Positions 1-64,000 of a DNA stretch of 64,000 nucleotides are shown here, one piece after another. The stretch's first letter is position 1. Each line of letters opens with the position of its first letter. The notes beneath the pieces are model-generated. The model worked only from the letters and a program-made list of their open reading frames with translations, had not been told where the DNA came from and ran no database searches. The position numbers and the translations under genes are program-made. Source of the stretch: Microbacterium sp. LWH13-1.2 (lineage in GTDB: Bacteria > Actinomycetota > Actinomycetes > Actinomycetales > Microbacteriaceae); contig NZ_CP151635.1 in NCBI RefSeq assembly GCF_038397735.1, forward strand, positions 3,162,001 through 3,226,000, read 5' to 3'.

Positions 1-462
1 ACCGCCCGAGAGCAGTCCGACTCGGCGGTCGGCGTAGTGCGACGCCCCGACCGAGGCGAGCAGCTGGTCGACCTTGGCCCTGTCGCCGCGGTGCGGAACA
101 GGGAAGCCGAAGCGGCTGCCCTGCACCCCGAGCGCCACCAGATCGCGGGCCCGCATGCTCGTGTCCGGGGCGAGCGAGCGCTGCTGCGGGATGTAGCCGA
201 TGCGCGGGTTGCCCTTGCGCACCGGTCCGCCCGCGACGGTGATCTCGCCCGCCGACAGCGGCTGCAGGCCCAGGATGCTGCGCAGCAGCGTGGTCTTGCC
301 CGAACCCGACGGCCCGAGCACGGCGATGAACTCACCGGGCTCGACTGTGAGGTCGAGGCCCGACCACAGCTCCCGGTCACCACGCTGGAGGGCGGCTCCC
401 CGCACCTCGAGCACGGGGTTCGACTTCTCGGCTCCTGCCCGCGCGTCGGCGGCGGCGCTCAC
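1..462 (-). CDS. Metal ABC transporter ATP-binding protein (partial, cut by window edge)
   Basis: The visible N-terminal 154 residues are an ABC nucleotide-binding domain. It has Walker A (GPSGSGKTT, about residue 43), a Q-loop region (GYIPQQR) and the start of the signature (LLSGG), where the window ends; Walker B and the rest of the signature lie outside. The GTG start overlaps the TGA of the upstream substrate-binding lipoprotein as GTGA, so the two are translationally coupled. With that His-rich lipoprotein and the Zur-like site further upstream, the likely role is energising zinc (or manganese) import across the membrane. The permease is expected beyond the left edge. The family is certain; the metal is inferred from the neighbour. 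Confidence 0.9.
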   Translation of the reverse strand, partial: MSAAADARAGAEKSNPVLEVRGAALQRGDRELWSGLDLTVEPGEFIAVLGPSGSGKTTLLRSILGLQPLSAGEITVAGGPVRKGNPRIGYIPQQRSLAPDTSMRARDLVALGVQGSRFGFPVPHRGDRAKVDQLLASVGASHYADRRVGLLSGG

Positions 463-1463
463 GACTGGAGCGCGTCGGCGAGGCTCTGGATCGCGTCACT
501 CATCCACTCAGAGTACGACGATCCGTCAGGAAGCAGCTCCGTGAAGGCGACGACGGGGATGCCGGCAGCTGTTGCGGCATCCTCGACGCGCTGCGTCTCG
601 GCACCACCGGTCTGCGCGTTCGTGAGCACGGCCGCCACATCTCCGCTCTCGACGACGTTGAGCGTCTCGAGCAGGGTGGCGGGGGCGACATCGCTGCCCT
701 CCTCGACCGATTCGGCGAAGCCCTCGGGCGTGACGTCGGTGAGTCCGGCGGCCTCGGCGAGGTAGCCGGGCACCGGCTCGGTGATGATCACGTTCGCGCC
801 GGCGGCATCCGCCTTGAGCGTCTCGAGGTCGGCCTCGAAGCCCTCGAGGTCTGCGACGATCTCGTCGGCGTTGGCGGTGAAGTCGGCCTTGCCGTCGGGG
901 TCGAGCTCGGCGAGCTCCTCGGCGATCGTCTCGACGACGTGGATCATCGTGTGCGGGTCGAACCAGACGTGCTCGTTGAACCCCTCGATGTGGTCGTGGC
1001 CCTCGTGTCCTTCTTCGCCCTCGGCGTGCTCTTCACCCTCGGCGTGGTCGTGCTCCTCCTCGGCCGCTCCTTCTGACTCGTCGGAGTGCCCCTCGTTGCC
1101 GGGGAAGTCATGCGAGAACTCGACCGCGGTGATCACGTGCGGGTCGCTGGCATCCTGCAGCAGCGTGTCGATGAACGCGTCGTAGCCGCCGCCGTTCTCG
1201 ATCACGAGGTCGGCCTTCTGCACGGCGAGGCGATCGCGTGCCGAGGCTTCGTACGAGTGAGGGTCCTGGGTCGCCGAGGTGATGATGGAGGTCACGTCGA
1301 CGCGGTCGCCGCCGATCTGGGCCGCGAGCGAGCCGTAGACGTTGGTGCTCGCGACGACCGTCACCGCATCGCCGTCGCCGCCCGCTGCGGGAGCGGCGGA
1401 GCATCCGGCCAGCGAGAGCGCGGCGACGGATGCGAGGGCGAGGGCGACGAGCGGCTTCTTCAT
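459..1463 (-). CDS. Metal (zinc-type) ABC transporter substrate-binding lipoprotein
   Basis: A 334-residue ZnuA/TroA-family (cluster 9) solute-binding protein. The N-terminus is a lipoprotein signal with lipobox SLAGC, so Cys21 would be lipidated and the protein held on the outer face of the membrane. Candidate metal ligands are His69 (in QDPHSYE) and the histidines in the NEHVWFDPH segment. Between them, about residues 117-158, lies an acidic His-rich loop with repeated EEH, HDH and GHEGH, typical of zinc-specific members. The gene is first in its operon and overlaps the ATPase gene by 4 bases. A TAATG-N5-CATTA palindrome lies 18 bases upstream of the start, which suggests Zur repression when zinc is plentiful. 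Confidence 0.93.
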   Translation of the reverse strand: MKKPLVALALASVAALSLAGCSAAPAAGGDGDAVTVVASTNVYGSLAAQIGGDRVDVTSIITSATQDPHSYEASARDRLAVQKADLVIENGGGYDAFIDTLLQDASDPHVITAVEFSHDFPGNEGHSDESEGAAEEEHDHAEGEEHAEGEEGHEGHDHIEGFNEHVWFDPHTMIHVVETIAEELAELDPDGKADFTANADEIVADLEGFEADLETLKADAAGANVIITEPVPGYLAEAAGLTDVTPEGFAESVEEGSDVAPATLLETLNVVESGDVAAVLTNAQTGGAETQRVEDAATAAGIPVVAFTELLPDGSSYSEWMSDAIQSLADALQS

Positions 1464-1480
1464 GAGGCCACTCTACGCGC

Positions 1481-1495
1481 TAATGAGAACCATTA
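1481..1495. promoter_or_regulatory. Zur-like operator upstream of the zinc uptake operon
   Basis: Perfect inverted repeat TAATG-N5-CATTA. Read on the coding strand it lies inside GATAATGGTTCTCATTAG, which resembles the known Zur/Fur-superfamily box built from ATAATG and CATTA halves. It lies 18 bases before the lipoprotein start, where repressor binding would block transcription. The regulator gene itself is not in the window. Confidence 0.7.
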
Positions 1496-1541
1496 TCAAA
1501 TCAGCATGAGGTGACCCGTTCTGTCACGCCGCGCTCGCTCG

Positions 1542-1581
1542 CTCGCTCGACGAACGGGAGACCACCCGGTCGTCGAGCGAG
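1542..1581. terminator. Hairpin terminator after the glucosidase operon
   Basis: Arms of 17 bases (1542-1558 and 1565-1581) pair at 16 of 17 positions around a 6-base loop. The hairpin is 25 bases past the glucosidase stop codon and separates the GH13 operon from the zinc operon on the same strand. There is no T-run, as is common for high-GC actinobacterial terminators. Confidence 0.7.
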
Positions 1582-1606
1582 GAGCGCAGCGGCGAGACGA
1601 AACGCG

Positions 1607-3286
1607 TCAGCCGATCAGACCTGGCGCGATCCACACCGTCGAGTCAGCCGGAACGGCACCGTCTGCGACAGCGCCGAGCACGACATCCGCGGCGTCCGCC
1701 CCGAGATCGAACGGCTCGGTGCCGAAGTTCGTCACGATCTGCCAGCCGTTCGGGCGCGCGAAGCGCAGCACGTCGGCGCGACCCGTCTCGATCCACTCGA
1801 GGCGCTCCTCGGTCTGCAATTCGCGACGCAGGCGCAACGCCTCGCGGTAGAGCGACAGCGTCGACGACGGGTCGGCCTCCTCGACATCCACCGCGTATTC
1901 GGCGAACCATTCGGGTTGCGGCAGATGCGCGTCGCCGGCGCCGAAACCGAAGGACTCACCGGATGAGGTCCACGGCAGCGGCACGCGGCATCCGTCGCGA
2001 CCGAGGCCGTCGAACACCGCGCCGCGGAAGAACGCAGGATCCTGGCGCTGGTCGGGGCCGATCTCGGCGACCTCCTGCAGTCCGAGCTCCTCGCCCTGGT
2101 AGAGGTAGGTGCTTCCCGGCAGCCCGAGCAGCAGCAGCGTCGCGGCGTGCGCCCGACGCAGCCCCGCCTCGCGATCGAGCTGCTCGGCGGGACCGCCGGC
2201 GGCGACCCACTCGACGCCCTGCTTGACGCCCGTGCGCCCGGCCATCGGGGTGAGACCGTAGCGCGTCGCGTGGCGCGTCACGTCGTGGTTCGACAGCACC
2301 CACGTCGTCGACGAGCCGGTCGCATCGGACTGCGCGAGGTTGTCGGCGATGATCGTGCGGAACTGCGTCGCGTCGAAGTCGGCGACGAGCAGGTCGAAGT
2401 TGAACGCCTGCCCGAGACCCTCGGCCGAGGCGTACTTGGCGCGACGCTCGGGAGTGCTGACCCACGCCTCGGCGACGGCCGTGCGGGGCGGGTCGTACTC
2501 GTTGAAGACCCGACGCCACTCGGCATAGACCTCGTGCACATCGTCGCGGTCGTGCAGCGGGTGGTTGCCGTCGTGCGGCAGCAGCTCGAGTTCGGCGGTG
2601 CTGGGCAGCGGCTCGCTGAGGTCCTTGGTGAGCATGTGCGCCACGTCGATGCGGAAGCCGTCGACCCCCCGGTCAGACCAGAAGCGCAGTGTCTTCAGGA
2701 AGTCCTCTCGCACCTCGGGGTGATCCCAGTTGAGGTCGGGCTGCTCGGGGGCGAAGCTGTGCAGGAACCACTGACCGTCCTCGACCCGCTCCCACGCCGA
2801 ACCGCCGAACGCGGCGGTCCAGTCGGTCGGCGGCTCCGACCCGTCGGGCCCGGAACCCTCGCGGAAGATGTACCGCTCACGGGCAGCCGAGCCGCGGCCT
2901 GCGGCGAGCGCCTCCTGGAACCATTCGTGCAGATCCGACGAGTGGTTCGGCACGATGTCGACCACCACCCGGATGCCGCGGTCGTGCAGCGCTGCGACCA
3001 TGTCGTCGAAGTCGTCGAGCGTTCCCAGCCGCGGATCGACGTTGCGGTAGTCGGCGACGTCGTACCCTCCGTCGGCGAGCGCCGACGGGTAGAACGGGCT
3101 CAGCCACACCGCGTCGATGCCGAGCTGCTGCAGGTAGTCGGCACGCGAGACGATGCCCGGGATATCGCCGAGTCCGTCGCCGTTCGCGTCCGCGAAGCTG
3201 CGGGGGTAGATCTGATACACGGCGGCCTGTCGCCACCATGCTGCCGTCGTGTCGTCGCGGGTCTCGGTGAGAAGCGCATCGGTCAT
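1607..3286 (-). CDS. GH13 alpha-glucosidase (oligo-1,6-/alpha-glucosidase type)
   Basis: A 559-residue cytoplasmic glycoside hydrolase of family 13 that would release glucose from alpha-glucosides brought in by the neighbouring ABC transporter. The conserved regions are visible: region I DIVPNHSS (110-117), region II GFRIDVAH with the nucleophile Asp214, region III AVAEAW with acid/base Glu273, and region IV SNHD with Asp335. The N-terminal YQIYPRSFADANGDGLGDI motif fits the oligo-1,6-glucosidase/alpha-glucosidase subfamily, and there is no signal peptide. It is the last gene of the operon, 49 bases after the second permease, with AAGGAG upstream of the ATG. Exact linkage preference (maltose, isomaltose, trehalose or sucrose) cannot be read from the sequence. 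Confidence 0.93.
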   Translation of the reverse strand: MTDALLTETRDDTTAAWWRQAAVYQIYPRSFADANGDGLGDIPGIVSRADYLQQLGIDAVWLSPFYPSALADGGYDVADYRNVDPRLGTLDDFDDMVAALHDRGIRVVVDIVPNHSSDLHEWFQEALAAGRGSAARERYIFREGSGPDGSEPPTDWTAAFGGSAWERVEDGQWFLHSFAPEQPDLNWDHPEVREDFLKTLRFWSDRGVDGFRIDVAHMLTKDLSEPLPSTAELELLPHDGNHPLHDRDDVHEVYAEWRRVFNEYDPPRTAVAEAWVSTPERRAKYASAEGLGQAFNFDLLVADFDATQFRTIIADNLAQSDATGSSTTWVLSNHDVTRHATRYGLTPMAGRTGVKQGVEWVAAGGPAEQLDREAGLRRAHAATLLLLGLPGSTYLYQGEELGLQEVAEIGPDQRQDPAFFRGAVFDGLGRDGCRVPLPWTSSGESFGFGAGDAHLPQPEWFAEYAVDVEEADPSSTLSLYREALRLRRELQTEERLEWIETGRADVLRFARPNGWQIVTNFGTEPFDLGADAADVVLGAVADGAVPADSTVWIAPGLIG

Positions 3287-3335
3287 GAGGGGTACTGCTC
3301 CTTCGTGTTGCGGTCTGGGGTGTGTGCGGCGCGGG

Positions 3336-4214
3336 TCAGCCCTTGACGGCGCCCTGCGTGACGCCGTCCATGACGAATCGCTGCGTGAACAGGTACGCCA
3401 GGATCGCCGGGGCCATCGCCATCAGGTACGAGGCGAACGACACGTTGTAGTTGTTGCTGAATTGGGTCTGGAAGAGGTTCTGCCGCACCGGGAGGGTCTG
3501 CATGGCCGGGTCCGAGATGATCAGCGACGGCATCATGAAGTCGTTCCACGCGTAGAGGAAGGCGAAGATGCCGACCGTGGCGCTCATCGGCGCGAGCAGC
3601 GGGAAGATCAGCTGCCAGAACGTCTGCCATGTGCTGGCGCCGTCGATGCGGGCGCTCTCCTCGAGCTCGATCGGGATCGACCGCAGGAACGCCGTGAACA
3701 GCAGCACGCTGAAGCTCAACTGGAACATGGTGGCGAGGATGATCACGCCGAACGGGTTGTCGAGTCCGACCCAGCCGGTCAGCTGGATCTGCGGCAGCGC
3801 CACCACCGGGAACGGGATGAACATCGCGGCCAGCAGGTAGAAGAACGAGTAGCGGAACAGGCGGTGATCCCAGTTGCGCACGATCGCGTACGACGCGAAT
3901 GCGGCGAGCACGATGGTCGCGATGACGGTTCCGGCCGTGACCAGCAGCGAGATGCCCGCGCCGACCGGGAACTTGGTGAGGTTCCACGCCTCGACGAAGC
4001 CGTCGATGCTGAACGGAGCCGGCAGCGAGAAGGCGTTGCCGTCGACCGCCTGGCCCGTGGTCTTGAAAGCCATCGACATCGTCACGTACAGGGGAAGCAG
4101 CACCGTGACGGCGCACAGGATCAGGATGATCGTGCCCGACCAGTTGACGCGCTCCATGCGGACCCTCGGCTTCTTGCCCGAGGCGGGGATGGTGGTGAGT
4201 GTCTGCGTCGACAT
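3336..4214 (-). CDS. Carbohydrate ABC transporter permease (MalG type)
   Basis: A 292-residue inner-membrane permease with about six hydrophobic segments. The cytoplasmic EAA loop is visible as ELEESARIDGASTWQTFWQL, the contact surface for the ATPase. Its ATG shares one base with the TGA of the preceding permease (TGATG), so translation is coupled. Together with the MalF-type permease and the binding protein it forms a CUT1-family importer for alpha-linked di- or oligosaccharides. No ATPase gene is present; CUT1 systems in actinobacteria commonly use a shared MsiK-type ATPase encoded elsewhere, and that is inferred here. Confidence 0.93.
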   Translation of the reverse strand: MSTQTLTTIPASGKKPRVRMERVNWSGTIILILCAVTVLLPLYVTMSMAFKTTGQAVDGNAFSLPAPFSIDGFVEAWNLTKFPVGAGISLLVTAGTVIATIVLAAFASYAIVRNWDHRLFRYSFFYLLAAMFIPFPVVALPQIQLTGWVGLDNPFGVIILATMFQLSFSVLLFTAFLRSIPIELEESARIDGASTWQTFWQLIFPLLAPMSATVGIFAFLYAWNDFMMPSLIISDPAMQTLPVRQNLFQTQFSNNYNVSFASYLMAMAPAILAYLFTQRFVMDGVTQGAVKG

Positions 4215-5170
4215 CAGAGTGCGTTCCTTCCGCGGGTCAGCGAGAGCTGCAGCAGGGAGATGAGCACGGCGACGATGAAGAAGATCGTCGCGTTGGCCAT
4301 CTGGTAGGCGTAGTCGCCGCCGTTGAAGCCCGCGATGATGGTCATCGCGACGCTGCGGGTGGCGGTGCCGGGACCGCCGTTGGTGAGGCCGACGATGATG
4401 TCGTAGGCGTTGAGGAAGCCCTTGAACCCGAGGATCACGTTGATCACCACGTATCCGGCGACGAGCGGCAGCGTGATGCGGAACAGCTGCTGCCTCTTGT
4501 TCGCCCCGTCGATGCTCGCCGCTTCGTAGACCTCGCTCGGCACTGAGAGCAGACCTGCGATGTAGATCAGCAGCGTGCCGGGAACCGCCTGCCACGCGGT
4601 CACGATCACGATCGCGACCCAGGCGAGATCGGGGTTGGCGAGGAGGCTGGTCGACAGCCACGGGATGCCGGTGGCGGCGCCCGCGGCCGGGATCGAGTTG
4701 GAGAAGAGGAAGTTGAAGACGTAGGCGATGATGATGCCCGAGATCACCATCGGGATCACGAAGATCGTGCGCAGCCCCGTCTTGAAGCGGATGCGGGAGG
4801 TCAGCCCGACCGCGAGCAGGAACGCGATCACGTTGACGACGATCACCGTGGCGATCGAGAAGCCGAACGTGAACAGGTAGCTCTGCAGGATGGCCGGATC
4901 GCTGAACATCGCGATGTAGTTCGTCAGACCGCTGAAGCTCCACTCCCCGATCCCGATCGAGTCGGTGAAGCTGAAGAAGATGCCCATGACCGCGGGCACG
5001 GTGATCGCCAGGGTGAAGATCACGAGGGTCGGAAGCAGGAACAGGTAGTAGATCGGCTCGACGCGCCCCTTGCGACGACGGAGCTGGCGGCCCTGCCCCG
5101 TGACGATCGAGGTCGTGTCGGTGGTCGGGCTGTTCGGCCGCGTCACATTCGCGGCTGCGGTGGTGCTCAC
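4214..5170 (-). CDS. Carbohydrate ABC transporter permease (MalF type)
   Basis: A 318-residue membrane protein with a polar N-terminal tail of about 40 residues followed by six predicted transmembrane segments. The EAA loop appears as SEVYEAASIDGANKRQQLFR. The GTG start overlaps the TGA of the binding-protein gene (GTGA). It should form the heterodimeric channel with the next permease. Length and motif fit CUT1 permeases. Confidence 0.93.
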   Translation of the reverse strand: MSTTAAANVTRPNSPTTDTTSIVTGQGRQLRRRKGRVEPIYYLFLLPTLVIFTLAITVPAVMGIFFSFTDSIGIGEWSFSGLTNYIAMFSDPAILQSYLFTFGFSIATVIVVNVIAFLLAVGLTSRIRFKTGLRTIFVIPMVISGIIIAYVFNFLFSNSIPAAGAATGIPWLSTSLLANPDLAWVAIVIVTAWQAVPGTLLIYIAGLLSVPSEVYEAASIDGANKRQQLFRITLPLVAGYVVINVILGFKGFLNAYDIIVGLTNGGPGTATRSVAMTIIAGFNGGDYAYQMANATIFFIVAVLISLLQLSLTRGRNAL

Positions 5171-6492
5171 GGTGCGGACTCCTCTGTCTCGCCGGCTGCC
5201 GCATCGTCGGTCTTGGGGATCGGTGCGCGGAAGGCGATGCGAGCCCAGTCCGCGTCCATCGTGCGCAACGTCGATGTGGTCGAGGCGCCGAGCACCATCG
5301 CCTGCGCGTAGTTCATCACCGGGATCGTCTTCGGCACGAGCACTGACGGGCCCTGGTAGATCTGCCCGTTCTCGTAGTACTCGATCATCCCCTCGATCCG
5401 GGGATCATCCGGGGCCGGTGCACCCTTCGTCGGGGTGAAGCCGAGCTGCGATGCGTTGTACGCCTCGATGTTCTCGGGCAGATAGAGGTACTCGAGGAAC
5501 TCGCGTGCCGCCTCCTGGTGGTTCGATCCCTCGGGGATCATCGCGCCGAGGTCCATGTTCACGCGCACACCGAGGTCGGCCGGATCATCGGTCATCGGCA
5601 GCGGGAACGTTCCGAGCTCGAGGTCGGGCGCGGTCTTCGCGATCTCGCTGAACGCCCAGGGACCCTGCATGTACATCGCAGCCTCGCCCTTGCTGAACGC
5701 GAGGTTGCCGTCGCCGTAGCCCCGGCTCTCTGCGTCCTCGTTCGTGTAATCGTTCGCGAGCTGCATCATCTGATCCATCGGCTCGGCGAAGTCCTTCTCG
5801 AACGAGACCGGCGAGTCCGGGCCGACCGCGGCACCCTCGTCGGCCATCGCGTCGAAGAACTCGATCGTGTCGACGGATCCTCCGATCGAGTAGTCGTACC
5901 ACCCCTGGCCGACGGTCCAGTCGTCCTTGAACGTCGCGTAGAACGGGTCGATCCCTGCGTCCTTCAGCTGGTCGCAGACCGCGATCAGCTCGTCCCAGGT
6001 CTGCGGGACCTCGAGCCCCTGGGCGTCGAAGATCTCCTTGTTGTAGATGACCGATGCCGCCATCACCGAGTACGGGAGGGCGCTGGTGCGGCCCTCGCAC
6101 GACCCGTACTGGTCCATGAGCGGCTGCAGATCGTCGCGGACGGATGCGGCGGCGTCGGTGTCGGAGAGATCGGTCAGGGTGCACCGCTGCACGAACCGCG
6201 CGATCTCGTAGTTGTAGTTGCCGAGGATGAGGTCGGGCGGGTTGCCCCGCACGAAGCTGGCCGAGATCACGTCCGGACCCGAGGTGTCGATCTCGACTCG
6301 CACGTCGCTCTGCGACGAGTTGAACTGGGCGACGAGATCGGTCATGAAGCCGATCGCCTCACGCTTGTTGAACGTGAAGCGGATGGTCTCGGTGCCACCG
6401 CCGGGTGCGCAGGCGGTGAGGGCGGAGCCGACGAGCGCCAGCGCCATGGCAGCACCGGCCACTCGCGCGACGGAGGGGGATTTCACAGACAC
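5167..6492 (-). CDS. Sugar ABC transporter substrate-binding lipoprotein
   Basis: A 441-residue extracellular solute-binding protein of family 1 (MalE-like). The signal peptide ends in lipobox LTAC, so Cys28 would be lipidated. It is the first gene of an operon running binding protein, two permeases, glucosidase, and it is overlapped by the first permease gene. The downstream GH13 enzyme implies an alpha-glucoside ligand, but the ligand is not readable from sequence. The promoter region is shared with the divergent ROK regulator and carries a TAAAT/ATTTA-type inverted repeat at 6522-6546, the likely repressor site. Confidence 0.92.
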   Translation of the reverse strand: MSVKSPSVARVAGAAMALALVGSALTACAPGGGTETIRFTFNKREAIGFMTDLVAQFNSSQSDVRVEIDTSGPDVISASFVRGNPPDLILGNYNYEIARFVQRCTLTDLSDTDAAASVRDDLQPLMDQYGSCEGRTSALPYSVMAASVIYNKEIFDAQGLEVPQTWDELIAVCDQLKDAGIDPFYATFKDDWTVGQGWYDYSIGGSVDTIEFFDAMADEGAAVGPDSPVSFEKDFAEPMDQMMQLANDYTNEDAESRGYGDGNLAFSKGEAAMYMQGPWAFSEIAKTAPDLELGTFPLPMTDDPADLGVRVNMDLGAMIPEGSNHQEAAREFLEYLYLPENIEAYNASQLGFTPTKGAPAPDDPRIEGMIEYYENGQIYQGPSVLVPKTIPVMNYAQAMVLGASTTSTLRTMDADWARIAFRAPIPKTDDAAAGETEESAP

Positions 6493-6521
6493 CGTTGTCC
6501 TTTCGTCCTGTAGATCCGCAG

Positions 6522-6546
6522 ACTAAATCTAGTGAGCGAATTTACT
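6522..6546. promoter_or_regulatory. Candidate ROK operator between the glucoside operon and its regulator
   Basis: Inverted repeat ACTAAAT-N11-ATTTACT (6 of 7 positions matching), an AT-rich island in otherwise GC-rich DNA. It lies 30 bases from the binding-protein start and 33 from the regulator start, so one bound repressor could control both directions. Confidence 0.55.
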
Positions 6547-6578
6547 TCGATGAACGGTACTGTCTCATGTGAACGAGA

Positions 6579-7814
6579 GTGAGGTCAAGACCCGTGACAG
6601 AAGTCTCCGCAGGTCTGGGCACCGGGCGAGCCAGCGTCGGCGCCGTGCTCGACTTCGCCTGGGCGGCGGGCGAGTTCACCGCCACCGACGTCATGGCCTC
6701 GACGTCTCTGACGCGCTCGACGGCCATCGACGCGATCGACACCCTCGTCAGCGCCGCCGTGCTCCGTGAGCTTCCGAACGCGAGGGCCGCAGGCAGCTAC
6801 CGCGCAGGGCGCCCCGCGCGACGCTTCGTGCTGGCATCCGATCTCGGTGTCGTGCTCGGCGTGGACGCCGGTGACAACCATGTCGCCGTCACCGTCTCCG
6901 ACCTGCTCGACCGCACACTCGTGCACCACCGCACGGACATCGACTCGACCGAATCGGCGGCGGCGCGGCGCGCGACGGTGCTCGGCCAGATGGAGCAGGC
7001 GCTCACCGAGGCGGGTGTCTCGAAGGATGACATCCTCGCGATCTGCGTCGGCGTCGCCGCTCCCGTGAATCGCGCAGGGGTCTCTCCCCCGCATCCCGAC
7101 GGCTTCTGGGAGCGCACGAACCCGGGCCTCGCCGACGCACTGGCTGGCTGGGCGCCGGCCGTCGAGATCAAGAACGACGCTCAGCTCGCCGCGATCGCCG
7201 AGGGCTCGGTCGGGGCCGCAGTGGGATGCCGGGACTACGTCGCGCTGCTCGCCGGCGAGCGCTTCGGCGGGGGCGTCGTCGTCGACGGCCACGTGCTGCA
7301 CGGCGCGCATGGCGGCGTCGGCGAAGGCATCGTGTTCGACCACATCGTGGGCGTGGGATCGGCCTTCGGCCTGAGCTACGCCCTGCAAGACGAGGTGCGT
7401 GCCGCCGTCGCGAGTGGCGAGGTCGACGCGAACTCGCCGATCGGACGCCTCGCCGACGACGACCGCGTGGATCCGCGCGTCGTGCTGACAGCCGCCGCGT
7501 CGGGCGATACCGATGCGCTGCTCGCGACCTCGCGCGTCGGCGCCACCCTCGCTCGGGTGGTCGGCGTTCTGGGAAGCATGTACGACCCGGCGCGCGTGAT
7601 CGTCTGCGGCGCAGTCGCCGAGAGCGTCGCTCCCGTGATCGCCGCCGCGCGCGAGGTCGTGCCGACCGAGCTGCACCTGCCGGCGCCCGAGATCCTCGCC
7701 TCGACGCTCGGCGCCGAGGTCGTCTCGATCGGGGCCGTCACCACCGCCCGCATGGCCGCCCGCGAGGTGGCCGTGCCGCTGCTGGCGGAACGGCGACTCA
7801 GCGCGGTGAGCTGA
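6579..7814 (+). CDS. ROK-family transcriptional regulator (zinc motif absent)
   Basis: A 411-residue ROK protein: an N-terminal winged helix (about residues 15-85) joined to a sugar-kinase-like ASKHA domain that starts at LGVVLGVDAGDNHVAVTV. The usual ROK zinc motif CxCGxxGCxE is absent: after GERFGGGVVVDGHVLHGAHG, where GEIGH and the cysteines normally follow, the sequence reads GVGEGIVFDHIV. It is therefore a non-canonical ROK repressor, probably without kinase activity. Divergent placement next to the glucoside operon suggests it represses that operon and is released by a sugar. The start is GTG at 6579; GTG at 6594 is an alternative. Confidence 0.85.
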   Translation: MRSRPVTEVSAGLGTGRASVGAVLDFAWAAGEFTATDVMASTSLTRSTAIDAIDTLVSAAVLRELPNARAAGSYRAGRPARRFVLASDLGVVLGVDAGDNHVAVTVSDLLDRTLVHHRTDIDSTESAAARRATVLGQMEQALTEAGVSKDDILAICVGVAAPVNRAGVSPPHPDGFWERTNPGLADALAGWAPAVEIKNDAQLAAIAEGSVGAAVGCRDYVALLAGERFGGGVVVDGHVLHGAHGGVGEGIVFDHIVGVGSAFGLSYALQDEVRAAVASGEVDANSPIGRLADDDRVDPRVVLTAAASGDTDALLATSRVGATLARVVGVLGSMYDPARVIVCGAVAESVAPVIAAAREVVPTELHLPAPEILASTLGAEVVSIGAVTTARMAAREVAVPLLAERRLSAVS

Positions 7815-7818
7815 CGCC

Positions 7819-8370
7819 GTGCGAGAACCAGAGCCGCAGCGCTCGCCTTCATCGATCGAGGTGCTCCTCGATCCTGATGCCGAGGCCGCCGTCCGTGCCG
7901 AGTGGGATGCCCTCGCCGCCCGCGGCCTGTCGAGCCTCGCGGGGCACACCTCGGCGAGCAACCGCCCACATATCACGATGGTCGCGCGCGTCGACCTGGC
8001 ACCGCGGGACCCGGATGCTCTCGCCGGCATCACGTCGTTCCCGATCACGCTGGGCGCTCCCCTGCTCTTCGGCTCCGGGGATCGCCGCGTACTCGCTCGG
8101 AGCATCGTGCCCACCTCGGAACTGCTCGCTCTTCGGTCCCTGGTCCTCGCCGCCGTCGGGCCGGGCGAGGACGCCCCGCACACCGCACCGGGCGAGTGGA
8201 TGCCGCATGTCGCGCTTGCCCGCCGGTTGCGCGTCGCCGACCTCGCGGAGGCGCTCGATCTCATCGGCGGCGATATCCGAGCTCACGCGCGCAGCGTGCG
8301 GCACTGGGACCCCGCCACCGCGCAGGTCACGACCCTCGCGGTGCTGAACGGCGACAGCGTTCAGGCGTAG
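7819..8370 (+). CDS. 2H phosphoesterase (2'-5' RNA ligase-like) protein
   Basis: A 183-residue protein with the paired H-x-T/S-like motifs of the 2H phosphoesterase superfamily: PHITMVAR (His51) in the first half and PHVALARR (His130) in the second. The second motif has HVA where the family usually has a Thr or Ser two residues after His, which may lower activity. Related proteins act on 2'-5' or cyclic phosphodiester bonds in RNA or nucleotides; the substrate here is unknown. The GTG start lies four bases after the ROK stop, so it may be co-transcribed with the regulator. Its 3' end overlaps the convergent aldo/keto reductase gene by 10 bases. Confidence 0.75.
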   Translation: MREPEPQRSPSSIEVLLDPDAEAAVRAEWDALAARGLSSLAGHTSASNRPHITMVARVDLAPRDPDALAGITSFPITLGAPLLFGSGDRRVLARSIVPTSELLALRSLVLAAVGPGEDAPHTAPGEWMPHVALARRLRVADLAEALDLIGGDIRAHARSVRHWDPATAQVTTLAVLNGDSVQA

Positions 8371-9275
8371 TCGCTGTCGTCCACCGGCGAAGGCGCCGGG
8401 CCCAGGCTCTCGATGGCACCCCACAGTCCGTCCGGGACCTCCGCCTGCACCAGCTCGTCGAGCTGCTCGCGACGATGCGGTGATGACACCCCGACGACGG
8501 TCGAGTCGATCAGCGGCGATCGCAGCGAGTAGTGCAGTGCCGCAGCGGCCATCGACGTTCCGTGCTCCGCACACACGCGCTGCAACCGCTCGGTCCACTC
8601 CAGCAGCTCCTCGCCGGCGGGCCGATAGGCGTACTTCGCACCCGAGTGCGGCCCCTTGACGAGCAGTCCCGAACCGAAGGGCGCAGCGTTGAACACGGCC
8701 ATGCCACGTGCCTTGGCGTCGGCGAACACGGGCTCAGCCGAGTGATCCACGAGCGTGAATCGGTTGTGGATCAGCACGGCGTCGAACACGCCCGTCTCGA
8801 CGTACTTCGCCATCAGCGGGACCGGAGCTGCCGCCACACCGATCGCATCCACCACGCCGGCGCTGCGGAGTTCGATGAGCCCCTGCACCGCGCCCCCGAT
8901 GGAGATCGACTCCTCGAACGTCACCGAGTAGGGGTCGTGCAGGTGCAACAGCGGAAGCCGGTCGACCCCGAGGCGGGCCGTCGTCTCCTCGAACGAGCGG
9001 AGGACGCGGTCTCGGTCGAACACGCCGGTCTCAGGATCCTGATCGACCTTCGAGATGACCCGCGAACCATCCGCCCCCAGCTCCCTCAGCGCGATGCCGA
9101 GGACGGCCTCCGAGCGACCCGAGGAGTAGTTGTTCGAGGTGTCCACGAAACCGTGCCGGCTCGTGAGCAGGTCGATGGCGACGTCGACGGCAGCTCTCTC
9201 CTCGGCGGACCCCGGCTCCGAGTGCCGGCCGAGGCCGGAGGTCCCGAGGGTGATGGGCGTCGGTTCGATCTTCAT
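8361..9275 (-). CDS. Aldo/keto reductase (aldose dehydrogenase-like)
   Basis: A 304-residue NAD(P)-dependent oxidoreductase with a TIM-barrel fold. Catalytic residues are visible: Asp and Tyr in FVDTSNNYSSG, Lys in VISKVDQ and His in LLHLHDP. The GTSGLGRH start and overall pattern resemble D-threo-aldose/L-fucose dehydrogenases rather than classic AKRs. I chose ATG at 9275 because the family begins just before this point; GTG at 9311 would add 12 unrelated residues. The gene lies 49 bases downstream of the lacI-type gene and is probably co-transcribed with it, which suggests an oxidation step in the same sugar-acid pathway as the DapA-like enzyme. Confidence 0.85.
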   Translation of the reverse strand: MKIEPTPITLGTSGLGRHSEPGSAEERAAVDVAIDLLTSRHGFVDTSNNYSSGRSEAVLGIALRELGADGSRVISKVDQDPETGVFDRDRVLRSFEETTARLGVDRLPLLHLHDPYSVTFEESISIGGAVQGLIELRSAGVVDAIGVAAAPVPLMAKYVETGVFDAVLIHNRFTLVDHSAEPVFADAKARGMAVFNAAPFGSGLLVKGPHSGAKYAYRPAGEELLEWTERLQRVCAEHGTSMAAAALHYSLRSPLIDSTVVGVSSPHRREQLDELVQAEVPDGLWGAIESLGPAPSPVDDSDYA

Positions 9276-9324
9276 CTGTCGATGTCCGTTCTGGTCGGGG
9301 CGGGTCCTCACGGTTGAGGAGGAA

Positions 9325-10347
9325 CTATGAGATCCGGCTCGTGGAGGCCCGCGGAATGAGCGACGGGAGAGCGCGCTTTATCGGGACGCCCGCCGGCTGC
9401 GGGCTGAGCAGCTGGTCCAGCGCTGTCGTGGCGATCTGGTCGAAAGGTGTCGCCACCGAGGTCAGCGGTGTCGGAAGACGCGACGCGAGTGGAATGTCGT
9501 TGTAGCCCACGATCGAGAGGTCCTGCCCGGGGAGGATACCGAGGTTGCGGGCGGCGCCGATGATCCCGATGGCGAGATTGTCGTTCGCGGCGAAGATCGC
9601 CGTCGGGCGAGCCTCCGGACGCAGGAGCGCGTACCCGGCCTCGCTGCCGGCGTCGACTCCGTAACCGGTGGAGATGACTCGGCCGTCCGGCAGGTCGATG
9701 CCGGCTTCGGCAAGCGCCTTCTGTGCACCGCGGAGCCGGTCCTGGCCGCTCGAGGTGAACCACGGGCCGGTGACGACCGCGATGTCGCGGTGGCCGAGGT
9801 CGAGCAGGTGGCGGACTGCGAGGTAGCCGCCGGTCTCGTCGTCGCCGAGCGCCGAGGGGCTGACGCCGTCGGTGCGGAGCACGAGCACGTGCGGAATGCC
9901 TCGTTCACGCAGCGACGCAGGAAGGGAGTCGTCGATCCGCGCGGTCGCCAGGATCAATCCGTCGACGCCGCGGTCGAGCAGAGTCTCGGTGGCGCGGCGC
10001 TCAGCGTCTGCGTCATCGCCGCAGGTGGCCACGACCGCGAAGTACCCCTGGCGGCGAGCGGCGCGTTCGATGGCTTCGAACATCAGCGCCATGACCGCGT
10101 CGGTGAGACGCGGGACGAGGACCCCGATGGTTCCGGTGGCGCCTCTGCGGAGGTTGGAGGCGAAGACGTTGCGGCGGTAGCCCAGGCGTTCGGCGGCGGC
10201 TCGCACCTTCGTGGCAGTCGCGGTGCGGGAGGGCGCCCCGCGGTCGTCGAGGATGCGGCTGACGGTGGAGATGCTGACGCCCGACTCTTGGGCAACGTCG
10301 CGCAGGGTCACCACGGATCGCTGCTCGGGAGGTCCCTCGAGTTCCAT
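9325..10347 (-). CDS. LacI-family transcriptional repressor
   Basis: A 340-residue LacI-type regulator. The N-terminal helix-turn-helix reads TLRDVAQESGVSISTVSR, followed by the hinge helix and a periplasmic-binding-protein-like sensor domain (GTIGVLVPRLTDAVMALM onward). Start choice: in-frame ATGs at 10380, 10365 and 10347 are possible; 10347 is preferred because it puts the HTH close to the N-terminus and has GAGAGAAAG upstream, while the 10380 start would overlap the -35 element of the divergent promoter. It most likely represses both itself with the reductase and the DapA-like/Nramp operon from the inverted repeat at 10407-10436. Confidence 0.88.
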   Translation of the reverse strand: MELEGPPEQRSVVTLRDVAQESGVSISTVSRILDDRGAPSRTATATKVRAAAERLGYRRNVFASNLRRGATGTIGVLVPRLTDAVMALMFEAIERAARRQGYFAVVATCGDDADAERRATETLLDRGVDGLILATARIDDSLPASLRERGIPHVLVLRTDGVSPSALGDDETGGYLAVRHLLDLGHRDIAVVTGPWFTSSGQDRLRGAQKALAEAGIDLPDGRVISTGYGVDAGSEAGYALLRPEARPTAIFAANDNLAIGIIGAARNLGILPGQDLSIVGYNDIPLASRLPTPLTSVATPFDQIATTALDQLLSPQPAGVPIKRALPSLIPRASTSRIS

Positions 10348-10373
10348 TGCGCCGCTTTCTCTCATTCGATCTA

Positions 10374-10402
10374 TTGACATCCTCTCGCGATCTGCGCATA
10401 CT
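10374..10402 (+). promoter_or_regulatory. Promoter of the DapA-like/Nramp-like operon
   Basis: A textbook arrangement: TTGACA (10374-10379), 17-base spacer, CATACT (10397-10402). Transcription would start near 10409, inside the inverted repeat that follows, so the operator can block initiation directly. Confidence 0.75.
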
Positions 10403-10406
10403 TGCA

Positions 10407-10436
10407 ATCGTTCTTGCAAACGTTCCCGAGAACGAT
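10407..10436. promoter_or_regulatory. LacI-type operator region
   Basis: Perfect 8-base inverted repeat ATCGTTCT / AGAACGAT with a 14-base centre that itself contains TTGCAAACGTT, similar to LacI-family half-sites. A second TTGCAA lies just upstream at 10402-10407. The repeat covers the predicted transcription start and is 60 bases from the LacI gene start. Confidence 0.65.
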
Positions 10437-10480
10437 CCCAACACACGACCAGATCCCTCAACGAGGAGAAGGAGATAGAA

Positions 10481-11416
10481 ATGGTTCTCGACCTTCGCGG
10501 ACTCAACCCCGCCCCCGTCACCCCGTTCACCGAAGACGGTGACGTCGATTACGCGGCCATTCAGCGCCTCGGCTCCTGGCTCGGCTCCGTCGAGGGTGTG
10601 AAGAGCCTCGTCGTCCTCGGCCACGCCGGTGAAGGCACGTTCCTGACCGAGAAGGAGCAGCTCGACGTCATCCGCGCGTTCCGCGACTCGGTGAACGACG
10701 AACTGCCGATCATCGCCGGCATCACGAAAGAGGGCAACCTCACCGCCGCGCTCGAGGCGAAGGACGCCGCCGAGGCCGGCGCGAAGGGCGCTCTGGTCTA
10801 CCCGTCGCACGGATGGCTGCGCTTCGGCTTCCAGCCCGGCGCCCCGCAGACCCGCTACCGCGCGATCTGGGAGGAGTCGGGCCTGGAGGAGATCCTGTTC
10901 CAGTACCCGGACAACACCAAGGCGTCGTACGACCTGGACACGCAGCTCGAGATCGCCGGCCAGGAGGGTGTGAACCACACCAAGAACGGCGTCCGCAACA
11001 TGCGCCGCTGGTACACGGAGATCCCGGCGTTGCGCGCCGCGTACCCCGATCTGCAGGTGCTGTCCTGCCACGACGAGTACCTTCTGCCGACCATGTTCGA
11101 CGTCGACGGGCTCCTCGTCGGCTACGGCAACATCGCCCCCGAGCTGCTCGTCGACCTCATCGAGGCCGGCAAGGCGCGTGACTACGCCGCGGCGCACGCG
11201 ATCCACGAGCGACTGCTGCCGATCACCAAGGCCGTGTACCACCGCGGCTCTCACATGGAGGGCACGGTCGCCCTGAAGTGGGGCCTGGTCAACCGCGGCA
11301 TCCTCGACCACGCCACCGTCCGCGAGCCGCTGCTGCCGCTCCCGGCAGGGGCAGACGCCGAGATCGCCGCCGCGCTCGCCTCGGCCGACCTCAGCACGGT
11401 CACCGTTCCCGCCTGA
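10481..11416 (+). CDS. Dihydrodipicolinate synthase (DapA)/aldolase-family protein
   Basis: A 311-residue class I aldolase/lyase of the DapA/N-acetylneuraminate lyase superfamily. The Schiff-base lysine is probably Lys168 (NHTKNG) and the catalytic Tyr142 (FQYPDN). The GHAGEGTFLTEKEQ loop replaces the GTTGES loop of true DapA, so lysine synthesis is unlikely. LacI control and pairing with an aldose-dehydrogenase-like reductase favour cleavage or dehydration of a 2-keto-3-deoxy sugar acid. AAGGAG sits 6 bases before the ATG. It is the first gene of a two-gene operon with the Nramp-like transporter. Substrate not determinable here. Confidence 0.85.
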   Translation: MVLDLRGLNPAPVTPFTEDGDVDYAAIQRLGSWLGSVEGVKSLVVLGHAGEGTFLTEKEQLDVIRAFRDSVNDELPIIAGITKEGNLTAALEAKDAAEAGAKGALVYPSHGWLRFGFQPGAPQTRYRAIWEESGLEEILFQYPDNTKASYDLDTQLEIAGQEGVNHTKNGVRNMRRWYTEIPALRAAYPDLQVLSCHDEYLLPTMFDVDGLLVGYGNIAPELLVDLIEAGKARDYAAAHAIHERLLPITKAVYHRGSHMEGTVALKWGLVNRGILDHATVREPLLPLPAGADAEIAAALASADLSTVTVPA

Positions 11417-11424
11417 CCGGTTTC

Positions 11425-11453
11425 GGGGCGGCGCACGAATCGGGCGCCGCCCC
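11425..11453. terminator. GC-rich hairpin between the DapA-like and Nramp-like genes
   Basis: Perfect 10-base arms (11425-11434 and 11444-11453) with a 9-base loop, starting 9 bases after the stop codon. No T-run. It may be an attenuator or mRNA-stability element that lowers transporter expression relative to the enzyme. Confidence 0.55.
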
Positions 11454-11538
11454 CACCCCGACCTCTGCCGCGAATGCGATGCGGCGCCTAGTCAACGACG
11501 ACTACCTGCCCCGCAGGCCTCCAACGAAGGAGTACCCC

Positions 11539-12861
11539 ATGAGCACTGATCGCACGTCCCGCACCCGCCCGCCGGCAACCCCTGGCACTGGACACGGCCG
11601 TATCTCCACTGAGACAGTGAGAACCATCGTCGAGTCCAACCACACCCGCCGCACCTTCTGGAAGCAACTCGCCCTCATCGGCCCCGCCTTCGTCGCCGGC
11701 GCCTGGCAGTTCGGGCCCGGCAACCTGACGACGGCCATGAACGCCGGGTCGCTCTACGGATACGCCCTCATCTGGGTCATCATCGTGTCCACGATCCTGA
11801 TGATCTTCCTCACCGACATGAGCGTCCGCCTCGGCATCCGGACTCCGATCTCACTGATCTCCTCGATCAAGGAGACCCTCGGCGGATGGGTCGGCGTCGT
11901 CGCCGGCTTCGGTGTCTTCCTCATCACTCTCTGCTTCTCCGTCGGCAACGCCGTCGGCTCCGGCGTCGGGCTCTCGATGCTCGTTCCGGGCACCTCCCCG
12001 GTGATGTGGACGATCATCTGCACCCTCGCCGTGGGCACGATCCTGTTCCTCAAGGGCATCTACGGAATCGTCGAGAAGATCCTCATCGCCATCGTCGCGC
12101 TCATGGCGTTCTGCTTCATCGCCTCCGCCTTCGCCTCGAACCCCGACTGGGCCGCCGCCGGTTCCGGCCTCATCCCGGTCGTCCCCGAAGGATCGTGGCT
12201 GCTCATCATCGGCCTCGTCGGCACGAACTTCTCGATCAACGCCGCCTTCTACACCTCGTACGGCACCAAGGCCCGCAAGCGCACAGCCGAGGAGTATCGA
12301 GACATCACCGTCGTCGACACCGTCCCCGGGATCATCGCTCCCGGCATCATGACCGCCCTGGTGATCATCGTCGCGGCAGCCGTCCTGCATGACACCGGCA
12401 CCGACGCCCCGGCCGGCTTCGCCGGTCTGACAGCGATCTTCGAGCCCATCGCCGGCCCGGTCGGAACCTGGATCTTCGCACTCGGCTTCTTCGGGGCCGC
12501 CTTCTCCTCGATGATCCCGAACTGCATCGCCGGCGGCACCATGCTCTCCGACGCCCTCGGCCGCGGAGCATCCGCAGACACCATCACGGCGCGCCTCGGC
12601 AGCGGATTCATCCTGCTCTTCGGCATCGCCATCACGCTGATCTTCTCCGGCACCTCACCGGTCGAGCTCATCGTCCTGGCTCAGGCCCTCACCGTGCTGT
12701 TCGCCCCGGTCCTCGCGGCGCTGATCATCGTCATGGCCAACAACAGGAAGCTCATGGGAGATCTGCGCAACAAGTGGTGGCAGAACCTCCTCGGCCTCGT
12801 CGGGCTCATCGCCGTCCTCGCACTCGGCATCCGACTGGTCATCAGTCTCGTCGGCGCGTAG
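11539..12861 (+). CDS. Nramp-family transporter lacking the canonical metal-binding residues
   Basis: A 440-residue protein with about 11 transmembrane segments that aligns with Nramp (SLC11) transporters. In helix 1 the metal motif DPGN reads GPGN (Asp replaced by Gly59, Asn62 kept). In helix 6 the usual ATVMPHN is TNFSINA (around 229-235), so the metal-coordinating Met is Ser and the Pro-His pair is lost. This makes ordinary Mn/Fe import unlikely; Mg-type or non-metal substrates are known or suspected for such divergent members. It lies downstream of the DapA-like enzyme under LacI-type control, so an organic-acid or sugar-acid substrate is possible. GAAGGAG precedes the ATG by 6 bases. Confidence 0.8.
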   Translation: MSTDRTSRTRPPATPGTGHGRISTETVRTIVESNHTRRTFWKQLALIGPAFVAGAWQFGPGNLTTAMNAGSLYGYALIWVIIVSTILMIFLTDMSVRLGIRTPISLISSIKETLGGWVGVVAGFGVFLITLCFSVGNAVGSGVGLSMLVPGTSPVMWTIICTLAVGTILFLKGIYGIVEKILIAIVALMAFCFIASAFASNPDWAAAGSGLIPVVPEGSWLLIIGLVGTNFSINAAFYTSYGTKARKRTAEEYRDITVVDTVPGIIAPGIMTALVIIVAAAVLHDTGTDAPAGFAGLTAIFEPIAGPVGTWIFALGFFGAAFSSMIPNCIAGGTMLSDALGRGASADTITARLGSGFILLFGIAITLIFSGTSPVELIVLAQALTVLFAPVLAALIIVMANNRKLMGDLRNKWWQNLLGLVGLIAVLALGIRLVISLVGA

Positions 12862-12876
12862 GGCGGCGTCTCGTAA

Positions 12877-14232
12877 TCACTCCACGAGCAGTGCGGGCTC
12901 CTCGAGAACCGATGCCACGTCGGCGATGAACCGGCTCATGCCGTCGCCGTCGATCACGCGGTGGTCGAAGGATCCGGCGACCGTGGTGACCCAGCGGGGG
13001 CGCACCTCGCCGTCGACGACCCACGGCTTCTGGCTGATCGTGCCCATGGCCACGATGCCCGCCTCGCCGGGGTTGATGATCGGCGTGCCGGCATCCATCC
13101 CGAACACCCCGATGTTGGTGATCGTGATCGTGCCGCCCTGCTGGTCGGCCGGGCTCGTCTTGCCCTCGCGGGCGGTGAGCGTGAGTCGGTTGAGAGCGCG
13201 GGCGAGATCCTTCATGCTGAGGTCCTGCGCGTCCTTGATGTTCGGCACGAGCAGGCCGCGGGGCGTGGCCGCGGCGATGCCGAGGTTCACGTAATGGCGC
13301 ACCGAGATCTCGGCGCCGCCCTCGGTCTCGATCCACGCGGCGTTCACCATCGGAGTGCGACGGGCGGCCCAGATGACCGCGCGAGCCATGATCAGCAGCG
13401 GCGAGACGCGGATGTCGGCGTAGTCAGGTGATGCCTTGAGGCGCTTCACGAGCTCCATCGTGCGGCTCGCGTCGATCTCCTTCCACACGGTGACGTGCGG
13501 GGCGGAGTACGCGCTCTGCACCATCGCCGACGACGTGGCCTTGCGCACGCCCTTGACCGGGATCGACTCGGTGCGGTCATCGGACAGGGGGGCGGATGCC
13601 GGCACTGCCGACACTCCCCGGGCGAGGCCCGACGGGGCGCTCTGCGGCGCGGGCACGGTCTCTTCGCGCACCGCACCCCATTCGGGCGTCTCGATGTTGC
13701 GGAACACGCTGGCCTGCTGCGCGTGGGTCACGACGTCGTCGCGGGTGACCTCCCCGTCGGCGCCGGTCGGCACGACGGTCGTGAGGTCGACGCCCAGATC
13801 GCGGGCGAGCTTGCGGATCGGGGGCTTGGCGATCACACCGACCGACGAACGCACGGGGCGCTCGGCCGGGCGCTTGCGGCGGGACGTCGCGCCGCCTCCG
13901 GTGCCGTAGCCGACGAGCACCGAGCCGCCGCCCTCTTCGGGTGCGGGCGCTTCGGCGGTCGCGATCTTGCCGGGGCCGGCATCGTCGCGAGCATCCGTCA
14001 CGAACGTGATGATCGGGGATCCGACCTCGACCGTCGCGCCCTCGGCGGCGAGCAGCTCGCCCACGACGCCGGCGTGCGGCGAGGGCAGCTCGACCAGCGA
14101 CTTGGCCGTCTCGATCTCGCAGATCACGTCGTTGATGGCGACGGTGTCGCCGGGCGCGACCTTCCAGGCAACGATCTCGGCCTCGGTCAGGCCCTCGCCC
14201 ACATCGGGGAGGTTGAAGTTCTGGGTGCTCAT
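12877..14232 (-). CDS. 2-oxoacid dehydrogenase E2 (dihydrolipoamide acyltransferase)
   Basis: A 451-residue E2 core subunit. Residues 1-80 form a lipoyl domain with lipoyl-lysine Lys44 in IETAKS; a linker follows; residues about 133-168 form the peripheral subunit-binding domain ([20 protein letters not shown]); the rest is the acyltransferase domain with catalytic [15 protein letters not shown] (His near 424). It transfers the acyl group to CoA in a pyruvate or branched-chain 2-oxoacid dehydrogenase complex. It follows the two E1 genes after 123 bases and has AAGGAC before the ATG. A single lipoyl domain and the E1 alpha/beta partners favour a branched-chain-type complex. No E3 gene is in the window. 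Confidence 0.93.
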
Positions 14233-14355
14233 GTGCGGTCCTTTCGGAGAGTGCCTCGTTCAGAACTCAGCACGAACGCGGCAGAAGTGACCCGCTTCGC
14301 GCGGACCGGCCAGGTCTCGTCTGATTCTTGCTGAATTGTGAACATCGAACGAGGG

Positions 14356-15336
14356 TCAGTAGGCCAGCGAACGGTCGACGGCCTCGAGGATGCGGTCGGC
14401 ATCCGGGAGGTAGGTGCCCTCGAGTTTCGCGGGCGGGAACGGAGTGTCGTAGCCCGAGACGCGCAGCACGGGGGCTTCGAGTGCGTAGAAGGCGCGCTCC
14501 ATCACGGTCGCCGCCACCTCACTCCCGATGCTCGTGAAGCCGGGTGCCTCCTGCGCGTAGACCATGCGTCCGGTCTTGCGCACCGAATTCAGGATCGGCT
14601 CGTAGTCGATGGGCGACAGCGAACGCACGTCGACGACCTCGCAGCTGGTGCCCTCGGACTCGGCGAGCGCCGCAGCCTGCAGCAGCGTCGTGACCATGGC
14701 GCCGTGCCCGACGAGGGTGACGTCGGAGCCCGTGCGAACGACGCGCGACGAGTGCAGCGGAGCGGCCGACCCGTCGAGCTCGACCTCGCCCTTCTGCCAG
14801 TAGCGGCTCTTCGGCTCCATGAAGATCACGGGGTCGTTCGACGCGATGGCCTCCTGGATCATCCAGTAGGCGTCGTTGGGTGTCGACGGCGCCACCACGC
14901 GCAGACCCGGGGTGTGCGCGAAGTACGCCTCGGGGCTCTCCTGGTGGTGCTCGACGGCGCCGATGTGCCCGCCGTACGGGATGCGGATGACGATCGGCAG
15001 GCTGAGCTTGCCCTCGTGCCGGTTGGTGAGCTTGGCGAGCTGCGTCGTGATCTGGTCGAACGCGGGGAACACGAACCCGTCGAACTGGATCTCGATCACG
15101 GGGCGGAACCCTGCCATCGCGAGCCCGATCGCGGTGCCCACGATGCCCGACTCGGCGAGGGGCGTGTCGAGCACCCGCTTGTCGCCGAAGTCGCGCTGCA
15201 GGTGCTCGGTGACGCGGAAGACACCGCCGAGCTTGCCGATGTCCTCGCCCATGAGCAGGACCTTCGAGTCGTCCTCCATGGCCTTGCGGAGGCCCGCGTT
15301 GAGCGCCTTGCTGAGAGGCATCGTCTCGAGAGTCAC
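14356..15336 (-). CDS. 2-oxoacid dehydrogenase E1 component, beta subunit
   Basis: A 326-residue transketolase-like beta subunit (ALNAGLRKAMEDD, LLMGEDIGKLGGVFRVTEHL, DTPLAESGIVGTAIGLAMAG). It pairs with the alpha subunit to decarboxylate a 2-oxoacid using thiamine diphosphate. The start is GTG at 15336, which overlaps the alpha subunit's TGA (GTGA), indicating translational coupling; an ATG at 15321 is also in frame. The length matches the family. The reading frame stays open far upstream of this start, but that part is a shadow of the alpha gene. Confidence 0.93.
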   Translation of the reverse strand: MTLETMPLSKALNAGLRKAMEDDSKVLLMGEDIGKLGGVFRVTEHLQRDFGDKRVLDTPLAESGIVGTAIGLAMAGFRPVIEIQFDGFVFPAFDQITTQLAKLTNRHEGKLSLPIVIRIPYGGHIGAVEHHQESPEAYFAHTPGLRVVAPSTPNDAYWMIQEAIASNDPVIFMEPKSRYWQKGEVELDGSAAPLHSSRVVRTGSDVTLVGHGAMVTTLLQAAALAESEGTSCEVVDVRSLSPIDYEPILNSVRKTGRMVYAQEAPGFTSIGSEVAATVMERAFYALEAPVLRVSGYDTPFPPAKLEGTYLPDADRILEAVDRSLAY

Positions 15337-16460
15337 TTGCCGTCCCCTTCGAACGATGCTTCGTACTGCCTGTGCCAGGCCTTCTGCTCCGCGATCAGAG
15401 GATGCGGCTCGCTGTAGACGTGGTCGAAGATCTTGTCTGCGGTCGGCGGTCCGAGCTCGACGCTCCGGGCGCGCAGATCCTCGGCGGCGTCGGCTGCCTC
15501 GGCATCCACGTCGGCGAAGAACTGGCCTGCCGCTCCCCTGTTCTCGAGGAACGCCCGCATCCGGTCGATCGGGTCGCGCTGCGCCCACGACTGCTCTTCG
15601 TCGGAGCCGCGGTACTTCGTGGGGTCGTCGCTGGTGGTGTGCGCCCCGAGCCGGTAGGTCACGGCCTCGATGGCACGCGGGCCCTTGCCGCTGCGCGCCT
15701 CGTCGAGTGCAACGCGTGAGACGGCGTAGCTGGCGAGCACGTCGTTGCCGTCGACCCGGACGCTGGGGATTCCGTAGCCGGAGCTGCGCTCGACGAGCGG
15801 AACGCGCGACTGCGTCGACACCGGCACCGAGATCGCCCAGTGGTTGTTCTGCAGGAAGAAGACGGTCGGCGACTGGTAGCTGGCGGCGAACACCATCGCC
15901 TCGTGCACGTCGCCCTGGCTCGACGCGCCGTCGCCGTAATAGACGATCACGGCTTCGTCGGTGTCGACGTCACCGGTTCCCGAGCGGCCGTCGAAGTTCA
16001 GTCCCATGGCGTAGCCGGTCGCGTGCAGCACCTGCGAGCCGAGCACGAGCGTGTAGAGCCGGGTGTTGCCGTTCTTGGGGTCCGTCGGATCCCAGCCGCC
16101 GTGCGAGACTCCGCGCATCAGCTTGATGATGTCGACGGGGTCGACCCCGCGGATGCGCGTCACGGCATGCTCGCGGTACGACGGGAAGATCGTGTCCTGA
16201 GCGCGAGCGGCGCGAGCGGAGCCGACCTGAGCGGCCTCCTGGCCACGGCTCGGCGGCCACAGCGCGAGCTGCCCCTGACGCTGCAGGTTCGTGGCCTGGG
16301 TGTCGATCGCGCGGATGCCCACCATGTCGCGGTAGAACTGCTCGAGCTCGGCGTCGCTGATCGCCTCGATCAGCGGCAGGTACTGCTCAGCAGCCGCGCT
16401 CGGGGTATAGCGGCCGTCCTGATCGAGGACGCGGACGAGTTCAGTCTCTGACGAGGTCAC
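15333..16460 (-). CDS. 2-oxoacid dehydrogenase E1 component, alpha subunit
   Basis: A 375-residue alpha subunit with the thiamine-diphosphate motif GDGASSQGDVHEAM followed by the closing NN of FFLQNN. PSYREHAVTRIRGV and the substrate-pocket region resemble both branched-chain and pyruvate E1-alpha. It begins with GTG and is the first gene of the E1-alpha, E1-beta, E2 operon. A HisC-type aminotransferase gene lies 95 bases upstream on the same strand; if co-transcribed, amino-acid transamination and oxidative decarboxylation would be linked. Exact substrate is not decided by sequence alone. Confidence 0.92.
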   Translation of the reverse strand: MTSSETELVRVLDQDGRYTPSAAAEQYLPLIEAISDAELEQFYRDMVGIRAIDTQATNLQRQGQLALWPPSRGQEAAQVGSARAARAQDTIFPSYREHAVTRIRGVDPVDIIKLMRGVSHGGWDPTDPKNGNTRLYTLVLGSQVLHATGYAMGLNFDGRSGTGDVDTDEAVIVYYGDGASSQGDVHEAMVFAASYQSPTVFFLQNNHWAISVPVSTQSRVPLVERSSGYGIPSVRVDGNDVLASYAVSRVALDEARSGKGPRAIEAVTYRLGAHTTSDDPTKYRGSDEEQSWAQRDPIDRMRAFLENRGAAGQFFADVDAEAADAAEDLRARSVELGPPTADKIFDHVYSEPHPLIAEQKAWHRQYEASFEGDGK

Positions 16461-16555
16461 GGTGCCACGCTACCGCCGCGCGCATGCCCGGTCACGCATA
16501 CCTAGGACGTCCTCGCATCTGCCGGGAACCCGGAGAAATGGCGGGATGGAGCCCC

Positions 16556-17623
16556 TCAGCGGAGGGTCGAGGCGACGTCGAGCACACGCGCCACGGACTC
16601 TTCCTCGCCCACCGAGATGCGGATGCCGTCGCCCGGGAAAGGACGCACGATCAGGTCGGCAGAGACGAAGGCCGCCGCGACCTCGACGGTGCGCTCACCG
16701 GTGGGGAGCCAGACGAAGTTGGCCTGCGAGTCGGGCACGTCCCAGCCCTGCCTCCGGAGTCCCTCGAGCAGGCGCGTGCGGCGCTCGACGATCACTGCGA
16801 CCCGCTCGAGCAGCTCGCCCTCGGCATCGAGACTCGCGATGGCCGCGTTCTCGGCGGCGGACGTGACCGACAGCGGGATGCCGGTGGTGCGGGCGGCATC
16901 GAGGACCTTCTCGTGGCCGATCGCGTAGCCGATGCGCAGGCCCGCGAGCCCGTAGGCCTTCGAGAAGGTGCGCAGCACCACGACGTTCGGATGCCGTTCG
17001 AACACACGCTCCGCGAGGCCGTCGACAGCGCCGGGGGCGGTGACGAACTCGGCGTAGGCCTCGTCGAGGATGATCAGGACGTCGGTGGGGACGCGCTCGA
17101 CGAAGGTCGCGAACTCGTCGCTCGTGATGATCGGGCCCGTCGGGTTGTTCGGCGTGCACAGGATGATCGCACGGGTGCGGTCGGTGACGGCATCCGCCAT
17201 CGCGTCGAGGTCGTGGCGACCGTCGGCCGTGACCGGCACCTTCACCCCGGTGCCGCCGGCGACGAGCGGCAGACTCGGGTAGGCCTCGAACGAGCGCCAG
17301 GCGTAGACGACCTCGTCGCCGACCGACACGGTCGCGAGGATCAGCTGCTGGAGGATCGACACGCTGCCCGCCGCGACGTGCACCTGGTCGGGCTCGACGG
17401 CGTAGCGCGCTCCGAGCCGCTCGCGGAGCCTTCCTGCGGTCGCGTCCGGGTAGCGGTTGATCGGCGTCGTGTGCTGCAGAGCGGCGGCGACCGAAGGCAG
17501 CGGCTCGAAGGGGTTCTCGTTGCTCGAGAGCTTGAAGGCGTCCGGCCCCGCCTGCTTGCCCTGGCGGTACGGCGCGAGGGCGGCGATGGCGGGACGGATG
17601 CGCGGCAGGATCGGGTCGGTCAC
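16556..17623 (-). CDS. hisC: Histidinol-phosphate aminotransferase family protein
   Basis: A 355-residue fold-type I PLP aminotransferase. KLSSNENPF is the substrate/cofactor motif near the N-terminus, and the PLP lysine is in [16 protein letters not shown]. The family includes HisC (histidine synthesis) and close aromatic aminotransferases; without the his operon nearby, an aromatic or phenylalanine role is also possible. The start is GTG at 17623: TAGACT lies 7 bases upstream and there is no ribosome-binding site, so the mRNA is probably leaderless. The upstream intergenic region is shared with the divergent holin-like gene. Confidence 0.85.
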
Positions 17624-17682
17624 AAGGATGAGTCTAGATTCCACCGGCCCTCTGGCGGAGCGCATGGGAGACTGGGCTGACT

Positions 17683-18087
17683 ATGCGTTTCATCATCCGA
17701 GTCGTCGTCAACGCGTTCGCCCTCTGGGTCGTGACGCTGATCCCCGCCCTGCAGGTGCAGATCAAGGCGTTCGCGCCGGGTGAGACCCTGCAGCTGGTGC
17801 TGACCCTGCTCGCGGTCGCTGCGATCTTCGCGCTCGTGAACACGATCATCGGCACCGTCGTCAAGATCGTCGCGTTCCCGCTGTACATCATCACCCTCGG
17901 CCTCATCGGGTTCGTGATCAACGGCTTCCTGCTGTGGCTCACCGCCTGGATCACGAGCGGCTTCGGCTGGGGCCTCACCGTCGGCAGCTTCTGGTGGGGC
18001 GTGCTCGCCGCGTTGATCATCTCGCTGATCAACGGCGTCTTCGGCTTCATCCTGCGGCCGCAGAGCAAGAAGCAGCGCCGCGACTGA
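17683..18087 (+). CDS. Phage holin family 4-like small membrane protein
   Basis: A 134-residue protein with four hydrophobic segments matching the PF04020-type pattern (ALWVVTLIPAL, FALVNTIIG, PLYIITLGLIGFVINGFLLWL, GFILRP). Despite the family name, such proteins are widespread chromosomal membrane proteins with no known lytic role, and no phage genes surround this one. It is divergent from the hisC-type gene. Function unknown. Confidence 0.8.
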   Translation: MRFIIRVVVNAFALWVVTLIPALQVQIKAFAPGETLQLVLTLLAVAAIFALVNTIIGTVVKIVAFPLYIITLGLIGFVINGFLLWLTAWITSGFGWGLTVGSFWWGVLAALIISLINGVFGFILRPQSKKQRRD

Positions 18088-18103
18088 CACATACCCGCTC
18101 GCG

Positions 18104-18147
18104 GGCGGTCCGGGGCTCGGGGCGGTCCCGGGCTCGGGGCGGTCCGG
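18104..18147. repeat. 17-bp GC-rich direct repeat, 2.6 copies
   Basis: Two near-identical 17-base units (18104-18120 and 18121-18137) and a partial third lie between the stop codons of the convergent holin-like and hydrolase genes. Probably slippage-derived and non-coding. Confidence 0.7.
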
Positions 18148-18151
18148 TCGA

Positions 18152-19429
18152 TCACCCGACCCGCTCTGCGTGGTACTCGGTGCGCTCGATCACCTCGGCC
18201 TGGTCGAGCTCCCTCCAGAACTCATCCGCCGCGTCGATCCGGGGATCGTTCGAGGCGTCGGCCTCCTCCGCGGTCTCGATGTACGTGTCGAGGTGGTGCG
18301 CGTCGACAAGCCAGTCCTCGAGGGTGTCGCCCGGGTTGCCCTGGGTCGAGATGACCATGCTGTCGGCCGATCCCGTGCCCTCGGGAGATCCGCCTCCCGC
18401 GAGCGCCGGGACGGGGTCATCGGTGTGTCTGATCTGGATGATCGTCTGGTCGTCGTCGAGCGTGGGCTCGACCGGGCTCCCGGCGGTGATCTGCATCTGC
18501 ACGTCGTAACCGCTCTCCATCGCGAGGTGCGCGGTGATCATCCCCGATTGCGAGTGCGCGACGACATCGACCTCATCACCGGGCTGGGCACCCGCCGCCT
18601 CGAGCGCATCGAGGGTGGCCTGGTACGACGCGGCGTCCTGCTCGGTGTAGAGCTCGACGTTGGACTTGAGATCCCACGGCTCCTTGCCTCCCCACCCGAT
18701 GGTCTGTGTGCCCTTCAGATAGGCGACGTATCTCGTGCTGCCGTCGGCGAAGGAGTACTTCTCGACAGCGATCTGAGCCCCCGAGGTGACCGGCATGCGC
18801 CCCAGCGCTCCCGCGATGCCCGTCGGCGCACCGGTGGGCGTGGACGTCTTCACCGGCGCGACCGAGACACGATCGGCCGCGCCCTTCAGGGTCTCGCCGG
18901 GGAATACCTTGCCGAAGCCCGCGGTGAGCCCCACCAACGCCGCAGTGCCGAAGACGTCGTCGTAGAGGGAGGGCGTCACGATGTTGCCGACCAGCCCCTC
19001 GAAGCTCTCCGCGCGCCACTGGGTGATGAGATCCTCGGCAAGGCCCGCGATGCGGTCATCCGATGCCGCCAGCCGATCGGCACGCCGCATCAGTCGCTGC
19101 GCCGTGCTCGGATCGGTCTGGGAGAGCATCTCGGCCTCGGCCCGCAGTTCGACGTACTCGTAGGTGTCGGCCATGAGCAGCGTGGATGTGGCGGTCTTCT
19201 CGCACTCCGAATGAAGACGGGCCACGCGCTGCCCCGACGACCACAGCTCGACCGTGTCGACCTGCGCGCTGAAGCCCGGAGCGTCGAGGATGACCCGATA
19301 GGCGCGCATGAGCGCGGAGCGCGCATCGTCGTAGCGCGAGGCGACGCCCTCTATGCGTCGAGCGACGTCTCGCAGCGCGTCGGGGTCGACCGCGATGGCC
19401 CCGCCGTGATCGATCGTCAGCCCGGTCAT
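18152..19429 (-). CDS. Alpha/beta-hydrolase domain protein with helical N-terminus
   Basis: A 425-residue protein with no signal peptide. Residues 1-170 are predicted mostly helical (DPDALRDVARRIEGVASRYDDARSALMRAY onward), similar in style to WXG100/LXG-like helical domains. The C-terminal half is a lipase-like alpha/beta hydrolase with nucleophile motif VVAHSQSGM and a late HH (DAHHLDTY) that could supply the catalytic His. Its ATG overlaps the stop of the upstream small helical gene (ATGA). The helical partner plus hydrolase layout recalls secreted toxin or effector modules, but no secretion genes are nearby. Function unproven. Confidence 0.7.
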   Translation of the reverse strand: MTGLTIDHGGAIAVDPDALRDVARRIEGVASRYDDARSALMRAYRVILDAPGFSAQVDTVELWSSGQRVARLHSECEKTATSTLLMADTYEYVELRAEAEMLSQTDPSTAQRLMRRADRLAASDDRIAGLAEDLITQWRAESFEGLVGNIVTPSLYDDVFGTAALVGLTAGFGKVFPGETLKGAADRVSVAPVKTSTPTGAPTGIAGALGRMPVTSGAQIAVEKYSFADGSTRYVAYLKGTQTIGWGGKEPWDLKSNVELYTEQDAASYQATLDALEAAGAQPGDEVDVVAHSQSGMITAHLAMESGYDVQMQITAGSPVEPTLDDDQTIIQIRHTDDPVPALAGGGSPEGTGSADSMVISTQGNPGDTLEDWLVDAHHLDTYIETAEEADASNDPRIDAADEFWRELDQAEVIERTEYHAERVG

Positions 19430-19716
19430 GAGATCTCCGCCCGTTCGGCCTCTGATTCGCGGCTGCGCGTCGCGGAGGCCTCGGCACGGGTGCCCACCCG
19501 CAGATGGTCGAGCGACTCCTGCATCGCGCGCACACCGTCTGAGTGCCAATCGGTGTCGGAGGCGAGGACGGCGAGCGCCGCACGGACATCGTCGAGCGCA
19601 TCGACGGCGGTGCCGAGAGCGGCCAGCGTCTGGGCTTTCGCCCACGCGGCGTCGGCGGCGCCGGTGGGTGCGAGTGCAAAGGAGTACATGCGCTCAGCAT
19701 CCGCGATCCGCGTCAT
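19426..19716 (-). CDS. Small helical protein, possible partner of the hydrolase
   Basis: A 96-residue protein that is alanine-rich and predicted to be almost entirely helical (AWAKAQTLAALGTAVDALDDVRAAL), ending in a charged tail. Length and helix content resemble WXG100-like or chaperone-like small proteins, but a clear WxG turn is not seen (there is a DWHSDGV segment). It overlaps the hydrolase start by 4 bases, so the two are co-translated. Function unknown. Confidence 0.6.
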   Translation of the reverse strand: MTRIADAERMYSFALAPTGAADAAWAKAQTLAALGTAVDALDDVRAALAVLASDTDWHSDGVRAMQESLDHLRVGTRAEASATRSRESEAERAEIS

Positions 19717-19856
19717 CTGTGAGGGTCGACGATCGCCGTGACCGCGGCGATCGTGAGCAGTTCGCCGCGATCGTCATCCGTGCAGAACGAGACCGTTGCA
19801 GCCGTCGTCACGACGCGGGCGTCGCGCGATCGGTCGGCGACCGGCAGAATAGGACG

Positions 19857-20396
19857 GTGACATCCCCGGATCCCTTCCGCGTGATCTTCGTGTGCACGGG
19901 GAACATCTGCCGCTCTCCGATGGCCGAGGTGGTGTTCCGCGAACTCGCGGAGCGGCAAGGGCTGGGTTCGCGCATCGTCTCACGCAGCGCCGGCACGGGC
20001 GACTGGCATCTCGGTGAACGTGCGGATCATCGCACACTCGACTCCCTCGCCCGCCGTGGCTACGACGGCTCGCTCCACCGCGCGAAGCAGTTCACGTTCG
20101 CCTCGTTCGCGGAGAACGATCTGGTCGTCGCCCTCGACCGCACGCACGAGCGCATCCTGCGTGAATGGGCGCGCAGCGAAGATGAGGAGGGCAAGGTCAC
20201 CCTGCTCCTCACCTTCGACCCGGAGGCGTCGAGCCAGGACGTGCCCGACCCCTACTACGCCGGCGCCGAGATGTTCGATTCGGTGCTCGGTATGATTGAG
20301 ACGGCGACTCGCGGGCTGTTCCGCCAGCTCGAGCCGGCTCTTCGCCAGCCCCGCACGCCCCGCACGCCCGGGGCCCGATCAGGAGGACTCCCCTGA
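19857..20396 (+). CDS. Low-molecular-weight protein tyrosine phosphatase
   Basis: A 179-residue phosphatase with the P-loop CTGNICRS (Cys13, Arg19) near the N-terminus and the general-acid motif DVPDPYY. It would dephosphorylate phosphotyrosine or related substrates in the cytoplasm. The start is GTG at 19857; CAGAAT lies 6 bases upstream, so a leaderless message is plausible, although AGGA is also present. The stop codon overlaps the apparent CTG start of purB, and an AGGAGG for purB lies inside this gene's last codons, so the two are co-transcribed. Confidence 0.9.
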   Translation: MTSPDPFRVIFVCTGNICRSPMAEVVFRELAERQGLGSRIVSRSAGTGDWHLGERADHRTLDSLARRGYDGSLHRAKQFTFASFAENDLVVALDRTHERILREWARSEDEEGKVTLLLTFDPEASSQDVPDPYYAGAEMFDSVLGMIETATRGLFRQLEPALRQPRTPRTPGARSGGLP

Positions 20397-21775
20397 CTTT
20401 CCAGCCTTCGCTCCCGCCGCAGCCCCTGAGCCCCCTCGACGGTCGCTACCGCGGCGCCGTCACCGGCCTCGCCGACTTCCTCTCGGAGGCGGGCTTGAAC
20501 CGCGCCCGCGTCGAGGTCGAGGTGGAGTGGCTGATCGCGCTCACCGACCGCTCGCTCTTCGAGACGAGTCCTCTGTCGGACGCCGACAAGGAGCGGCTGC
20601 GCGCCCTGTACCGCGACTTCGGACAGGCCGAGATCGACTGGCTCGCCGAGAAGGAAGCCGTCACCCAGCACGACGTCAAGGCGATCGAGTACCTGGTGCG
20701 CGACCGCCTGAGCGCGCTCGGCCTCGACGGCATCGCCGAGCTCACGCACTTCGCCTGCACGAGTGAGGACATCAACTCCGCCTCGTACGCGCTCACCGTG
20801 AAGCGCGCGGTCGAAGAGGTCTGGCTCCCCGCGCTCGACGTCGTGATCGCCAAGCTCCGTGAACTGGCCGCCGAGCACGCGGACGCCGCGATGCTCTCCC
20901 GCACCCACGGACAGCCGGCCACCCCGTCGACCATGGGCAAGGAGATCGCCGTCTTCGCGTGGCGTCTCGAGCGCGTGCGCGCCCAGATCGCGGCATCCGA
21001 CTACCTCGCCAAGTTCTCGGGCGCGACCGGCACCTGGTCTGCGCACCTCGCGGCCGACCCCGACGCCGACTGGCCCACGATCTCGCGTGAGTACATCGAG
21101 GGTCTCGGTCTCGGCTTCAATCTGCTGACCACGCAGATCGAGTCGCACGACTGGCAGGTCGAGCTCTACGACCGCGTCCGTCACGCCGGCGGGATCCTGC
21201 ACAACCTCGCCACCGACATCTGGACCTACATCTCGCTCGGCTACTTCGCACAGATCCCCGTCGCCGGTGCGACCGGCTCGTCGACCATGCCGCACAAGAT
21301 CAACCCGATCCGGTTCGAGAACGCCGAGGCGAACCTCGAGATCTCGGGTGCGCTGCTCGCATCGCTCGGTCAGACCCTCGTCACGAGCCGCCTGCAGCGC
21401 GACCTCACCGACTCGACGACGCAGCGCAACATCGGCGTCGCATTCGGGCACTCGCTGCTCGCGATCGACAACCTGCGCCGCGGACTGAACGCGATCTCGC
21501 TCTCCCGCGACGTGCTGCTCGCCGACCTCGACGTGAACTGGGAGGTCCTCGCCGAGGCGATCCAGACCGTCATCCGCGCCGAGGTCGTCGCCGGTCGCTC
21601 GTCGATCACCGATCCCTACGCTCTGCTCAAGGAGCTGACCCGCGGACACCGCGTCGGTGCCGAGGATCTTGCGGCCTTCGTCGAAGGACTCGAGATCGGG
21701 GATGCGGCGAAGCAGCGCCTGCTGGCCCTGACCCCCGCGTCGTACACGGGCATCGCCGAGCAGCTCGCCAAGTAG
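20393..21775 (+). CDS. purB: Adenylosuccinate lyase with apparent CTG start codon
   Basis: A 460-residue fumarase/aspartase-superfamily enzyme for two steps of purine synthesis (SAICAR to AICAR, adenylosuccinate to AMP). The signature loop GSSTMPHKINPIRFENAEAN is intact, and the N-terminal PLSPLDGRYRGAV motif, conserved in PurB, lies upstream of the first standard start codon in frame (TTG at 20495). No ATG, GTG or TTG exists before that motif; the only plausible initiator is CTG at 20393. It has AGGAGG at 20381-20386, 6 bases away, and overlaps the phosphatase stop as CTGA. Confidence 0.9.
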   Translation: MTFQPSLPPQPLSPLDGRYRGAVTGLADFLSEAGLNRARVEVEVEWLIALTDRSLFETSPLSDADKERLRALYRDFGQAEIDWLAEKEAVTQHDVKAIEYLVRDRLSALGLDGIAELTHFACTSEDINSASYALTVKRAVEEVWLPALDVVIAKLRELAAEHADAAMLSRTHGQPATPSTMGKEIAVFAWRLERVRAQIAASDYLAKFSGATGTWSAHLAADPDADWPTISREYIEGLGLGFNLLTTQIESHDWQVELYDRVRHAGGILHNLATDIWTYISLGYFAQIPVAGATGSSTMPHKINPIRFENAEANLEISGALLASLGQTLVTSRLQRDLTDSTTQRNIGVAFGHSLLAIDNLRRGLNAISLSRDVLLADLDVNWEVLAEAIQTVIRAEVVAGRSSITDPYALLKELTRGHRVGAEDLAAFVEGLEIGDAAKQRLLALTPASYTGIAEQLAK

Positions 21776-21781
21776 TCGCCG

Positions 21782-23224
21782 CTAGGGGCGGGGCTCGCCG
21801 GAGTGCGCTCCGGCGGAGTCGCGCGGCATGAACGCCGCGGCGACCAGGGTCAGCACGGCGACCACGGCTGCCGCGATGAACACCCAGACGGATGCCGAGA
21901 TGATGGTCGCCGGGTCCTCGGGGCCGGCGCCCTGTGCGATGACCGAGTTCGAGATCGCCCCGAACACCGCGACTCCGAGCGCGCTTCCCGCCGACCGGGC
22001 GAAGGCGTTCATGCCGGTGACGGCTCCGCGCTCGCCCCAGCCGACCGAGGCCTGGGCGGCGATGAGCGTCGGGGCGGCGCTCCACCCCAGACCGAAGCCG
22101 AGCACGAAGGCGACGGCCGCTATCGAGAACGGGTTGGGCCAGGGCGACACCACCGCGAGCGCGATCGCCGCGATCGCCGTTATCGACATGCCCGTGAGCG
22201 CGGTGCGGCGGAACCCGATCCGCAGGTACAGGCGCCCGGAGTTCGCGGCGGCGAGCGGCCACCCGAGGGTCAGGGCCGCGACGGCGAGTCCCGACAGCAG
22301 CGGGGCGATGCCGATCGACCCCTCGAGGTAGGCGGGTGCGAAGCTCGTGACGCCCGTCATCAACGCACCGATGCCGAGCGACACGATCGTGGTCGTGAGG
22401 ATGAGCGGCCGCGCGGCCAGTCGCAGGTCGACGATGGGCTCCGCGGCCCGCCGTTCGACGAGCCCGAACGCGATCAGCGCCAGGGCCCCGAGGCCGAAGC
22501 AGATCGCACTGGGCACGGAGAGCCAGGCCCAGGCGTTGCCGCCCTCCAGCATCCCGAGGATGAGACCGGTGAGTCCGATCGTGAGAAGGACCGCTCCGGC
22601 GTAGTCGATGCGGTGCCGCTGAGTCTGCTTCTCTTCGTGATATTTGCGCAGCAGCATCCACCCCGCGATCAGGCACAGCGGGATGTTCACCCAGAAGATC
22701 CACCTCCACGCGTCGAGCTGGGCGAAGATCCCACCGAGGGCAGGGCCGACGACAGACGAGATCGCCCAGACCGAGGCGATGTAGCCCTGCACCTTCGCGC
22801 GCTCGGCGACCGTGTAGATGTCGCCGACGATGGTCATCGACATCGGCGCGACCGCCCCGGCGCCGAGCCCCTGGACGATGCGGAAGATGATCAGGGAGGT
22901 CATGCTCCAGGCGAATCCCGCGAGCACGGACCCCAGCAGGAAGAGCGCGATGCCGAGCAGGATGATGGGCTTTCGCCCCACGGTGTCGGCGAAGCGCGAA
23001 TAGATCGGCACGCTGACGGCCTGCGCGAGGAGGTAGACCGAGAAGAGCCACGGGAACTGCTGATAGCTGCCGAGATCGCGGACGATGCTGGGCACCGCCG
23101 TCGCCAGGATCGTCGCGTCGATCGCGATGAGTCCGGTCGCGAGCATGAGCGCACCGAGCACGGGACCGCGGGTCGAGCGGAGTCCGATGGAGGCGCGATC
23201 GATCGAAGCAGTCACTACAGGCAC
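21782..23224 (-). CDS. MFS drug exporter, DHA2 (14-TM) family
   Basis: A 480-residue major facilitator with about 14 transmembrane segments. The loop 2-3 motif is visible as SRFADTVGRKPIILLG and motif C-like residues follow in VVGPALGGIF. Such proteins use the proton gradient to expel drugs or lipophilic compounds. The start is uncertain: GTG at 23224 or GTG at 23215, neither with a good ribosome-binding site. No local regulator is attached. It is convergent with purB, six bases apart. Confidence 0.88.
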   Translation of the reverse strand: MPVVTASIDRASIGLRSTRGPVLGALMLATGLIAIDATILATAVPSIVRDLGSYQQFPWLFSVYLLAQAVSVPIYSRFADTVGRKPIILLGIALFLLGSVLAGFAWSMTSLIIFRIVQGLGAGAVAPMSMTIVGDIYTVAERAKVQGYIASVWAISSVVGPALGGIFAQLDAWRWIFWVNIPLCLIAGWMLLRKYHEEKQTQRHRIDYAGAVLLTIGLTGLILGMLEGGNAWAWLSVPSAICFGLGALALIAFGLVERRAAEPIVDLRLAARPLILTTTIVSLGIGALMTGVTSFAPAYLEGSIGIAPLLSGLAVAALTLGWPLAAANSGRLYLRIGFRRTALTGMSITAIAAIALAVVSPWPNPFSIAAVAFVLGFGLGWSAAPTLIAAQASVGWGERGAVTGMNAFARSAGSALGVAVFGAISNSVIAQGAGPEDPATIISASVWVFIAAAVVAVLTLVAAAFMPRDSAGAHSGEPRP

Positions 23225-23321
23225 AAGCGGCCGGGCACGGGGACTATTCCGGACGGATGCCGGAGATTCCTGCGCCCTACGTCAGGGAAGCGACGCCGCG
23301 CATCACGAGAGGCGGCGCGAG

Positions 23322-23675
23322 TCAGGAGGACGCGCTGCGACCGGGCTTGTCGGAGTCGGGTTCGTCAGGCGTCTCGGGGTCGAAGAGCACCGGACGGTCG
23401 ACCGTCTTGGTGACATCGGCCGGGTCGACCACGAGGATCAGCATCGCCAGGAACAGCAGGGTGACGATGAACGCGCCGCCGCCGACCACCAGGCCGAGAG
23501 CGATCGGGGTGAGGCCGTCGTAGCTGCCGTTCGCGATGGCGGTGTTGACCCGGGCGGTGAAGGCTCCGGTCGACACGAGCGTCACGACCGCCGCGAAGAC
23601 ACCGCAGCCGAGGGCGATGCCCAGCAGGTGCAGGGGGCGCAGGATGTCGCGCCGGGTGGGCTTGTCGTCGCTCAT
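23322..23675 (-). CDS. Small two-TM membrane protein
   Basis: A 117-residue protein with two hydrophobic segments (LLGIALGCGVFAAVVTLVST and IALGLVVGGGAFIVTLLFLA) and an acidic C-terminal tail. It overlaps the upstream membrane-protein gene by 4 bases (ATGA), so they are co-translated and may form one complex. I do not recognise the family. Confidence 0.75.
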   Translation of the reverse strand: MSDDKPTRRDILRPLHLLGIALGCGVFAAVVTLVSTGAFTARVNTAIANGSYDGLTPIALGLVVGGGAFIVTLLFLAMLILVVDPADVTKTVDRPVLFDPETPDEPDSDKPGRSASS

Positions 23676-24322
23676 CGGTCTCCTCCGTGCCCGGCAGGGG
23701 CAGGGTCGTTCTCGGTGGATGCGGAGTCGGCGACGGCGTCGACGCGCTTCGGAGTGAGCCCGGCGATGCCGAGGAAGACCGCGACGATGGCGGCGTACCC
23801 GCCGAACATGCCGACGCCCAGGATGATGCCGGTGAGCTCGAACTCACCTGCGCCCTCGATCGCATAGGGCTGCACGAAGCCTGCGGGGATCGCCAGCAGG
23901 AGCACGGCGAGCAGCAGACCGAAGGCACCCAGGGCGATCGAATCACGTGCCGTGGGGTCACCCGTGCGTCGCGCGCGCAATCCGACGACCAGCTCGAGGA
24001 TTCCGGTGGCGACCGCCCAGGCGATCACGACGACGAAGAAGACGTCGTCGGTGCGCCAGGCCGGCACTCCCGCGGTCATGCCCGCGGCGAAGCCCAGGAT
24101 GGCCAGGACCACCGAGGGCCAGCGCTGCCCGGCGGGGAACACGAGCCAGGCGGCGACGATCATCACGAGGGCCGTCGTCAGCACGAAGCCGCTGAAGACG
24201 GAGAGACCGACGGCCGCGGAGTGGTCGGGCGAGAAGGTGATCATCACGGCTGCAGCAGCGGCGAAGAGCGCGCGCAGCAGCTGAAGGTGACGCACGGTGA
24301 ACGCGCGGGCAGGGGCAGACAT
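23672..24322 (-). CDS. Multi-pass membrane protein (HdeD/DUF308-like)
   Basis: A 216-residue protein with about six hydrophobic segments and a pattern like acid-resistance/HdeD membrane proteins (GILELVVGLRARR as an internal cytoplasmic loop). I chose ATG at 24322 because it is followed by a short polar lead and the first membrane helix, with GGAGG 13 bases upstream. The next gene overlaps it by 4 bases. Function unknown. Confidence 0.75.
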   Translation of the reverse strand: MSAPARAFTVRHLQLLRALFAAAAAVMITFSPDHSAAVGLSVFSGFVLTTALVMIVAAWLVFPAGQRWPSVVLAILGFAAGMTAGVPAWRTDDVFFVVVIAWAVATGILELVVGLRARRTGDPTARDSIALGAFGLLLAVLLLAIPAGFVQPYAIEGAGEFELTGIILGVGMFGGYAAIVAVFLGIAGLTPKRVDAVADSASTENDPAPAGHGGDR

Positions 24323-24632
24323 GACGATCCAGAGTCCTCCGGGGTGTTCCTCCCAGTCTACGCGGGGGCGCGGAGTGGGCGCGGACGCCGGGGAGAGAGG
24401 TGTTCGCGGGGCCCGATGGATCTCCCCAGATCGATCATCAGGCCCCGCGACAGAACGCGGCGACGGGGGCGACACCGCGTTATAGGCCGATCGGTCGTGA
24501 GGTCGGGCACCCTGCCCACGACTGTTCTGCCCAGCTGACCCCAGAAATAGCATCTCGTCCCCTACGCGATGCTGGTGTGGTCGTATGCTCACTTTAGGGC
24601 TCGATTCTTCACATACCGGAGGGGGTGCTGTG
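24323..24632. other. 310-base intergenic region with hairpin, between divergent genes
   Basis: No coding sequence is supported here. It holds a 10-base perfect inverted repeat (TCGCGGGGCC at 24404-24413, complement at 24441-24450) enclosing a 27-base loop with smaller GATC-rich pairing, and a TATGCT at 24584-24589 that may be the -10 of the HTH gene. Confidence 0.6.
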
Positions 24633-25541
24633 ATGAGTATGGAAAGTGGCATTCGCCGGTATGCCGATGTATTTGCAGCGTCCTTCCGTGACGCGATCAA
24701 TGCACGTGGATTGACTTTGGCGAGGCTGCACGAGCAGCTGCGCGCCCGGGGCAACAGCGTGTCGATGGCGACTCTCAGTTACTGGCGCTCCGGCGCTCGT
24801 CGACCGGAGGGAGCGCAGTCGATGGCGGCGCTCGGCGATATCGAGCAACTGCTGCACCTCGAACCCGGCTCGCTCACCGCGCTGCTCGGCACCACGAACC
24901 GCACCGGCCCTCTCGGTCCCAATCAGTTCCCGCTCGACGAGCAGGAGCTCGAGGAGGCGGTGAAAGAGGCCTTCGCCGCCCTCGGCGCCGAGTACCCTGA
25001 CACCTCTCGCGAGCTGACCACGCATTCGGTGACGGATGTGGATGCCGACGGCAACGTCGCGTACTCGATCACGCGCAGCATCGTGCAGTCCACCGTCGGC
25101 ACGGTCGCCTCGATCCCGTTCCTCGAGATGACGCCAGGCGTGAGCACCCCCGCCCCGATCATCGATGCGGTGGCCGGCGGCCGGATCGCCGCCCGCTACT
25201 CGCATCCGAACGGCGAGGTGCACGGCGTGCTGTTCGAGCTCGACGTGCCTCTGACCGCTCCGAGCACGTCGATGGTGGAGTGGTCGGTCAGATACCCACC
25301 CGGCTACCCGCCGCAGCGTGAGACCGGCCACGCCGTCGCTCGACAATGCAGGGAGCTGCTGGTGTGGACCAGGTTCCACCCCGATGCCCTGCCCGATCGC
25401 ATCGAAGAGCGCGCCGAGACCCCGACCGGCGTCAAGACGACGGAGCTGTCGCTCGAGGGCCGCAACTCGGTGCATCAGGTTCGTCGCGCCTTCGGTCCCG
25501 GACTCCTCGGAGTCTCCTGGACCTACGACGACGGACGCTGA
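24633..25541 (+). CDS. Helix-turn-helix protein with unknown C-terminal domain
   Basis: A 302-residue protein. Residues about 10-60 look like an XRE-type HTH (FRDAINARGLTLARLHEQL, SMATLSYWRSGARRPEG). The rest (150-300) contains beta-rich segments without a family I recognise. ATG at 24633 is chosen because GGAGGGGG lies 7 bases upstream; a longer frame from 24585 overlaps the likely -10. It stands alone between divergent and convergent neighbours, so its targets are unknown. Confidence 0.75.
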   Translation: MSMESGIRRYADVFAASFRDAINARGLTLARLHEQLRARGNSVSMATLSYWRSGARRPEGAQSMAALGDIEQLLHLEPGSLTALLGTTNRTGPLGPNQFPLDEQELEEAVKEAFAALGAEYPDTSRELTTHSVTDVDADGNVAYSITRSIVQSTVGTVASIPFLEMTPGVSTPAPIIDAVAGGRIAARYSHPNGEVHGVLFELDVPLTAPSTSMVEWSVRYPPGYPPQRETGHAVARQCRELLVWTRFHPDALPDRIEERAETPTGVKTTELSLEGRNSVHQVRRAFGPGLLGVSWTYDDGR

Positions 25542-25570
25542 CTCCCGCGGGCGGCGCTGCTCGGCCGTGC

Positions 25571-25611
25571 GATGCCCAGTCGTGTGATGCCCAGTCGTGT
25601 GATGCTCAGCC
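25571..25611. repeat. 15-bp tandem repeat at the end of the sulfurtransferase gene
   Basis: Two exact copies of GATGCCCAGTCGTGT (25571-25585, 25586-25600) and a degenerate third that runs into the last codons of the rhodanese gene. It lies between convergent genes; probable replication slippage. Confidence 0.75.
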
Positions 25612-26442
25612 GGGCTGTTCTCCGACGGCGACCGCGCGCCCCGGAGTGTTGGACCACTGGCTCCACGATCCGGGGAAGACCTTCGCCTCGATACCGGCCT
25701 CGTCGAGGACCAGCGCGGTGTGGGCGGCCGTGATGCCGGAGCCGCAGTACGCAGCCACCGGAGTCCCCTCGGTCACGCCGACGGCCGCGAAGGTCGCCTG
25801 GAGGGTGTGCACGTCGAGGATCTTGCCCTCGGGGTTCAGGTGAGCAGCCATCGGCAGGTTGAGCGCACCGGGGATGTGTCCGCCGATCGGGTCGAGCGGC
25901 TCGTGGTCACCCCGATACCGCTCGGGAGCGCGCACGTCGAGCAGCACTCCGTTCTCGGGGAACGACGCCGCCTCGTCGATCGAGATCGCGTCGGCACCGA
26001 TCTCGTCGAGGACGACGTCGCCCGGCTCGACCTCGACGTCGTCGGTCGCGACCGGCAGACCGGCCGCCGTCCAGGCGCGGATGCCGCCGTCGAGCACGCG
26101 CACGTCGACGCCGCCCTGTCGCAGCAGCCACCAGGCGCGCGAGGCGCTGAGCCCCTTCGCATCGTCGTAGGCCACGACCAGGTCGCCCCGGTTCACACCC
26201 CATCGGCGCGCGGCATCCTGCAGCGTCTGCGTGGAGGGCAGTGGATGGCGCCCCTCTGAGGGCTCGCCGTGCGTCGCCAGTTCGGTGGAGAGCGGAACGT
26301 AGACGGCTCCGGGGATGTGGCCCCCGAGATAGTCGGCGTGACCGTCGGGGCGGTCGAGTCGCCAGCGCACGTCGATCACTCGGACCGGCGTCTCGGACGC
26401 CCGCAGCTCGCTCAGTTCGTCGACGCTCACGAAGTTGCTCAT
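25606..26442 (-). CDS. Two-domain rhodanese-type sulfurtransferase
   Basis: A 278-residue protein with two rhodanese domains. The N-terminal one is structural (VIDVRWRLDRP, GGHIPGAVYV); the C-terminal one carries the active-site loop CGSGITA (Cys near 241). It would transfer a sulfane sulfur from thiosulfate or 3-mercaptopropionate to cyanide or thiols. The CGSGxTA loop is the 3-mercaptopyruvate-sulfurtransferase type (CG[ST]GVT). It is divergent from the EamA transporter and stands alone. Confidence 0.9.
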   Translation of the reverse strand: MSNFVSVDELSELRASETPVRVIDVRWRLDRPDGHADYLGGHIPGAVYVPLSTELATHGEPSEGRHPLPSTQTLQDAARRWGVNRGDLVVAYDDAKGLSASRAWWLLRQGGVDVRVLDGGIRAWTAAGLPVATDDVEVEPGDVVLDEIGADAISIDEAASFPENGVLLDVRAPERYRGDHEPLDPIGGHIPGALNLPMAAHLNPEGKILDVHTLQATFAAVGVTEGTPVAAYCGSGITAAHTALVLDEAGIEAKVFPGSWSQWSNTPGRAVAVGEQPG

Positions 26443-26555
26443 GAAGCGAGGTTATCGAGTCCACCCGACGCTCACGGCCACCGGCGCCACATGCCGTCAC
26501 GGCGACCGTCGATGACGGCGATAAGCTCATCCGGGCCGCGTCGAGAAAGGACCGC

Positions 26556-27455
26556 ATGTCCACTCGATTCCGCTGGATGAGCCTGCGTCGGCAGGAGGTC
26601 GCCCTGATCGCCGTGACGGCGGTCTGGGGCAGCACCTTCCTGCTCGTGCACTGGGCGATGCAGCACTCCGGACCCTGGTTCTTCGTCGGCATCCGGTTCC
26701 TGGTAGCCGGCCTGATCAGCGTCGTCATCTTCCGCAGGGTGCTGCGAGGCATCCGCTGGCGGGACATCGGTGCGGGCGTCGCGATCGGCGTGATGATCTA
26801 CCTGGGCTATGGCCTCCAGACCGTGGGGCTGCAGACCATCGACTCGAGCACGTCGGCGTTCATCACGGCGATGTACATCCCGCTCGTCCCGCTCGCCCAG
26901 TGGGCGGTGTTCCGCAAGCGCCCTCCGGCCATGGCGTTCGTGGGTGCGGGCCTCGCCTTCCTCGGGCTGGTGCTCATCGCCGGCCCCGACGCGTTCGCGC
27001 TGACACTCGGGTCGGGCGAGATCCTCACCGTGATCAGCACCCTGCCCATCGCGGCCGAGATCATCCTGATCAGCGTGTTCGCCGGCAGGATCGACCTCGG
27101 CCGGATCACGATCATCCAGCTCCTCACCGCGGGAGTGCTCGGCATCCTGACGATGCCGGCCGTCGGCGAGGGACTGCCCGAGTTCTCGTGGATCTGGGTC
27201 GGCTGCGCGATCGGGCTCGGTGCGGCGAGCTGCATCATCCAGCTCACGATGAACTGGGCGCAGAAGTCGGTCTCGCCGACCCGCGCCACGATCATCTACG
27301 CGGGCGAGCCGGTGTGGGCGGCCGCGATCGGCCGCATCGCCGGCGAGCGCCTGCCCGTCACGGCGCTGATCGGCGGCGCACTCGTCGTGCTCGGCATCCT
27401 GGCCAGCGAGCTCAGACTCGTGCGCCGCCGTGAACCGGCGCCGACGGCGGAGTAG
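26556..27455 (+). CDS. EamA/DMT-family transporter
   Basis: A 299-residue membrane protein with ten predicted transmembrane helices in two EamA repeats (ALIAVTAVWGSTFLLVHWAM and the second half from GEILTVISTL). Members export amino acids or metabolites; the substrate is not readable here. AAAGGA precedes the ATG. The stop is 3 bases from that of the convergent alcohol dehydrogenase. Confidence 0.88.
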   Translation: MSTRFRWMSLRRQEVALIAVTAVWGSTFLLVHWAMQHSGPWFFVGIRFLVAGLISVVIFRRVLRGIRWRDIGAGVAIGVMIYLGYGLQTVGLQTIDSSTSAFITAMYIPLVPLAQWAVFRKRPPAMAFVGAGLAFLGLVLIAGPDAFALTLGSGEILTVISTLPIAAEIILISVFAGRIDLGRITIIQLLTAGVLGILTMPAVGEGLPEFSWIWVGCAIGLGAASCIIQLTMNWAQKSVSPTRATIIYAGEPVWAAAIGRIAGERLPVTALIGGALVVLGILASELRLVRRREPAPTAE

Positions 27456-27458
27456 CGA

Positions 27459-28478
27459 TCAGACGGTGAGCAGCACTTTGGTGGCGCGGCGCTCATCCAT
27501 GGCGCGATAGCCCTCGGCGGCCTCCTCGAGCGGGAGCGTGAGGTCGAACACCTTTCCGGGGTCGATCTTTCGGTCCCAGATGAGCTGGATCAGCTCGGGG
27601 AGGAATCGGCGCACCGGAGCCGGTCCGCCGTGCAGGTGCACGCCCGAGAAGAAGAGCTCCTCGCCGGGCAGCGCGACGTCGTGCGAGACGCCGACGTATC
27701 CGACGTGACCGCCGGGGCGGGTGGCGCGGATCGCCTGCATCATCGACTCCTGCGTGCCGACGGCCTCGATCACCGAGTGCGCGCCGAGTCCGTTCGTGAG
27801 CTCCTTGATGCGGGCGACGCCCTCGTCTCCGCGCTCCTCCACGATGTCGGTCGCGCCGAACTCGCGCGCCAGCGCCTGGCGGTCGGCGTGCCGGCTCATC
27901 GCGATGATCCGCTCGGCGCCGAGTTCACGCGCGGCGAGGATGCCGAGCAGACCCACCGCTCCGTCACCGACCACGGCGACGGTCTTGCCCGGGCCGACCT
28001 CTGCCGCGACGGCGGCGAACCAGCCGGTGCCCAGCACGTCGGATGCCGCGAGCAGCGACGGGATCAGATCGGCGTCGGGCTGCCCCGGCGTCGCGACGAG
28101 CGTGCCGTCGGCGTGCGGGATCAGGGAGTACTCGGCCTGGGTGCCGAAGCGTCCCATAGGCACGACATGCACGCAGCGGGACTGGTAACCGGCCTGGCAG
28201 ATCTCGCAGGTGTTGTCGGACGCCATGAACGATCCGACGACGAAGTCGCCGACCTTCACGGTCTTCACGTCGGCGCCGATCTCCTCGACGACGCCGACGT
28301 ACTCGTGACCCATCGGGTCGTGATCGACCTCGTTCGCGCCCCGGTAGGGCCACAGGTCGGATCCGCAGATACAGGTCGCCGCGATCCGGATCACGGCATC
28401 GGTCGGACGGGTGAGGGTCGGCTTCTCGCGGTCCTCGACGCGAACGTCGCCGGGGGCGTACATGACTACTCCACGCAT
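27459..28478 (-). CDS. Zinc-dependent alcohol dehydrogenase family protein
   Basis: A 339-residue medium-chain dehydrogenase. The catalytic zinc site is visible as CICGSD and GHEYVGVVEEIG; the Rossmann motif is VVGDGAVGLLG. The structural zinc site normally has four Cys; here three remain (NTCEICQAGYQSRC) and the first is replaced, so structural zinc may be weak or absent. I use ATG at 28478, with AAGGAG upstream, rather than a longer frame that would run into the ribA promoter. Substrate unknown; probably an alcohol or polyol. Confidence 0.9.
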   Translation of the reverse strand: MRGVVMYAPGDVRVEDREKPTLTRPTDAVIRIAATCICGSDLWPYRGANEVDHDPMGHEYVGVVEEIGADVKTVKVGDFVVGSFMASDNTCEICQAGYQSRCVHVVPMGRFGTQAEYSLIPHADGTLVATPGQPDADLIPSLLAASDVLGTGWFAAVAAEVGPGKTVAVVGDGAVGLLGILAARELGAERIIAMSRHADRQALAREFGATDIVEERGDEGVARIKELTNGLGAHSVIEAVGTQESMMQAIRATRPGGHVGYVGVSHDVALPGEELFFSGVHLHGGPAPVRRFLPELIQLIWDRKIDPGKVFDLTLPLEEAAEGYRAMDERRATKVLLTV

Positions 28479-28594
28479 GAGTGGTGCTCCTTCGGTCTTG
28501 TGACTCCAGTCAACTCCCGATCTCGCGTGCTCGGGAGGTTCTGAGAGAACTCCTTTCACGGGAATAGACTTCGGCGCCTGGCGTTTCACCTCAC

Positions 28595-29254
28595 ATGATT
28601 GAAACTTCAACCGTCGTTCCGGTCGCCTCCGAGCGCACGCGTGTGCGCGTGCCGATGCGCTTCGCCGACGGATTCTCCACCACGGCCGATGTCGTCACGT
28701 TCGACGGGTTGATCGACGGCCGTGAGCACCTGCTGCTCGGGCTCGGCGATTGGAGGGCGGCCATGGAGCGCGCGGCCGACGGCGGCGACGCACCCCTCGT
28801 GCGCCCGCACAGCGAATGCCTGACCGGCGACGTGTTCGGTTCGGAGCGCTGCGACTGCGGTCCGCAGCTGCGAGAAGCCGTCGAGCGCATCGCCGAGGAG
28901 GGCGGGTTCCTGCTGTACCTCCGCCAGGAGGGCCGCGGCATCGGCCTGTACGCCAAGCTCGACGCGTACGCGCTGCAGGACGCAGGGCTCGACACCTACG
29001 AGGCGAACGTCGCCCTCGGCCGCGGCGAGGACGAGCGCGACTACACGGTCGCGGCGCAGATGCTGAACACGCTGGGCGCAGACAGCATCCGCCTGCTGAG
29101 CAACAACCCCGACAAGGCGGCGCAGCTCGAGTCCCTCGGCATCCGCGTCACCGAGCAGGTGCGCACCGGTGTGCACCTGTCGGATGCGAATCACCGCTAC
29201 CTCGAGGCCAAGCGCGACCACACATCGCACACGCTCGATCTCTCCGCCGCGTGA
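28595..29254 (+). CDS. ribA: GTP cyclohydrolase II (stand-alone)
   Basis: A 219-residue enzyme that opens the GTP imidazole ring as the first step of riboflavin synthesis. Zinc ligands are in GSERCDCG, the catalytic segment is YLRQEGRGIGLYAKLDAYALQD, and the C-terminus keeps the NNPDKAAQLESLGI phosphate-binding region. It lacks the RibB domain of bifunctional RibBA proteins. Its TGA overlaps the MarR-family ATG (TGATG), so the regulator is co-translated. No FMN riboswitch could be recognised in the 116 bases upstream. Confidence 0.92.
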   Translation: MIETSTVVPVASERTRVRVPMRFADGFSTTADVVTFDGLIDGREHLLLGLGDWRAAMERAADGGDAPLVRPHSECLTGDVFGSERCDCGPQLREAVERIAEEGGFLLYLRQEGRGIGLYAKLDAYALQDAGLDTYEANVALGRGEDERDYTVAAQMLNTLGADSIRLLSNNPDKAAQLESLGIRVTEQVRTGVHLSDANHRYLEAKRDHTSHTLDLSAA

Positions 29255-29727
29255 TGAACGCGCAGGTGATGAACGATCGGCGCCTCGACGACGACGAGAT
29301 GCAGACGTGGCTGCCGACCATCCGGTTCGTCCAGCTGCTGCCGCAGGTGCTCGACCGCGCGCTGAAAGCCGAGACCGGACTCAAGCACGCGCACTACGCG
29401 ATCCTCGTGACGCTGGCGGGCCAGGACGACCGTGCGATCCCGATGACGGAGCTCGCGCAGATCGCCGGTCTCAGCCGTTCGCGGTTGAGCCATGCCATCG
29501 ACTCGCTCGAAGAACGCGGCTGGGTGACGCGCACCTCGTGCAGCAGCGACAAGCGCACTCTGACTGCAGCGCTGACGGATGCCGGTCGCGAGCTCCTGCG
29601 GGGGGCTGCCCCCGTGCACGTGGCGCAGATCCGCGAGCTGATCTTCGACCCCCTCACCCGAGCCGAGCGGGAGCAGCTCGGCGCGATCGCGGCCAAACTG
29701 CTCCCCGGTGTGACTGCGGCCCTCTGA
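29254..29727 (+). CDS. MarR-family transcriptional regulator
   Basis: A 157-residue winged-helix regulator. The recognition region is MTELAQIAGLSRSRLSHAIDSLEERGWV, followed by a wing containing SSDKRTLTAALTDAGREL. MarR proteins usually repress a nearby exporter or oxidative-stress gene and release DNA on binding phenolics. It is co-translated with ribA; its target is not evident. ATG at 29269 is an alternative start. Confidence 0.88.
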   Translation: MNAQVMNDRRLDDDEMQTWLPTIRFVQLLPQVLDRALKAETGLKHAHYAILVTLAGQDDRAIPMTELAQIAGLSRSRLSHAIDSLEERGWVTRTSCSSDKRTLTAALTDAGRELLRGAAPVHVAQIRELIFDPLTRAEREQLGAIAAKLLPGVTAAL

Positions 29728-29891
29728 CTCGGGCTTCGGGGCGCAGAGGGAGTGCCCACCAGTACCTCCCTCCATCCCGCGAGGGGGCGTACCGTCGAAG
29801 ACATGGACACCCGCAACGAGGTGCGAGCTGGTCGGCCACCGATGTGGCCGGCGCGAGCCCGGCGGAGCGCGCGGAGGCCTGAGCCCGGGCT

Positions 29892-29908
29892 TTCTGCTCT
29901 GAGCAGAA
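29892..29908. promoter_or_regulatory. ClgR-like palindrome upstream of the XRE regulator
   Basis: Perfect 17-base palindrome TTCTGCTCTGAGCAGAA. The core TCTGC-N5-GCAGA recurs with one change twice upstream of the clpP operon (31687-31716). It lies 39 bases before the XRE start, suiting autoregulation. Confidence 0.65.
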
Positions 29909-29947
29909 CCTCTCGAATCCGCAGACGACGGCGGATTATCGTGAGGC

Positions 29948-30304
29948 ATGGCCGACCTCGTCCCGTTCTCCCGTGCTCCTCGTCCTGATCGTCCGCGGCC
30001 GTTCGAACCGGAACCGCTGTGGCGCCACATGCTGGGCGATCAGCTGCGGCGCCGACGACATGCCCGCGACGAGACGCTGACCGAGACCGCCGAGAACGCC
30101 GGAGTCTCACCGCAGTACCTCTCGGAGGTCGAGCGAGGACTCAAGGAGCCGTCGAGCGAGATGATCGCCGCGATCGCCGGAGCCCTCGACACCTCGCTCG
30201 TCGAGCTGACGAGCACCGTGGCCGACGACCTGCGTCAGGCCGCGGCGGCCCCGGCATCCGCTGCAGTGTCGGCGTGGCGCGGGGCCTTCGCCCTCGCCGC
30301 CTGA
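29948..30304 (+). CDS. XRE-family regulator, ClgR-like
   Basis: A 118-residue protein with a single HTH (LGDQLRRRRHARDETLTETA, SPQYLSEVERGLKEPSSEM). That pattern is the same as in ClgR, the actinobacterial activator of clp protease genes, though the C-terminal tail is short and alanine-rich. It faces the two-gene clpP operon 137 bases away. The palindrome before it and the tandem copies before clpP imply that it regulates both itself and the operon. ClgR in other actinobacteria is itself a Clp substrate, which could give feedback; that is inference here. Confidence 0.8.
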   Translation: MADLVPFSRAPRPDRPRPFEPEPLWRHMLGDQLRRRRHARDETLTETAENAGVSPQYLSEVERGLKEPSSEMIAAIAGALDTSLVELTSTVADDLRQAAAAPASAAVSAWRGAFALAA

Positions 30305-30346
30305 GCCGTACGCGCCCTCGCCGCTCTCGCCTCCCCCGCGTCGGCC

Positions 30347-30440
30347 GCGGTGCGGGGTCAATAGTGCATCGGATCCGGCCGATTGGGATGCGTTATCGAC
30401 CCCGCACCGCGAGCGGGATGCGTTTTCGACCCCGCACCGC
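30347..30440. repeat. Inverted and direct repeats between the ClgR-like gene and clpP operon
   Basis: GCGGTGCGGGGTC (30347-30359) is an exact inverted repeat of GACCCCGCACCGC, which occurs twice (30398-30410, 30428-30440) as part of a 27-base direct repeat with period 30. The left arm can pair with either right arm, giving two alternative hairpins between convergent genes: a likely bidirectional terminator. Confidence 0.7.
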
Positions 30441-30441
30441 C

Positions 30442-31035
30442 TCAGACCGCCCGCTCCCCCCGGACGGTGTCGATCAGCCCGTAGTCCAGTGCAGCGGATG
30501 CCGTGAAGACGCGATCCCGATCGGTGTCGGTGCGCAGCTCGGCCAGGGTGCGCCCACTGTGCCTGGCGAGGATCGACTCCATGTCCGCCCGCACGCGCAC
30601 GACCTCATCGGCCGCGAGGATGAGGTCGGGGATCGCCCCGCGAGACTGTCCGGCGGGCTGATGCAGCACGATGCGGGCGTGGGCGAGCGCGGCACGCCGG
30701 CCCGGGGCTCCGGCGGCGACGAGCAGCGCGGCGGGCCCGATCGCCTGCCCGACGCAGGTCGTCGCGACCGCGGGACGGATGTGCTGCATCGTGTCGTAGA
30801 TCGCGAGCGCCGCCCCCGGATCGCCGCCTTCGCTGTTGATGTAGAACTGGATGCCGGAATCCTGACTGTCGGCATCCAGATGCAGCAGCTGGGCGATGAG
30901 CGCATTCGCGACACCCGCGTCGATGCCGGTGCCGAGATAGATGACCCGCTCCGCGAGCAGGTGCGAGTAGACGTCCATCACGCGTTCGCCCCGCGGATGC
31001 TGCGCGATGACGTTCGGGATCGTGTAGCCGCTCAT
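30442..31035 (-). CDS. ClpP-like subunit with catalytic serine replaced (pseudo-protease)
   Basis: A 197-residue ClpP family protein of typical length. Where active ClpP has GQAASM, this protein has GQAIGP, so the nucleophilic Ser is Gly. The other catalytic residues are kept: His in VLHQP and Asp in DTDRDRV. It should fold and assemble but not cleave. Its ATG overlaps the stop of the upstream active clpP paralogue by 4 bases, so the two subunits are made together and probably form a mixed ring, as in the ClpP/ClpR complexes of cyanobacteria. The palindromes upstream of the operon tie it to the ClgR-like regulator. Confidence 0.85.
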   Translation of the reverse strand: MSGYTIPNVIAQHPRGERVMDVYSHLLAERVIYLGTGIDAGVANALIAQLLHLDADSQDSGIQFYINSEGGDPGAALAIYDTMQHIRPAVATTCVGQAIGPAALLVAAGAPGRRAALAHARIVLHQPAGQSRGAIPDLILAADEVVRVRADMESILARHSGRTLAELRTDTDRDRVFTASAALDYGLIDTVRGERAV

Positions 31036-31646
31036 GCGCTCGCCCCCAGTCCGACGCGGGCTCGTCGACGCGGCATGAGATCCGCGAGGGAGGCGACGAT
31101 CTCGTCGATGAACCCGTAGTCCTTCGCCTGCTCGGCGGTGTACCAGCGGTCGTGCAACGAATCCTCGAAGACGCGCTCCACGGGCTGCCCCGTATCGACG
31201 GCGATCAGCCCGAGCACGGTGTCGCGCATGTGCCGCAGATCATCGGCCTGCGTTTCGATCTCGCCCGCCGATCCGCCGATGCCCGCAGACCCCTGATGCA
31301 TCAGGATGCGCGCATGCGGCAGCGCCCTGCGCTTGCCGTTCGCTCCGGCAGACAGCAGGAACTGCCCGGCGCTGCAGGCGAGCCCGAGCGCGAGGGTGGA
31401 CACGTCGTTCGGCACCAGGGTCATGAGGTCGCGGATCGCGAGCATCGACGGCACGGAGCCGCCGGGCGAGTGGATCCAGAGGGCGATATCGGTCGTCGGA
31501 TCCTCGGCCGAGAGGGTGAGCAGCTGCGTCATGAGCAGCGTGCCGTTGTCGTCGTCGAGGGCGCCGTCGAGCACGAGCACGCGCTCGTGGAACAGGGCCC
31601 GTCTGGCCTCGGGGCCGAACTGCGGGATGGGGGTCTCTTCGCTCAT
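31032..31646 (-). CDS. clpP: ATP-dependent Clp protease proteolytic subunit (active type)
   Basis: A 204-residue ClpP with an apparently intact triad: Ser in GLACSAGQF, His in ILMHQGS and Asp in the FEDSLHDRW segment that aligns with DTERDRF. It would form the barrel-shaped peptidase fed by a Clp ATPase (ClpX or ClpC, not in the window). The family motif GGSVPSMLAIRDLM is present. The ATG at 31646 is used; GTG at 31664 is also possible. It is the first gene of the pair. As clpX is not adjacent, this looks like an accessory clpP pair rather than the essential clpP1P2 set. Confidence 0.85.
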   Translation of the reverse strand: MSEETPIPQFGPEARRALFHERVLVLDGALDDDNGTLLMTQLLTLSAEDPTTDIALWIHSPGGSVPSMLAIRDLMTLVPNDVSTLALGLACSAGQFLLSAGANGKRRALPHARILMHQGSAGIGGSAGEIETQADDLRHMRDTVLGLIAVDTGQPVERVFEDSLHDRWYTAEQAKDYGFIDEIVASLADLMPRRRARVGLGASA

Positions 31647-31686
31647 GGCCTCAGCATCCGCCACCGGGACCGTGCGCGGGGCGGTA

Positions 31687-31716
31687 TCCGCTCGAGGCAG
31701 ATCCGCCTGAGGCAGA
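31687..31716. promoter_or_regulatory. Tandem ClgR-like sites upstream of the clpP operon
   Basis: Two abutting 15-base sites, TCCGC-TCGAG-GCAGA (31687-31701) and TCCGC-CTGAG-GCAGA (31702-31716), each matching the XRE-gene palindrome core TCTGC-N5-GCAGA at 9 of 10 arm positions. They lie about 40-70 bases before the clpP start, where an activator would bind. Confidence 0.6.
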
Positions 31717-31784
31717 TCGCGCGTCGACCTGCACGGATGTGCACGCGTAACACCCCCGACTCACGACGCTCCTACCCTCGAAGC

Positions 31785-32252
31785 ATGGCGAAACAGCAGA
31801 CACCCGAGTGGCAGTGGTCCGAAGACGGCATCAACTTCCGCACGCGCAAATGGGTGAAGCCGGAAGACCTCAATGCGAACGGGTCGCTGTTCGGCGGCAG
31901 CCTGCTCAAGTGGATCGACGAGGAGGCTGCGATCTACGCGATCGTACAGCTGGGCAACTACCGCGCCGTGACCAAGCACATCTCGGAGATCAACTTCGAG
32001 GCCTCGGCGGTGCAGGGCGACCTGATCGAGATCGGCCTGCAGGCGACCCACTTCGGCACCACGTCTCTGACCATGCGCGCGGTCGCCCGCAACATGATCA
32101 CCCGCAAGCGCATCCTCACGATCGAGAAGATCGTGTTCGTGAGCCTCGATGAAGACGGCTCACCCACTCCGCACGGATACAAGGAGATCACCTACAACCG
32201 CGATCGGATGCCGACGGAGCGCATCGCCACCGGCACGATCCGTCTTCCCTAG
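31785..32252 (+). CDS. Acyl-CoA thioesterase (hotdog fold)
   Basis: A 155-residue YciA/BACH-like thioesterase. The signature NANGSLFGGSLLKWIDEEAA carries the catalytic region, and EINFEASAVQGDLIEIG follows. It would hydrolyse medium- or long-chain acyl-CoA. TACCCT lies 6 bases upstream of the ATG with no ribosome-binding site, so a leaderless mRNA is likely. Its TAG stop shares the CTAG tetramer with the stop of the convergent PLP-enzyme gene. Confidence 0.9.
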   Translation: MAKQQTPEWQWSEDGINFRTRKWVKPEDLNANGSLFGGSLLKWIDEEAAIYAIVQLGNYRAVTKHISEINFEASAVQGDLIEIGLQATHFGTTSLTMRAVARNMITRKRILTIEKIVFVSLDEDGSPTPHGYKEITYNRDRMPTERIATGTIRLP

Positions 32253-33481
32253 GATCCGGTCAGCCGCACGGCGGACGGCATCGCGGCGACGACCGCGTCC
32301 TCCGCCCGCGACAGCGCGGTGAACGCCTGCGCGAGGTCGGCGATCAGGTCGTCGACGTTCTCGAGACCGATCGACAGTCGCAGCACATCAGCGTCGGGGC
32401 GTGCCTCCGCGGGCACAGGCCGGTGGGTGAGCGCTGCCGGATGCTGAATCAGTGAATCGACACCGCCCAGCGACACTGCGTGCGTGAACAGCGACGTCGA
32501 CGAGGTGACAGCGGATGCCGCGGCATACCCGCCCCGCATCCGCATCGCGATCATCGCCCCGGTGCCGCGCATCTGACGCACGATGACGCCCTCCGGGTCG
32601 TCGTCGAGTCCTGGGTAGAACACCTCGGCGACCTCCGGGCGGTCGATCAGCCACTGCACGATGCGGCGAGCGCTCTCCTGCTGCGCGCGCATGCGCACAG
32701 GAAGGGTCGTGAGCCCCCGGTGCAGCAGGTAGGCGCCGAGCGGGTGCAGCAGCCCGCCGGTCACCGCGCGGACTCGGCGGAGCGCCTCTGCGGTCTGCTC
32801 GTCGCAGGCGACCGCACCGGCGATCACGTCGCCGTGCCCGCCGAGGTACTTCGTGGCGCTGTGCAGCGACATGGCCGCACCGTGGTCGATGGGGTTCTGC
32901 AGCACGGGTGTGGCGAAGGTGTTGTCGACCACCACCGGCACGTCTCCCGCTTGCGCCACCACCGCGGCGATGTCGGCGACGTCGAGGGTGGGATTGGCGG
33001 GGGTCTCGACTACCACCAGGCCGGTCTCCGGGCGGATGGATGCGGCCACCTCGGCCGGGTGACAGAAGGTCGCCTCCACACCCAGCAGGCCGGAGCCGAG
33101 CAGGTGATCGGTGCCGCCGTAGAGGGGGCGCACCGCTACGACGTGGTTCTTGCCCGCCGCCGGGCCGTGCGCGAGGATCACCGCGGTCATCGCCGCCATG
33201 CCGGATGCGAAGGCTACGGCGGCGTCGGCGTGCTCGAGCTCGGCGAGGGCATCTTCGAACCGCGCCACGGTGGGGTTCCAGAGTCGTGCGTAGACCATGC
33301 TGCCGTCGGCAGGCGGACGCCCACCCGTCGCCATCGCCTCGTACGAGTCGCCTCCGCGCTCGATGTCGGGCAGCGGGTTGGTCGTCGACAGGTCGATCGG
33401 CGGTGAGTGAACTCCGAGTGCCTCGAGGTCTGAGCGGCCGCTGTGCACGGCGACGGTGTCTGGATGCAACGGTGCAGTCAT
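32249..33481 (-). CDS. Trans-sulfuration PLP enzyme (cystathionine gamma-synthase/lyase family)
   Basis: A 410-residue Cys/Met metabolism PLP enzyme. HPDTVAVHSGR is the typical N-terminus, YARLWNPTVARFEDALAELE the substrate region, and the PLP lysine is in HSATKYLGGHGDV. Members form or cleave cystathionine, homocysteine or methionine; sequence alone does not separate gamma-synthase from gamma- or beta-lyase. The ATG at 33481 matches the family start; longer upstream frame is intergenic. It is divergent from an Lrp/AsnC regulator with an inverted repeat between them, so amino-acid-responsive control is likely. Confidence 0.88.
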   Translation of the reverse strand: MTAPLHPDTVAVHSGRSDLEALGVHSPPIDLSTTNPLPDIERGGDSYEAMATGGRPPADGSMVYARLWNPTVARFEDALAELEHADAAVAFASGMAAMTAVILAHGPAAGKNHVVAVRPLYGGTDHLLGSGLLGVEATFCHPAEVAASIRPETGLVVVETPANPTLDVADIAAVVAQAGDVPVVVDNTFATPVLQNPIDHGAAMSLHSATKYLGGHGDVIAGAVACDEQTAEALRRVRAVTGGLLHPLGAYLLHRGLTTLPVRMRAQQESARRIVQWLIDRPEVAEVFYPGLDDDPEGVIVRQMRGTGAMIAMRMRGGYAAASAVTSSTSLFTHAVSLGGVDSLIQHPAALTHRPVPAEARPDADVLRLSIGLENVDDLIADLAQAFTALSRAEDAVVAAMPSAVRLTGS

Positions 33482-33514
33482 GCCTGCCACGTTGCCCGAA
33501 TCACGATCTTTCCG

Positions 33515-33544
33515 CAGAAATTCGACAGCATCCGTCGGATTCTG
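33515..33544. promoter_or_regulatory. Candidate Lrp/AsnC site
   Basis: Imperfect inverted repeat with outer arms CAGAA / TTCTG and inner CGAC / GTCG, in the 113-base gap between the PLP enzyme and its Lrp-type regulator. Placement fits control in both directions. Confidence 0.45.
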
Positions 33545-33594
33545 GCTCGTTCTCGATATTCTGAGCAAAGAGGCAATACCAGGAGGTGGGGGCA

Positions 33595-34062
33595 TTGGCG
33601 AAAGCACAACTCGACGAGACAGATCTCGAGATCCTGGCCGCGCTGACCCGCGACGCCGAGATCACCAACAAAGCCCTGGCCCACCGGGTCGGTCTCGCCG
33701 AGTCGACGTGCGCCCACCGCGTGCGCGCCCTGCGTGAGCGCGGGATCATCCGCGACACCCGCATCCGAGTCGACGGCGCGACCCTCGGCCTGCCGCTGCA
33801 GGCGATCATCAAGGTGCGCCTCGCGAATCACACGGGCCCCAAGGTCACCGCGCTCTTCGACGCGCTCGCGGCCATCCCACGGGTGCTGCAGGTTTTCCAC
33901 GTCGCGGGGGTCGACGACTTCCTCGTGCATGTCGCGGTGCAGGACGCCACCGCCCTGCGCGACATCGTTCTCGAGCACATCACGGTCCACCCGGTCGTGC
34001 GCGGCACCGAGACGCAGCTGGTGTTCGAGCTCCGCGACGGCTCCGGTCTGCTCGCGCACTGA
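33595..34062 (+). CDS. Lrp/AsnC-family regulator with TTG start
   Basis: A 155-residue protein: HTH (LDETDLEILAALTRDAEITN, LAHRVGLAESTCAHRVRAL) and a C-terminal RAM/Lrp ligand-binding domain (IIKVRLANHTGPKV...VLQVFHVAGVDDFLVHV). TTG at 33595 is chosen because AGGAGG (33581-33586) lies 8 bases upstream; the in-frame GTG at 33586 overlaps that site and cannot be used with it. It probably senses an amino acid and controls the divergent PLP enzyme. Confidence 0.88.
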   Translation: MAKAQLDETDLEILAALTRDAEITNKALAHRVGLAESTCAHRVRALRERGIIRDTRIRVDGATLGLPLQAIIKVRLANHTGPKVTALFDALAAIPRVLQVFHVAGVDDFLVHVAVQDATALRDIVLEHITVHPVVRGTETQLVFELRDGSGLLAH

Positions 34063-34208
34063 ACGGATCGTGGGCGCACGGTTGACTCAGCTCAGGAACT
34101 CAGCGGGCTGCTCAAGTCGCCGGGCATCCTCACCGGCTGGCGGCTACCGTTGACGCTGCACCTGCCCTTCAGCACCAGGGCAGAAGCTCTGTGTGGGAGG
34201 ACAGACTG

Positions 34209-35747
34209 ATGAGTGAACCGATCGACATCGTCGAATCGCTTGTGAAAGCGCAAGAATCGGGCGAGTGGGACCGCGTGCTAGAGATCCTCCGGGATGAATG
34301 GAACCCCCTCTCGCAGGACGCCCCCGAGATCCTGCTCGACGTCATCGCAGCGCTGCCTCCGCAGGTAATGGCTCAGAACTCGCGGCTCCGATTGGCCGAG
34401 GAATACCTGCGCCGCGCGCTCGATCGCCGACCTCGAGGGCGCGCTTACGCCGACATCATCACCGACGACCCGGAGGCTGCGCCGGTCGACCGTCTCGCGG
34501 CGTTGACGGGACGCATCGCCGCAGCACGAGGAGCCGGCCGCCATCGCGATGCCGTCACGGCGACAGATGCCGCGGTCTCGACGTTGCGCCGCATGCCCGT
34601 GGAAGTGATCCCGACGTTCGCGAACGCGCTGCCCGAGTTCCATTTCCACTGGGGGCTTTCTTTCCTTCTCGTCGGCCGTTTCGAGGACGCACTGGAACAG
34701 TTCGTCCAGAGCCATGATTGGGCTGTATCCGTCGGCAACCGCATGGTCGACGCCCGCTCCGTCGGCGCGCTGTCCCTCATTCACGCGCTCCACGGGCGTT
34801 GCGGACAGGCCGAGGAATGGCTGGCGAAGCTCCCACCGATCTCCGACGATGCCTGGTGGGCGGACGACGCCGTGATCCCCAGTCGTCTCGCCGAGGCGAT
34901 CATGCACACGGAACGTCTGGAGCCCGAGGCCGCCCGCATGGTCCTGTCGTCCATAGACATTCACCTGTCGCTGGACTTCTGGGGTCCGTACTTCGCACTT
35001 CGCGCGTTTCTCACACCCGATGACCCTGGTGATGCGCAGGCGCTGCTCTCGGAGTTCGACGCCTTCGTGGGCGGGCTCGCCCCGGACTACGCGAACATTC
35101 CCCTCAACGCCGAATACACGAGCATCACTCGGTATCTGCTGCTCCAGATCCTTCACCAGTCAGACCGAGCCTCGAAGATCCTTGGCGGTGTACGAGTGGA
35201 TGTGGAGTCCAGCACGGTGCGGCAGACAGGTGCCACACTGCACGCGCTCTGGTTGCTGAAGCTCAACCGCGATACCGAGGCCCGCACGATAATCGCACCC
35301 CTGTTACACGCATCCAGTGCGCAACCACGTGTCCTCATACCGGCCCTGCTCATCGCGGCCGAAACCGACATCGTCAATCATCGCGACGCACTTCTGCGGC
35401 GCGCGGCGGCGCTGGCGGTGTGGAACCGCTGTTATGCCGCACTGGCAGTGGGTGCGGTCAGCACGCGACAATGTCTCGCCGATCTCGTGCGGGCTCGGGG
35501 CGAGGATAAGATCGCTGACCGTCTGCTCACCGTCGTCGAGAATGCGCCCATCGCAGGTGCAAACGCGCTCACCAGGCGCGAGAACATGATCGTGCGCGCC
35601 GCGATCGCTGGACGTTCGAATTCTGAGATCGCCGCGGACCACCACGTCAGCGTGAATACGGTCAAGACTCACCTGCGCACCGCCTATCGCAAACTCGGCG
35701 TGTCCAACCGTTCTCAGTTGGAGCAGCTCTTCCAACTCGGCCGTTGA
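34209..35747 (+). CDS. LuxR-type regulator with helical-repeat sensor region
   Basis: A 512-residue protein. The C-terminal 65 residues are a LuxR/GerE HTH (LTRRENMIVRAAIAGRSNSE, HHVSVNTVKTHLRTAYRKLGVSNRSQL). The preceding 430 residues are helical and TPR-like, without the Walker motifs of MalT/LAL proteins. GGGAGG lies 8 bases before ATG 34209. Codon choice is looser than in neighbours (more A/T third positions), hinting at recent transfer. It is followed after 274 bases by the large surface-protein gene, which may be its target. Confidence 0.85.
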   Translation: MSEPIDIVESLVKAQESGEWDRVLEILRDEWNPLSQDAPEILLDVIAALPPQVMAQNSRLRLAEEYLRRALDRRPRGRAYADIITDDPEAAPVDRLAALTGRIAAARGAGRHRDAVTATDAAVSTLRRMPVEVIPTFANALPEFHFHWGLSFLLVGRFEDALEQFVQSHDWAVSVGNRMVDARSVGALSLIHALHGRCGQAEEWLAKLPPISDDAWWADDAVIPSRLAEAIMHTERLEPEAARMVLSSIDIHLSLDFWGPYFALRAFLTPDDPGDAQALLSEFDAFVGGLAPDYANIPLNAEYTSITRYLLLQILHQSDRASKILGGVRVDVESSTVRQTGATLHALWLLKLNRDTEARTIIAPLLHASSAQPRVLIPALLIAAETDIVNHRDALLRRAAALAVWNRCYAALAVGAVSTRQCLADLVRARGEDKIADRLLTVVENAPIAGANALTRRENMIVRAAIAGRSNSEIAADHHVSVNTVKTHLRTAYRKLGVSNRSQLEQLFQLGR

Positions 35748-36021
35748 AGCGACTCCTGATCGGAGACGCGGCTGCGTGATGTGGCGCGAGTGCGCAGCCG
35801 CCGGGGTGAGTTTTTCGTGAGAAGGGTGATCTTCGGTTCCTGTGGGTTAGCTGAGATCTCGGACGCTGGAAGACTCGGTCCGACTCACACGTGAATGGTC
35901 ATCTGCACGCAAGAGACTGCGATGTCGCGGCACCGGGTCCAGCTCGCCGGTAGCGCACCCACTCTCGTTGTCGTGAGTCGACAGGGCCTGTCCATCCGGG
36001 CGGGCGGGGAGGGAAAGAAAC

Positions 36022-39000
36022 GTGTCTACCTATCGTCGAGCGCGATCGCGCTCATCATCTCCGAGGCGGGTGGGGCGGTCCATCGCCGCCGCTCTCGGCC
36101 TCTTGGCTCTGGCGAGTGCTTCGCTCGTCAGCGTCACGACTGCCGCTCAGGCAGCGCCTGGTACGCCTGGAACACCTCAAGCCAACTCGGTGGTGTTCCA
36201 GGAGAACTTCGAGAACGGTCCCGGCACAGCTCCCCAGCTGTTGAATGCCTACACCGGAGCCGGCGGCCAGACCTACACGGCCGACCAGGGGTGGCTGACG
36301 GGCTGCAACGGTGCCGTCGTCAATTTCAACATCCCCTACACGTCGCTCGGCAACTGCGTCTCTGCCAACAGCTCCGCGAACCTGCGTCAGCTCGCATACG
36401 CGCTCGGTGCGCACAGCGGCTCGGGGAATCCGGCAGCCAACAACGCCGTCGCGGCATTCACGGAGAACGACCCGGGGGTCAACGCGGTCGAGTTCCAGAC
36501 GGTCAACAACATCCCGCTCGCTCAGGCCTCCGGGCGGTTCCTCACGTTCAGCGTCGATACCGCTGCCGTGAACTGCCAGGTGTCCGCGCCGCTGTACCAG
36601 TTCGCCTTCCTCAACGAAGGCGGCGCGGCGACCAACGTCGGCGGACAGCTGAACGCCTGCACATCAGCGTCGACGGTCACCGCACCGGCGGTCGGCCCGC
36701 TCGCCGCGCGCGCCGTCAACGTAGGTACGTACACGTCGAACGGCTCGGTGCTCTTCAGCGGCTCGACACTCGGCATCCGCATGACCAACGCCAACGGCTC
36801 CGGCGTAGGAAACGATGCGGCGTTCGACAACATCCGCATCCTCGATGTCACCCCTCAGCTCGACAAGGCCTTCAGCCCGGCTTCCGTCGTCGCCGGTGAG
36901 GTATCGACACTCACCCTCACCGTGACGAACACGGCAGACCTGGCGGCGAAGAACGGATGGTCGCTCACCGACGCCCTGCCTGCCGGACTCACGATCGCTG
37001 ATGGTGCCGCCGCGACCACCTGCCCTGCCGGCGTCGTGAACGCACCGGTCGGTGGCACGTCGATCACGGCCTCCGGCAACCTGGCCGCCGGTATGGCGTC
37101 GTGCACGATCACCGTCAACGTCACCTCACCCGTCGCGGGCTCGTTCACGAACGGCCCCGACAACATCACCAGCACGGGCCTGAACCCGCCTGCTGACTCC
37201 ACCGTCGTGTTCGACGAGCAGGCACCGGCGATCCGTGTCGTGAAGTCGGCCACGCCGACCTCCGAGGAAGAGTTCACGGTCGGCCAGGAGGTCACGTACT
37301 CCTTCGTCGTCACCAATACCGGAAACGTCGCGCTCACCGACGTCGAGGTCGATGACACGGGATTCACCGGCACCGGAGAACTCTCGCCCATCGTCTGCCC
37401 GGCAGGCGCAGCGAACCTCGCACCTGCCGCGTCCGTGACCTGCACCGCGACCTACACGGTCACGCAGGCCGACGTGGACACGGGGTCGATCACGAACACC
37501 GCGACCGCGACCGGCACCCCGCCCCAGGGGACCCCGCCGGTGTCTCCTCCCTCAGAGGTGACCATCCCGTCGGTCGACCCGGCCCCCGCGCTCTCGATCG
37601 TCAAGAGCTCCGATGTCGAGACCATCAGCGAAGCCGGCGAGACGATCACGTATTCGTTCCTGGTCACCAACACCGGAAACGTCACGCTGAACGACGTCAC
37701 CGTGACCGAGCCGGACTTCTCGGGCACCGGTGAGCTCTCGGCGATCACGTGCCCCGCGGGCGCTGCATCCCTCGCTCCCGGCGCAGACGTGACCTGCACC
37801 GCGACGTATGTCGTGACGCAGGCCGACGTGGACGCCGGCGAGATCAGCAACACCGCCTCTGCGACGGGCACCCCGCCCAACCCGCTGACCCCGCCCCCTG
37901 TCACGCCGTCCAACGAGGTCGTGGTCGAGGTGCCGCCGGCACCCGCTCTCGAGATCGACAAGACCGCGAACCCCACGACGATCACCGCGGCGGGCCAGAC
38001 GATCACGTATTCGTTCCTGGTCACCAACACCGGAAACGTCACGCTGAACGACGTCACCGTCACCGAGACGGACTTCTCGGGCACCGGTGAGCTCTCGGCG
38101 ATCACGTGCCCCGCGGGCGCTGCATCCCTCGCTCCCGGCGCAGACGTGACCTGCACCGCGACGTATGTCGTGACGCAGGCCGACGTGGACGCCGGATCGG
38201 TGACGAATGCGGCTACCGGCACCGGCACCCCGCCGAACCCGCTGACCCCGCCGCCGGTCTCCCCGCCGGACGAGGTCACGGTCGACATCCCGCCGACCCC
38301 GGCAATCACCGTCGTGAAGTCGGCCGATGAGGCCTCGCAGGCCGACATTGCGCTGGGACAGGAAGTCACTTACTCGTTCCTTGTGACCAACACCGGAAAC
38401 GTGACCCTGACTGATGTATCGGTCGTCGAGGGGGACTTCTCCGGCGCTGGCGATCTTTCAGCGATCATCTGCCCCGAGGCCGCGGCATCGCTGGCTCCCG
38501 GCAATCAAGTCACCTGCACCGCGACCTACACCGTCGTGCAGGCAGACGTCGATGCCGGCACCGTGACGAACTCCGCCACGGCAACCGGCACGCCGCCTAC
38601 GGGTCCGAACCCCGTATCACCGGAGTCTGAGGTCACCGTTCCGAGCGCCCCGGCACCGGGACTGAACGTGGTGAAGACCGCGAGCATCGACCGCGCTACG
38701 GCAGTCGGGCAAGCGATCACGTACTCGTTCGTCGTGACCAACACGGGCAACCTCACCCTCACGGATATCGTCGTGAACGAGAGCGGCTTCACCGGCACCG
38801 GAACACTGTCGGCAGTAACCTGCCCGGCTGGTGCGGCGTCGCTCGCGCCCGGCGCGCAGATCACCTGCACGGCGACGTACACGGTGACACAGGCCGATCT
38901 GAACGCCGGCACGATCCGAAACATGGCAACGGCGGGTGGCAACACCCCCGGCGGTGACCCGTTCACTTCCGACCCGTCCGTCGTGACCGTGGAGACTCCG

Positions 39001-39141
39001 GGAACGCCTCTCGCCGTCACCGGCGGTGAAGTCGCCACCTGGGTCGCAGTCACCGGACTGGCACTCCTGGTCGGCGGTGGGGTCATGCTCCTGATCCGTC
39101 GGCGACGCACTGCAGATTCAGTCGGTCAACTGGCTGACTGA
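36022..39141 (+). CDS. Large repeat-containing cell-surface protein with LAVTG sorting signal
   Basis: A 1039-residue secreted protein. The signal peptide is about residues 1-45 (arginine-rich, long hydrophobic run, AQAAPG). Residues 50-270 form a beta-rich N-terminal domain; 275-400 resemble a DUF11-type Ig fold; from about 403 come five roughly 119-residue DUF7507-like repeats, each with TYSFLVTNTGNVTLxDV and CTATYxVxQADVxAG. The C-terminus has LAVTG (997-1001), a hydrophobic helix and RRRR: a sortase-E type LAxTG anchor. Repeats 2 and 3 are almost identical at DNA level. The start is GTG with GGGGAGGG 8 bases upstream. Likely adhesion or cell-wall display. Confidence 0.85.
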   Translation: MSTYRRARSRSSSPRRVGRSIAAALGLLALASASLVSVTTAAQAAPGTPGTPQANSVVFQENFENGPGTAPQLLNAYTGAGGQTYTADQGWLTGCNGAVVNFNIPYTSLGNCVSANSSANLRQLAYALGAHSGSGNPAANNAVAAFTENDPGVNAVEFQTVNNIPLAQASGRFLTFSVDTAAVNCQVSAPLYQFAFLNEGGAATNVGGQLNACTSASTVTAPAVGPLAARAVNVGTYTSNGSVLFSGSTLGIRMTNANGSGVGNDAAFDNIRILDVTPQLDKAFSPASVVAGEVSTLTLTVTNTADLAAKNGWSLTDALPAGLTIADGAAATTCPAGVVNAPVGGTSITASGNLAAGMASCTITVNVTSPVAGSFTNGPDNITSTGLNPPADSTVVFDEQAPAIRVVKSATPTSEEEFTVGQEVTYSFVVTNTGNVALTDVEVDDTGFTGTGELSPIVCPAGAANLAPAASVTCTATYTVTQADVDTGSITNTATATGTPPQGTPPVSPPSEVTIPSVDPAPALSIVKSSDVETISEAGETITYSFLVTNTGNVTLNDVTVTEPDFSGTGELSAITCPAGAASLAPGADVTCTATYVVTQADVDAGEISNTASATGTPPNPLTPPPVTPSNEVVVEVPPAPALEIDKTANPTTITAAGQTITYSFLVTNTGNVTLNDVTVTETDFSGTGELSAITCPAGAASLAPGADVTCTATYVVTQADVDAGSVTNAATGTGTPPNPLTPPPVSPPDEVTVDIPPTPAITVVKSADEASQADIALGQEVTYSFLVTNTGNVTLTDVSVVEGDFSGAGDLSAIICPEAAASLAPGNQVTCTATYTVVQADVDAGTVTNSATATGTPPTGPNPVSPESEVTVPSAPAPGLNVVKTASIDRATAVGQAITYSFVVTNTGNLTLTDIVVNESGFTGTGTLSAVTCPAGAASLAPGAQITCTATYTVTQADLNAGTIRNMATAGGNTPGGDPFTSDPSVVTVETPGTPLAVTGGEVATWVAVTGLALLVGGGVMLLIRRRRTADSVGQLAD

Positions 39142-39148
39142 TGGCATC

Positions 39149-39191
39149 AGCACTGTGCGGTGCGCGCATATCGCGCGCACCGCACAGTGCT
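39149..39191. terminator. Perfect 19-bp hairpin terminator after the surface-protein gene
   Basis: Arms 39149-39167 and 39173-39191 are exact complements with a 5-base loop, starting 7 bases past the stop codon. No T-run follows. It can act in both directions and also insulates the next, oppositely oriented gene. The rest of 39192-39406 shows no gene I can support. Confidence 0.8.
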
Positions 39192-39406
39192 GTCTCGAGC
39201 GCACTTTCAGGCGCGACGGGAGGAGCCACCGAGACGACGAGATCTCGCCGGTCGAGTTCGTGCCGGAGCTGCCCCAGACGGTCTCGGGCACGATCCGCCG
39301 GGTCGAATTGCGCGCCAGAGCGGCCGAGCGCACGACCTCGGGCGACGAGGCCGCGCAGCACCGCGACCGCGACTGCCGCTGAGGTCGCGCCGCTCTGCCG
39401 GCGAGC

Positions 39407-39814
39407 TCAGCCTGCGAGTGCGGGCTGCGAGCCGGTGCTCGGCGCCGTCGTCGTTCGCGGAGCCTGCTGGGTATCCGGCGCATCGGCAAGAGCCTGTGCC
39501 CGTGCGGTCCGCGCTGCCTGACGCCCCGGTTCCCCGGCACTCACGATCGCGCGAACCACGGCGCCGATCACGAGCATCGCGACGAGCGCGACACCGGACA
39601 CCAGCAACGGAGTCCACTGACTCGCGAAGGACGCCGTGAGGCTGAGCATCGCACTCGGGATCCACAGGCCCACCGCTCCGCCGGCGAGCCCTCCCGCAGC
39701 GCGCATGATCGCGACTCCGGCGACGATCGCGCACAGAGCCGCGATCACGGCTCCCACCACTCCGATCGGCACCAGTATCGATGCCAATTCGTCTGCCACT
39801 CTTGATGACGTCAT
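39407..39814 (-). CDS. Small three-TM membrane protein
   Basis: A 135-residue protein with three hydrophobic segments (ILVPIGVVGAVIAALCAIVAGVAIM; GLWIPSAMLSL; LLVSGVALVAMLVIGAVVRAIV) and an alanine/threonine-rich polar tail. ATG at 39814 has GGGGGG 5 bases upstream. It shares no operon with neighbours. Family not recognised. Confidence 0.65.
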   Translation of the reverse strand: MTSSRVADELASILVPIGVVGAVIAALCAIVAGVAIMRAAGGLAGGAVGLWIPSAMLSLTASFASQWTPLLVSGVALVAMLVIGAVVRAIVSAGEPGRQAARTARAQALADAPDTQQAPRTTTAPSTGSQPALAG

Positions 39815-39930
39815 CACGACCCCCCGGTCAAACGGAATCTCCGCACTACCAACACTACGAAGTGTCGGCATACCGGGCATCCATCTCAAGGATGATGTTC
39901 CGCAACCGTGACGCCTGGTTCAGCGGGGCT

Positions 39931-41403
39931 TCAGCGGCGCTTCAACCTCGCGAAACGCGACGCCTTGATCACCCGCACCGGCTGGGTGACGAGCGCATCG
40001 ACGACCATAGAGCCGTCGGTCGGTCCGATGATCGCCATGGTCGATGTCTCGGTCGACTCGACGGGGTCCACCGGCATGCGGCCGAGGTCGCGGTGGGCGC
40101 GCACGTACGCGGGGACCAGCAGGGCGATCGCGCCGAGCCAGGCCAGCGGGTTGCTGAGCGCCACGCCCTCGAAGCCGATCATCGCGCCGAGCACGAGAGC
40201 CGCGCCCACGCGCATCACGAGTTCGACCACCCCGGTGACCGTGGGGATGAGCGTGTGGCCGAGTCCCTGCAGCGCGCCGCGCAGCACGAACAGCACGCCG
40301 AGCGCCCAGTATCCGCATCCGTTGATGATCAGCATGAGGTGCGCGAGCCTGACGACCTCGTCCGACCCCTCGCCGACGAACAGCCGCACCATGGGCGTCC
40401 CGAACGCGATGATCAGCGCTCCGAGTGCCACACCGGCGGCGATCGCCATCCAGGTGCCCTCGATCACTCCGCGGCGGATGCGGTCGGGGCGACGTCCGCC
40501 GAGGTTCTGCGCCGCGTACATCGACGACGCGAGCCCCAGCGACGAGAGGAAGGCCACGGCGAGACCGTCGACCCGCGACGCCGTCGTGTAGGCGGCGACC
40601 GCCTCGGAGCCGAGAGTGTTGAGTGCGACCTGCACCACGAGCGTCCCGATCGCGATGATCGATGCCTGGAAGCCCATCGGGAGTCCGAGGCGCAGGTGCT
40701 CCCGGAAGTCCTCGCGAGTGACCTGCCAGTCGGCACGGCGCAGGTGCAGCATCGGCAGGCGGCGACGCACGAACTCGAGGCAGAGCGCGACCGAGACGGC
40801 CTGGGCGACGACCGTCGCGAGAGCCGCTCCGCCCACTCCCCACTCGAGCGGGCCGACCATCAGGATGACGAGACCGACGTTGAGCGCGCACGACACCGTG
40901 AGGAAGATCAGGGGCGTGCGCGAGTCGCCGATGGCCCGGATGATCGCCGAGAGGTAGTTGAAGAACATCGTCGCGCTCGCGCCGATGAAGCTGATCTGCG
41001 TGAAGACCGTCGCCTCGGGCATGAGCTCCGCCGGCGTCTGCAGCAGAGCGAGCACGGGTGCGGCGATCAGCGGCGCGACGATCGTCAGCACGACGCTCGT
41101 GATGCCGGTCAGGATCACACCGGTCGCGACCGAACGACGCACGGCCGCGCCGTCGCCCGCGCCGAACGCCTGGGCGATCGGGATCGCGAAGCCGCTGGTC
41201 AGGCCCCAGGCGAAGCCGATCAGCAGGAAGAGCAGGCTGCCGGTGGCACCGACGGCCGCGAGGGATTCGACGCCGAGATGGCGGCCGACGACGACGGCGT
41301 CGGCGAACTGGTACATCTGCTGCACGATGTTGCCGAGCAGGAGGGGGATCGAGAACGAGAGGATGACACGCCACGGGCGGCCCGTGGTGAGAGAGGTGGC
41401 CAT
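39931..41403 (-). CDS. MATE-family efflux transporter
   Basis: A 490-residue, 12-helix multidrug/toxin exporter with two MatE halves (LLLGNIVQQMYQFADAVVVG; GLPMGFQASIIAIGTLVVQV). It would export cationic compounds using Na+ or H+. The ATG at 41403 starts directly before the first helix; the longer frame adds unrelated sequence. An identical palindrome-containing 26-base segment lies 42 bases upstream and also before the amino-acid permease at 47789. Confidence 0.9.
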   Translation of the reverse strand: MATSLTTGRPWRVILSFSIPLLLGNIVQQMYQFADAVVVGRHLGVESLAAVGATGSLLFLLIGFAWGLTSGFAIPIAQAFGAGDGAAVRRSVATGVILTGITSVVLTIVAPLIAAPVLALLQTPAELMPEATVFTQISFIGASATMFFNYLSAIIRAIGDSRTPLIFLTVSCALNVGLVILMVGPLEWGVGGAALATVVAQAVSVALCLEFVRRRLPMLHLRRADWQVTREDFREHLRLGLPMGFQASIIAIGTLVVQVALNTLGSEAVAAYTTASRVDGLAVAFLSSLGLASSMYAAQNLGGRRPDRIRRGVIEGTWMAIAAGVALGALIIAFGTPMVRLFVGEGSDEVVRLAHLMLIINGCGYWALGVLFVLRGALQGLGHTLIPTVTGVVELVMRVGAALVLGAMIGFEGVALSNPLAWLGAIALLVPAYVRAHRDLGRMPVDPVESTETSTMAIIGPTDGSMVVDALVTQPVRVIKASRFARLKRR

Positions 41404-41440
41404 GAAGGAAGCGGCTCGCAGGACTGGGGGATGATCGGGG

Positions 41441-41470
41441 GTCGAACCAGGATATCGAATCGATTCGGTT
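41441..41470 (+). repeat. Left copy of the 30-bp direct repeat bounding the sugar cassette
   Basis: Matches 47680-47709 at 29 of 30 bases in the same orientation (26 contiguous identical bases, 41445-41470). Contains the palindrome CGAATCGATTCG, typical of LacI-type operators. Confidence 0.85.
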
Positions 41471-41510
41471 CCGCGATAGAGCCGAATGCGACTCGTGTGA
41501 CACGGGCATG

Positions 41511-41529
41511 TTGACTTCGAAACTCGAAC
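41511..41529. promoter_or_regulatory. ROK-type operator candidate, copy 1
   Basis: TTGACTTCGAAACTCGAAC contains the perfect inverted repeat TTCGA-AAC-TCGAA. A near copy lies at 41617. Confidence 0.5.
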
Positions 41530-41615
41530 GTAGAACGCGCGTGGTATCCATGGGTTGACGTCAACAGCAGCCAGGAACACGAGTCCTTCCGGAAATCACG
41601 AATTCATCACAAACT

Positions 41616-41640
41616 CTTGACTTCGAGACTCGAACTCAAG
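41616..41640. promoter_or_regulatory. ROK-type operator candidate, copy 2 (extended palindrome)
   Basis: 25-base inverted repeat: arms CTTGACTTCGA and TCGAACTCAAG pair at 10 of 11 positions around GAC. It lies 90 bases before the ChvE-type gene; the ROK regulator in the same cassette is the natural candidate to bind it. Confidence 0.55.
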
Positions 41641-41729
41641 GAAGGTATCTCCGGAGCGAGTCCCGAAAGCCTGGGATTCCGACTCGGGGCGATGACGCCC
41701 GCGACCCATGCACAGCGAAGGAGCTCGTG

Positions 41730-42884
41730 ATGAAGAAGAAGTATGCACTGGCCGCACTCGGCTTGGTCGGGGCACTCGCCCTGGCTGGCTGTGGCGGTGG
41801 TGGAGCAGGCTCGACCGGCGGATCGTCAGGATCCGAAGGCGCCGACAAGGGAGACATGCTCATCGGCGTCTCGATGCCGACCGAGACGTCGGAACGCTGG
41901 ATCGCCGACGGCGATGCCGTGCAGGCGGGGCTGGAGGATGCCGGCTACCAGGTCGAGCTGCAGTATGCAGGAGACGACATCCCGACCCAGGGACAGCAGA
42001 TCGACCAGATGATCACCAAGGGCGCCGACCTGCTGATCATCGCCGCGATCGACGGGACCGCGCTGTCGTCGCAGCTGGATGCCGCAGCGGCCGCCAACAT
42101 CCCCGTGATCTCCTACGATCGCCTGATCCGCGACAGCGAGCATGTCGACTTCTACGTGACGTTCGACAACTACAAGGTCGGCGTCCAGCAGGCGACCTCG
42201 CTGCTCGTGGGCCTCGGCGTTCTCGACGCCGACGGCAAGGAGACCGGTGAGAAGGGCCCGTTCAACATCGAGCTCTTCGCCGGGTCTCTCGACGACAACA
42301 ACGCGCACTTCTTCTGGCAGGGCGCGATGGACACGCTGCAGCCGTTCATCGACGACGGCGTGCTCGCCGTGCCCTCCGGACAGGTGGAGATCGAACAGGC
42401 CGCGACACTGCGCTGGCAGCAGGAGACCGCGCAGAAGCGCATGGAGGACCTGCTGACGTCGACGTACGGAAACGGAACGACGCTGGATGGAGTGCTGTCG
42501 CCGTATGACGGCCTCTCTCGCGGCATCATCACCGCGCTGCAGGGCACCGGTGGATTCGGCGCGACGATCGCCGACGGCCTGCCGGTCGTCACCGGACAGG
42601 ATGCCGAGATCGCATCCGTCTCGCTCATCGACAAGGGCGTGCAGTTCTCGTCGATCTTCAAGGACACGCGCAAGCTCGCCGAGCAGTCGGTCGTCGCCGC
42701 TGAGGCGATGCTCGAGGGCGACGAGCCGGAGGCGAACGACACGGAGACCTACGACAACGGCGTGAAGGTCGTGCCCTCCTTCCTGCTGCAGTCCGACATC
42801 GTCTACAAGGACAACATCACGTCCCTGCTGGTCGACTCGGGCTACTGGACGCAGGCCGAGGTCGACTCGGGCGTCTCCGAATAA
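41730..42884 (+). CDS. chvE: Multiple-monosaccharide ABC transporter substrate-binding lipoprotein (ChvE-like)
   Basis: A 384-residue periplasmic-binding-protein family 4 receptor. The lipobox ALAGC gives lipidated Cys21; a Gly/Ser linker follows, then the two-lobe sugar-binding fold ([42 protein letters not shown]). The latter motif is characteristic of ChvE, which binds monosaccharides such as glucose, galactose, xylose or arabinose. AAGGAG lies 6 bases before ATG 41730. It is followed by a strong intercistronic hairpin and then gguA and gguB homologues. Confidence 0.88.
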
Positions 42885-42891
42885 TCTCCCT

Positions 42892-42924
42892 CGGGGCGTG
42901 CTGCCGAACCGGCGGCACGCCCCG
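42892..42924. promoter_or_regulatory. Intercistronic hairpin between chvE and gguA
   Basis: 15-base stem (42892-42906 / 42910-42924, one G-U pair) with a 3-base loop, starting 7 bases after the chvE stop. Likely stabilises the binding-protein message or partly terminates, giving more binding protein than membrane parts. Confidence 0.7.
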
Positions 42925-42949
42925 AATCCTCACGAAAGGAGATCGGGTC

Positions 42950-44491
42950 ATGACGACACCGATTCTGCAGATGCGGGAGATCGAGAAGAGCTTTCCCGGT
43001 GTGAAGGCGCTTCAGGGCGTCAGCCTCGACGTGAACCGCGGCGAGATCCTCGCGATCTGCGGCGAGAACGGTGCGGGCAAGTCCACCCTGATGAAGGTGC
43101 TCTCCGGTGTGTATCCGCACGGCACCTACGACGGCGAGATCGTCTACGAAGGCGAGGTGGCGGCCTTCGGCGCGATCAACGACTCCGAGCAGAAGGGAAT
43201 CGTGATCATCCATCAGGAGCTCGCGCTGATCCCCCATCTCAGCGTCGCCGAGAACATCTTCCTCGGCAATGAGCGCCGGGCGAAGAACGGTCTCATCGAC
43301 TGGGACCGCGCGAACGCCGAGGCATCCGCTCTGCTCGCGCAGGTGGGCCTGGATGAGAATCCGACGACTCCCGTCGCGCAACTCGGCGTCGGCAAACAGC
43401 AGCTCGTCGAGATCGCCAAGGCGCTGTCGAAGAACGTGCGCCTGCTGATCCTCGACGAGCCGACGGCGGCACTGAACGACACGGACTCCGCACACCTGCT
43501 CGATCTGCTGCGCCGCCTGCGCGACGACGGCATGACGTCGATCATCATCTCGCACAAGCTCAATGAGATCTCCGAGATCGCCGATCGAACCACCATCATC
43601 CGTGACGGTCGGTCGATCGAGACGCTCGACATGAAGGATCCCGCCTCGACGCAGGAGCGGATCATCCGCGGCATGGTCGGCCGCGACCTCGCCCACCGCT
43701 ACCCCGAGCGCACGCCGAACCTCGGCGAAGAGGTGCTGCGCATCGAGAACTGGTCGGTGAGCCATCCCACACAGCCAGGCAGGATCATGGTCGACGACGC
43801 CTCTCTGAACGTCAGGGCGGGTGAGGTCGTCGGCATCGCAGGCCTGATGGGCGCCGGACGCACGGAGCTCGCGATGAGCGTGTTCGGCCGCACCTACGGC
43901 CGCCACGCGCGCGGCAAGGTCTTCGTGCGCGGCAAAGAGGTCAACACGTCGACCACGAGCGCGGCGATCCGGGCCGGCATCGCGTACGCGACGGAGGATC
44001 GCAAGCGATTCGGCCTCAACCTCATCGATGACATCCGCCACAACATCACGATGGCCTCGTTGAGACTGATCAGCCCCGGCGGCTGGATCGACGCGAACCG
44101 CGAGCTGCAGGTCGCCGAGCAGTACCGCGCCGAACTCAACATCAAGACCCCCAGCGTTCTGCAGCTCGTCGGCAACCTCTCCGGAGGGAATCAGCAGAAG
44201 GTCGTGCTGAGCAAATGGATCCAGACCGCACCCGACGTCCTGATCCTGGACGAACCGACCCGCGGAATCGACGTGGGCGCCAAGTACGAGATCTATACGA
44301 TCATCAACCGCCTGGCTGCAGAGGGGAAGGCCGTGCTCGTGATCTCCTCGGAGCTCCCCGAGCTCCTCGGCATCTGCGACCGCATCTACACCCTGGCCTT
44401 CGGGAGGATCACCGGTGAACTCCCCGCCGCACAGGCCACCCAGGAGAACCTCATGCACCTCATGACCCTTGAAAGGACGGCCACGCGATGA
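42950..44491 (+). CDS. gguA: Monosaccharide ABC transporter ATP-binding protein (two NBDs)
   Basis: A 513-residue CUT2-type ATPase with two nucleotide-binding domains. First: Walker [10 protein letters not shown] (about 39-47), signature-like [10 protein letters not shown], Walker [12 protein letters not shown]. Second: degenerate Walker [11 protein letters not shown], signature LSGGNQQKV, Walker [15 protein letters not shown]. The degenerate second Walker A is normal for the family. It powers import with the gguB permease, whose ATG overlaps its stop. Confidence 0.92.
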
Positions 44492-45666
44492 CCGGCGTCA
44501 GCAACCTCTTCAGCCTCGCGACGCGGAACCTCCGCCAGAGCGGCATCCTGGTCGCCTTCATCGCGATCGTCGCGTTCTTCGCGATCTTGAACCCGACGTT
44601 CCTGTCGCCGGGCAACCTCACGAACATCGTGCTGCAGTACTCGTACATCCTGATCCTCGCGATCGGCATGGTGATCGTGATCATCGCCGGGCACATCGAC
44701 CTGTCGGTTGGCTCGGTGGTCGCGCTCACCGGCGCCACGGCCGCAGTGATCGTGATCCGCGGACAGCAGCCGTGGTGGGTGGGTGTGCTCGCCGCCATCG
44801 CCGTGGGGCTTCTCGTCGGCGCCTGGCAGGGATTCTGGGTCGCGTACGTCGGGATCCCGGCGTTCATCGTGACCTTGGCCGGCATGCTCCTGTTCCGCGG
44901 TCTCACCTTCATCGTGCTCAGCAACGTCTCGCTGTCGCCCTTCGGCGGCACCTACTACTCGATCGCGAACGGGTTCATAAACGGGCTGTTCGGCGGCTAC
45001 GGGGTCGACGTGTTCACGCTGGCGATCTTCGCGATCGGCGTCGTCGGCTACGCGGTCTGGCAGGTGCGAGGCCGACGCTCGAAACTCGCCCACCAGCAGT
45101 CGGTGGAGGCTTTGGGCTGGTTCGTGGCCAAGATCGCCATCATCGCCATCGTCGTGATGTGGTTCGGATACCAGCTCTCCATCAGTCGCGGCCTGCCGTT
45201 CGTGCTGATCATCCTGGCGGTGCTGATCATCGCGTACTCGGTGATCACCCAGAAGAGCGTCTTCGGCCGTCACGTGTACGCGATCGGCGGCAACCTGCAT
45301 GCAGCCCTCCTCAGCGGAGTCAACGTCCGCAGGGTCAACTTCTGGATCTTCGTGAACATGGGACTGCTCGCCGGCATCGCCGGCGTGGTCTTCTCCTCGC
45401 GCACGAACGGCGCGCAACCGGGCGCCGGCAACATGTTCGAGCTCGATGCGATCGCAGCCTGCTTCATCGGCGGCGCAGCTGTGACCGGCGGCATCGGCCG
45501 GGTCGGCGGCGCGATCGTCGGCGGACTGATCATGGCCGTCATGAGCAATGGCATGCAGTTGATGGGGCTCGACCAGGCCACCCAGCAGGTCGTCAAGGGT
45601 CTCGTCCTGCTGATCGCGGTCGCCTTCGACGTGTGGAACAAGCGTCGTGCCGGAGCCAGCCGTTGA
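44488..45666 (+). CDS. gguB: Monosaccharide ABC transporter permease
   Basis: A 392-residue CUT2 permease (branched-chain/ribose-type) with about 10 transmembrane helices. Conserved segments include [18 protein letters not shown] and [20 protein letters not shown]. It overlaps gguA by 4 bases (ATGA) and ends 37 bases before the ROK regulator. The length and extra central loop match GguB/MmsB-type permeases. Confidence 0.92.
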
Positions 45667-45703
45667 CCGCGATGACAGCGACGACGCGCGATAAGCTCCC
45701 GCT

Positions 45704-46882
45704 ATGAGCAGATGGCCCGCGGGATCCCAGTCGGGGTTGCGCGAGGCCAACACGGCGAAGATCGTCGACGCGGTCAAACGCTTCGGCGGGCTCACCCAGG
45801 TCGAGCTCGCCGAAGCGACCAACCTCTCGACGGCGACCGTCTCTGCGATCGTCAAGGAGCTCGGCCTCTCCGGTCTCATCGAGACGCACCCGACCTCGCG
45901 CAGCGGCCGCCGAGCCCAGCTCGTCACGATCGCACGCAGAGCCGGACTCGTCGCGGCCGTGCAGATCGGCAGCCGCAGCATGAGGGTCCGCCTGTCGGAT
46001 GTGGGCCAGGATGTGCTCGCCGATCGGTCGATGCCGTTGCCCGTGGACCATGCGGAGGACACCGTCCTCGACCGCATCACCCTCCTGATCATCGACATGC
46101 TCGGGATGATCGCCGCAGACGCCGATGACCTGATCGGCGTCTGCATCGCCGTGCCTGCGCCGATCGACCCCGCAACGGGCCTGATCGCCTACCGCGGAGT
46201 GATGCGGCGATGGGAGGATCAACCGGTGGCCGAGGTCGTCCAGCAGCGCATCGGGTGCTCTGTCCTCGTCGAGAAGGATGCCAACCTCGCGGCCCTCGCG
46301 GAGGCCACACTGGGCACGGCGCGCGACGTGCAGGACAGCATCTTCGTGCACGCCTCCTATTCGGCGAGCGCCGGAATCGTGTTGAACTCGCAGATCTACC
46401 GCGGGCGCTCCGGCACCGCGGGCGAGATCGGTCATGTACAGGTGGACCCCGCCGGCTCGATATGCGCGTGCGGTCAGCGGGGCTGCCTGGAGACGGTCGT
46501 CGGCGCCGAGGCCATCACAGCGCCGCTGCGTGCGACGTTCGGCCAGGTGACCTTCAAGGACGTCATCGCCCGAGCTGCCGGTGGTGACCCCGGAAGCGCC
46601 AGGGTCGTCGCCGACGCAGCCACCGCCCTCGGACGAGTCGTGGCCGCCACCCAGCAGGCACTGGCAGCCGAGGTGATCACCGTCGGCGGCGAACTCACCG
46701 AAGCCGGGCCCATCTTCCTGCTCCCGTTCGCTGCGGCGGTCCGCGACAATGCCCCCGACCCGCGGATGCCGCGCCGCGACCCCGTGCCCTCCTCGTTCGG
46801 CAGGGACGCAGTGCTCGTGGGGGCCACCATCCACATCCTCCAGTCGACGGATCCGTCACAGCTGCTCGAGGACCGTTCGTGA
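45704..46882 (+). CDS. ROK-family repressor (XylR-like) with intact zinc motif
   Basis: A 392-residue ROK regulator: N-terminal HTH (GGLTQVELAEATNLSTATVS) and ASKHA domain with GEIGHVQVDPAG and the zinc motif CACGQRGCLE. It is likely to sense an imported monosaccharide and repress the cassette from the paired palindromes at 41511 and 41616. TAAGCT lies 6 bases before the ATG, so an internal leaderless promoter could keep basal repressor levels. The next ATPase gene overlaps its stop (GTGA). Confidence 0.9.
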   Translation: MSRWPAGSQSGLREANTAKIVDAVKRFGGLTQVELAEATNLSTATVSAIVKELGLSGLIETHPTSRSGRRAQLVTIARRAGLVAAVQIGSRSMRVRLSDVGQDVLADRSMPLPVDHAEDTVLDRITLLIIDMLGMIAADADDLIGVCIAVPAPIDPATGLIAYRGVMRRWEDQPVAEVVQQRIGCSVLVEKDANLAALAEATLGTARDVQDSIFVHASYSASAGIVLNSQIYRGRSGTAGEIGHVQVDPAGSICACGQRGCLETVVGAEAITAPLRATFGQVTFKDVIARAAGGDPGSARVVADAATALGRVVAATQQALAAEVITVGGELTEAGPIFLLPFAAAVRDNAPDPRMPRRDPVPSSFGRDAVLVGATIHILQSTDPSQLLEDRS

Positions 46883-47655
46883 ACATCACGGCGGCGCAGG
46901 CGGAACCGTTGCTGACCCTGAGAGGCATCTCCAAGAGATTCGGTGCGGTCGAGGCCCTCACCGAGGTGGACTTCACCGTCAACGCTCGGGAGGTGGTCGG
47001 CCTCATCGGTGACAACGCCGCCGGCAAGTCGACTCTCGCGAAGATCATCGCGGGAGCGCTGACACCCACTTCCGGGGAGATCCACCTCAACGGCGAACGC
47101 GTGGACATCTCGACCCCGGCCGAGGCCAACCGGCTGGGAATCGCGACCGTGTTCCAGGATCTGGCCGTGTGCGAGAACCTCGATGTCACCGCCAACGTGT
47201 TCCTCGGACGAGAGTTGAAGACTCCGAGCGGAATGCTCCGCGAAGGCGAGATGGAACAGGCGACCCGACAGGCGCTCAGCGACCTCGCCGCTCACATCCC
47301 CTCGATCCGCTCCCCCTTGAACACGCTCTCCGGCGGTCAGCGGCAGGCGGTGGCGATCGCCCGGACGCTCATCAGCCAGCCGCGCCTCGTCGTCCTCGAC
47401 GAACCCACGGCGTCGCTCAGCGTCGCTCAGACCGCTGACGTCCTCACGCACATCGAGCAGCTGCGCGAGCTCGGACTGGGCGTCGTGTTCATCAGCCACA
47501 ACATCGCCGATGTGCAGGCTGTCTCCGACCGGGTCGAGGTGCTCCGCCACGGACGCAACAACGGCTCCTTCGCAAGCCAGGACGCCGAGTACTCCGACCT
47601 CATCGCCGCGATCATCGGGACCTATCGCGGGCCGGCACCTGCACCGCAGCACTGA
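46879..47655 (+). CDS. Single-NBD sugar ABC ATP-binding protein (FrcA-like)
   Basis: A 258-residue ATPase of the sugar (CUT2/FrcA) type with one nucleotide-binding domain: Walker A GDNAAGKST, signature LSGGQRQAV, Walker B LVVLDEPTASL, H-loop VFISHN. The operon already has a two-domain ATPase, and no second permease is present, so its partner is unclear; it might work with gguB under some conditions or with a permease elsewhere. It is co-translated with the ROK regulator. Confidence 0.88.
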   Translation: MNITAAQAEPLLTLRGISKRFGAVEALTEVDFTVNAREVVGLIGDNAAGKSTLAKIIAGALTPTSGEIHLNGERVDISTPAEANRLGIATVFQDLAVCENLDVTANVFLGRELKTPSGMLREGEMEQATRQALSDLAAHIPSIRSPLNTLSGGQRQAVAIARTLISQPRLVVLDEPTASLSVAQTADVLTHIEQLRELGLGVVFISHNIADVQAVSDRVEVLRHGRNNGSFASQDAEYSDLIAAIIGTYRGPAPAPQH

Positions 47656-47679
47656 GCCCGCAGCGGGTCCCGGATCGAT

Positions 47680-47709
47680 GTCAAACCAGGATATCGAATC
47701 GATTCGGTT
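47680..47709 (+). repeat. Right copy of the 30-bp direct repeat bounding the sugar cassette
   Basis: Same orientation as 41441-41470, 29 of 30 bases identical, 6239 bases apart. It also lies 80 bases before the amino-acid permease start, so it may serve as a LacI-type operator. Confidence 0.85.
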
Positions 47710-47788
47710 AACTGCCATCCCCGATCGGCAAGTACGGTCGGAAGGATGCCGCAGCGGGTCGCGGCACGGAACACCGGAGGTTCGAGCG

Positions 47789-49249
47789 ATGACGACACAG
47801 AACACGGAAGGAACCGTCGGGGTGGGCGGAGCCGCCGACGGAGACGAGCAGCACCTGAAACGGGCGCTCAGCAACCGGCACATCCAGCTGCTCGCGATCG
47901 GCGGAGCGATCGGCACCGGCCTCTTCATGGGCAGCGGCAAGACGATCTCGGTCGCCGGCCCCTCGGTGATCTTCGTCTACATGATCATCGGCTTCATGCT
48001 CTTCTTCGTCATGCGGGCGATGGGCGAGCTGCTGCTGTCGAACCTGAAGTACAAGTCCTTCAGCGACTTCGCGAGCGATCTGCTCGGGCCCTGGGCGGGG
48101 TTCTTCACCGGCTGGACGTACTGGTTCTGCTGGGTCGTCACCGGAGTGGCCGACGTGATCGCGATCGCCGGCTACACCGACGCGCTCTTCCCCGGCATCC
48201 CGTTGTGGATCCCCGGGCTTCTCGTGATCGTCATCCTGCTCGCGCTGAACCTGCCCACGGTCGCCGCCTTCGGCGAGATGGAGTTCTGGTTCGCGCTCAT
48301 CAAGATCATCGCGATCGTGGCGCTCATCGTCACGGGCCTCGTGATGATCTTCACGGGCTTCCAGCACGACGCGGGCACCGCCAGCTTCTCGAACCTGTGG
48401 TCGCACGGCGGCATGTTCCCGCACGGCTTCATGGGCTTCGTGGCCGGCTTCCAGATCGCCGTCTTCGCGTTCGTGGGCGTCGAGCTCGTCGGCACCGCCG
48501 CCGCCGAGACCAAGGATCCCGAGAAGAACCTGCCCAAGGCGATCAACGCGATCCCGATCCGCATCCTGCTCTTCTACGTCGGTGCGCTCGTGATCCTCAT
48601 GGCGGTCACCCCGTGGACCGAGTACGTCGCCGGCGAGAGCCCCTTCATCGCGATGTTCGCCCTCGCGGGTCTCGGCATCGCGGCCACAGTCGTCAACCTC
48701 GTCGTGCTGACCTCGGCGATGTCGAGCGCGAACTCGGGCATCTACTCGACCTCGCGCATGGTGTTCGGCCTCGCACAGGACGGCGACGCCCCGCGCATCT
48801 TCGGCCGCCTGTCGAAGCGCCGCGTGCCGCAGAACGCGCTGTTCCTGTCGTGCATCCTGCTGCTCTCGGGCGTCGTGCTGCTCTACGCGGGCGAGGACAT
48901 CGGCACGGCGTTCGACATGGTCACGACGGTCTCGGCCGTGTGCTTCATGTTCGTCTGGACGATCTTCCTCTGCAGCTACCTCGTCTACCGTCGCCGGCGC
49001 CCCGAGAAGGTCGCGGCCTCGACGTTCCGGATGCCGGGCGGCATCGTCATGGTCTACGTGGTGCTCGCGTTCTTCGTGTTCATCGTGTGGGCGCTCACGA
49101 CCCAGCCCGACACCCTGACCGCCCTGCTGGTGACGCCGATCTGGTTCGTGCTGCTGCTCGTGGCGTGGATGTTCGTGCGCAGGTCGCAGAACCATCTGAC
49201 GCGGCATGCGAAGCACATCGCGTACCTGCGCGACGACTCGGCGGAGTAG
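47789..49249 (+). CDS. Amino-acid permease (CycA/APC family)
   Basis: A 486-residue APC transporter with 12 helices. The first-helix motif IGGAIGTGLFMGSG and GGFAxxSE-equivalent regions resemble CycA (D-serine/D-alanine/glycine). Charged N- and C-tails are cytoplasmic. GGAGG lies 8 bases before the ATG. It ends just before a clear hairpin terminator. Exact substrate within the family is not certain. Confidence 0.9.
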   Translation: MTTQNTEGTVGVGGAADGDEQHLKRALSNRHIQLLAIGGAIGTGLFMGSGKTISVAGPSVIFVYMIIGFMLFFVMRAMGELLLSNLKYKSFSDFASDLLGPWAGFFTGWTYWFCWVVTGVADVIAIAGYTDALFPGIPLWIPGLLVIVILLALNLPTVAAFGEMEFWFALIKIIAIVALIVTGLVMIFTGFQHDAGTASFSNLWSHGGMFPHGFMGFVAGFQIAVFAFVGVELVGTAAAETKDPEKNLPKAINAIPIRILLFYVGALVILMAVTPWTEYVAGESPFIAMFALAGLGIAATVVNLVVLTSAMSSANSGIYSTSRMVFGLAQDGDAPRIFGRLSKRRVPQNALFLSCILLLSGVVLLYAGEDIGTAFDMVTTVSAVCFMFVWTIFLCSYLVYRRRRPEKVAASTFRMPGGIVMVYVVLAFFVFIVWALTTQPDTLTALLVTPIWFVLLLVAWMFVRRSQNHLTRHAKHIAYLRDDSAE

Positions 49250-49268
49250 TCGCCGGCGGAACGGCAGA

Positions 49269-49305
49269 TGCCTGTGGGAGGTTCCGGCAGGGCCTCCCAC
49301 AGGCA
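49269..49305. terminator. Hairpin terminator after the amino-acid permease
   Basis: Perfect 13-base arms (49269-49281 / 49293-49305) with an 11-base loop, 20 bases after the stop codon. Confidence 0.75.
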
Positions 49306-49332
49306 CGCGAGCGGGCGTAGCGTCGGCCCTGA

Positions 49333-50334
<1,002 letters not shown>

Positions 50335-50365
50335 GCAGGCGCCGACGCTGGGTAGTCTGAGGCGG

Positions 50366-51019
50366 ATGACTCCGCCCCGCAGCTACCCGGCGACGATCGC
50401 CGCGCCCGTGGAGCACGAGCTCGTCATCAAGAAGTCCCGCTTCATCGCGACCGTCGAGCCGGTCGGCTCGGTCGAGGAGGCGGATGCCGTGATCGCGCGC
50501 CTCCGCAAGCAGTGGTGGGATGCCCGACACAACTGCACCGCGATGGTGACCGGTCTGCTCGGAGATCAGGCGCGGTCATCCGACGACGGCGAGCCCTCGG
50601 GAACAGCCGGCGTGCCCATGCTCGAGGTGCTGCGCCGCCGCGAGCTGACGGACGTCGTCGCCGTGGTCACCCGCTACTTCGGCGGGGTGAAGCTCGGCGC
50701 CGGCGGGTTGGTGCGGGCGTACTCCTCGGCGGTCTCGGAGGCCCTGGACCTGGTGACGCTCGTACGGCGGCAGTCGCTCACCCGGATCACGATGGACGTC
50801 GCCCATGCCGACGCCGGGCGCTTCGACAACCTGCTGCGCGACTGGGTCCTGCATCACGGCGCGACGCTCGGCGAACCTCGCTACGGTGCGCTGGCGACGC
50901 TCGAGGCCTGGGTTCCGGCAGACGAGCTCGACAGGCTCGCGGACGACATCGCGGCGGCCTCCGCCGGAGCCGTCGTGCCGGTGATCGGCGGCGAGCGCAT
51001 CGTCGACGTGCCTGACTGA
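50366..51019 (+). CDS. YigZ/IMPACT-family protein
   Basis: A 217-residue UPF0029 protein. The signature SSDDGEPSGTAG, followed by VVAVVTRYFGGVKLGAGGLV, is intact; the C-terminus has the short ferredoxin-like domain. Eukaryotic IMPACT regulates translation; bacterial roles are unclear. TAGTCT lies 7 bases upstream of the ATG, consistent with a leaderless mRNA. Confidence 0.9.
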   Translation: MTPPRSYPATIAAPVEHELVIKKSRFIATVEPVGSVEEADAVIARLRKQWWDARHNCTAMVTGLLGDQARSSDDGEPSGTAGVPMLEVLRRRELTDVVAVVTRYFGGVKLGAGGLVRAYSSAVSEALDLVTLVRRQSLTRITMDVAHADAGRFDNLLRDWVLHHGATLGEPRYGALATLEAWVPADELDRLADDIAAASAGAVVPVIGGERIVDVPD

Positions 51020-51109
51020 CCCTGACAGCCCACGGCTGAGTCGGACCGCCACGGCTGATCCACAACAGCAGCCGGATATTCTGGATGCCGCGATCTCGGA
51101 AGGAGAGCG

Positions 51110-52039
51110 ATGTTCGACAGCCCGCTCTCGGCCTCTGCGTACGAGATCCTCGGCGTGGACCCGTCGGTCGACGATGTCGAGCTGCGGCGCGCCTACCGGC
51201 TCCGCCTGCGTGAGTCGCACCCCGACACCGGAGGCGACGCCGCCGTGTTCATCCAGGTGCAGCGCGCGTGGGAGCTCGTCGGCACCGCCGAGAGCCGCGC
51301 CGCCTACGATCGCCGCAGCGGCACGCACCCCGGCATGCCGTCGGAGCCGGAGTGGACCGGATGGCGTCCGCAGTCCGCCACCCGCACCGACACACGCCCC
51401 CGGGCACGCTCGTACGGCCATCCGGGCGGCTGGCGACGCGAGCGCTACCTCTCGCTGATTCGCGAGTGGGCGGGGCGGGGCGTCGAGGTTCCCGATCCGT
51501 ACGACCCCGCGCTCGTGCGCTCGGCACCGCGAGACCTGCGACGGCTGCTCGCCGATGCGCTGGCCGAGGAGGCGACCGCCCGCACGGTGAGCGCTCTCGG
51601 CATGGGCTTCACCGTCTGGCACGACGTCGCCACGGGTGCGGATGCCGACGACAAGCTCGACCACGTGGTGCTCAGCCCGTCGGGCCTGTACGGCGTGATG
51701 TCGGAGGACTTCGGCGGGGTCGTCGGGTTCCGACGCGGTGAGATCACCGGGCCGAGCCTCGGCACCCGCGCGCCCGTCACCGCCGCCCTCGCTCGCATGC
51801 GCACGGTCGCCAAGGCCGCGCGCGTGAAATTCGGCGGAGTGATCATCGTGCTCCCCGACGACGACCTGGCGCAGGCCGTCACCCCCCTCGGCAGCAGCCG
51901 TGGGGTGCCGGTCGTCGTCGTGCGGCGCAGTGCGCTCTCGATGGTGCTGCGCCAGGGAGTCCCCGGCGCGCGTGCGATCGGCGGCAACGAGCTGTTCGAC
52001 GTGCGCACACGACTGCAGCAGACCGTCACGTTCGTCTGA
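51110..52039 (+). CDS. J-domain protein with NERD-like C-terminal region
   Basis: A 309-residue protein. Residues 8-70 form a J domain with HPD at 37-39 (ESHPDTGGD), which would stimulate a DnaK ATPase. Residues 70-115 are a polar linker. From about 150 the sequence DDKLDHVVLSPSGLYGVMSEDFGG resembles the NERD (nuclease-related) core DHVVVxPxG, with a late VPVVVV strand. The zinc-finger and G/F domains of true DnaJ are missing. A fusion of J domain to a nuclease-like fold would couple chaperone recruitment to nucleic-acid work; that is inference. Confidence 0.75.
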   Translation: MFDSPLSASAYEILGVDPSVDDVELRRAYRLRLRESHPDTGGDAAVFIQVQRAWELVGTAESRAAYDRRSGTHPGMPSEPEWTGWRPQSATRTDTRPRARSYGHPGGWRRERYLSLIREWAGRGVEVPDPYDPALVRSAPRDLRRLLADALAEEATARTVSALGMGFTVWHDVATGADADDKLDHVVLSPSGLYGVMSEDFGGVVGFRRGEITGPSLGTRAPVTAALARMRTVAKAARVKFGGVIIVLPDDDLAQAVTPLGSSRGVPVVVVRRSALSMVLRQGVPGARAIGGNELFDVRTRLQQTVTFV

Positions 52040-52096
52040 GAGATCCGCGCCGGACAGGGACTCCCGGCCCGGGGTCGACCGGAGTAGCCTGCACGG

Positions 52097-53053
52097 ATGA
52101 CGACGACCGAGGCGACGATGTCGTGGCTGCTGGATGCTGATCCGGCCGTGCGCTGGCAGGTGGAACGCGACCTGCTCGGCGCCGAGGATGCCGTGTGGCA
52201 GGCGACGCGCAGCCGAGTCGCCACGGAGGGATTCGGGGCCGCGCTCCTCGCCGCTCAGGACGCGGACGGACGCTGGGCCGGTGGCGCGCACTTCCCCGGC
52301 GGCTTCTTCGAGTCCGACGAGGCCGAGCAGCCCGGACAACCGTGGACGGCCACGAGCTGGTCGCTGAATCAGCTGCGGGAGTGGGGCGTCCCCGCGCAGG
52401 CTCTCGGCGACACGGCTGAGCGCCTCGAACGCAACTGCTGCTGGGAGTACGACGACATGCCCTTCTGGGGCGGCGAGGTCGACGTGTGCATCAACGCGTT
52501 CACCCTCGCGAACGGGGCATGGCTCGGAGCCGACGTCTCGCGACTCGTGCGCTGGTTCCCCGAGCACCGACTCGACGACGGGGGCTGGAACTGCGAGGCC
52601 GAAGAGGGAGACTCGGTGCGATCGTCGTTCCATTCGACGCTCAATGCACTGCGCGGGATGCTCTTCTACGAGCAGTCGACCGGCGACACATCGCTGCGGT
52701 CCACCCGGCACGCCGGCGAGGAGTACCTCCTGCGGCGGCAGCTGGTGTTCCGCGCCTCCACCGGAGAGCTCGTCGATGGGTTCGTGACCCACTTCGTCTA
52801 CCCGAGCAGGTATCGGTACAGCGCTCTGACGGCGCTCGATTACTTCCGCGACGCGTCACGCACCGACGGAACGGCTCCCGACCCGCGGATCGAGCCCGCC
52901 GTCGAGCTCGTGCGCGCGGCGCGCCAGGCAGACGGGACCTGGCTCCAGGGCCCGCCGCTGCCGGGACGGACCTGGTTCCCCGTCGATGTCGCCGAGGGCG
53001 ACCCGTCGCGCTGGCTCACTCTGATCGGCACGCGAGTCCTCGACTGGGCCTAA
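52097..53053 (+). CDS. Alpha-toroid (squalene-cyclase-like) protein of unknown function
   Basis: A 318-residue protein with repeated Trp/Gly-rich helical motifs (DADGRWAGGAHFPGG, DDGGWNCEAEEGDSVRSSFHST, ADGTWLQGPP) like the QW repeats of prenyltransferase/squalene-cyclase toroids, but without DxDD or DCTAE catalytic motifs. TAGCCT lies 6 bases before the ATG, another leaderless candidate. Function unknown. Confidence 0.75.
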   Translation: MTTTEATMSWLLDADPAVRWQVERDLLGAEDAVWQATRSRVATEGFGAALLAAQDADGRWAGGAHFPGGFFESDEAEQPGQPWTATSWSLNQLREWGVPAQALGDTAERLERNCCWEYDDMPFWGGEVDVCINAFTLANGAWLGADVSRLVRWFPEHRLDDGGWNCEAEEGDSVRSSFHSTLNALRGMLFYEQSTGDTSLRSTRHAGEEYLLRRQLVFRASTGELVDGFVTHFVYPSRYRYSALTALDYFRDASRTDGTAPDPRIEPAVELVRAARQADGTWLQGPPLPGRTWFPVDVAEGDPSRWLTLIGTRVLDWA

Positions 53054-53107
53054 GGACGCGCCTTCTCCGACGCGTGATCCATCACCCGGACGTGACGGCT
53101 CGCCCTT

Positions 53108-53170
53108 CTTTCGAATCGCGCACCTTGCAACTGACGGGGATGCGTTCTTGCAAAATGCGCGATTCGAAAG
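53108..53170. repeat. 63-base extended inverted repeat before the histidine phosphatase
   Basis: Arms 53108-53130 and 53148-53170 match at 21 of 23 positions; the outer 15 bases are perfect. Each arm ends in TTGCAA, and the loop is 17 bases. It lies between two + strand genes; the right arm would cover the -35 region of the phosphatase. Either operator, terminator or small element. Confidence 0.75.
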
Positions 53171-53202
53171 TCTGGAGACCTGGCGCGGGCTACGGTTGCG
53201 AT

Positions 53203-53868
53203 GTGCCTGCGATCCCCGAGTACGACCCGCTTCCCGACCGCCCCGCGCCCGACAACCCTTCGGGAAAGCTGGTGCTCCTGCGCCACGGTGAGACCGAGTG
53301 GTCGAGGGCGGGCATGCACACCGGACTCACCGACATCCCGCTCACGGCGCGGGGCGAAGACCTCGCCCGCGGTGCCGGACAGCTGGTCGCCGACTACGAC
53401 TTCTCGCTCGTGCTGTCCTCGCCGCTCGCGCGCGCTCGACGCACCGCCGAGCTCGCAGGTCTGCACGCGGAGGTCGATCCACTGCTCGTCGAATGGGACT
53501 ACGGCGGGTACGAGGGCCGCACCACGAAGGACATCCGCGAGGAGCTCGGCTACGACTGGAGCGCATTCACACACGGAGTCATCCGCGGCGCGACGCCCGG
53601 CGAGACCGTCGAGGAGGTCGCGGCTCGTGCCTCGCGAGTGCTCACGCGGGTCCTGCCTGCCCTGGCCGACGGCGATGTGGCACTCGTCGCGCACGGCCAC
53701 TTCCTGCGCATCCTCACCGCGGTCTTCCTGCGGCTCGCTCCGCGCTTCGGCGCTCAGATCACACTGGATGCCGGATCGGTGTCGGTGCTGAGCTTCTACC
53801 GCGAGCAGCCGGCGATCCTGACGTGGAACTACGGCCTCGAGCTGCCTCTCGCGCCGTCGGAGTCCTGA
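53203..53868 (+). CDS. Histidine phosphatase (phosphoglycerate-mutase-like)
   Basis: A 221-residue protein with the catalytic LLRHGETEWSRAGMHTGLTD motif and the second His in LVAHGHFLR. The short length and SSPLARARRTAEL segment fit acid-phosphatase or SixA/CobC-type branches rather than glycolytic mutase. The GTG at 53203 has TACGGT 6 bases upstream, so it is probably leaderless. Confidence 0.9.
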   Translation: MPAIPEYDPLPDRPAPDNPSGKLVLLRHGETEWSRAGMHTGLTDIPLTARGEDLARGAGQLVADYDFSLVLSSPLARARRTAELAGLHAEVDPLLVEWDYGGYEGRTTKDIREELGYDWSAFTHGVIRGATPGETVEEVAARASRVLTRVLPALADGDVALVAHGHFLRILTAVFLRLAPRFGAQITLDAGSVSVLSFYREQPAILTWNYGLELPLAPSES

Positions 53869-53959
53869 CACCGAAGACTCATCGCTGCAGGGTGCGATCT
53901 GCGGTCGCGAAGAACGCATTCTGCTCCGGGAGCGAACCGGATCGCGCTTCGGCGTGTCT

Positions 53960-54556
53960 TCACCGGGTGCTGCGGACGACGTACCTCTCGTCCTCCGTAG
54001 GACCGCCCCAGTATGCGTCGTCTTCCAGCAGCCGAAGTTCCACGTCACTGTGGACCTGCTCCACGAGCGGGACGCACTCGGAAGCGGGTAGCCCCACTCC
54101 GTTGCTCCACAACCCCTCGACCAGGATCAGCACGCCGCCCGGCACGAGCAACTCGCTCCATTTCGCCAGAGCTGCAGAAGGGTCGGGCATCGCCCACAGC
54201 ACGTGTCGACAGAGAACCGCATCGAAGGTCGCGGCCGGCAGTGGCGGCACCGCCGCATCCGCCACGGTGAAGATCGGCCGCGGGTCGACCTGCGCGGTCT
54301 TCTCACGAGCTCGTCGGACCATCTCCGGAGAGAAGTCGACGCCATGAAGGAGGTGCTGACCTTCGACGGCGAGGAGAGTCGAGAGCGTGCCAGTGCCGCA
54401 TCCGAGGTCGGCGACGCGGCGTCCCGGCGGCCCGATCATCGGAAGCAGGAGATCGGCCCAGGCACGGCGGACACCGGGGTCTCGAAGACCGTGGTCCGGG
54501 GCTTCGTCGAACGTCTCGGCCTCCCGGTTCCACAGCGCCCTCATGTCGTCGGCCAT
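53960..54556 (-). CDS. Class I SAM-dependent methyltransferase
   Basis: A 198-residue methyltransferase with motif I VADLGCGTGTLS, post-I LLHGVDFSPEM and motif II-like TFDAVLCRHVLWAM. Substrate not determinable. Its ATG lies close behind the lipoprotein gene stop (about 3 bases), so they form one transcription unit. Confidence 0.88.
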   Translation of the reverse strand: MADDMRALWNREAETFDEAPDHGLRDPGVRRAWADLLLPMIGPPGRRVADLGCGTGTLSTLLAVEGQHLLHGVDFSPEMVRRAREKTAQVDPRPIFTVADAAVPPLPAATFDAVLCRHVLWAMPDPSAALAKWSELLVPGGVLILVEGLWSNGVGLPASECVPLVEQVHSDVELRLLEDDAYWGGPTEDERYVVRSTR

Positions 54557-54559
54557 CGC

Positions 54560-55090
54560 TCAGCTCATCCGCTGCAACGACAGCGCGTGTACCGTGGGGG
54601 CGCCCTCGAGAACGAGTGCGAACCGAATTCCGGTGCGAGCATTCGTGACGTCGAAGGCGATCGTCTCGTTCGCGCACACGACCGGTTCTGCCGGCTCTTC
54701 CTCGTCCAGTTCGCTTGTCACGAGAGTGATGGTGCCGTCACCCCTGCAGGCGAACTGAGCCTGGTACGACCCCGGCGGGAGTGACGTGAAGGACGTCACG
54801 TCGTGGGCCGAACTGTTCTCGCTCATCCACCCGGAGAAGCCGAAGACGTATCCGTCGGCGTCTCCGCTGGGAACGGCAGTCTTCGCCCAGTCGGCGATCT
54901 CCTCGACCGCCACCGGGAGCAGCGCTTCATCGGCCTCGGCGTCCGGAGTCGCGATCGGCGCGGGGCTCGACGCCGAGGCGGAGGGCGACGGGGACCCCTC
55001 GCCCGACGCTGAGGGTTCGCCACTGCATCCGGCGAGCGCGACGCCCGCCATCAGGATCAGCCCCACTGCTGCCGCTCTTGTCGTAGACAT
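54560..55090 (-). CDS. Small lipoprotein with Ser/Pro-rich linker
   Basis: A 176-residue secreted protein. Lipobox ALAGC gives lipidated Cys22, followed by a Ser/Pro/Glu-rich linker and a beta-rich domain with two cysteines (FACRGDG and VVCANE) that could form a disulfide. Family not recognised. It is divergent from furA. Confidence 0.75.
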   Translation of the reverse strand: MSTTRAAAVGLILMAGVALAGCSGEPSASGEGSPSPSASASSPAPIATPDAEADEALLPVAVEEIADWAKTAVPSGDADGYVFGFSGWMSENSSAHDVTSFTSLPPGSYQAQFACRGDGTITLVTSELDEEEPAEPVVCANETIAFDVTNARTGIRFALVLEGAPTVHALSLQRMS

Positions 55091-55145
55091 CCCTTCACGC
55101 TACGTGCACGTGTGCAGGATGCAACCCGCGCGGCCGACACGACAT

Positions 55146-55166
55146 TCTTTTGAATTACTCAAAAGA
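55146..55166. promoter_or_regulatory. FurA-type operator
   Basis: Perfect inverted repeat TCTTTTGA-ATTAC-TCAAAAGA in AT-rich DNA. It overlaps the -35 and spacer of the furA promoter, so FurA/PerR binding would block it. Typical of autoregulated furA-katA pairs. Confidence 0.75.
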
Positions 55167-55177
55167 GACGCTAGAGT
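55150..55177 (+). promoter_or_regulatory. furA promoter
   Basis: TTGAAT (55150-55155), 16-base spacer, TAGAGT (55172-55177), then 6 bases to the ATG at 55184: a leaderless start. Confidence 0.7.
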
Positions 55178-55183
55178 CGAGAC

Positions 55184-55606
55184 ATGGAGACAGAACTCGA
55201 CTCGGCACTTCGCGGTGCCGGGCTGCGTGCGACCGCGGGCCGCGTCGCCGTTCTCGAGGCTCTGGAATCCATGGCCCACACGGATGCAGAGCGGGTCTTC
55301 CGCGCCGTCTCCGAAGTGCTTCCGACGACGTCGATCCAGTCGGTGCACAACATTCTCGCGGACCTGACGACGGCGGGCCTGCTCCGCCGGATCGAACCGG
55401 CAGGCTCCGCTGCGCTCTACGAACGGCGCATCGACGACAACCATCACCACATCGTGTGCACCCAGTGCGGTGCGATCGGCGATGTGGACTGCGTCGTCGG
55501 CGAAGCGCCGTGCCTCACCCCGTCTTCGGCGGGGGGATTCACCGTCCAGACAGCCGAAGTGACCTTCTGGGGCCTGTGCCCCAGTTGCCAGAACGCCGCG
55601 CAGTAG
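55184..55606 (+). CDS. furA: Fur-family regulator (FurA/PerR type)
   Basis: A 140-residue metal-dependent repressor. HTH region: GLRATAGRVAVLEALESM and SIQSVHNILADLTTAGLL. Metal sites: HHHIVCTQCG and the C-terminal LCPSCQ give the two-Cys-pair structural zinc site. It directly precedes katA, as in actinobacterial FurA-catalase units that respond to peroxide. The operator and promoter upstream show autoregulation. Confidence 0.9.
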   Translation: METELDSALRGAGLRATAGRVAVLEALESMAHTDAERVFRAVSEVLPTTSIQSVHNILADLTTAGLLRRIEPAGSAALYERRIDDNHHHIVCTQCGAIGDVDCVVGEAPCLTPSSAGGFTVQTAEVTFWGLCPSCQNAAQ

Positions 55607-55619
55607 CATCCGACGTCGC

Positions 55620-55635
55620 TCCCGGGCACCCGGGA
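55620..55635. promoter_or_regulatory. Small furA-katA intercistronic hairpin
   Basis: TCCCGGG-CA-CCCGGGA, 13 bases after the furA stop. It may tune read-through into katA. Confidence 0.5.
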
Positions 55636-55669
55636 TGATCGTCGTGCCTGTGCGCAGAAGGAGAAGAAG

Positions 55670-57133
55670 ATGACCGATCCATCGACCACGCCCGCCACCA
55701 CCACCCAGACGGGCACACCTGTCGCGAGCGACGCCCACTCGCTCACCGTCGGAGCAGACGGACCCACCGTCCTGCACGACCGCTACCTCGTCGAGAAGCT
55801 CGCGTCGTTCAACCGCGAGCGCGTGCCGGAGCGCAACCCCCACGCCAAGGGCGGCGGAGCCTTCGGAACCTTCACCGTCACCGAGGACGTCTCGGCCTAC
55901 ACCCGTGCCGCGGCCTTCCAGCCGGGCGCCGTGAGCGAGACGCTGCTGCGCTTCTCGTCGGTCGCCGGCGAGCAGGGTTCGCCCGACACCTGGCGCGATG
56001 TGCGCGGCTTCGCGCTGCGCTTCTACACGTCCGAGGGCAACCTCGACATCGTCGGCAACAACACTCCGACCTTCTTCCTGCGCGACGCCATGAAGTTCCC
56101 CGACTTCATCCACTCGCAGAAGCGCCTCGGCGACTCCGGTCTGCGCGACGCCGACATGCAGTGGGACTTCTGGACCCTCTCTCCCGAGTCCGCCCACCAG
56201 GTCACGTACCTCATGGGAGACCGTGGCCTGCCGCGCAGCTGGCGCCACATGAACGGCTACGGCTCGCACACCTACCAGTGGGTCAACGCCGCAGGCGAGC
56301 GGTTCTGGGTGCAGTACCACTTCCTGTCGAAGCAGGGCGTCGAGGCGATGAGCGCCGAAGAGGCCGAGAAGCTCGCAGGATCGGATGCCGACTACTACCG
56401 TCGCGACCTGTTCGACGCGATCGCCAGCGGCGACGCCCCCTCGTGGGACGTCTACGTGCAGGTCATGCCCTACGACGAGGGCAAGACCTACCGCTTCAAC
56501 CCGTTCGACCTGACGAAGACCTGGTCGAAGAAGGACTACCCGCGCATCAAGGTCGGCACGTTCACGCTCGACCGCAACCCGCAGAACTTCTTCGCCGAGA
56601 TCGAGCAGGCCGCCTTCTCGCCCGGCAACCAGGTTCCGGGCACGGGCATCTCGCCCGACAAGATGCTCATGGCCCGCGTGTTCGCCTACTCGGATGCTCA
56701 GCGCTACCGCATCGGTGCGAACTACAACCAGCTGCCGGTCAACCAGCCGCACGCGGCCGAGGTGCGCAACTACATGCACGAGGGCCAGATGCAGTACAAG
56801 TTCAACCCGGCCGAGCACCGCGTCTACACGCCCAACTCGTACGGCCCGGCCGGCGGCCCGACCGCCGACCCTGCCGCGGGTGTCGAGGCGAGCTGGGAGT
56901 CGGATGGCGAGCTGATCCGCGCCGCGGCGACCCTGCACCTCGATGACGACGACTTCGGTCAGGCGGGCACGCTGTACCGCACTGTGTTCGATGACGAGCA
57001 GCGCGCGCGCTTCCTCGACACGCTGACCGGGCAGGGACAGGCCATCACGATCGACGCGATCCGTGAGCGCTTCTTCCAGTACTGGACGAACGTCGACGCA
57101 TCGCTCGGAGAGGCTCTGCGCGCTCGCTTCTGA
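55670..57133 (+). CDS. katA: Catalase (clade 3, small subunit)
   Basis: A 487-residue heme catalase that splits hydrogen peroxide. Distal His58 lies in [15 protein letters not shown], Asn131 in [11 protein letters not shown] and the heme-ligating Tyr340 in [14 protein letters not shown]. The length fits small-subunit catalases. AAGGAG lies 6 bases before the ATG. It is controlled together with furA. Confidence 0.95.
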
Positions 57134-57150
57134 GTCGCATCCGCTGATGA

Positions 57151-57188
57151 CCGAGACCCATCGTCCCCTCGGGGCCGGTGGGTCTCGG
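57151..57188. terminator. Hairpin terminator after katA
   Basis: Perfect 10-base arms CCGAGACCCA / TGGGTCTCGG with an inner CCCC/GGGG pairing in the 18-base loop, 18 bases past the stop. Confidence 0.7.
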
Positions 57189-57215
57189 CGTATCCGGGCA
57201 TCGCAGAGGAGGACA

Positions 57216-58025
57216 ATGGATGCCGTGGCTGTTCCCCTCTCCGACCTGACCAACATGCCCGAGCCCCAGCAGGTGCACGCCGCTGACGGCACACGCCTCG
57301 CGACGTACACCTGGGGCGAGTTCGACGCCCCAGTGGTGGTGGTCGTGCACGGATTCGCATCGAGCGCCCGCGACACCTGGGTACTCACGGGGTGGGTGCG
57401 CGAGCTCACCAAGGCCGGGTACCGGGTACTGGCCCTCGATCAGCGCGGCCACGGGCTGAGCGAGAAGCCGCATCAGGCTGACGCCTACGGCATCCGCACG
57501 CTCGCGACCGATGTCGAGACGGTCATGGACACGTACCTCGTCGACGAAGCCGTCTATGTCGGATACTCGCTCGGCGCGCGAGTCGGCTGGGAGGTCGTGC
57601 GCGATCTACCGCACCGCATCGGACGCGCGGTGCTCGGCGGGGTGCCGGACGGCATTCCACTGGCGAGGCTCGATCTCGACCAGGTACGCACATACCTGGC
57701 CGACGGAACGCCCGTGTCGGACCCGACGACGCAGAACTACATCACCCTGACCGAGCGCGTGCCAGGCAACGATCTCGGTGCGCTCGTGGCACTGGCCGAG
57801 GGGATGCGGTCGTCACGGACGATCGACCCCGATCCGTCGAACGCCCCCGCGAGCCCGATCCTGTTCGCGACCGGGTCGAAGGACGCGATCATCGAGGGCT
57901 CTCGCGCTCTCGCGGCAGCTGCCCCGCAGGGTCGGTTCTTCGAGATCCCGGATCGCAACCACTTCAATGCTCCCGGGTCCCGCGCGTTCAAGGAAGCCGC
58001 GCTGGCGTTCCTGTCGGAGGCCTGA
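57216..58025 (+). CDS. Alpha/beta-fold hydrolase
   Basis: A 269-residue hydrolase. The oxyanion region is VVVHGFASSARDTW, the nucleophile elbow GYSLGAR, the acid likely in the FATGSKDAII segment and the His in DRNHFN. Substrate unknown (esterase or C-C hydrolase). GAGGAGGA precedes ATG 57216; a longer frame would cross the katA terminator. Confidence 0.85.
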   Translation: MDAVAVPLSDLTNMPEPQQVHAADGTRLATYTWGEFDAPVVVVVHGFASSARDTWVLTGWVRELTKAGYRVLALDQRGHGLSEKPHQADAYGIRTLATDVETVMDTYLVDEAVYVGYSLGARVGWEVVRDLPHRIGRAVLGGVPDGIPLARLDLDQVRTYLADGTPVSDPTTQNYITLTERVPGNDLGALVALAEGMRSSRTIDPDPSNAPASPILFATGSKDAIIEGSRALAAAAPQGRFFEIPDRNHFNAPGSRAFKEAALAFLSEA

Positions 58026-58039
58026 CCGCAGGCACGAGA

Positions 58040-58072
58040 AGAGCCCTCCGTCTCGAGGTGACGAAGGGCTCT
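58040..58072. terminator. Bidirectional hairpin terminator
   Basis: 13-base stem (58040-58052 / 58060-58072, one mismatch) with a 7-base loop, between the convergent hydrolase and msrA genes. Confidence 0.7.
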
Positions 58073-58081
58073 CGGGGTGAG

Positions 58082-58627
58082 TCAGACCGTCGCGTTCTCT
58101 TCGCGCTTCGGCAGCACCCATCCCGCGCGCGGGAAGTGGCAGGTGTAGCCGTTGGGGTACTTGATCAGGTAGTCCTGGTGCTCTTCCTCCGCCTGCCAGA
58201 ACGGCCCGGCGGGCTCGATCGTGGTCACGGCCTTGCCCGGCCACAGGCCTGAGGCGTCGACGTCCGCGATGGTGTCGCGGGCGACGGCCTCCTGCTCGGG
58301 GCTGAGCGGGAAGATCGCCGAGCGGTAGCTCGAGCCGACATCGTTGCCCTGACGGTCCTTCGTCGACGGGTCGTGGATCTGGAAGAAGAACGCCAGGATG
58401 TCGCGGTACGTCGTCTTGGTGGGGTCGAAGACGATCTCCACAGCCTCGGCGTGACCGGGGTGGTTGCGGTACGTGGCGTGGTCGTTGCTGCCGCCGGTGT
58501 AGCCGACACGGGTGTCGAGCACGCCGGGCTGGCGGCGGATGAGGTCTTCCATGCCCCAGAAGCAGCCGCCCGCCAGCACGGCGGTCTCGGCTCCGGGGGT
58601 GCGGGTGATGTTTCCGGTGTCGGTCAT
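58082..58627 (-). CDS. msrA: Peptide methionine sulfoxide reductase A
   Basis: A 181-residue MsrA with catalytic Cys22 in [10 protein letters not shown] and RVGYTGG. It reduces the S-form of methionine sulfoxide. Its ATG overlaps the msrB stop by 4 bases, so both stereo-forms are repaired by one operon. No second Cys is seen near the C-terminus, so regeneration may be by an external thiol. Confidence 0.93.
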
Positions 58628-59097
58628 GACTGCTCCTCAGAGGTGGGGGTGGTGGTGGGGAAGAGGTGACGGTAGCGACCGTACCCCTCATCTTCCAGGC
58701 TGTCAGCCGGGATGAAGCGCAGGGCGGCGGAGTTCATGCAGTATCGGAGGCCTCCTGCATCGCGGGGCCCGTCGTCGAAGACGTGCCCGAGGTGGCTGTC
58801 GGCACCGCTGGATCGCGCCTCGGTGCGCGTCATCCAGAGCTTGCGGTCGGTGCGCGTGGTCACGGCATCGGCCTCGATGGGCTTGGTGAAGCTCGGCCAT
58901 CCAGTGCCGCTGTCGAACTTGTCGGTCGACGCGAAGAGCGGCTGGCCCGAGACGACGTCGACGTAGATGCCGTCGTCGTGGTTGTTCCAGTACGCGTTGC
59001 GGAAAGGCGGCTCGGTGGCATCCTCCTGCGTCACCTCGTACTGCAGGTGCGTGAGGTCGCTGACCGCCGCGGGGTTCTTGCTGTACTCGTTCGACAT
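58624..59097 (-). CDS. msrB: Peptide methionine sulfoxide reductase B
   Basis: A 157-residue MsrB with catalytic Cys in [11 protein letters not shown] and [11 protein letters not shown]. It reduces the R-form. The zinc CxxC pairs are absent, and the resolving Cys in the GCGWPSF motif is Thr (GTGWPSF), so recycling must differ from the classic mechanism. AAGGAG precedes the ATG. First gene of msrB-msrA. Confidence 0.92.
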
Positions 59098-59248
59098 GAT
59101 CTGACTCCTTGTCCGACGCGGCTGGCTGCAGCGTCATAGAGAAGAACCAGCGGCGCCCCGGATTTGGTCCCGCAGGACTGTGAGCGCGCTGTGAGTTTGC
59201 GCTCAGTCGATAGAGTTGCTCCGCCACACACACCACAGGGAGACCCAC

Positions 59249-60166
59249 ATGTCGGTTGGACTGCTCGCCGTCGTCGATGACATCCTCAGCGCGGCGATGA
59301 AGGCCTCGGCGAAAGCCGCGGGCGTCGTGATCGACGATGCCGCGGTGACCCCGCAGTACGTGCAGGGCATCACACCGGCGCGTGAGCTGCCCGTGGTCGC
59401 GAAGATCGCGCTCGGTTCGCTGGTCAACAAGTTCGTGATCATCATCCCGATCGCGCTCGTGCTCACCGCCTTCGCACCGTGGGTGCTGCCGTACCTGCTG
59501 ATCCTCGGCGGTGCCTATCTGTGCTTCGAGGGCGCCGAGAAGGTGCTCGAGTGGTTCGGTGTGCAGCACGGTCACGCCGATGAGGGCGCCCGCGACGAGA
59601 AGAAGCTGGTGCTCGGCGCCGTGCGCACCGACCTCATCCTCTCGACGGAGATCATGCTGATCTCGCTGGCGAACCTCGAGGCCGGTCTCGACATCTGGAC
59701 GACCCTCGCGATCCTCGCGGTGATCGCCCTGCTCATGACGGGCGTCGTCTACGGCGCCGTGGCCCTGCTCGTGAAGATCGATGACATCGGTCTGAAGATG
59801 GCCAAGAACCCGGTCGCACGCGTCCGCCACACGGGAATGCGGATCGTGCGCTCGATGCCGGCGGTCTTCCGCTTCATCAGCATCCTCGGCACCGTGGCGA
59901 TGCTGTGGGTCGGTGGCCACCTGCTGCTCGTGAACCTCGGCGAGGTGGGCGTGCACTTCGGCGAGGACATCCTGCATGCCATCGAGCACGCGCTCGAGCC
60001 CCTCGGCGGAGTCATCGTCTGGATCGGCGACACCCTCTTCTCGGCCATCGCCGGCCTGATCGCCGGTCTGATCATCGTCGGGATCATCCTGGGCATCGGC
60101 CGCGTGATCGGCAAGAAGCCGAACTTCCACGAGGGCGAGGAATCGCCCGCCGACGTGCACGTCTGA
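59249..60166 (+). CDS. DUF808 (YedI-like) membrane protein
   Basis: A 305-residue multi-pass protein matching DUF808/YedI: LLAVVDDILSAAMKASAKAA at the start, DDAAVTPQYVQGITPARELP, then several hydrophobic helices. Function of the family is unknown. AGGGAG precedes the ATG, with TAGAGT about 35 bases upstream as a possible -10. Confidence 0.88.
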   Translation: MSVGLLAVVDDILSAAMKASAKAAGVVIDDAAVTPQYVQGITPARELPVVAKIALGSLVNKFVIIIPIALVLTAFAPWVLPYLLILGGAYLCFEGAEKVLEWFGVQHGHADEGARDEKKLVLGAVRTDLILSTEIMLISLANLEAGLDIWTTLAILAVIALLMTGVVYGAVALLVKIDDIGLKMAKNPVARVRHTGMRIVRSMPAVFRFISILGTVAMLWVGGHLLLVNLGEVGVHFGEDILHAIEHALEPLGGVIVWIGDTLFSAIAGLIAGLIIVGIILGIGRVIGKKPNFHEGEESPADVHV

Positions 60167-60188
60167 ACCGCGCACCACGGAATCGACG

Positions 60189-61538
60189 TCAGGCAGCGAT
60201 GTCATAGCGGGCCCGGCCCCCGAGGCGCGGAGTCCTCGCGAGATCGATGCTTCGCGGCGGGATCAGCCATACCCGCGCCGCGGCTCCGGTTCCCTCGATG
60301 CGGATGTCCCACCCGTTGTCGTGGATGCGATGGTGACACGACTCGCACAGCAGTACGCCGTTGTTCAGGTCGGTGGGTCCGGCGTCTCGCTGCCACCACC
60401 TGATGTGGTGCGCCTTGGTCATCTGCGGCGGGAGACCGCACATGGCGCATCCGCCGTCTCGCTCGACGAGTGCCAATCGCTGCGCCCGGGTGAACAACCG
60501 CTTCTCCCGCCCCCAGTCGAGGATCTCCCCCGCTGATCCGAGAACCACCGGGATGATGCCGCCGCCCGCAGCCATGCGACGGCAGGTGCTGACGCTCACC
60601 GGCTGGTCGCTGCCGTCGATCGTCGCGCTGCCCTCGCCCGACGTGAGCTGGTCGAGGTTCACGCGCACCACCACTGTCGCACCCGATGCGGGCATCCCGC
60701 CGTTGTCGCAGGCGATCGCGTGCTCGCAGATGGCGGTCAACGCATCGGCCTGGATCGTCGCGACCGAACGGCGATCGGCATCCGGCGCGCCAGGGTCTGT
60801 CGCAGTGATCCGCGACTGAAACGACGCCGCCACGTAGGCCTGGATCGCGGCCTTGACCGGCGCCCCCGAGGCGATGTCGGTCTGCAGCACGAGGTGAAGC
60901 GAGCCGTCGCGCTCGAACATCGTCAGGGAACGGCGGTCGCGGGCCTCTCGCTCTCTGGGCGCGACGCCGTCTGGGTCGAGCCAGGCTTCGGCACGGGCCA
61001 CCAGCTTGCCGACGTCGGCGAGGGACATCCCCGCTGCCCTGCCGACGAGGAGACGCTCGGCCTCTTCGACCCGAGCCGACCCCACCTTGAGTCGGATCCG
61101 CTCGAGCAGGCTGACGATGAGCGCGGCGGCCGCGACGGAGATCTCCCCTGCGGCGAGCGCCGACGCCAGCGCCGGATACCGCGCGGGCAGGACCTCACCC
61201 AACAGATTCGTCCGCGGCGCCGCTGCCTGCCCCACCGCGATGAGTCGCTTGGCGTCGCCGGCCGACCCACCCGTGTTCGCGGCGATCATCGTCGCAGCAC
61301 TCCGGTATCCGTGCTGCTTCGCGACCCCGTCAGGGCCGAGTTCCGACCGCGACTCGTGCGCGATCGTCGCCGCGAGCTCGGCGTGGAGACCGTCGAGGCA
61401 TCGCTGCGCCTGGCTCACCGCACGGTGCGCGTCGAGCAGCTCGATGCGCGAGAGCTCCGCTGACCCCCCGGCGTCGCCCCAGACGTCGCCGAGGCGCTCG
61501 AAGGCCTCGAGAAGCGGCATCAGGCGGGATGAGGGCAT
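60189..61538 (-). CDS. DUF222-HNH endonuclease-like protein
   Basis: A 449-residue protein with an N-terminal DUF222 region (13E12-repeat type) and a C-terminal HNH motif (CAMCGLPP, HHIRWWQRDAGPTDLNNG, LLCESCHHRIH). These are abundant in Microbacteriaceae; some copies sit near or inside mobile elements, but no mobility genes are here. Nuclease activity is likely but unproven. TAAAAT lies 6 bases before the ATG, giving a leaderless start. Confidence 0.88.
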   Translation of the reverse strand: MPSSRLMPLLEAFERLGDVWGDAGGSAELSRIELLDAHRAVSQAQRCLDGLHAELAATIAHESRSELGPDGVAKQHGYRSAATMIAANTGGSAGDAKRLIAVGQAAAPRTNLLGEVLPARYPALASALAAGEISVAAAALIVSLLERIRLKVGSARVEEAERLLVGRAAGMSLADVGKLVARAEAWLDPDGVAPREREARDRRSLTMFERDGSLHLVLQTDIASGAPVKAAIQAYVAASFQSRITATDPGAPDADRRSVATIQADALTAICEHAIACDNGGMPASGATVVVRVNLDQLTSGEGSATIDGSDQPVSVSTCRRMAAGGGIIPVVLGSAGEILDWGREKRLFTRAQRLALVERDGGCAMCGLPPQMTKAHHIRWWQRDAGPTDLNNGVLLCESCHHRIHDNGWDIRIEGTGAAARVWLIPPRSIDLARTPRLGGRARYDIAA

Positions 61539-61608
61539 GTCTCCATTTTAGAACAGATGTTCGAATCTCGAGCGAGATGCCGGAATCCGCTGGAGCAGGA
61601 ACCCGAGC

Positions 61609-62361
61609 TCATGAAGGCAGGTGGTCGTCGCCCCGCAGCCACTCATCGAACGTGACCCGACCCTGCGTCGCATCCGCCCCTCCGCGCAGCGCTCCCGACG
61701 CCAGCCCTCGCCCGTAGGCGCCGGGCAGCCGCACTCCCAGCACCCGCCGGCGCACTCCGTCGAACGCCAGCTGCCTCCGGGCGAGATCGACCAGGACCTC
61801 ATCGCGCGGCCCGACGAGATCGCGCGCACGCCCGGCCGGCGCCCCCTCGGCGACACGCACCAGATGCTCCCCGACCTCGCGCGCAGCCACCGGCCGCATG
61901 AGCAGCTTCGGCAGCACCGCCACCGGGCCGGACATCCCCGACAACAGCTGCCCGGCGAACTCGTGGAACTGACCGGCCCTCGCGATCGTGAACGGCACCA
62001 CTCCTGCGTCCACCGCGCGTTCCTGTGCCAGCTTGCCCGCGTAGTACGAGGCGTCGATGCCATCGATCCCCACGATCGACAGGGCGACGTGGTGCGCGAC
62101 ACCCGCACGCGACTCCGCCGCCAGCAGATTGCGAGTCGCCGTCTCGAAGAACTCCACCGCCTTCGCAGCCGAGAGCGTGGTCGTGTTCGTGACGTCGATG
62201 ACGGCATCCGCCCCCTGCAGCCGCTCGACCAGTCCCGCACCGGTGAGCACATCGGCTCCGGCTGACCGCGACAGCACGACCACCTCGTGACCTGCCGCCC
62301 GCGCCGCCTCCACGGCGTGCCGACCGACGACCCCTGTTCCTCCTGCGACCGCGATCCTCAT
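61609..62361 (-). CDS. NAD(P)-binding NmrA/SDR-like reductase
   Basis: A 250-residue protein with the Rossmann motif VAGGTGVVGRHAV at the N-terminus and a SYYAGKLAQE segment in place of the classic YxxxK. Likely an atypical SDR (NmrA type). It is divergent from the ECF41 sigma gene, and both have matching promoter elements, so it is a likely sigma-factor target. AGAGGA precedes the ATG. Confidence 0.85.
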   Translation of the reverse strand: MRIAVAGGTGVVGRHAVEAARAAGHEVVVLSRSAGADVLTGAGLVERLQGADAVIDVTNTTTLSAAKAVEFFETATRNLLAAESRAGVAHHVALSIVGIDGIDASYYAGKLAQERAVDAGVVPFTIARAGQFHEFAGQLLSGMSGPVAVLPKLLMRPVAAREVGEHLVRVAEGAPAGRARDLVGPRDEVLVDLARRQLAFDGVRRRVLGVRLPGAYGRGLASGALRGGADATQGRVTFDEWLRGDDHLPS

Positions 62362-62410
62362 CCGATTCCTCTCCGCTCCGGGGCACACGTCCACGCCCTC
62401 TGCACCAGAT

Positions 62411-62464
62411 GACGAACCAGCGCCCGAGAACGTGAGGCCTCACACTCCACCCTGCTCCGTCGTC
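62411..62464. promoter_or_regulatory. Symmetric bidirectional ECF41-type promoter
   Basis: On the + strand CCTCACA (62438-62444) is followed after 16 bases by CGTC (62461-62464); on the minus strand CCTCACG (62437-62431) is followed after 16 bases by CGTC (62414-62411). Both resemble the ECF41 consensus TGTCACA-N16-CGTC. The two -35 elements are the halves of the palindrome GTGAGGCCTCAC (62432-62443). Confidence 0.6.
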
Positions 62465-62509
62465 GTATCCTGCGAAAGCACACTCGCACCCGCATCCGAA
62501 AGGCACCCC

Positions 62510-63436
62510 ATGGACGACGAGCTCGACGACGTCTTCCGCGAACGGCGACGCCTGCTCGCCCTCGGGTATCGGATGACGGGAACGCTGACGGATGCCGAGG
62601 ATGTCGTGCAGGAGACGTACCTGCGGTGGTACCGGCTCACCGAAGCCCAGCGGGAGGCGATCGCGAACCCGGCAGGCTGGCTCACGACCGTCGCGGGCCG
62701 CGTCGCCCTCGACCTGCTCGGCTCGGCACGTCGTCGGCGCGAGCAGTACGTCGGCCCCTGGCTGCCGGAGCCGGTTCCGTCCGAGCTCTTCGCCGGAGTG
62801 ATCGGATCGCGCACGGCATCCCCGCCGGAGGATCCACTCGATCGCATCACCCTCGACGACGACGTCTCCACCGCGCTGCTCGTCGTGCTCGAGGCGATGA
62901 CTCCGGCTGAGCGGGTGGCCTTCGTGCTGCATGACGTCTTCGCCGTGCCGTTCGACGAGATCGCCGAGGCCGTGGGGCGTTCTTCCGCCGCGGTGCGGCA
63001 GCTCGCGGCATCCGCCCGCCGTCATGTGCGCGAAAGTCGCGCGGTCGCGGTCCCTCGCGATGAGCACGACCGCGTGGTGCGGGCCTTCCAGCAGGCGACG
63101 CGCACAGGCGAGGTCGCCCCGCTGCTGAAGTTCTTGGCACCAGACGTCGAACTGCGCAGCGACGGAGGTGGCGTGGTCAGCGCCGCACGCAAGGTCGTGA
63201 GCGGTGCCGACAACGTCGCGCGCTTCCTGCTCGGGATCGCGACCAAGAACCCGCACTTCACCGCGGAGGAGCGACAGTTCGGCGACGGGCTCGGCCTGGT
63301 GTTCCGCGACGGCGAGAACGTGCACTCGGTCATGAATCTGCACGTGGAGGCGGGTGTGATCACCCAGCTGTGGATCGTGCTCAATCCCGCCAAGCTCACC
63401 TTTTGGCGATCCCCCCGCCAGGAGACCGCGGAGTGA
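62510..63436 (+). CDS. ECF41-family RNA polymerase sigma factor
   Basis: A 308-residue ECF sigma factor. Region 2 (ALGYRMTGTLTDAEDVVQET) and region 4 (LHDVFAVPFDEIAEAVGRSSAAVRQL) are followed by a SnoaL-like C-terminal domain of about 120 residues that acts as built-in regulator. ECF41 marks WLPEP, DGGG and NPAKL are all present. It probably drives its own gene and the divergent reductase. The ATG is at 62510. Confidence 0.9.
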   Translation: MDDELDDVFRERRRLLALGYRMTGTLTDAEDVVQETYLRWYRLTEAQREAIANPAGWLTTVAGRVALDLLGSARRRREQYVGPWLPEPVPSELFAGVIGSRTASPPEDPLDRITLDDDVSTALLVVLEAMTPAERVAFVLHDVFAVPFDEIAEAVGRSSAAVRQLAASARRHVRESRAVAVPRDEHDRVVRAFQQATRTGEVAPLLKFLAPDVELRSDGGGVVSAARKVVSGADNVARFLLGIATKNPHFTAEERQFGDGLGLVFRDGENVHSVMNLHVEAGVITQLWIVLNPAKLTFWRSPRQETAE

Positions 63437-63453
63437 GCGCCGAGAATCAGCCG

Positions 63454-64000
63454 TCAGCGACCCGACCCAGCGTCGTCTGACACAGCGTCGTCTGACACAG
63501 CGTCGGTGACAGCAGCAGCCGCGATCTCGACGAGCCGCTGATCGCTCCTCTCCTCATGCGCCGTGATCGTGACGACCGCGTCCGCGGCATCGTGGATGAA
63601 GACGTACTGCCCGTACCGCCCGTCCAGACGCCAACCGACGCCCGGCCCACGCCACGCGGCCAGCCCGTAGGAGGAGTACAGGCCACCCGCCCCCGACGCG
63701 ACCCAGTGGGAGTGCATCCGACCGACCCAGCGCTCCGACACGATGCGGTCGTTCCCGAAGCGGCCTCGGTCTCGAAGCACGCGTCCGATCCGAGCCAGCT
63801 CCTCCGTGCGGAGTTCGAGCCCGCTTCCGCCCACGATCCATCCGAGCGGACATCTCAACCACTGCGGGTTATGGATGCCGAGCGGCTGGAACAGACGGGG
63901 CATCAGCCAGTCCCTGACATCGCCGGCGACTGCACCGAGCATCCTCATGGCGACGTAGGTGCTGGCATCCGAGTACTGGAAGTGCTCGCCCGGGCCTCGG
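63454..64000 (-). CDS. Serine hydrolase/beta-lactamase-like protein (partial, cut by right edge)
   Basis: The C-terminal 181 residues of a class C beta-lactamase/esterase-fold protein; the frame stays open to the window edge, so the start and the SxxK motif are missing. FQYSDASTY at the edge is the YxN-like motif variant, and GLELRTEELARIGRVLRDRG is typical of family members. The C-terminus ends in repeated VSDDA encoded by a 15-base tandem repeat. Probable cell-wall or ester hydrolase. Confidence 0.8.
   Translation of the reverse strand, partial: RGPGEHFQYSDASTYVAMRMLGAVAGDVRDWLMPRLFQPLGIHNPQWLRCPLGWIVGGSGLELRTEELARIGRVLRDRGRFGNDRIVSERWVGRMHSHWVASGAGGLYSSYGLAAWRGPGVGWRLDGRYGQYVFIHDAADAVVTITAHEERSDQRLVEIAAAAVTDAVSDDAVSDDAGSGR
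63468..63510. repeat. 15-bp tandem repeat inside the serine hydrolase gene
   Basis: CAGCGTCGTCTGACA occurs exactly twice (63468-63482, 63483-63497) plus a partial third copy, encoding the VSDDA repeats at the protein C-terminus. In-frame length changes are possible. Confidence 0.8.

Follow-up and report, generated by a model that had tools for sequence, protein, structure and literature searches.

Our analysis showed that a stretch of 64,000 nucleotides from the genome of Microbacterium sp. LWH13-1.2, called the window below, carries two overlapping clpP genes on its minus strand, with a ClpP1-type gene upstream and a ClpP2-type gene downstream. The upstream gene (31032..31646, minus strand) encodes a ClpP3-like subunit of 204 aa when counted from its ATG, the open frame extending to a GTG at 31664, and the downstream gene (30442..31035, minus strand) encodes a ClpP4-like subunit of 197 aa. 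Both proteins match the profile of the ClpP family (peptidase S14, PF00574), with 179 bits for ClpP3 and 201 bits for ClpP4, and the two genes share the four bases of an ATGA (31032..31035, minus strand), the overlap that an earlier note on this DNA had described. The genome is complete (3,771,418 bases in one contig) and contains two further ClpP genes, the adjacent housekeeping clpP1P2 pair at 1775011-1776230. The pair in the window is thus an accessory one, and the presumption of the earlier note that clpP1P2 lies elsewhere was right. The open reading frame list for 26-36 kb gave no dedicated unfoldase adjoining the pair; three ClpB_D2-small proteins are encoded at other places in the genome.

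The downstream subunit has lost its catalytic nucleophile. In four alignments with solved ClpPs its motif reads GQAIGP where these proteins have GMAASM, GQAASM or GQACSM, so that the nucleophile position is occupied by Gly100 (codon GGG, 30736..30738, minus strand), and the remaining two members of the triad are kept as His125 (CAT, 30661..30663, minus strand) and Asp174 (GAT, 30514..30516, minus strand). The upstream subunit retains a complete triad (Ser92-His117-Asp166), which is invariant across 18 alignment rows. On all of these residues the alignments, and for ClpP4 also the codons, agree with what had been read from the letters alone, including the replacement of GQAASM by GQAIGP. The earlier note had further proposed a survey of relatives for the same Ser-to-Gly change, and had taken orthologues with Ser as a possible sign of sequencing error. 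Among the best 120 of 4419 proteins found, the nucleophile column holds Gly in 107, Ala in 11 and Ser in 2; Gly is thus common to the genomes of independent relatives and a sequencing error at Gly100 can be rejected. Orthologues with Ser do exist, as intact lineages elsewhere in the family and as four tips nested among Ser-less relatives, but they give no hint of such an error. The fold of the downstream ClpP4 is intact as modelled, because AlphaFold2 modelled the protein with confidence (mean pLDDT 89.5) and Foldseek listed ClpPs as its top 50 PDB matches, mostly with a TM-score of 0.9 or more; this model covers ClpP4 only, ClpP3 being judged by its sequence.

Comparable loci were drawn from four sources: the 80 named loci that ranked best among 552 confirmed ones, 30 loci out of 198 Microbacterium genomes, 99 of which have a ClpP4 match at E 1e-50, a class-wide sample of 394 genomes in which 30 loci and 100 further places were read, and 7 plasmid-collection records. 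They form a non-random sample, the first two sources being biased towards near relatives of the window. Once identical copies had been removed, 203 pairs had a convergent HTH gene and 32 did not, and 4 loci had one ClpP only. An HTH relative ending in two alanines adjoins 192 of these 203 pairs, which we refer to as HTH(-AA) pairs.

The window has such a regulator. A convergent gene on the plus strand (29948..30304) encodes an XRE/HTH protein of 118 aa (PF13560/PF01381) that resembles PopR and ClgR and has the C-terminus -ALAA; two C-terminal alanines are very likely the main degradation site, according to PMC9775585 (partial text). It scores 68 bits against the NF041677 ClgR model, below the cut-off of 170, and the other ClgR match in the genome (1125846-1126079) is stronger, with 100 bits, also below the cut-off, and has no Ala-Ala end. 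The window HTH reaches 59 bits against a PopR-like protein of S. fungicidicus and 56 bits against the genome's own ClgR-like protein, and its likeness to PopR amounts to 59% identity over 49 aa. For clpP3 of S. lividans a PopR box has been published (PMC9775585, partial text), and we scored candidate sites against its 24 specified bases. Upstream of the pair lies a match to 21 of the 24, TCTGCCTCAGGCGGATCTGCCTCGAGCGGA (31687..31716, minus strand), whose 5' end lies 70 bp ahead of the clpP3 start. When up to 3 mismatches are allowed, the window's own version of the box occurs once in the genome, and the control reading gave no site. The S. fungicidicus box scores 24/24, and shuffled sequences scanned on both strands gave 12-18, mostly 13-15. 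Of the 189 HTH(-AA) pairs whose upstream sequence was long enough, 144 have a box of at least 17/24 on the strand of the gene, against 2 of 80 housekeeping promoters, and in the other 45 no site reaches 17; the distance between the box and the aligned ClpP3 start has a median of 71 bp (quartiles 70 and 108). By sequence, the window regulator is PopR/ClgR-like and a putative activator of the pair, and the gene order, the adjoining HTH protein with its Ala-Ala end and the PopR box together reproduce the layout of an accessory ClpP3-ClpP4-PopR module. In S. lividans, ClpP3P4 is expressed only when ClpP1P2 is absent (PMC9765437, partial text).

The two subunits also belong to different types. ClpP3 is ClpP1-like, M. 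tuberculosis ClpP1 being among its best PDB relatives, and lacks the N-loop. When 82 accessory and 79 housekeeping pairs were aligned with E. coli ClpP, the N-terminal region residues Pro18, Val20, Asp32 and Ser35 (E. coli numbering) were present in all 82 ClpP4 rows and the docking-pocket residue Tyr76 in 81 of them. An N-loop-like pattern was seen in 75/82 ClpP4 proteins, compared with 1/82 ClpP3 and 1/79 ClpP1 frames, a contrast that rests on ClpP3 and ClpP1 frames re-read up to 60 codons further upstream, the N-terminal gaps of these rows in the alignment being partly set by the way the sequences were cut; housekeeping ClpP2 was left out of this count, its rows beginning far upstream of the gene. 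The window ClpP4 has Gln for Tyr74 and His for Phe96, so that two of the three E. coli aromatic pocket positions differ, and the pocket residues of ClpP3 are changed as well in the alignment. Judged from these patterns, the dead ClpP4 keeps the N-loop used for ATPase docking. The same N-loop split between ClpP1 and ClpP2 has been described in M. tuberculosis, where both ATPases need the ClpP2 face (PMC4416901, partial text).

The loss of the triad in ClpP4 is widespread, and a one-off feature of Microbacterium can be rejected from the class-wide sample. ClpP3 has Ser-His-Asp in 191 of the 192 HTH(-AA) pairs, the remaining one (L059) being cut by a contig end, compared with 37 of the 192 for ClpP4. 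Ser is lost in 131 of the ClpP4 proteins, alone in 112 and together with Asp in 15 or with His in 4; the others have lost His (16), Asp (7) or both (1). The lesions differ by lineage, with Gly, Ala, Trp, Glu, Phe or Asp in place of Ser, Asn, His, Thr, Ser, Glu or Gln in place of Asp, and Gly in place of His in Streptomyces. The best 120 listed proteins nearest to S. fungicidicus ClpP4 comprise 118 with Ser-Gly-Asp, one with Ser-Ala-Asp and one with Ser-His-Asp, which its motif identifies as the fused frame P0121 of 331 residues. By analogy with Listeria ClpP1, which has Asn at the Asp position and an active triad when complexed with ClpP2 (PMC9765437, partial text), the 7/192 ClpP4 proteins with a change of Asp alone may not be dead. 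Four loci (L154, L155, L156 and L157) have Trp at the nucleophile position (GQAAWT), a bulky residue that may fill the active site, and three of them also have Thr at the Asp position.

The class-wide sample contains an HTH(-AA) pair in 93 genomes, in 60 of which ClpP4 is not Ser-His-Asp. This holds for all of these genomes in the family of the window (f1, 7/7) and in two others (f27, 15/15; f26, 16/16), for 7/11 in f34, for 6/12 in eight other families together and for 9/32 in f24. The idea that all orthologues are dead was likewise rejected, the large family group f24 being mostly intact (23/32). Because 37/192 ClpP4 proteins are intact, the module does not depend on the death of this subunit for its function. 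Among the 32 pairs without the HTH gene, the upstream gene is intact in all 32 and the downstream gene in 20, the other 12 being Ser-less. One plasmid, from Microbacterium sp. NIBRBAC000506063, carries an intact-triad clpP pair (L121, 2885-4103) directly behind an annotated trigger factor gene (tig); no convergent HTH was found at this pair. Two loci, L241 (2902-3684, genome G506) and L242 (3007-3789, genome G490), have a lone ClpP2-type gene with Ser-Asp-Asp, His being replaced by Asp, and no partner ClpP in the stretch read.

As a control, the housekeeping pair was read in 80 genomes that also have an accessory pair, and 79 were scored, L310 being dropped for masked bases. ClpP1 is intact in 79/79 and ClpP2 in 77/79, whereas ClpP4 is not Ser-His-Asp in 51/79 (52/80 with G341, which was left out of the ClpP4 count because its HTH protein has no Ala-Ala end and whose ClpP4 is Ser-Asp-Asp). 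Fisher's test of ClpP4 against housekeeping ClpP2 gives p about 3e-18, a value overstated by the non-independence of related genomes. The two broken housekeeping-type ClpP2 proteins are Thr-Gln-Glu (L319, genome G317, 922-1704, minus strand) and Trp-His-Asp (L316, genome G481, 2057-2707, plus strand). The accessory ClpP4 of these genomes reads Ser-His-Asp (L160) or Ser-His-Ser (L210), and a shift of roles is possible there. One guess is that occasional use of the backup core, and the lower demand on it, may explain why ClpP4 loses its triad and ClpP2 seldom does.

A tree of 130 representatives, built with the triad columns removed and with 20 housekeeping controls but no ClpR sequences, set 105 downstream ClpPs apart from the controls with a support of about 98. 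The 11 that branch first among these 105 are all intact, none of them with an Ala-Ala HTH protein, and the state at the base of the accessory clade is intact. At least 11 changes between intact and not intact are needed over the whole tree and 9 within the clade of 105, where a count with irreversible loss gives 25 losses; changes of triad letter number 33 over the whole tree. The tree mixes families, which makes it likely that the module has passed from one taxon to another. The Ala/Gly clade that includes the window contains the four nested Ser tips (L060, L048, L070 and L069). Reading them as one retained lineage was rejected, since on the careful tree they need 3 changes, at least 2 of them by starred branches. 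Every Ser at the nucleophile position in the downstream genes is encoded by TCN; in the four tips the codons are TCC or TCG, one base from the GCN of their Ala relatives, and the GGN of the window group lies two bases from TCN, as if reached by way of Ala. Ser may have been regained in the nested tips, and regain and repeated loss both fit. It is conceivable, though we advance it tentatively, that the active site of the docking ring died many separate times through different residues, that of the cutting ring never doing so in the pairs read, and that Ser was perhaps regained by a single base change (GCN to TCN) within Ser-less clades (Nocardia jejuensis, Janibacter/Aeromicrobium and Microbacterium halotolerans). 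On this reading, the accessory Clp cores of actinobacteria would amount to an experiment in ring specialisation that nature has replicated.

In 30 of the 45 Microbacterium pairs with GQAIGP, with 435 comparisons for each subunit, dN/dS has a median of 0.085 in ClpP4 and 0.139 in ClpP3; ClpP4 is under purifying selection and is conserved no less strictly than the live ClpP3. This low ratio, and the presence of Gly in independent genomes, refute for the window a decaying pseudogene or a sequencing error, which would have nothing but the lost residue in its favour and to which we assign next to no probability; one internal TGA occurs in the frames of 4 of the 99 Microbacterium ClpP4 matches. ClpP4 might alternatively still be a peptidase through another residue or an atypical triad, as the retention of His and Asp in most Ser-less copies could suggest. 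We consider this very unlikely, since the residue at the position varies by lineage, Streptomyces lost His instead, and inspection of the ClpP4 proteins, which was not systematic, revealed no common substitute nucleophile.

Two further explanations assign the pair a different task. ClpP4 could have a dominant-negative or regulatory function, joining the housekeeping ClpP1P2 core and poisoning it in the way that ClpP-ADEP of Streptomyces hawaiiensis poisons ClpP1, and there is precedent for an extra ClpP binding another ClpP and blocking its assembly (PMC12607617, partial text). However, ClpP4 has a catalytic partner of its own, the aligned ClpP4 start reading ATGA or GTGA in most cases (161/192 pairs), and if the Streptomyces model applies, the operon would be activated by the regulator only after failure of ClpP1P2, so that poisoning appears unlikely. 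The changes could also have arisen as a side effect if the pair as a whole had taken on a new, non-proteolytic role, consistent with the divergence of both subunits and the altered pocket of ClpP3, but the triad of ClpP3 is complete in all 191 readable HTH(-AA) pairs and we give this reading a very small probability.

The pair in the window is, in our view, quite probably a backup asymmetric Clp barrel like ClpP3P4 of Streptomyces, with a ClpP3 ring that cuts, a ClpP4 ring that docks and a PopR-like switch. ClpP3 would form the catalytic ring, and the ClpP4 ring, devoid of proteolytic activity, would keep the axial N-loop and the features for ATPase docking, so that ClpX or ClpC could dock on the dead ring and feed substrates across to the ClpP3 active sites. 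Docking on ClpP4 is proposed by analogy with ClpP2: in the Streptomyces ClpP1P2 complex the ATPases dock on ClpP2 only, and ClpP2 Ser131Ala works at full rate while ClpP1 Ser113Ala fails (PMC9765437, partial text). If ClpP3P4 inherits this split, one ring cutting and the other docking, the triad of the docking ring would be dispensable and free to decay, hence its repeated loss by different routes, the absence of losses in ClpP3 and the retention of the N-loop. That related bacteria lost the same site in different ways suggests that the ClpP4 half serves docking and not cutting. The activator ending in -LAA would act at the box (31687-31716) to induce the operon; a working ClpP1P2 would degrade this activator, and the backup core would appear once ClpP1P2 fails. 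The backup Clp core of this Microbacterium genome is probably stress-switched. A mixed active/inactive barrel, as the earlier note had supposed, is accordingly the best reading of the pair, which belongs to a class-wide module and is no isolated oddity of one actinobacterium.

The closest known system is ClpP3-ClpP4/PopR of Streptomyces, which shares with the window the gene order, the convergent HTH gene with an Ala-Ala end, a PopR box (21/24 in the window) and the accessory status beside ClpP1P2. The Streptomyces ClpP4 kept Ser and lost His (118 of the best 120 listed), whereas the window ClpP4 kept His and lost Ser. In the literature covered, the function of accessory ClpP3P4 has been studied in Streptomyces only, and the Microbacterium pair is known from sequence. 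The actinobacterial ClpP1P2 of M. tuberculosis and Streptomyces is likewise a two-gene operon with a ClpP1-type subunit without the N-loop and a ClpP2-type subunit with it (PMC4416901, partial text), but the triad of housekeeping ClpP2 is kept in nearly all control genomes (77/79), although the Streptomyces complex can do without the ClpP2 Ser (PMC9765437, partial text). ClpP/ClpR of cyanobacteria, plastids and apicoplasts, to which the earlier note had compared the pair, combines catalytic and non-catalytic ClpP relatives in each core (PMC7966870, partial text), as the putative barrel of the window would. The comparison is apt as an analogy, the window ClpP4 lacking the nucleophile and putatively assembling with ClpP3, but it missed the context of the clpP3-clpP4 layout, the PopR-like regulator and the PopR box, and the loss here affects only the ClpP2-type member of an accessory pair in actinobacteria, through many different lesions. 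ClpP1P2 of Listeria also has one subunit with an altered triad (PMC9765437, partial text), but there an Asp-to-Asn change turns active in the mixed complex, and in the window the nucleophile itself is lost. Streptomyces clpP3P4-PopR and ClpP/ClpR were thus already known. The loss of triad residues from ClpP4 and its recurrence are not stated in the open-licence PMC literature covered, subscription papers lying outside it, and may already have been published or noted in a database.

A single mutant result in Streptomyces, the dispensability of the ClpP2 Ser, is here turned into a testable evolutionary rule, namely that, wherever docking and cutting fall to different rings, the triad of the docking ring is lost repeatedly. 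The backup Clp core lets Streptomyces survive the loss of ClpP1P2 and is insensitive to ADEP (PMC12607617, partial text). Our results suggest that a backup core with a dead ClpP4 has at most seven active sites. If so, active-site inhibitors and ADEP-like compounds would face a target different from ClpP1P2 in these bacteria.
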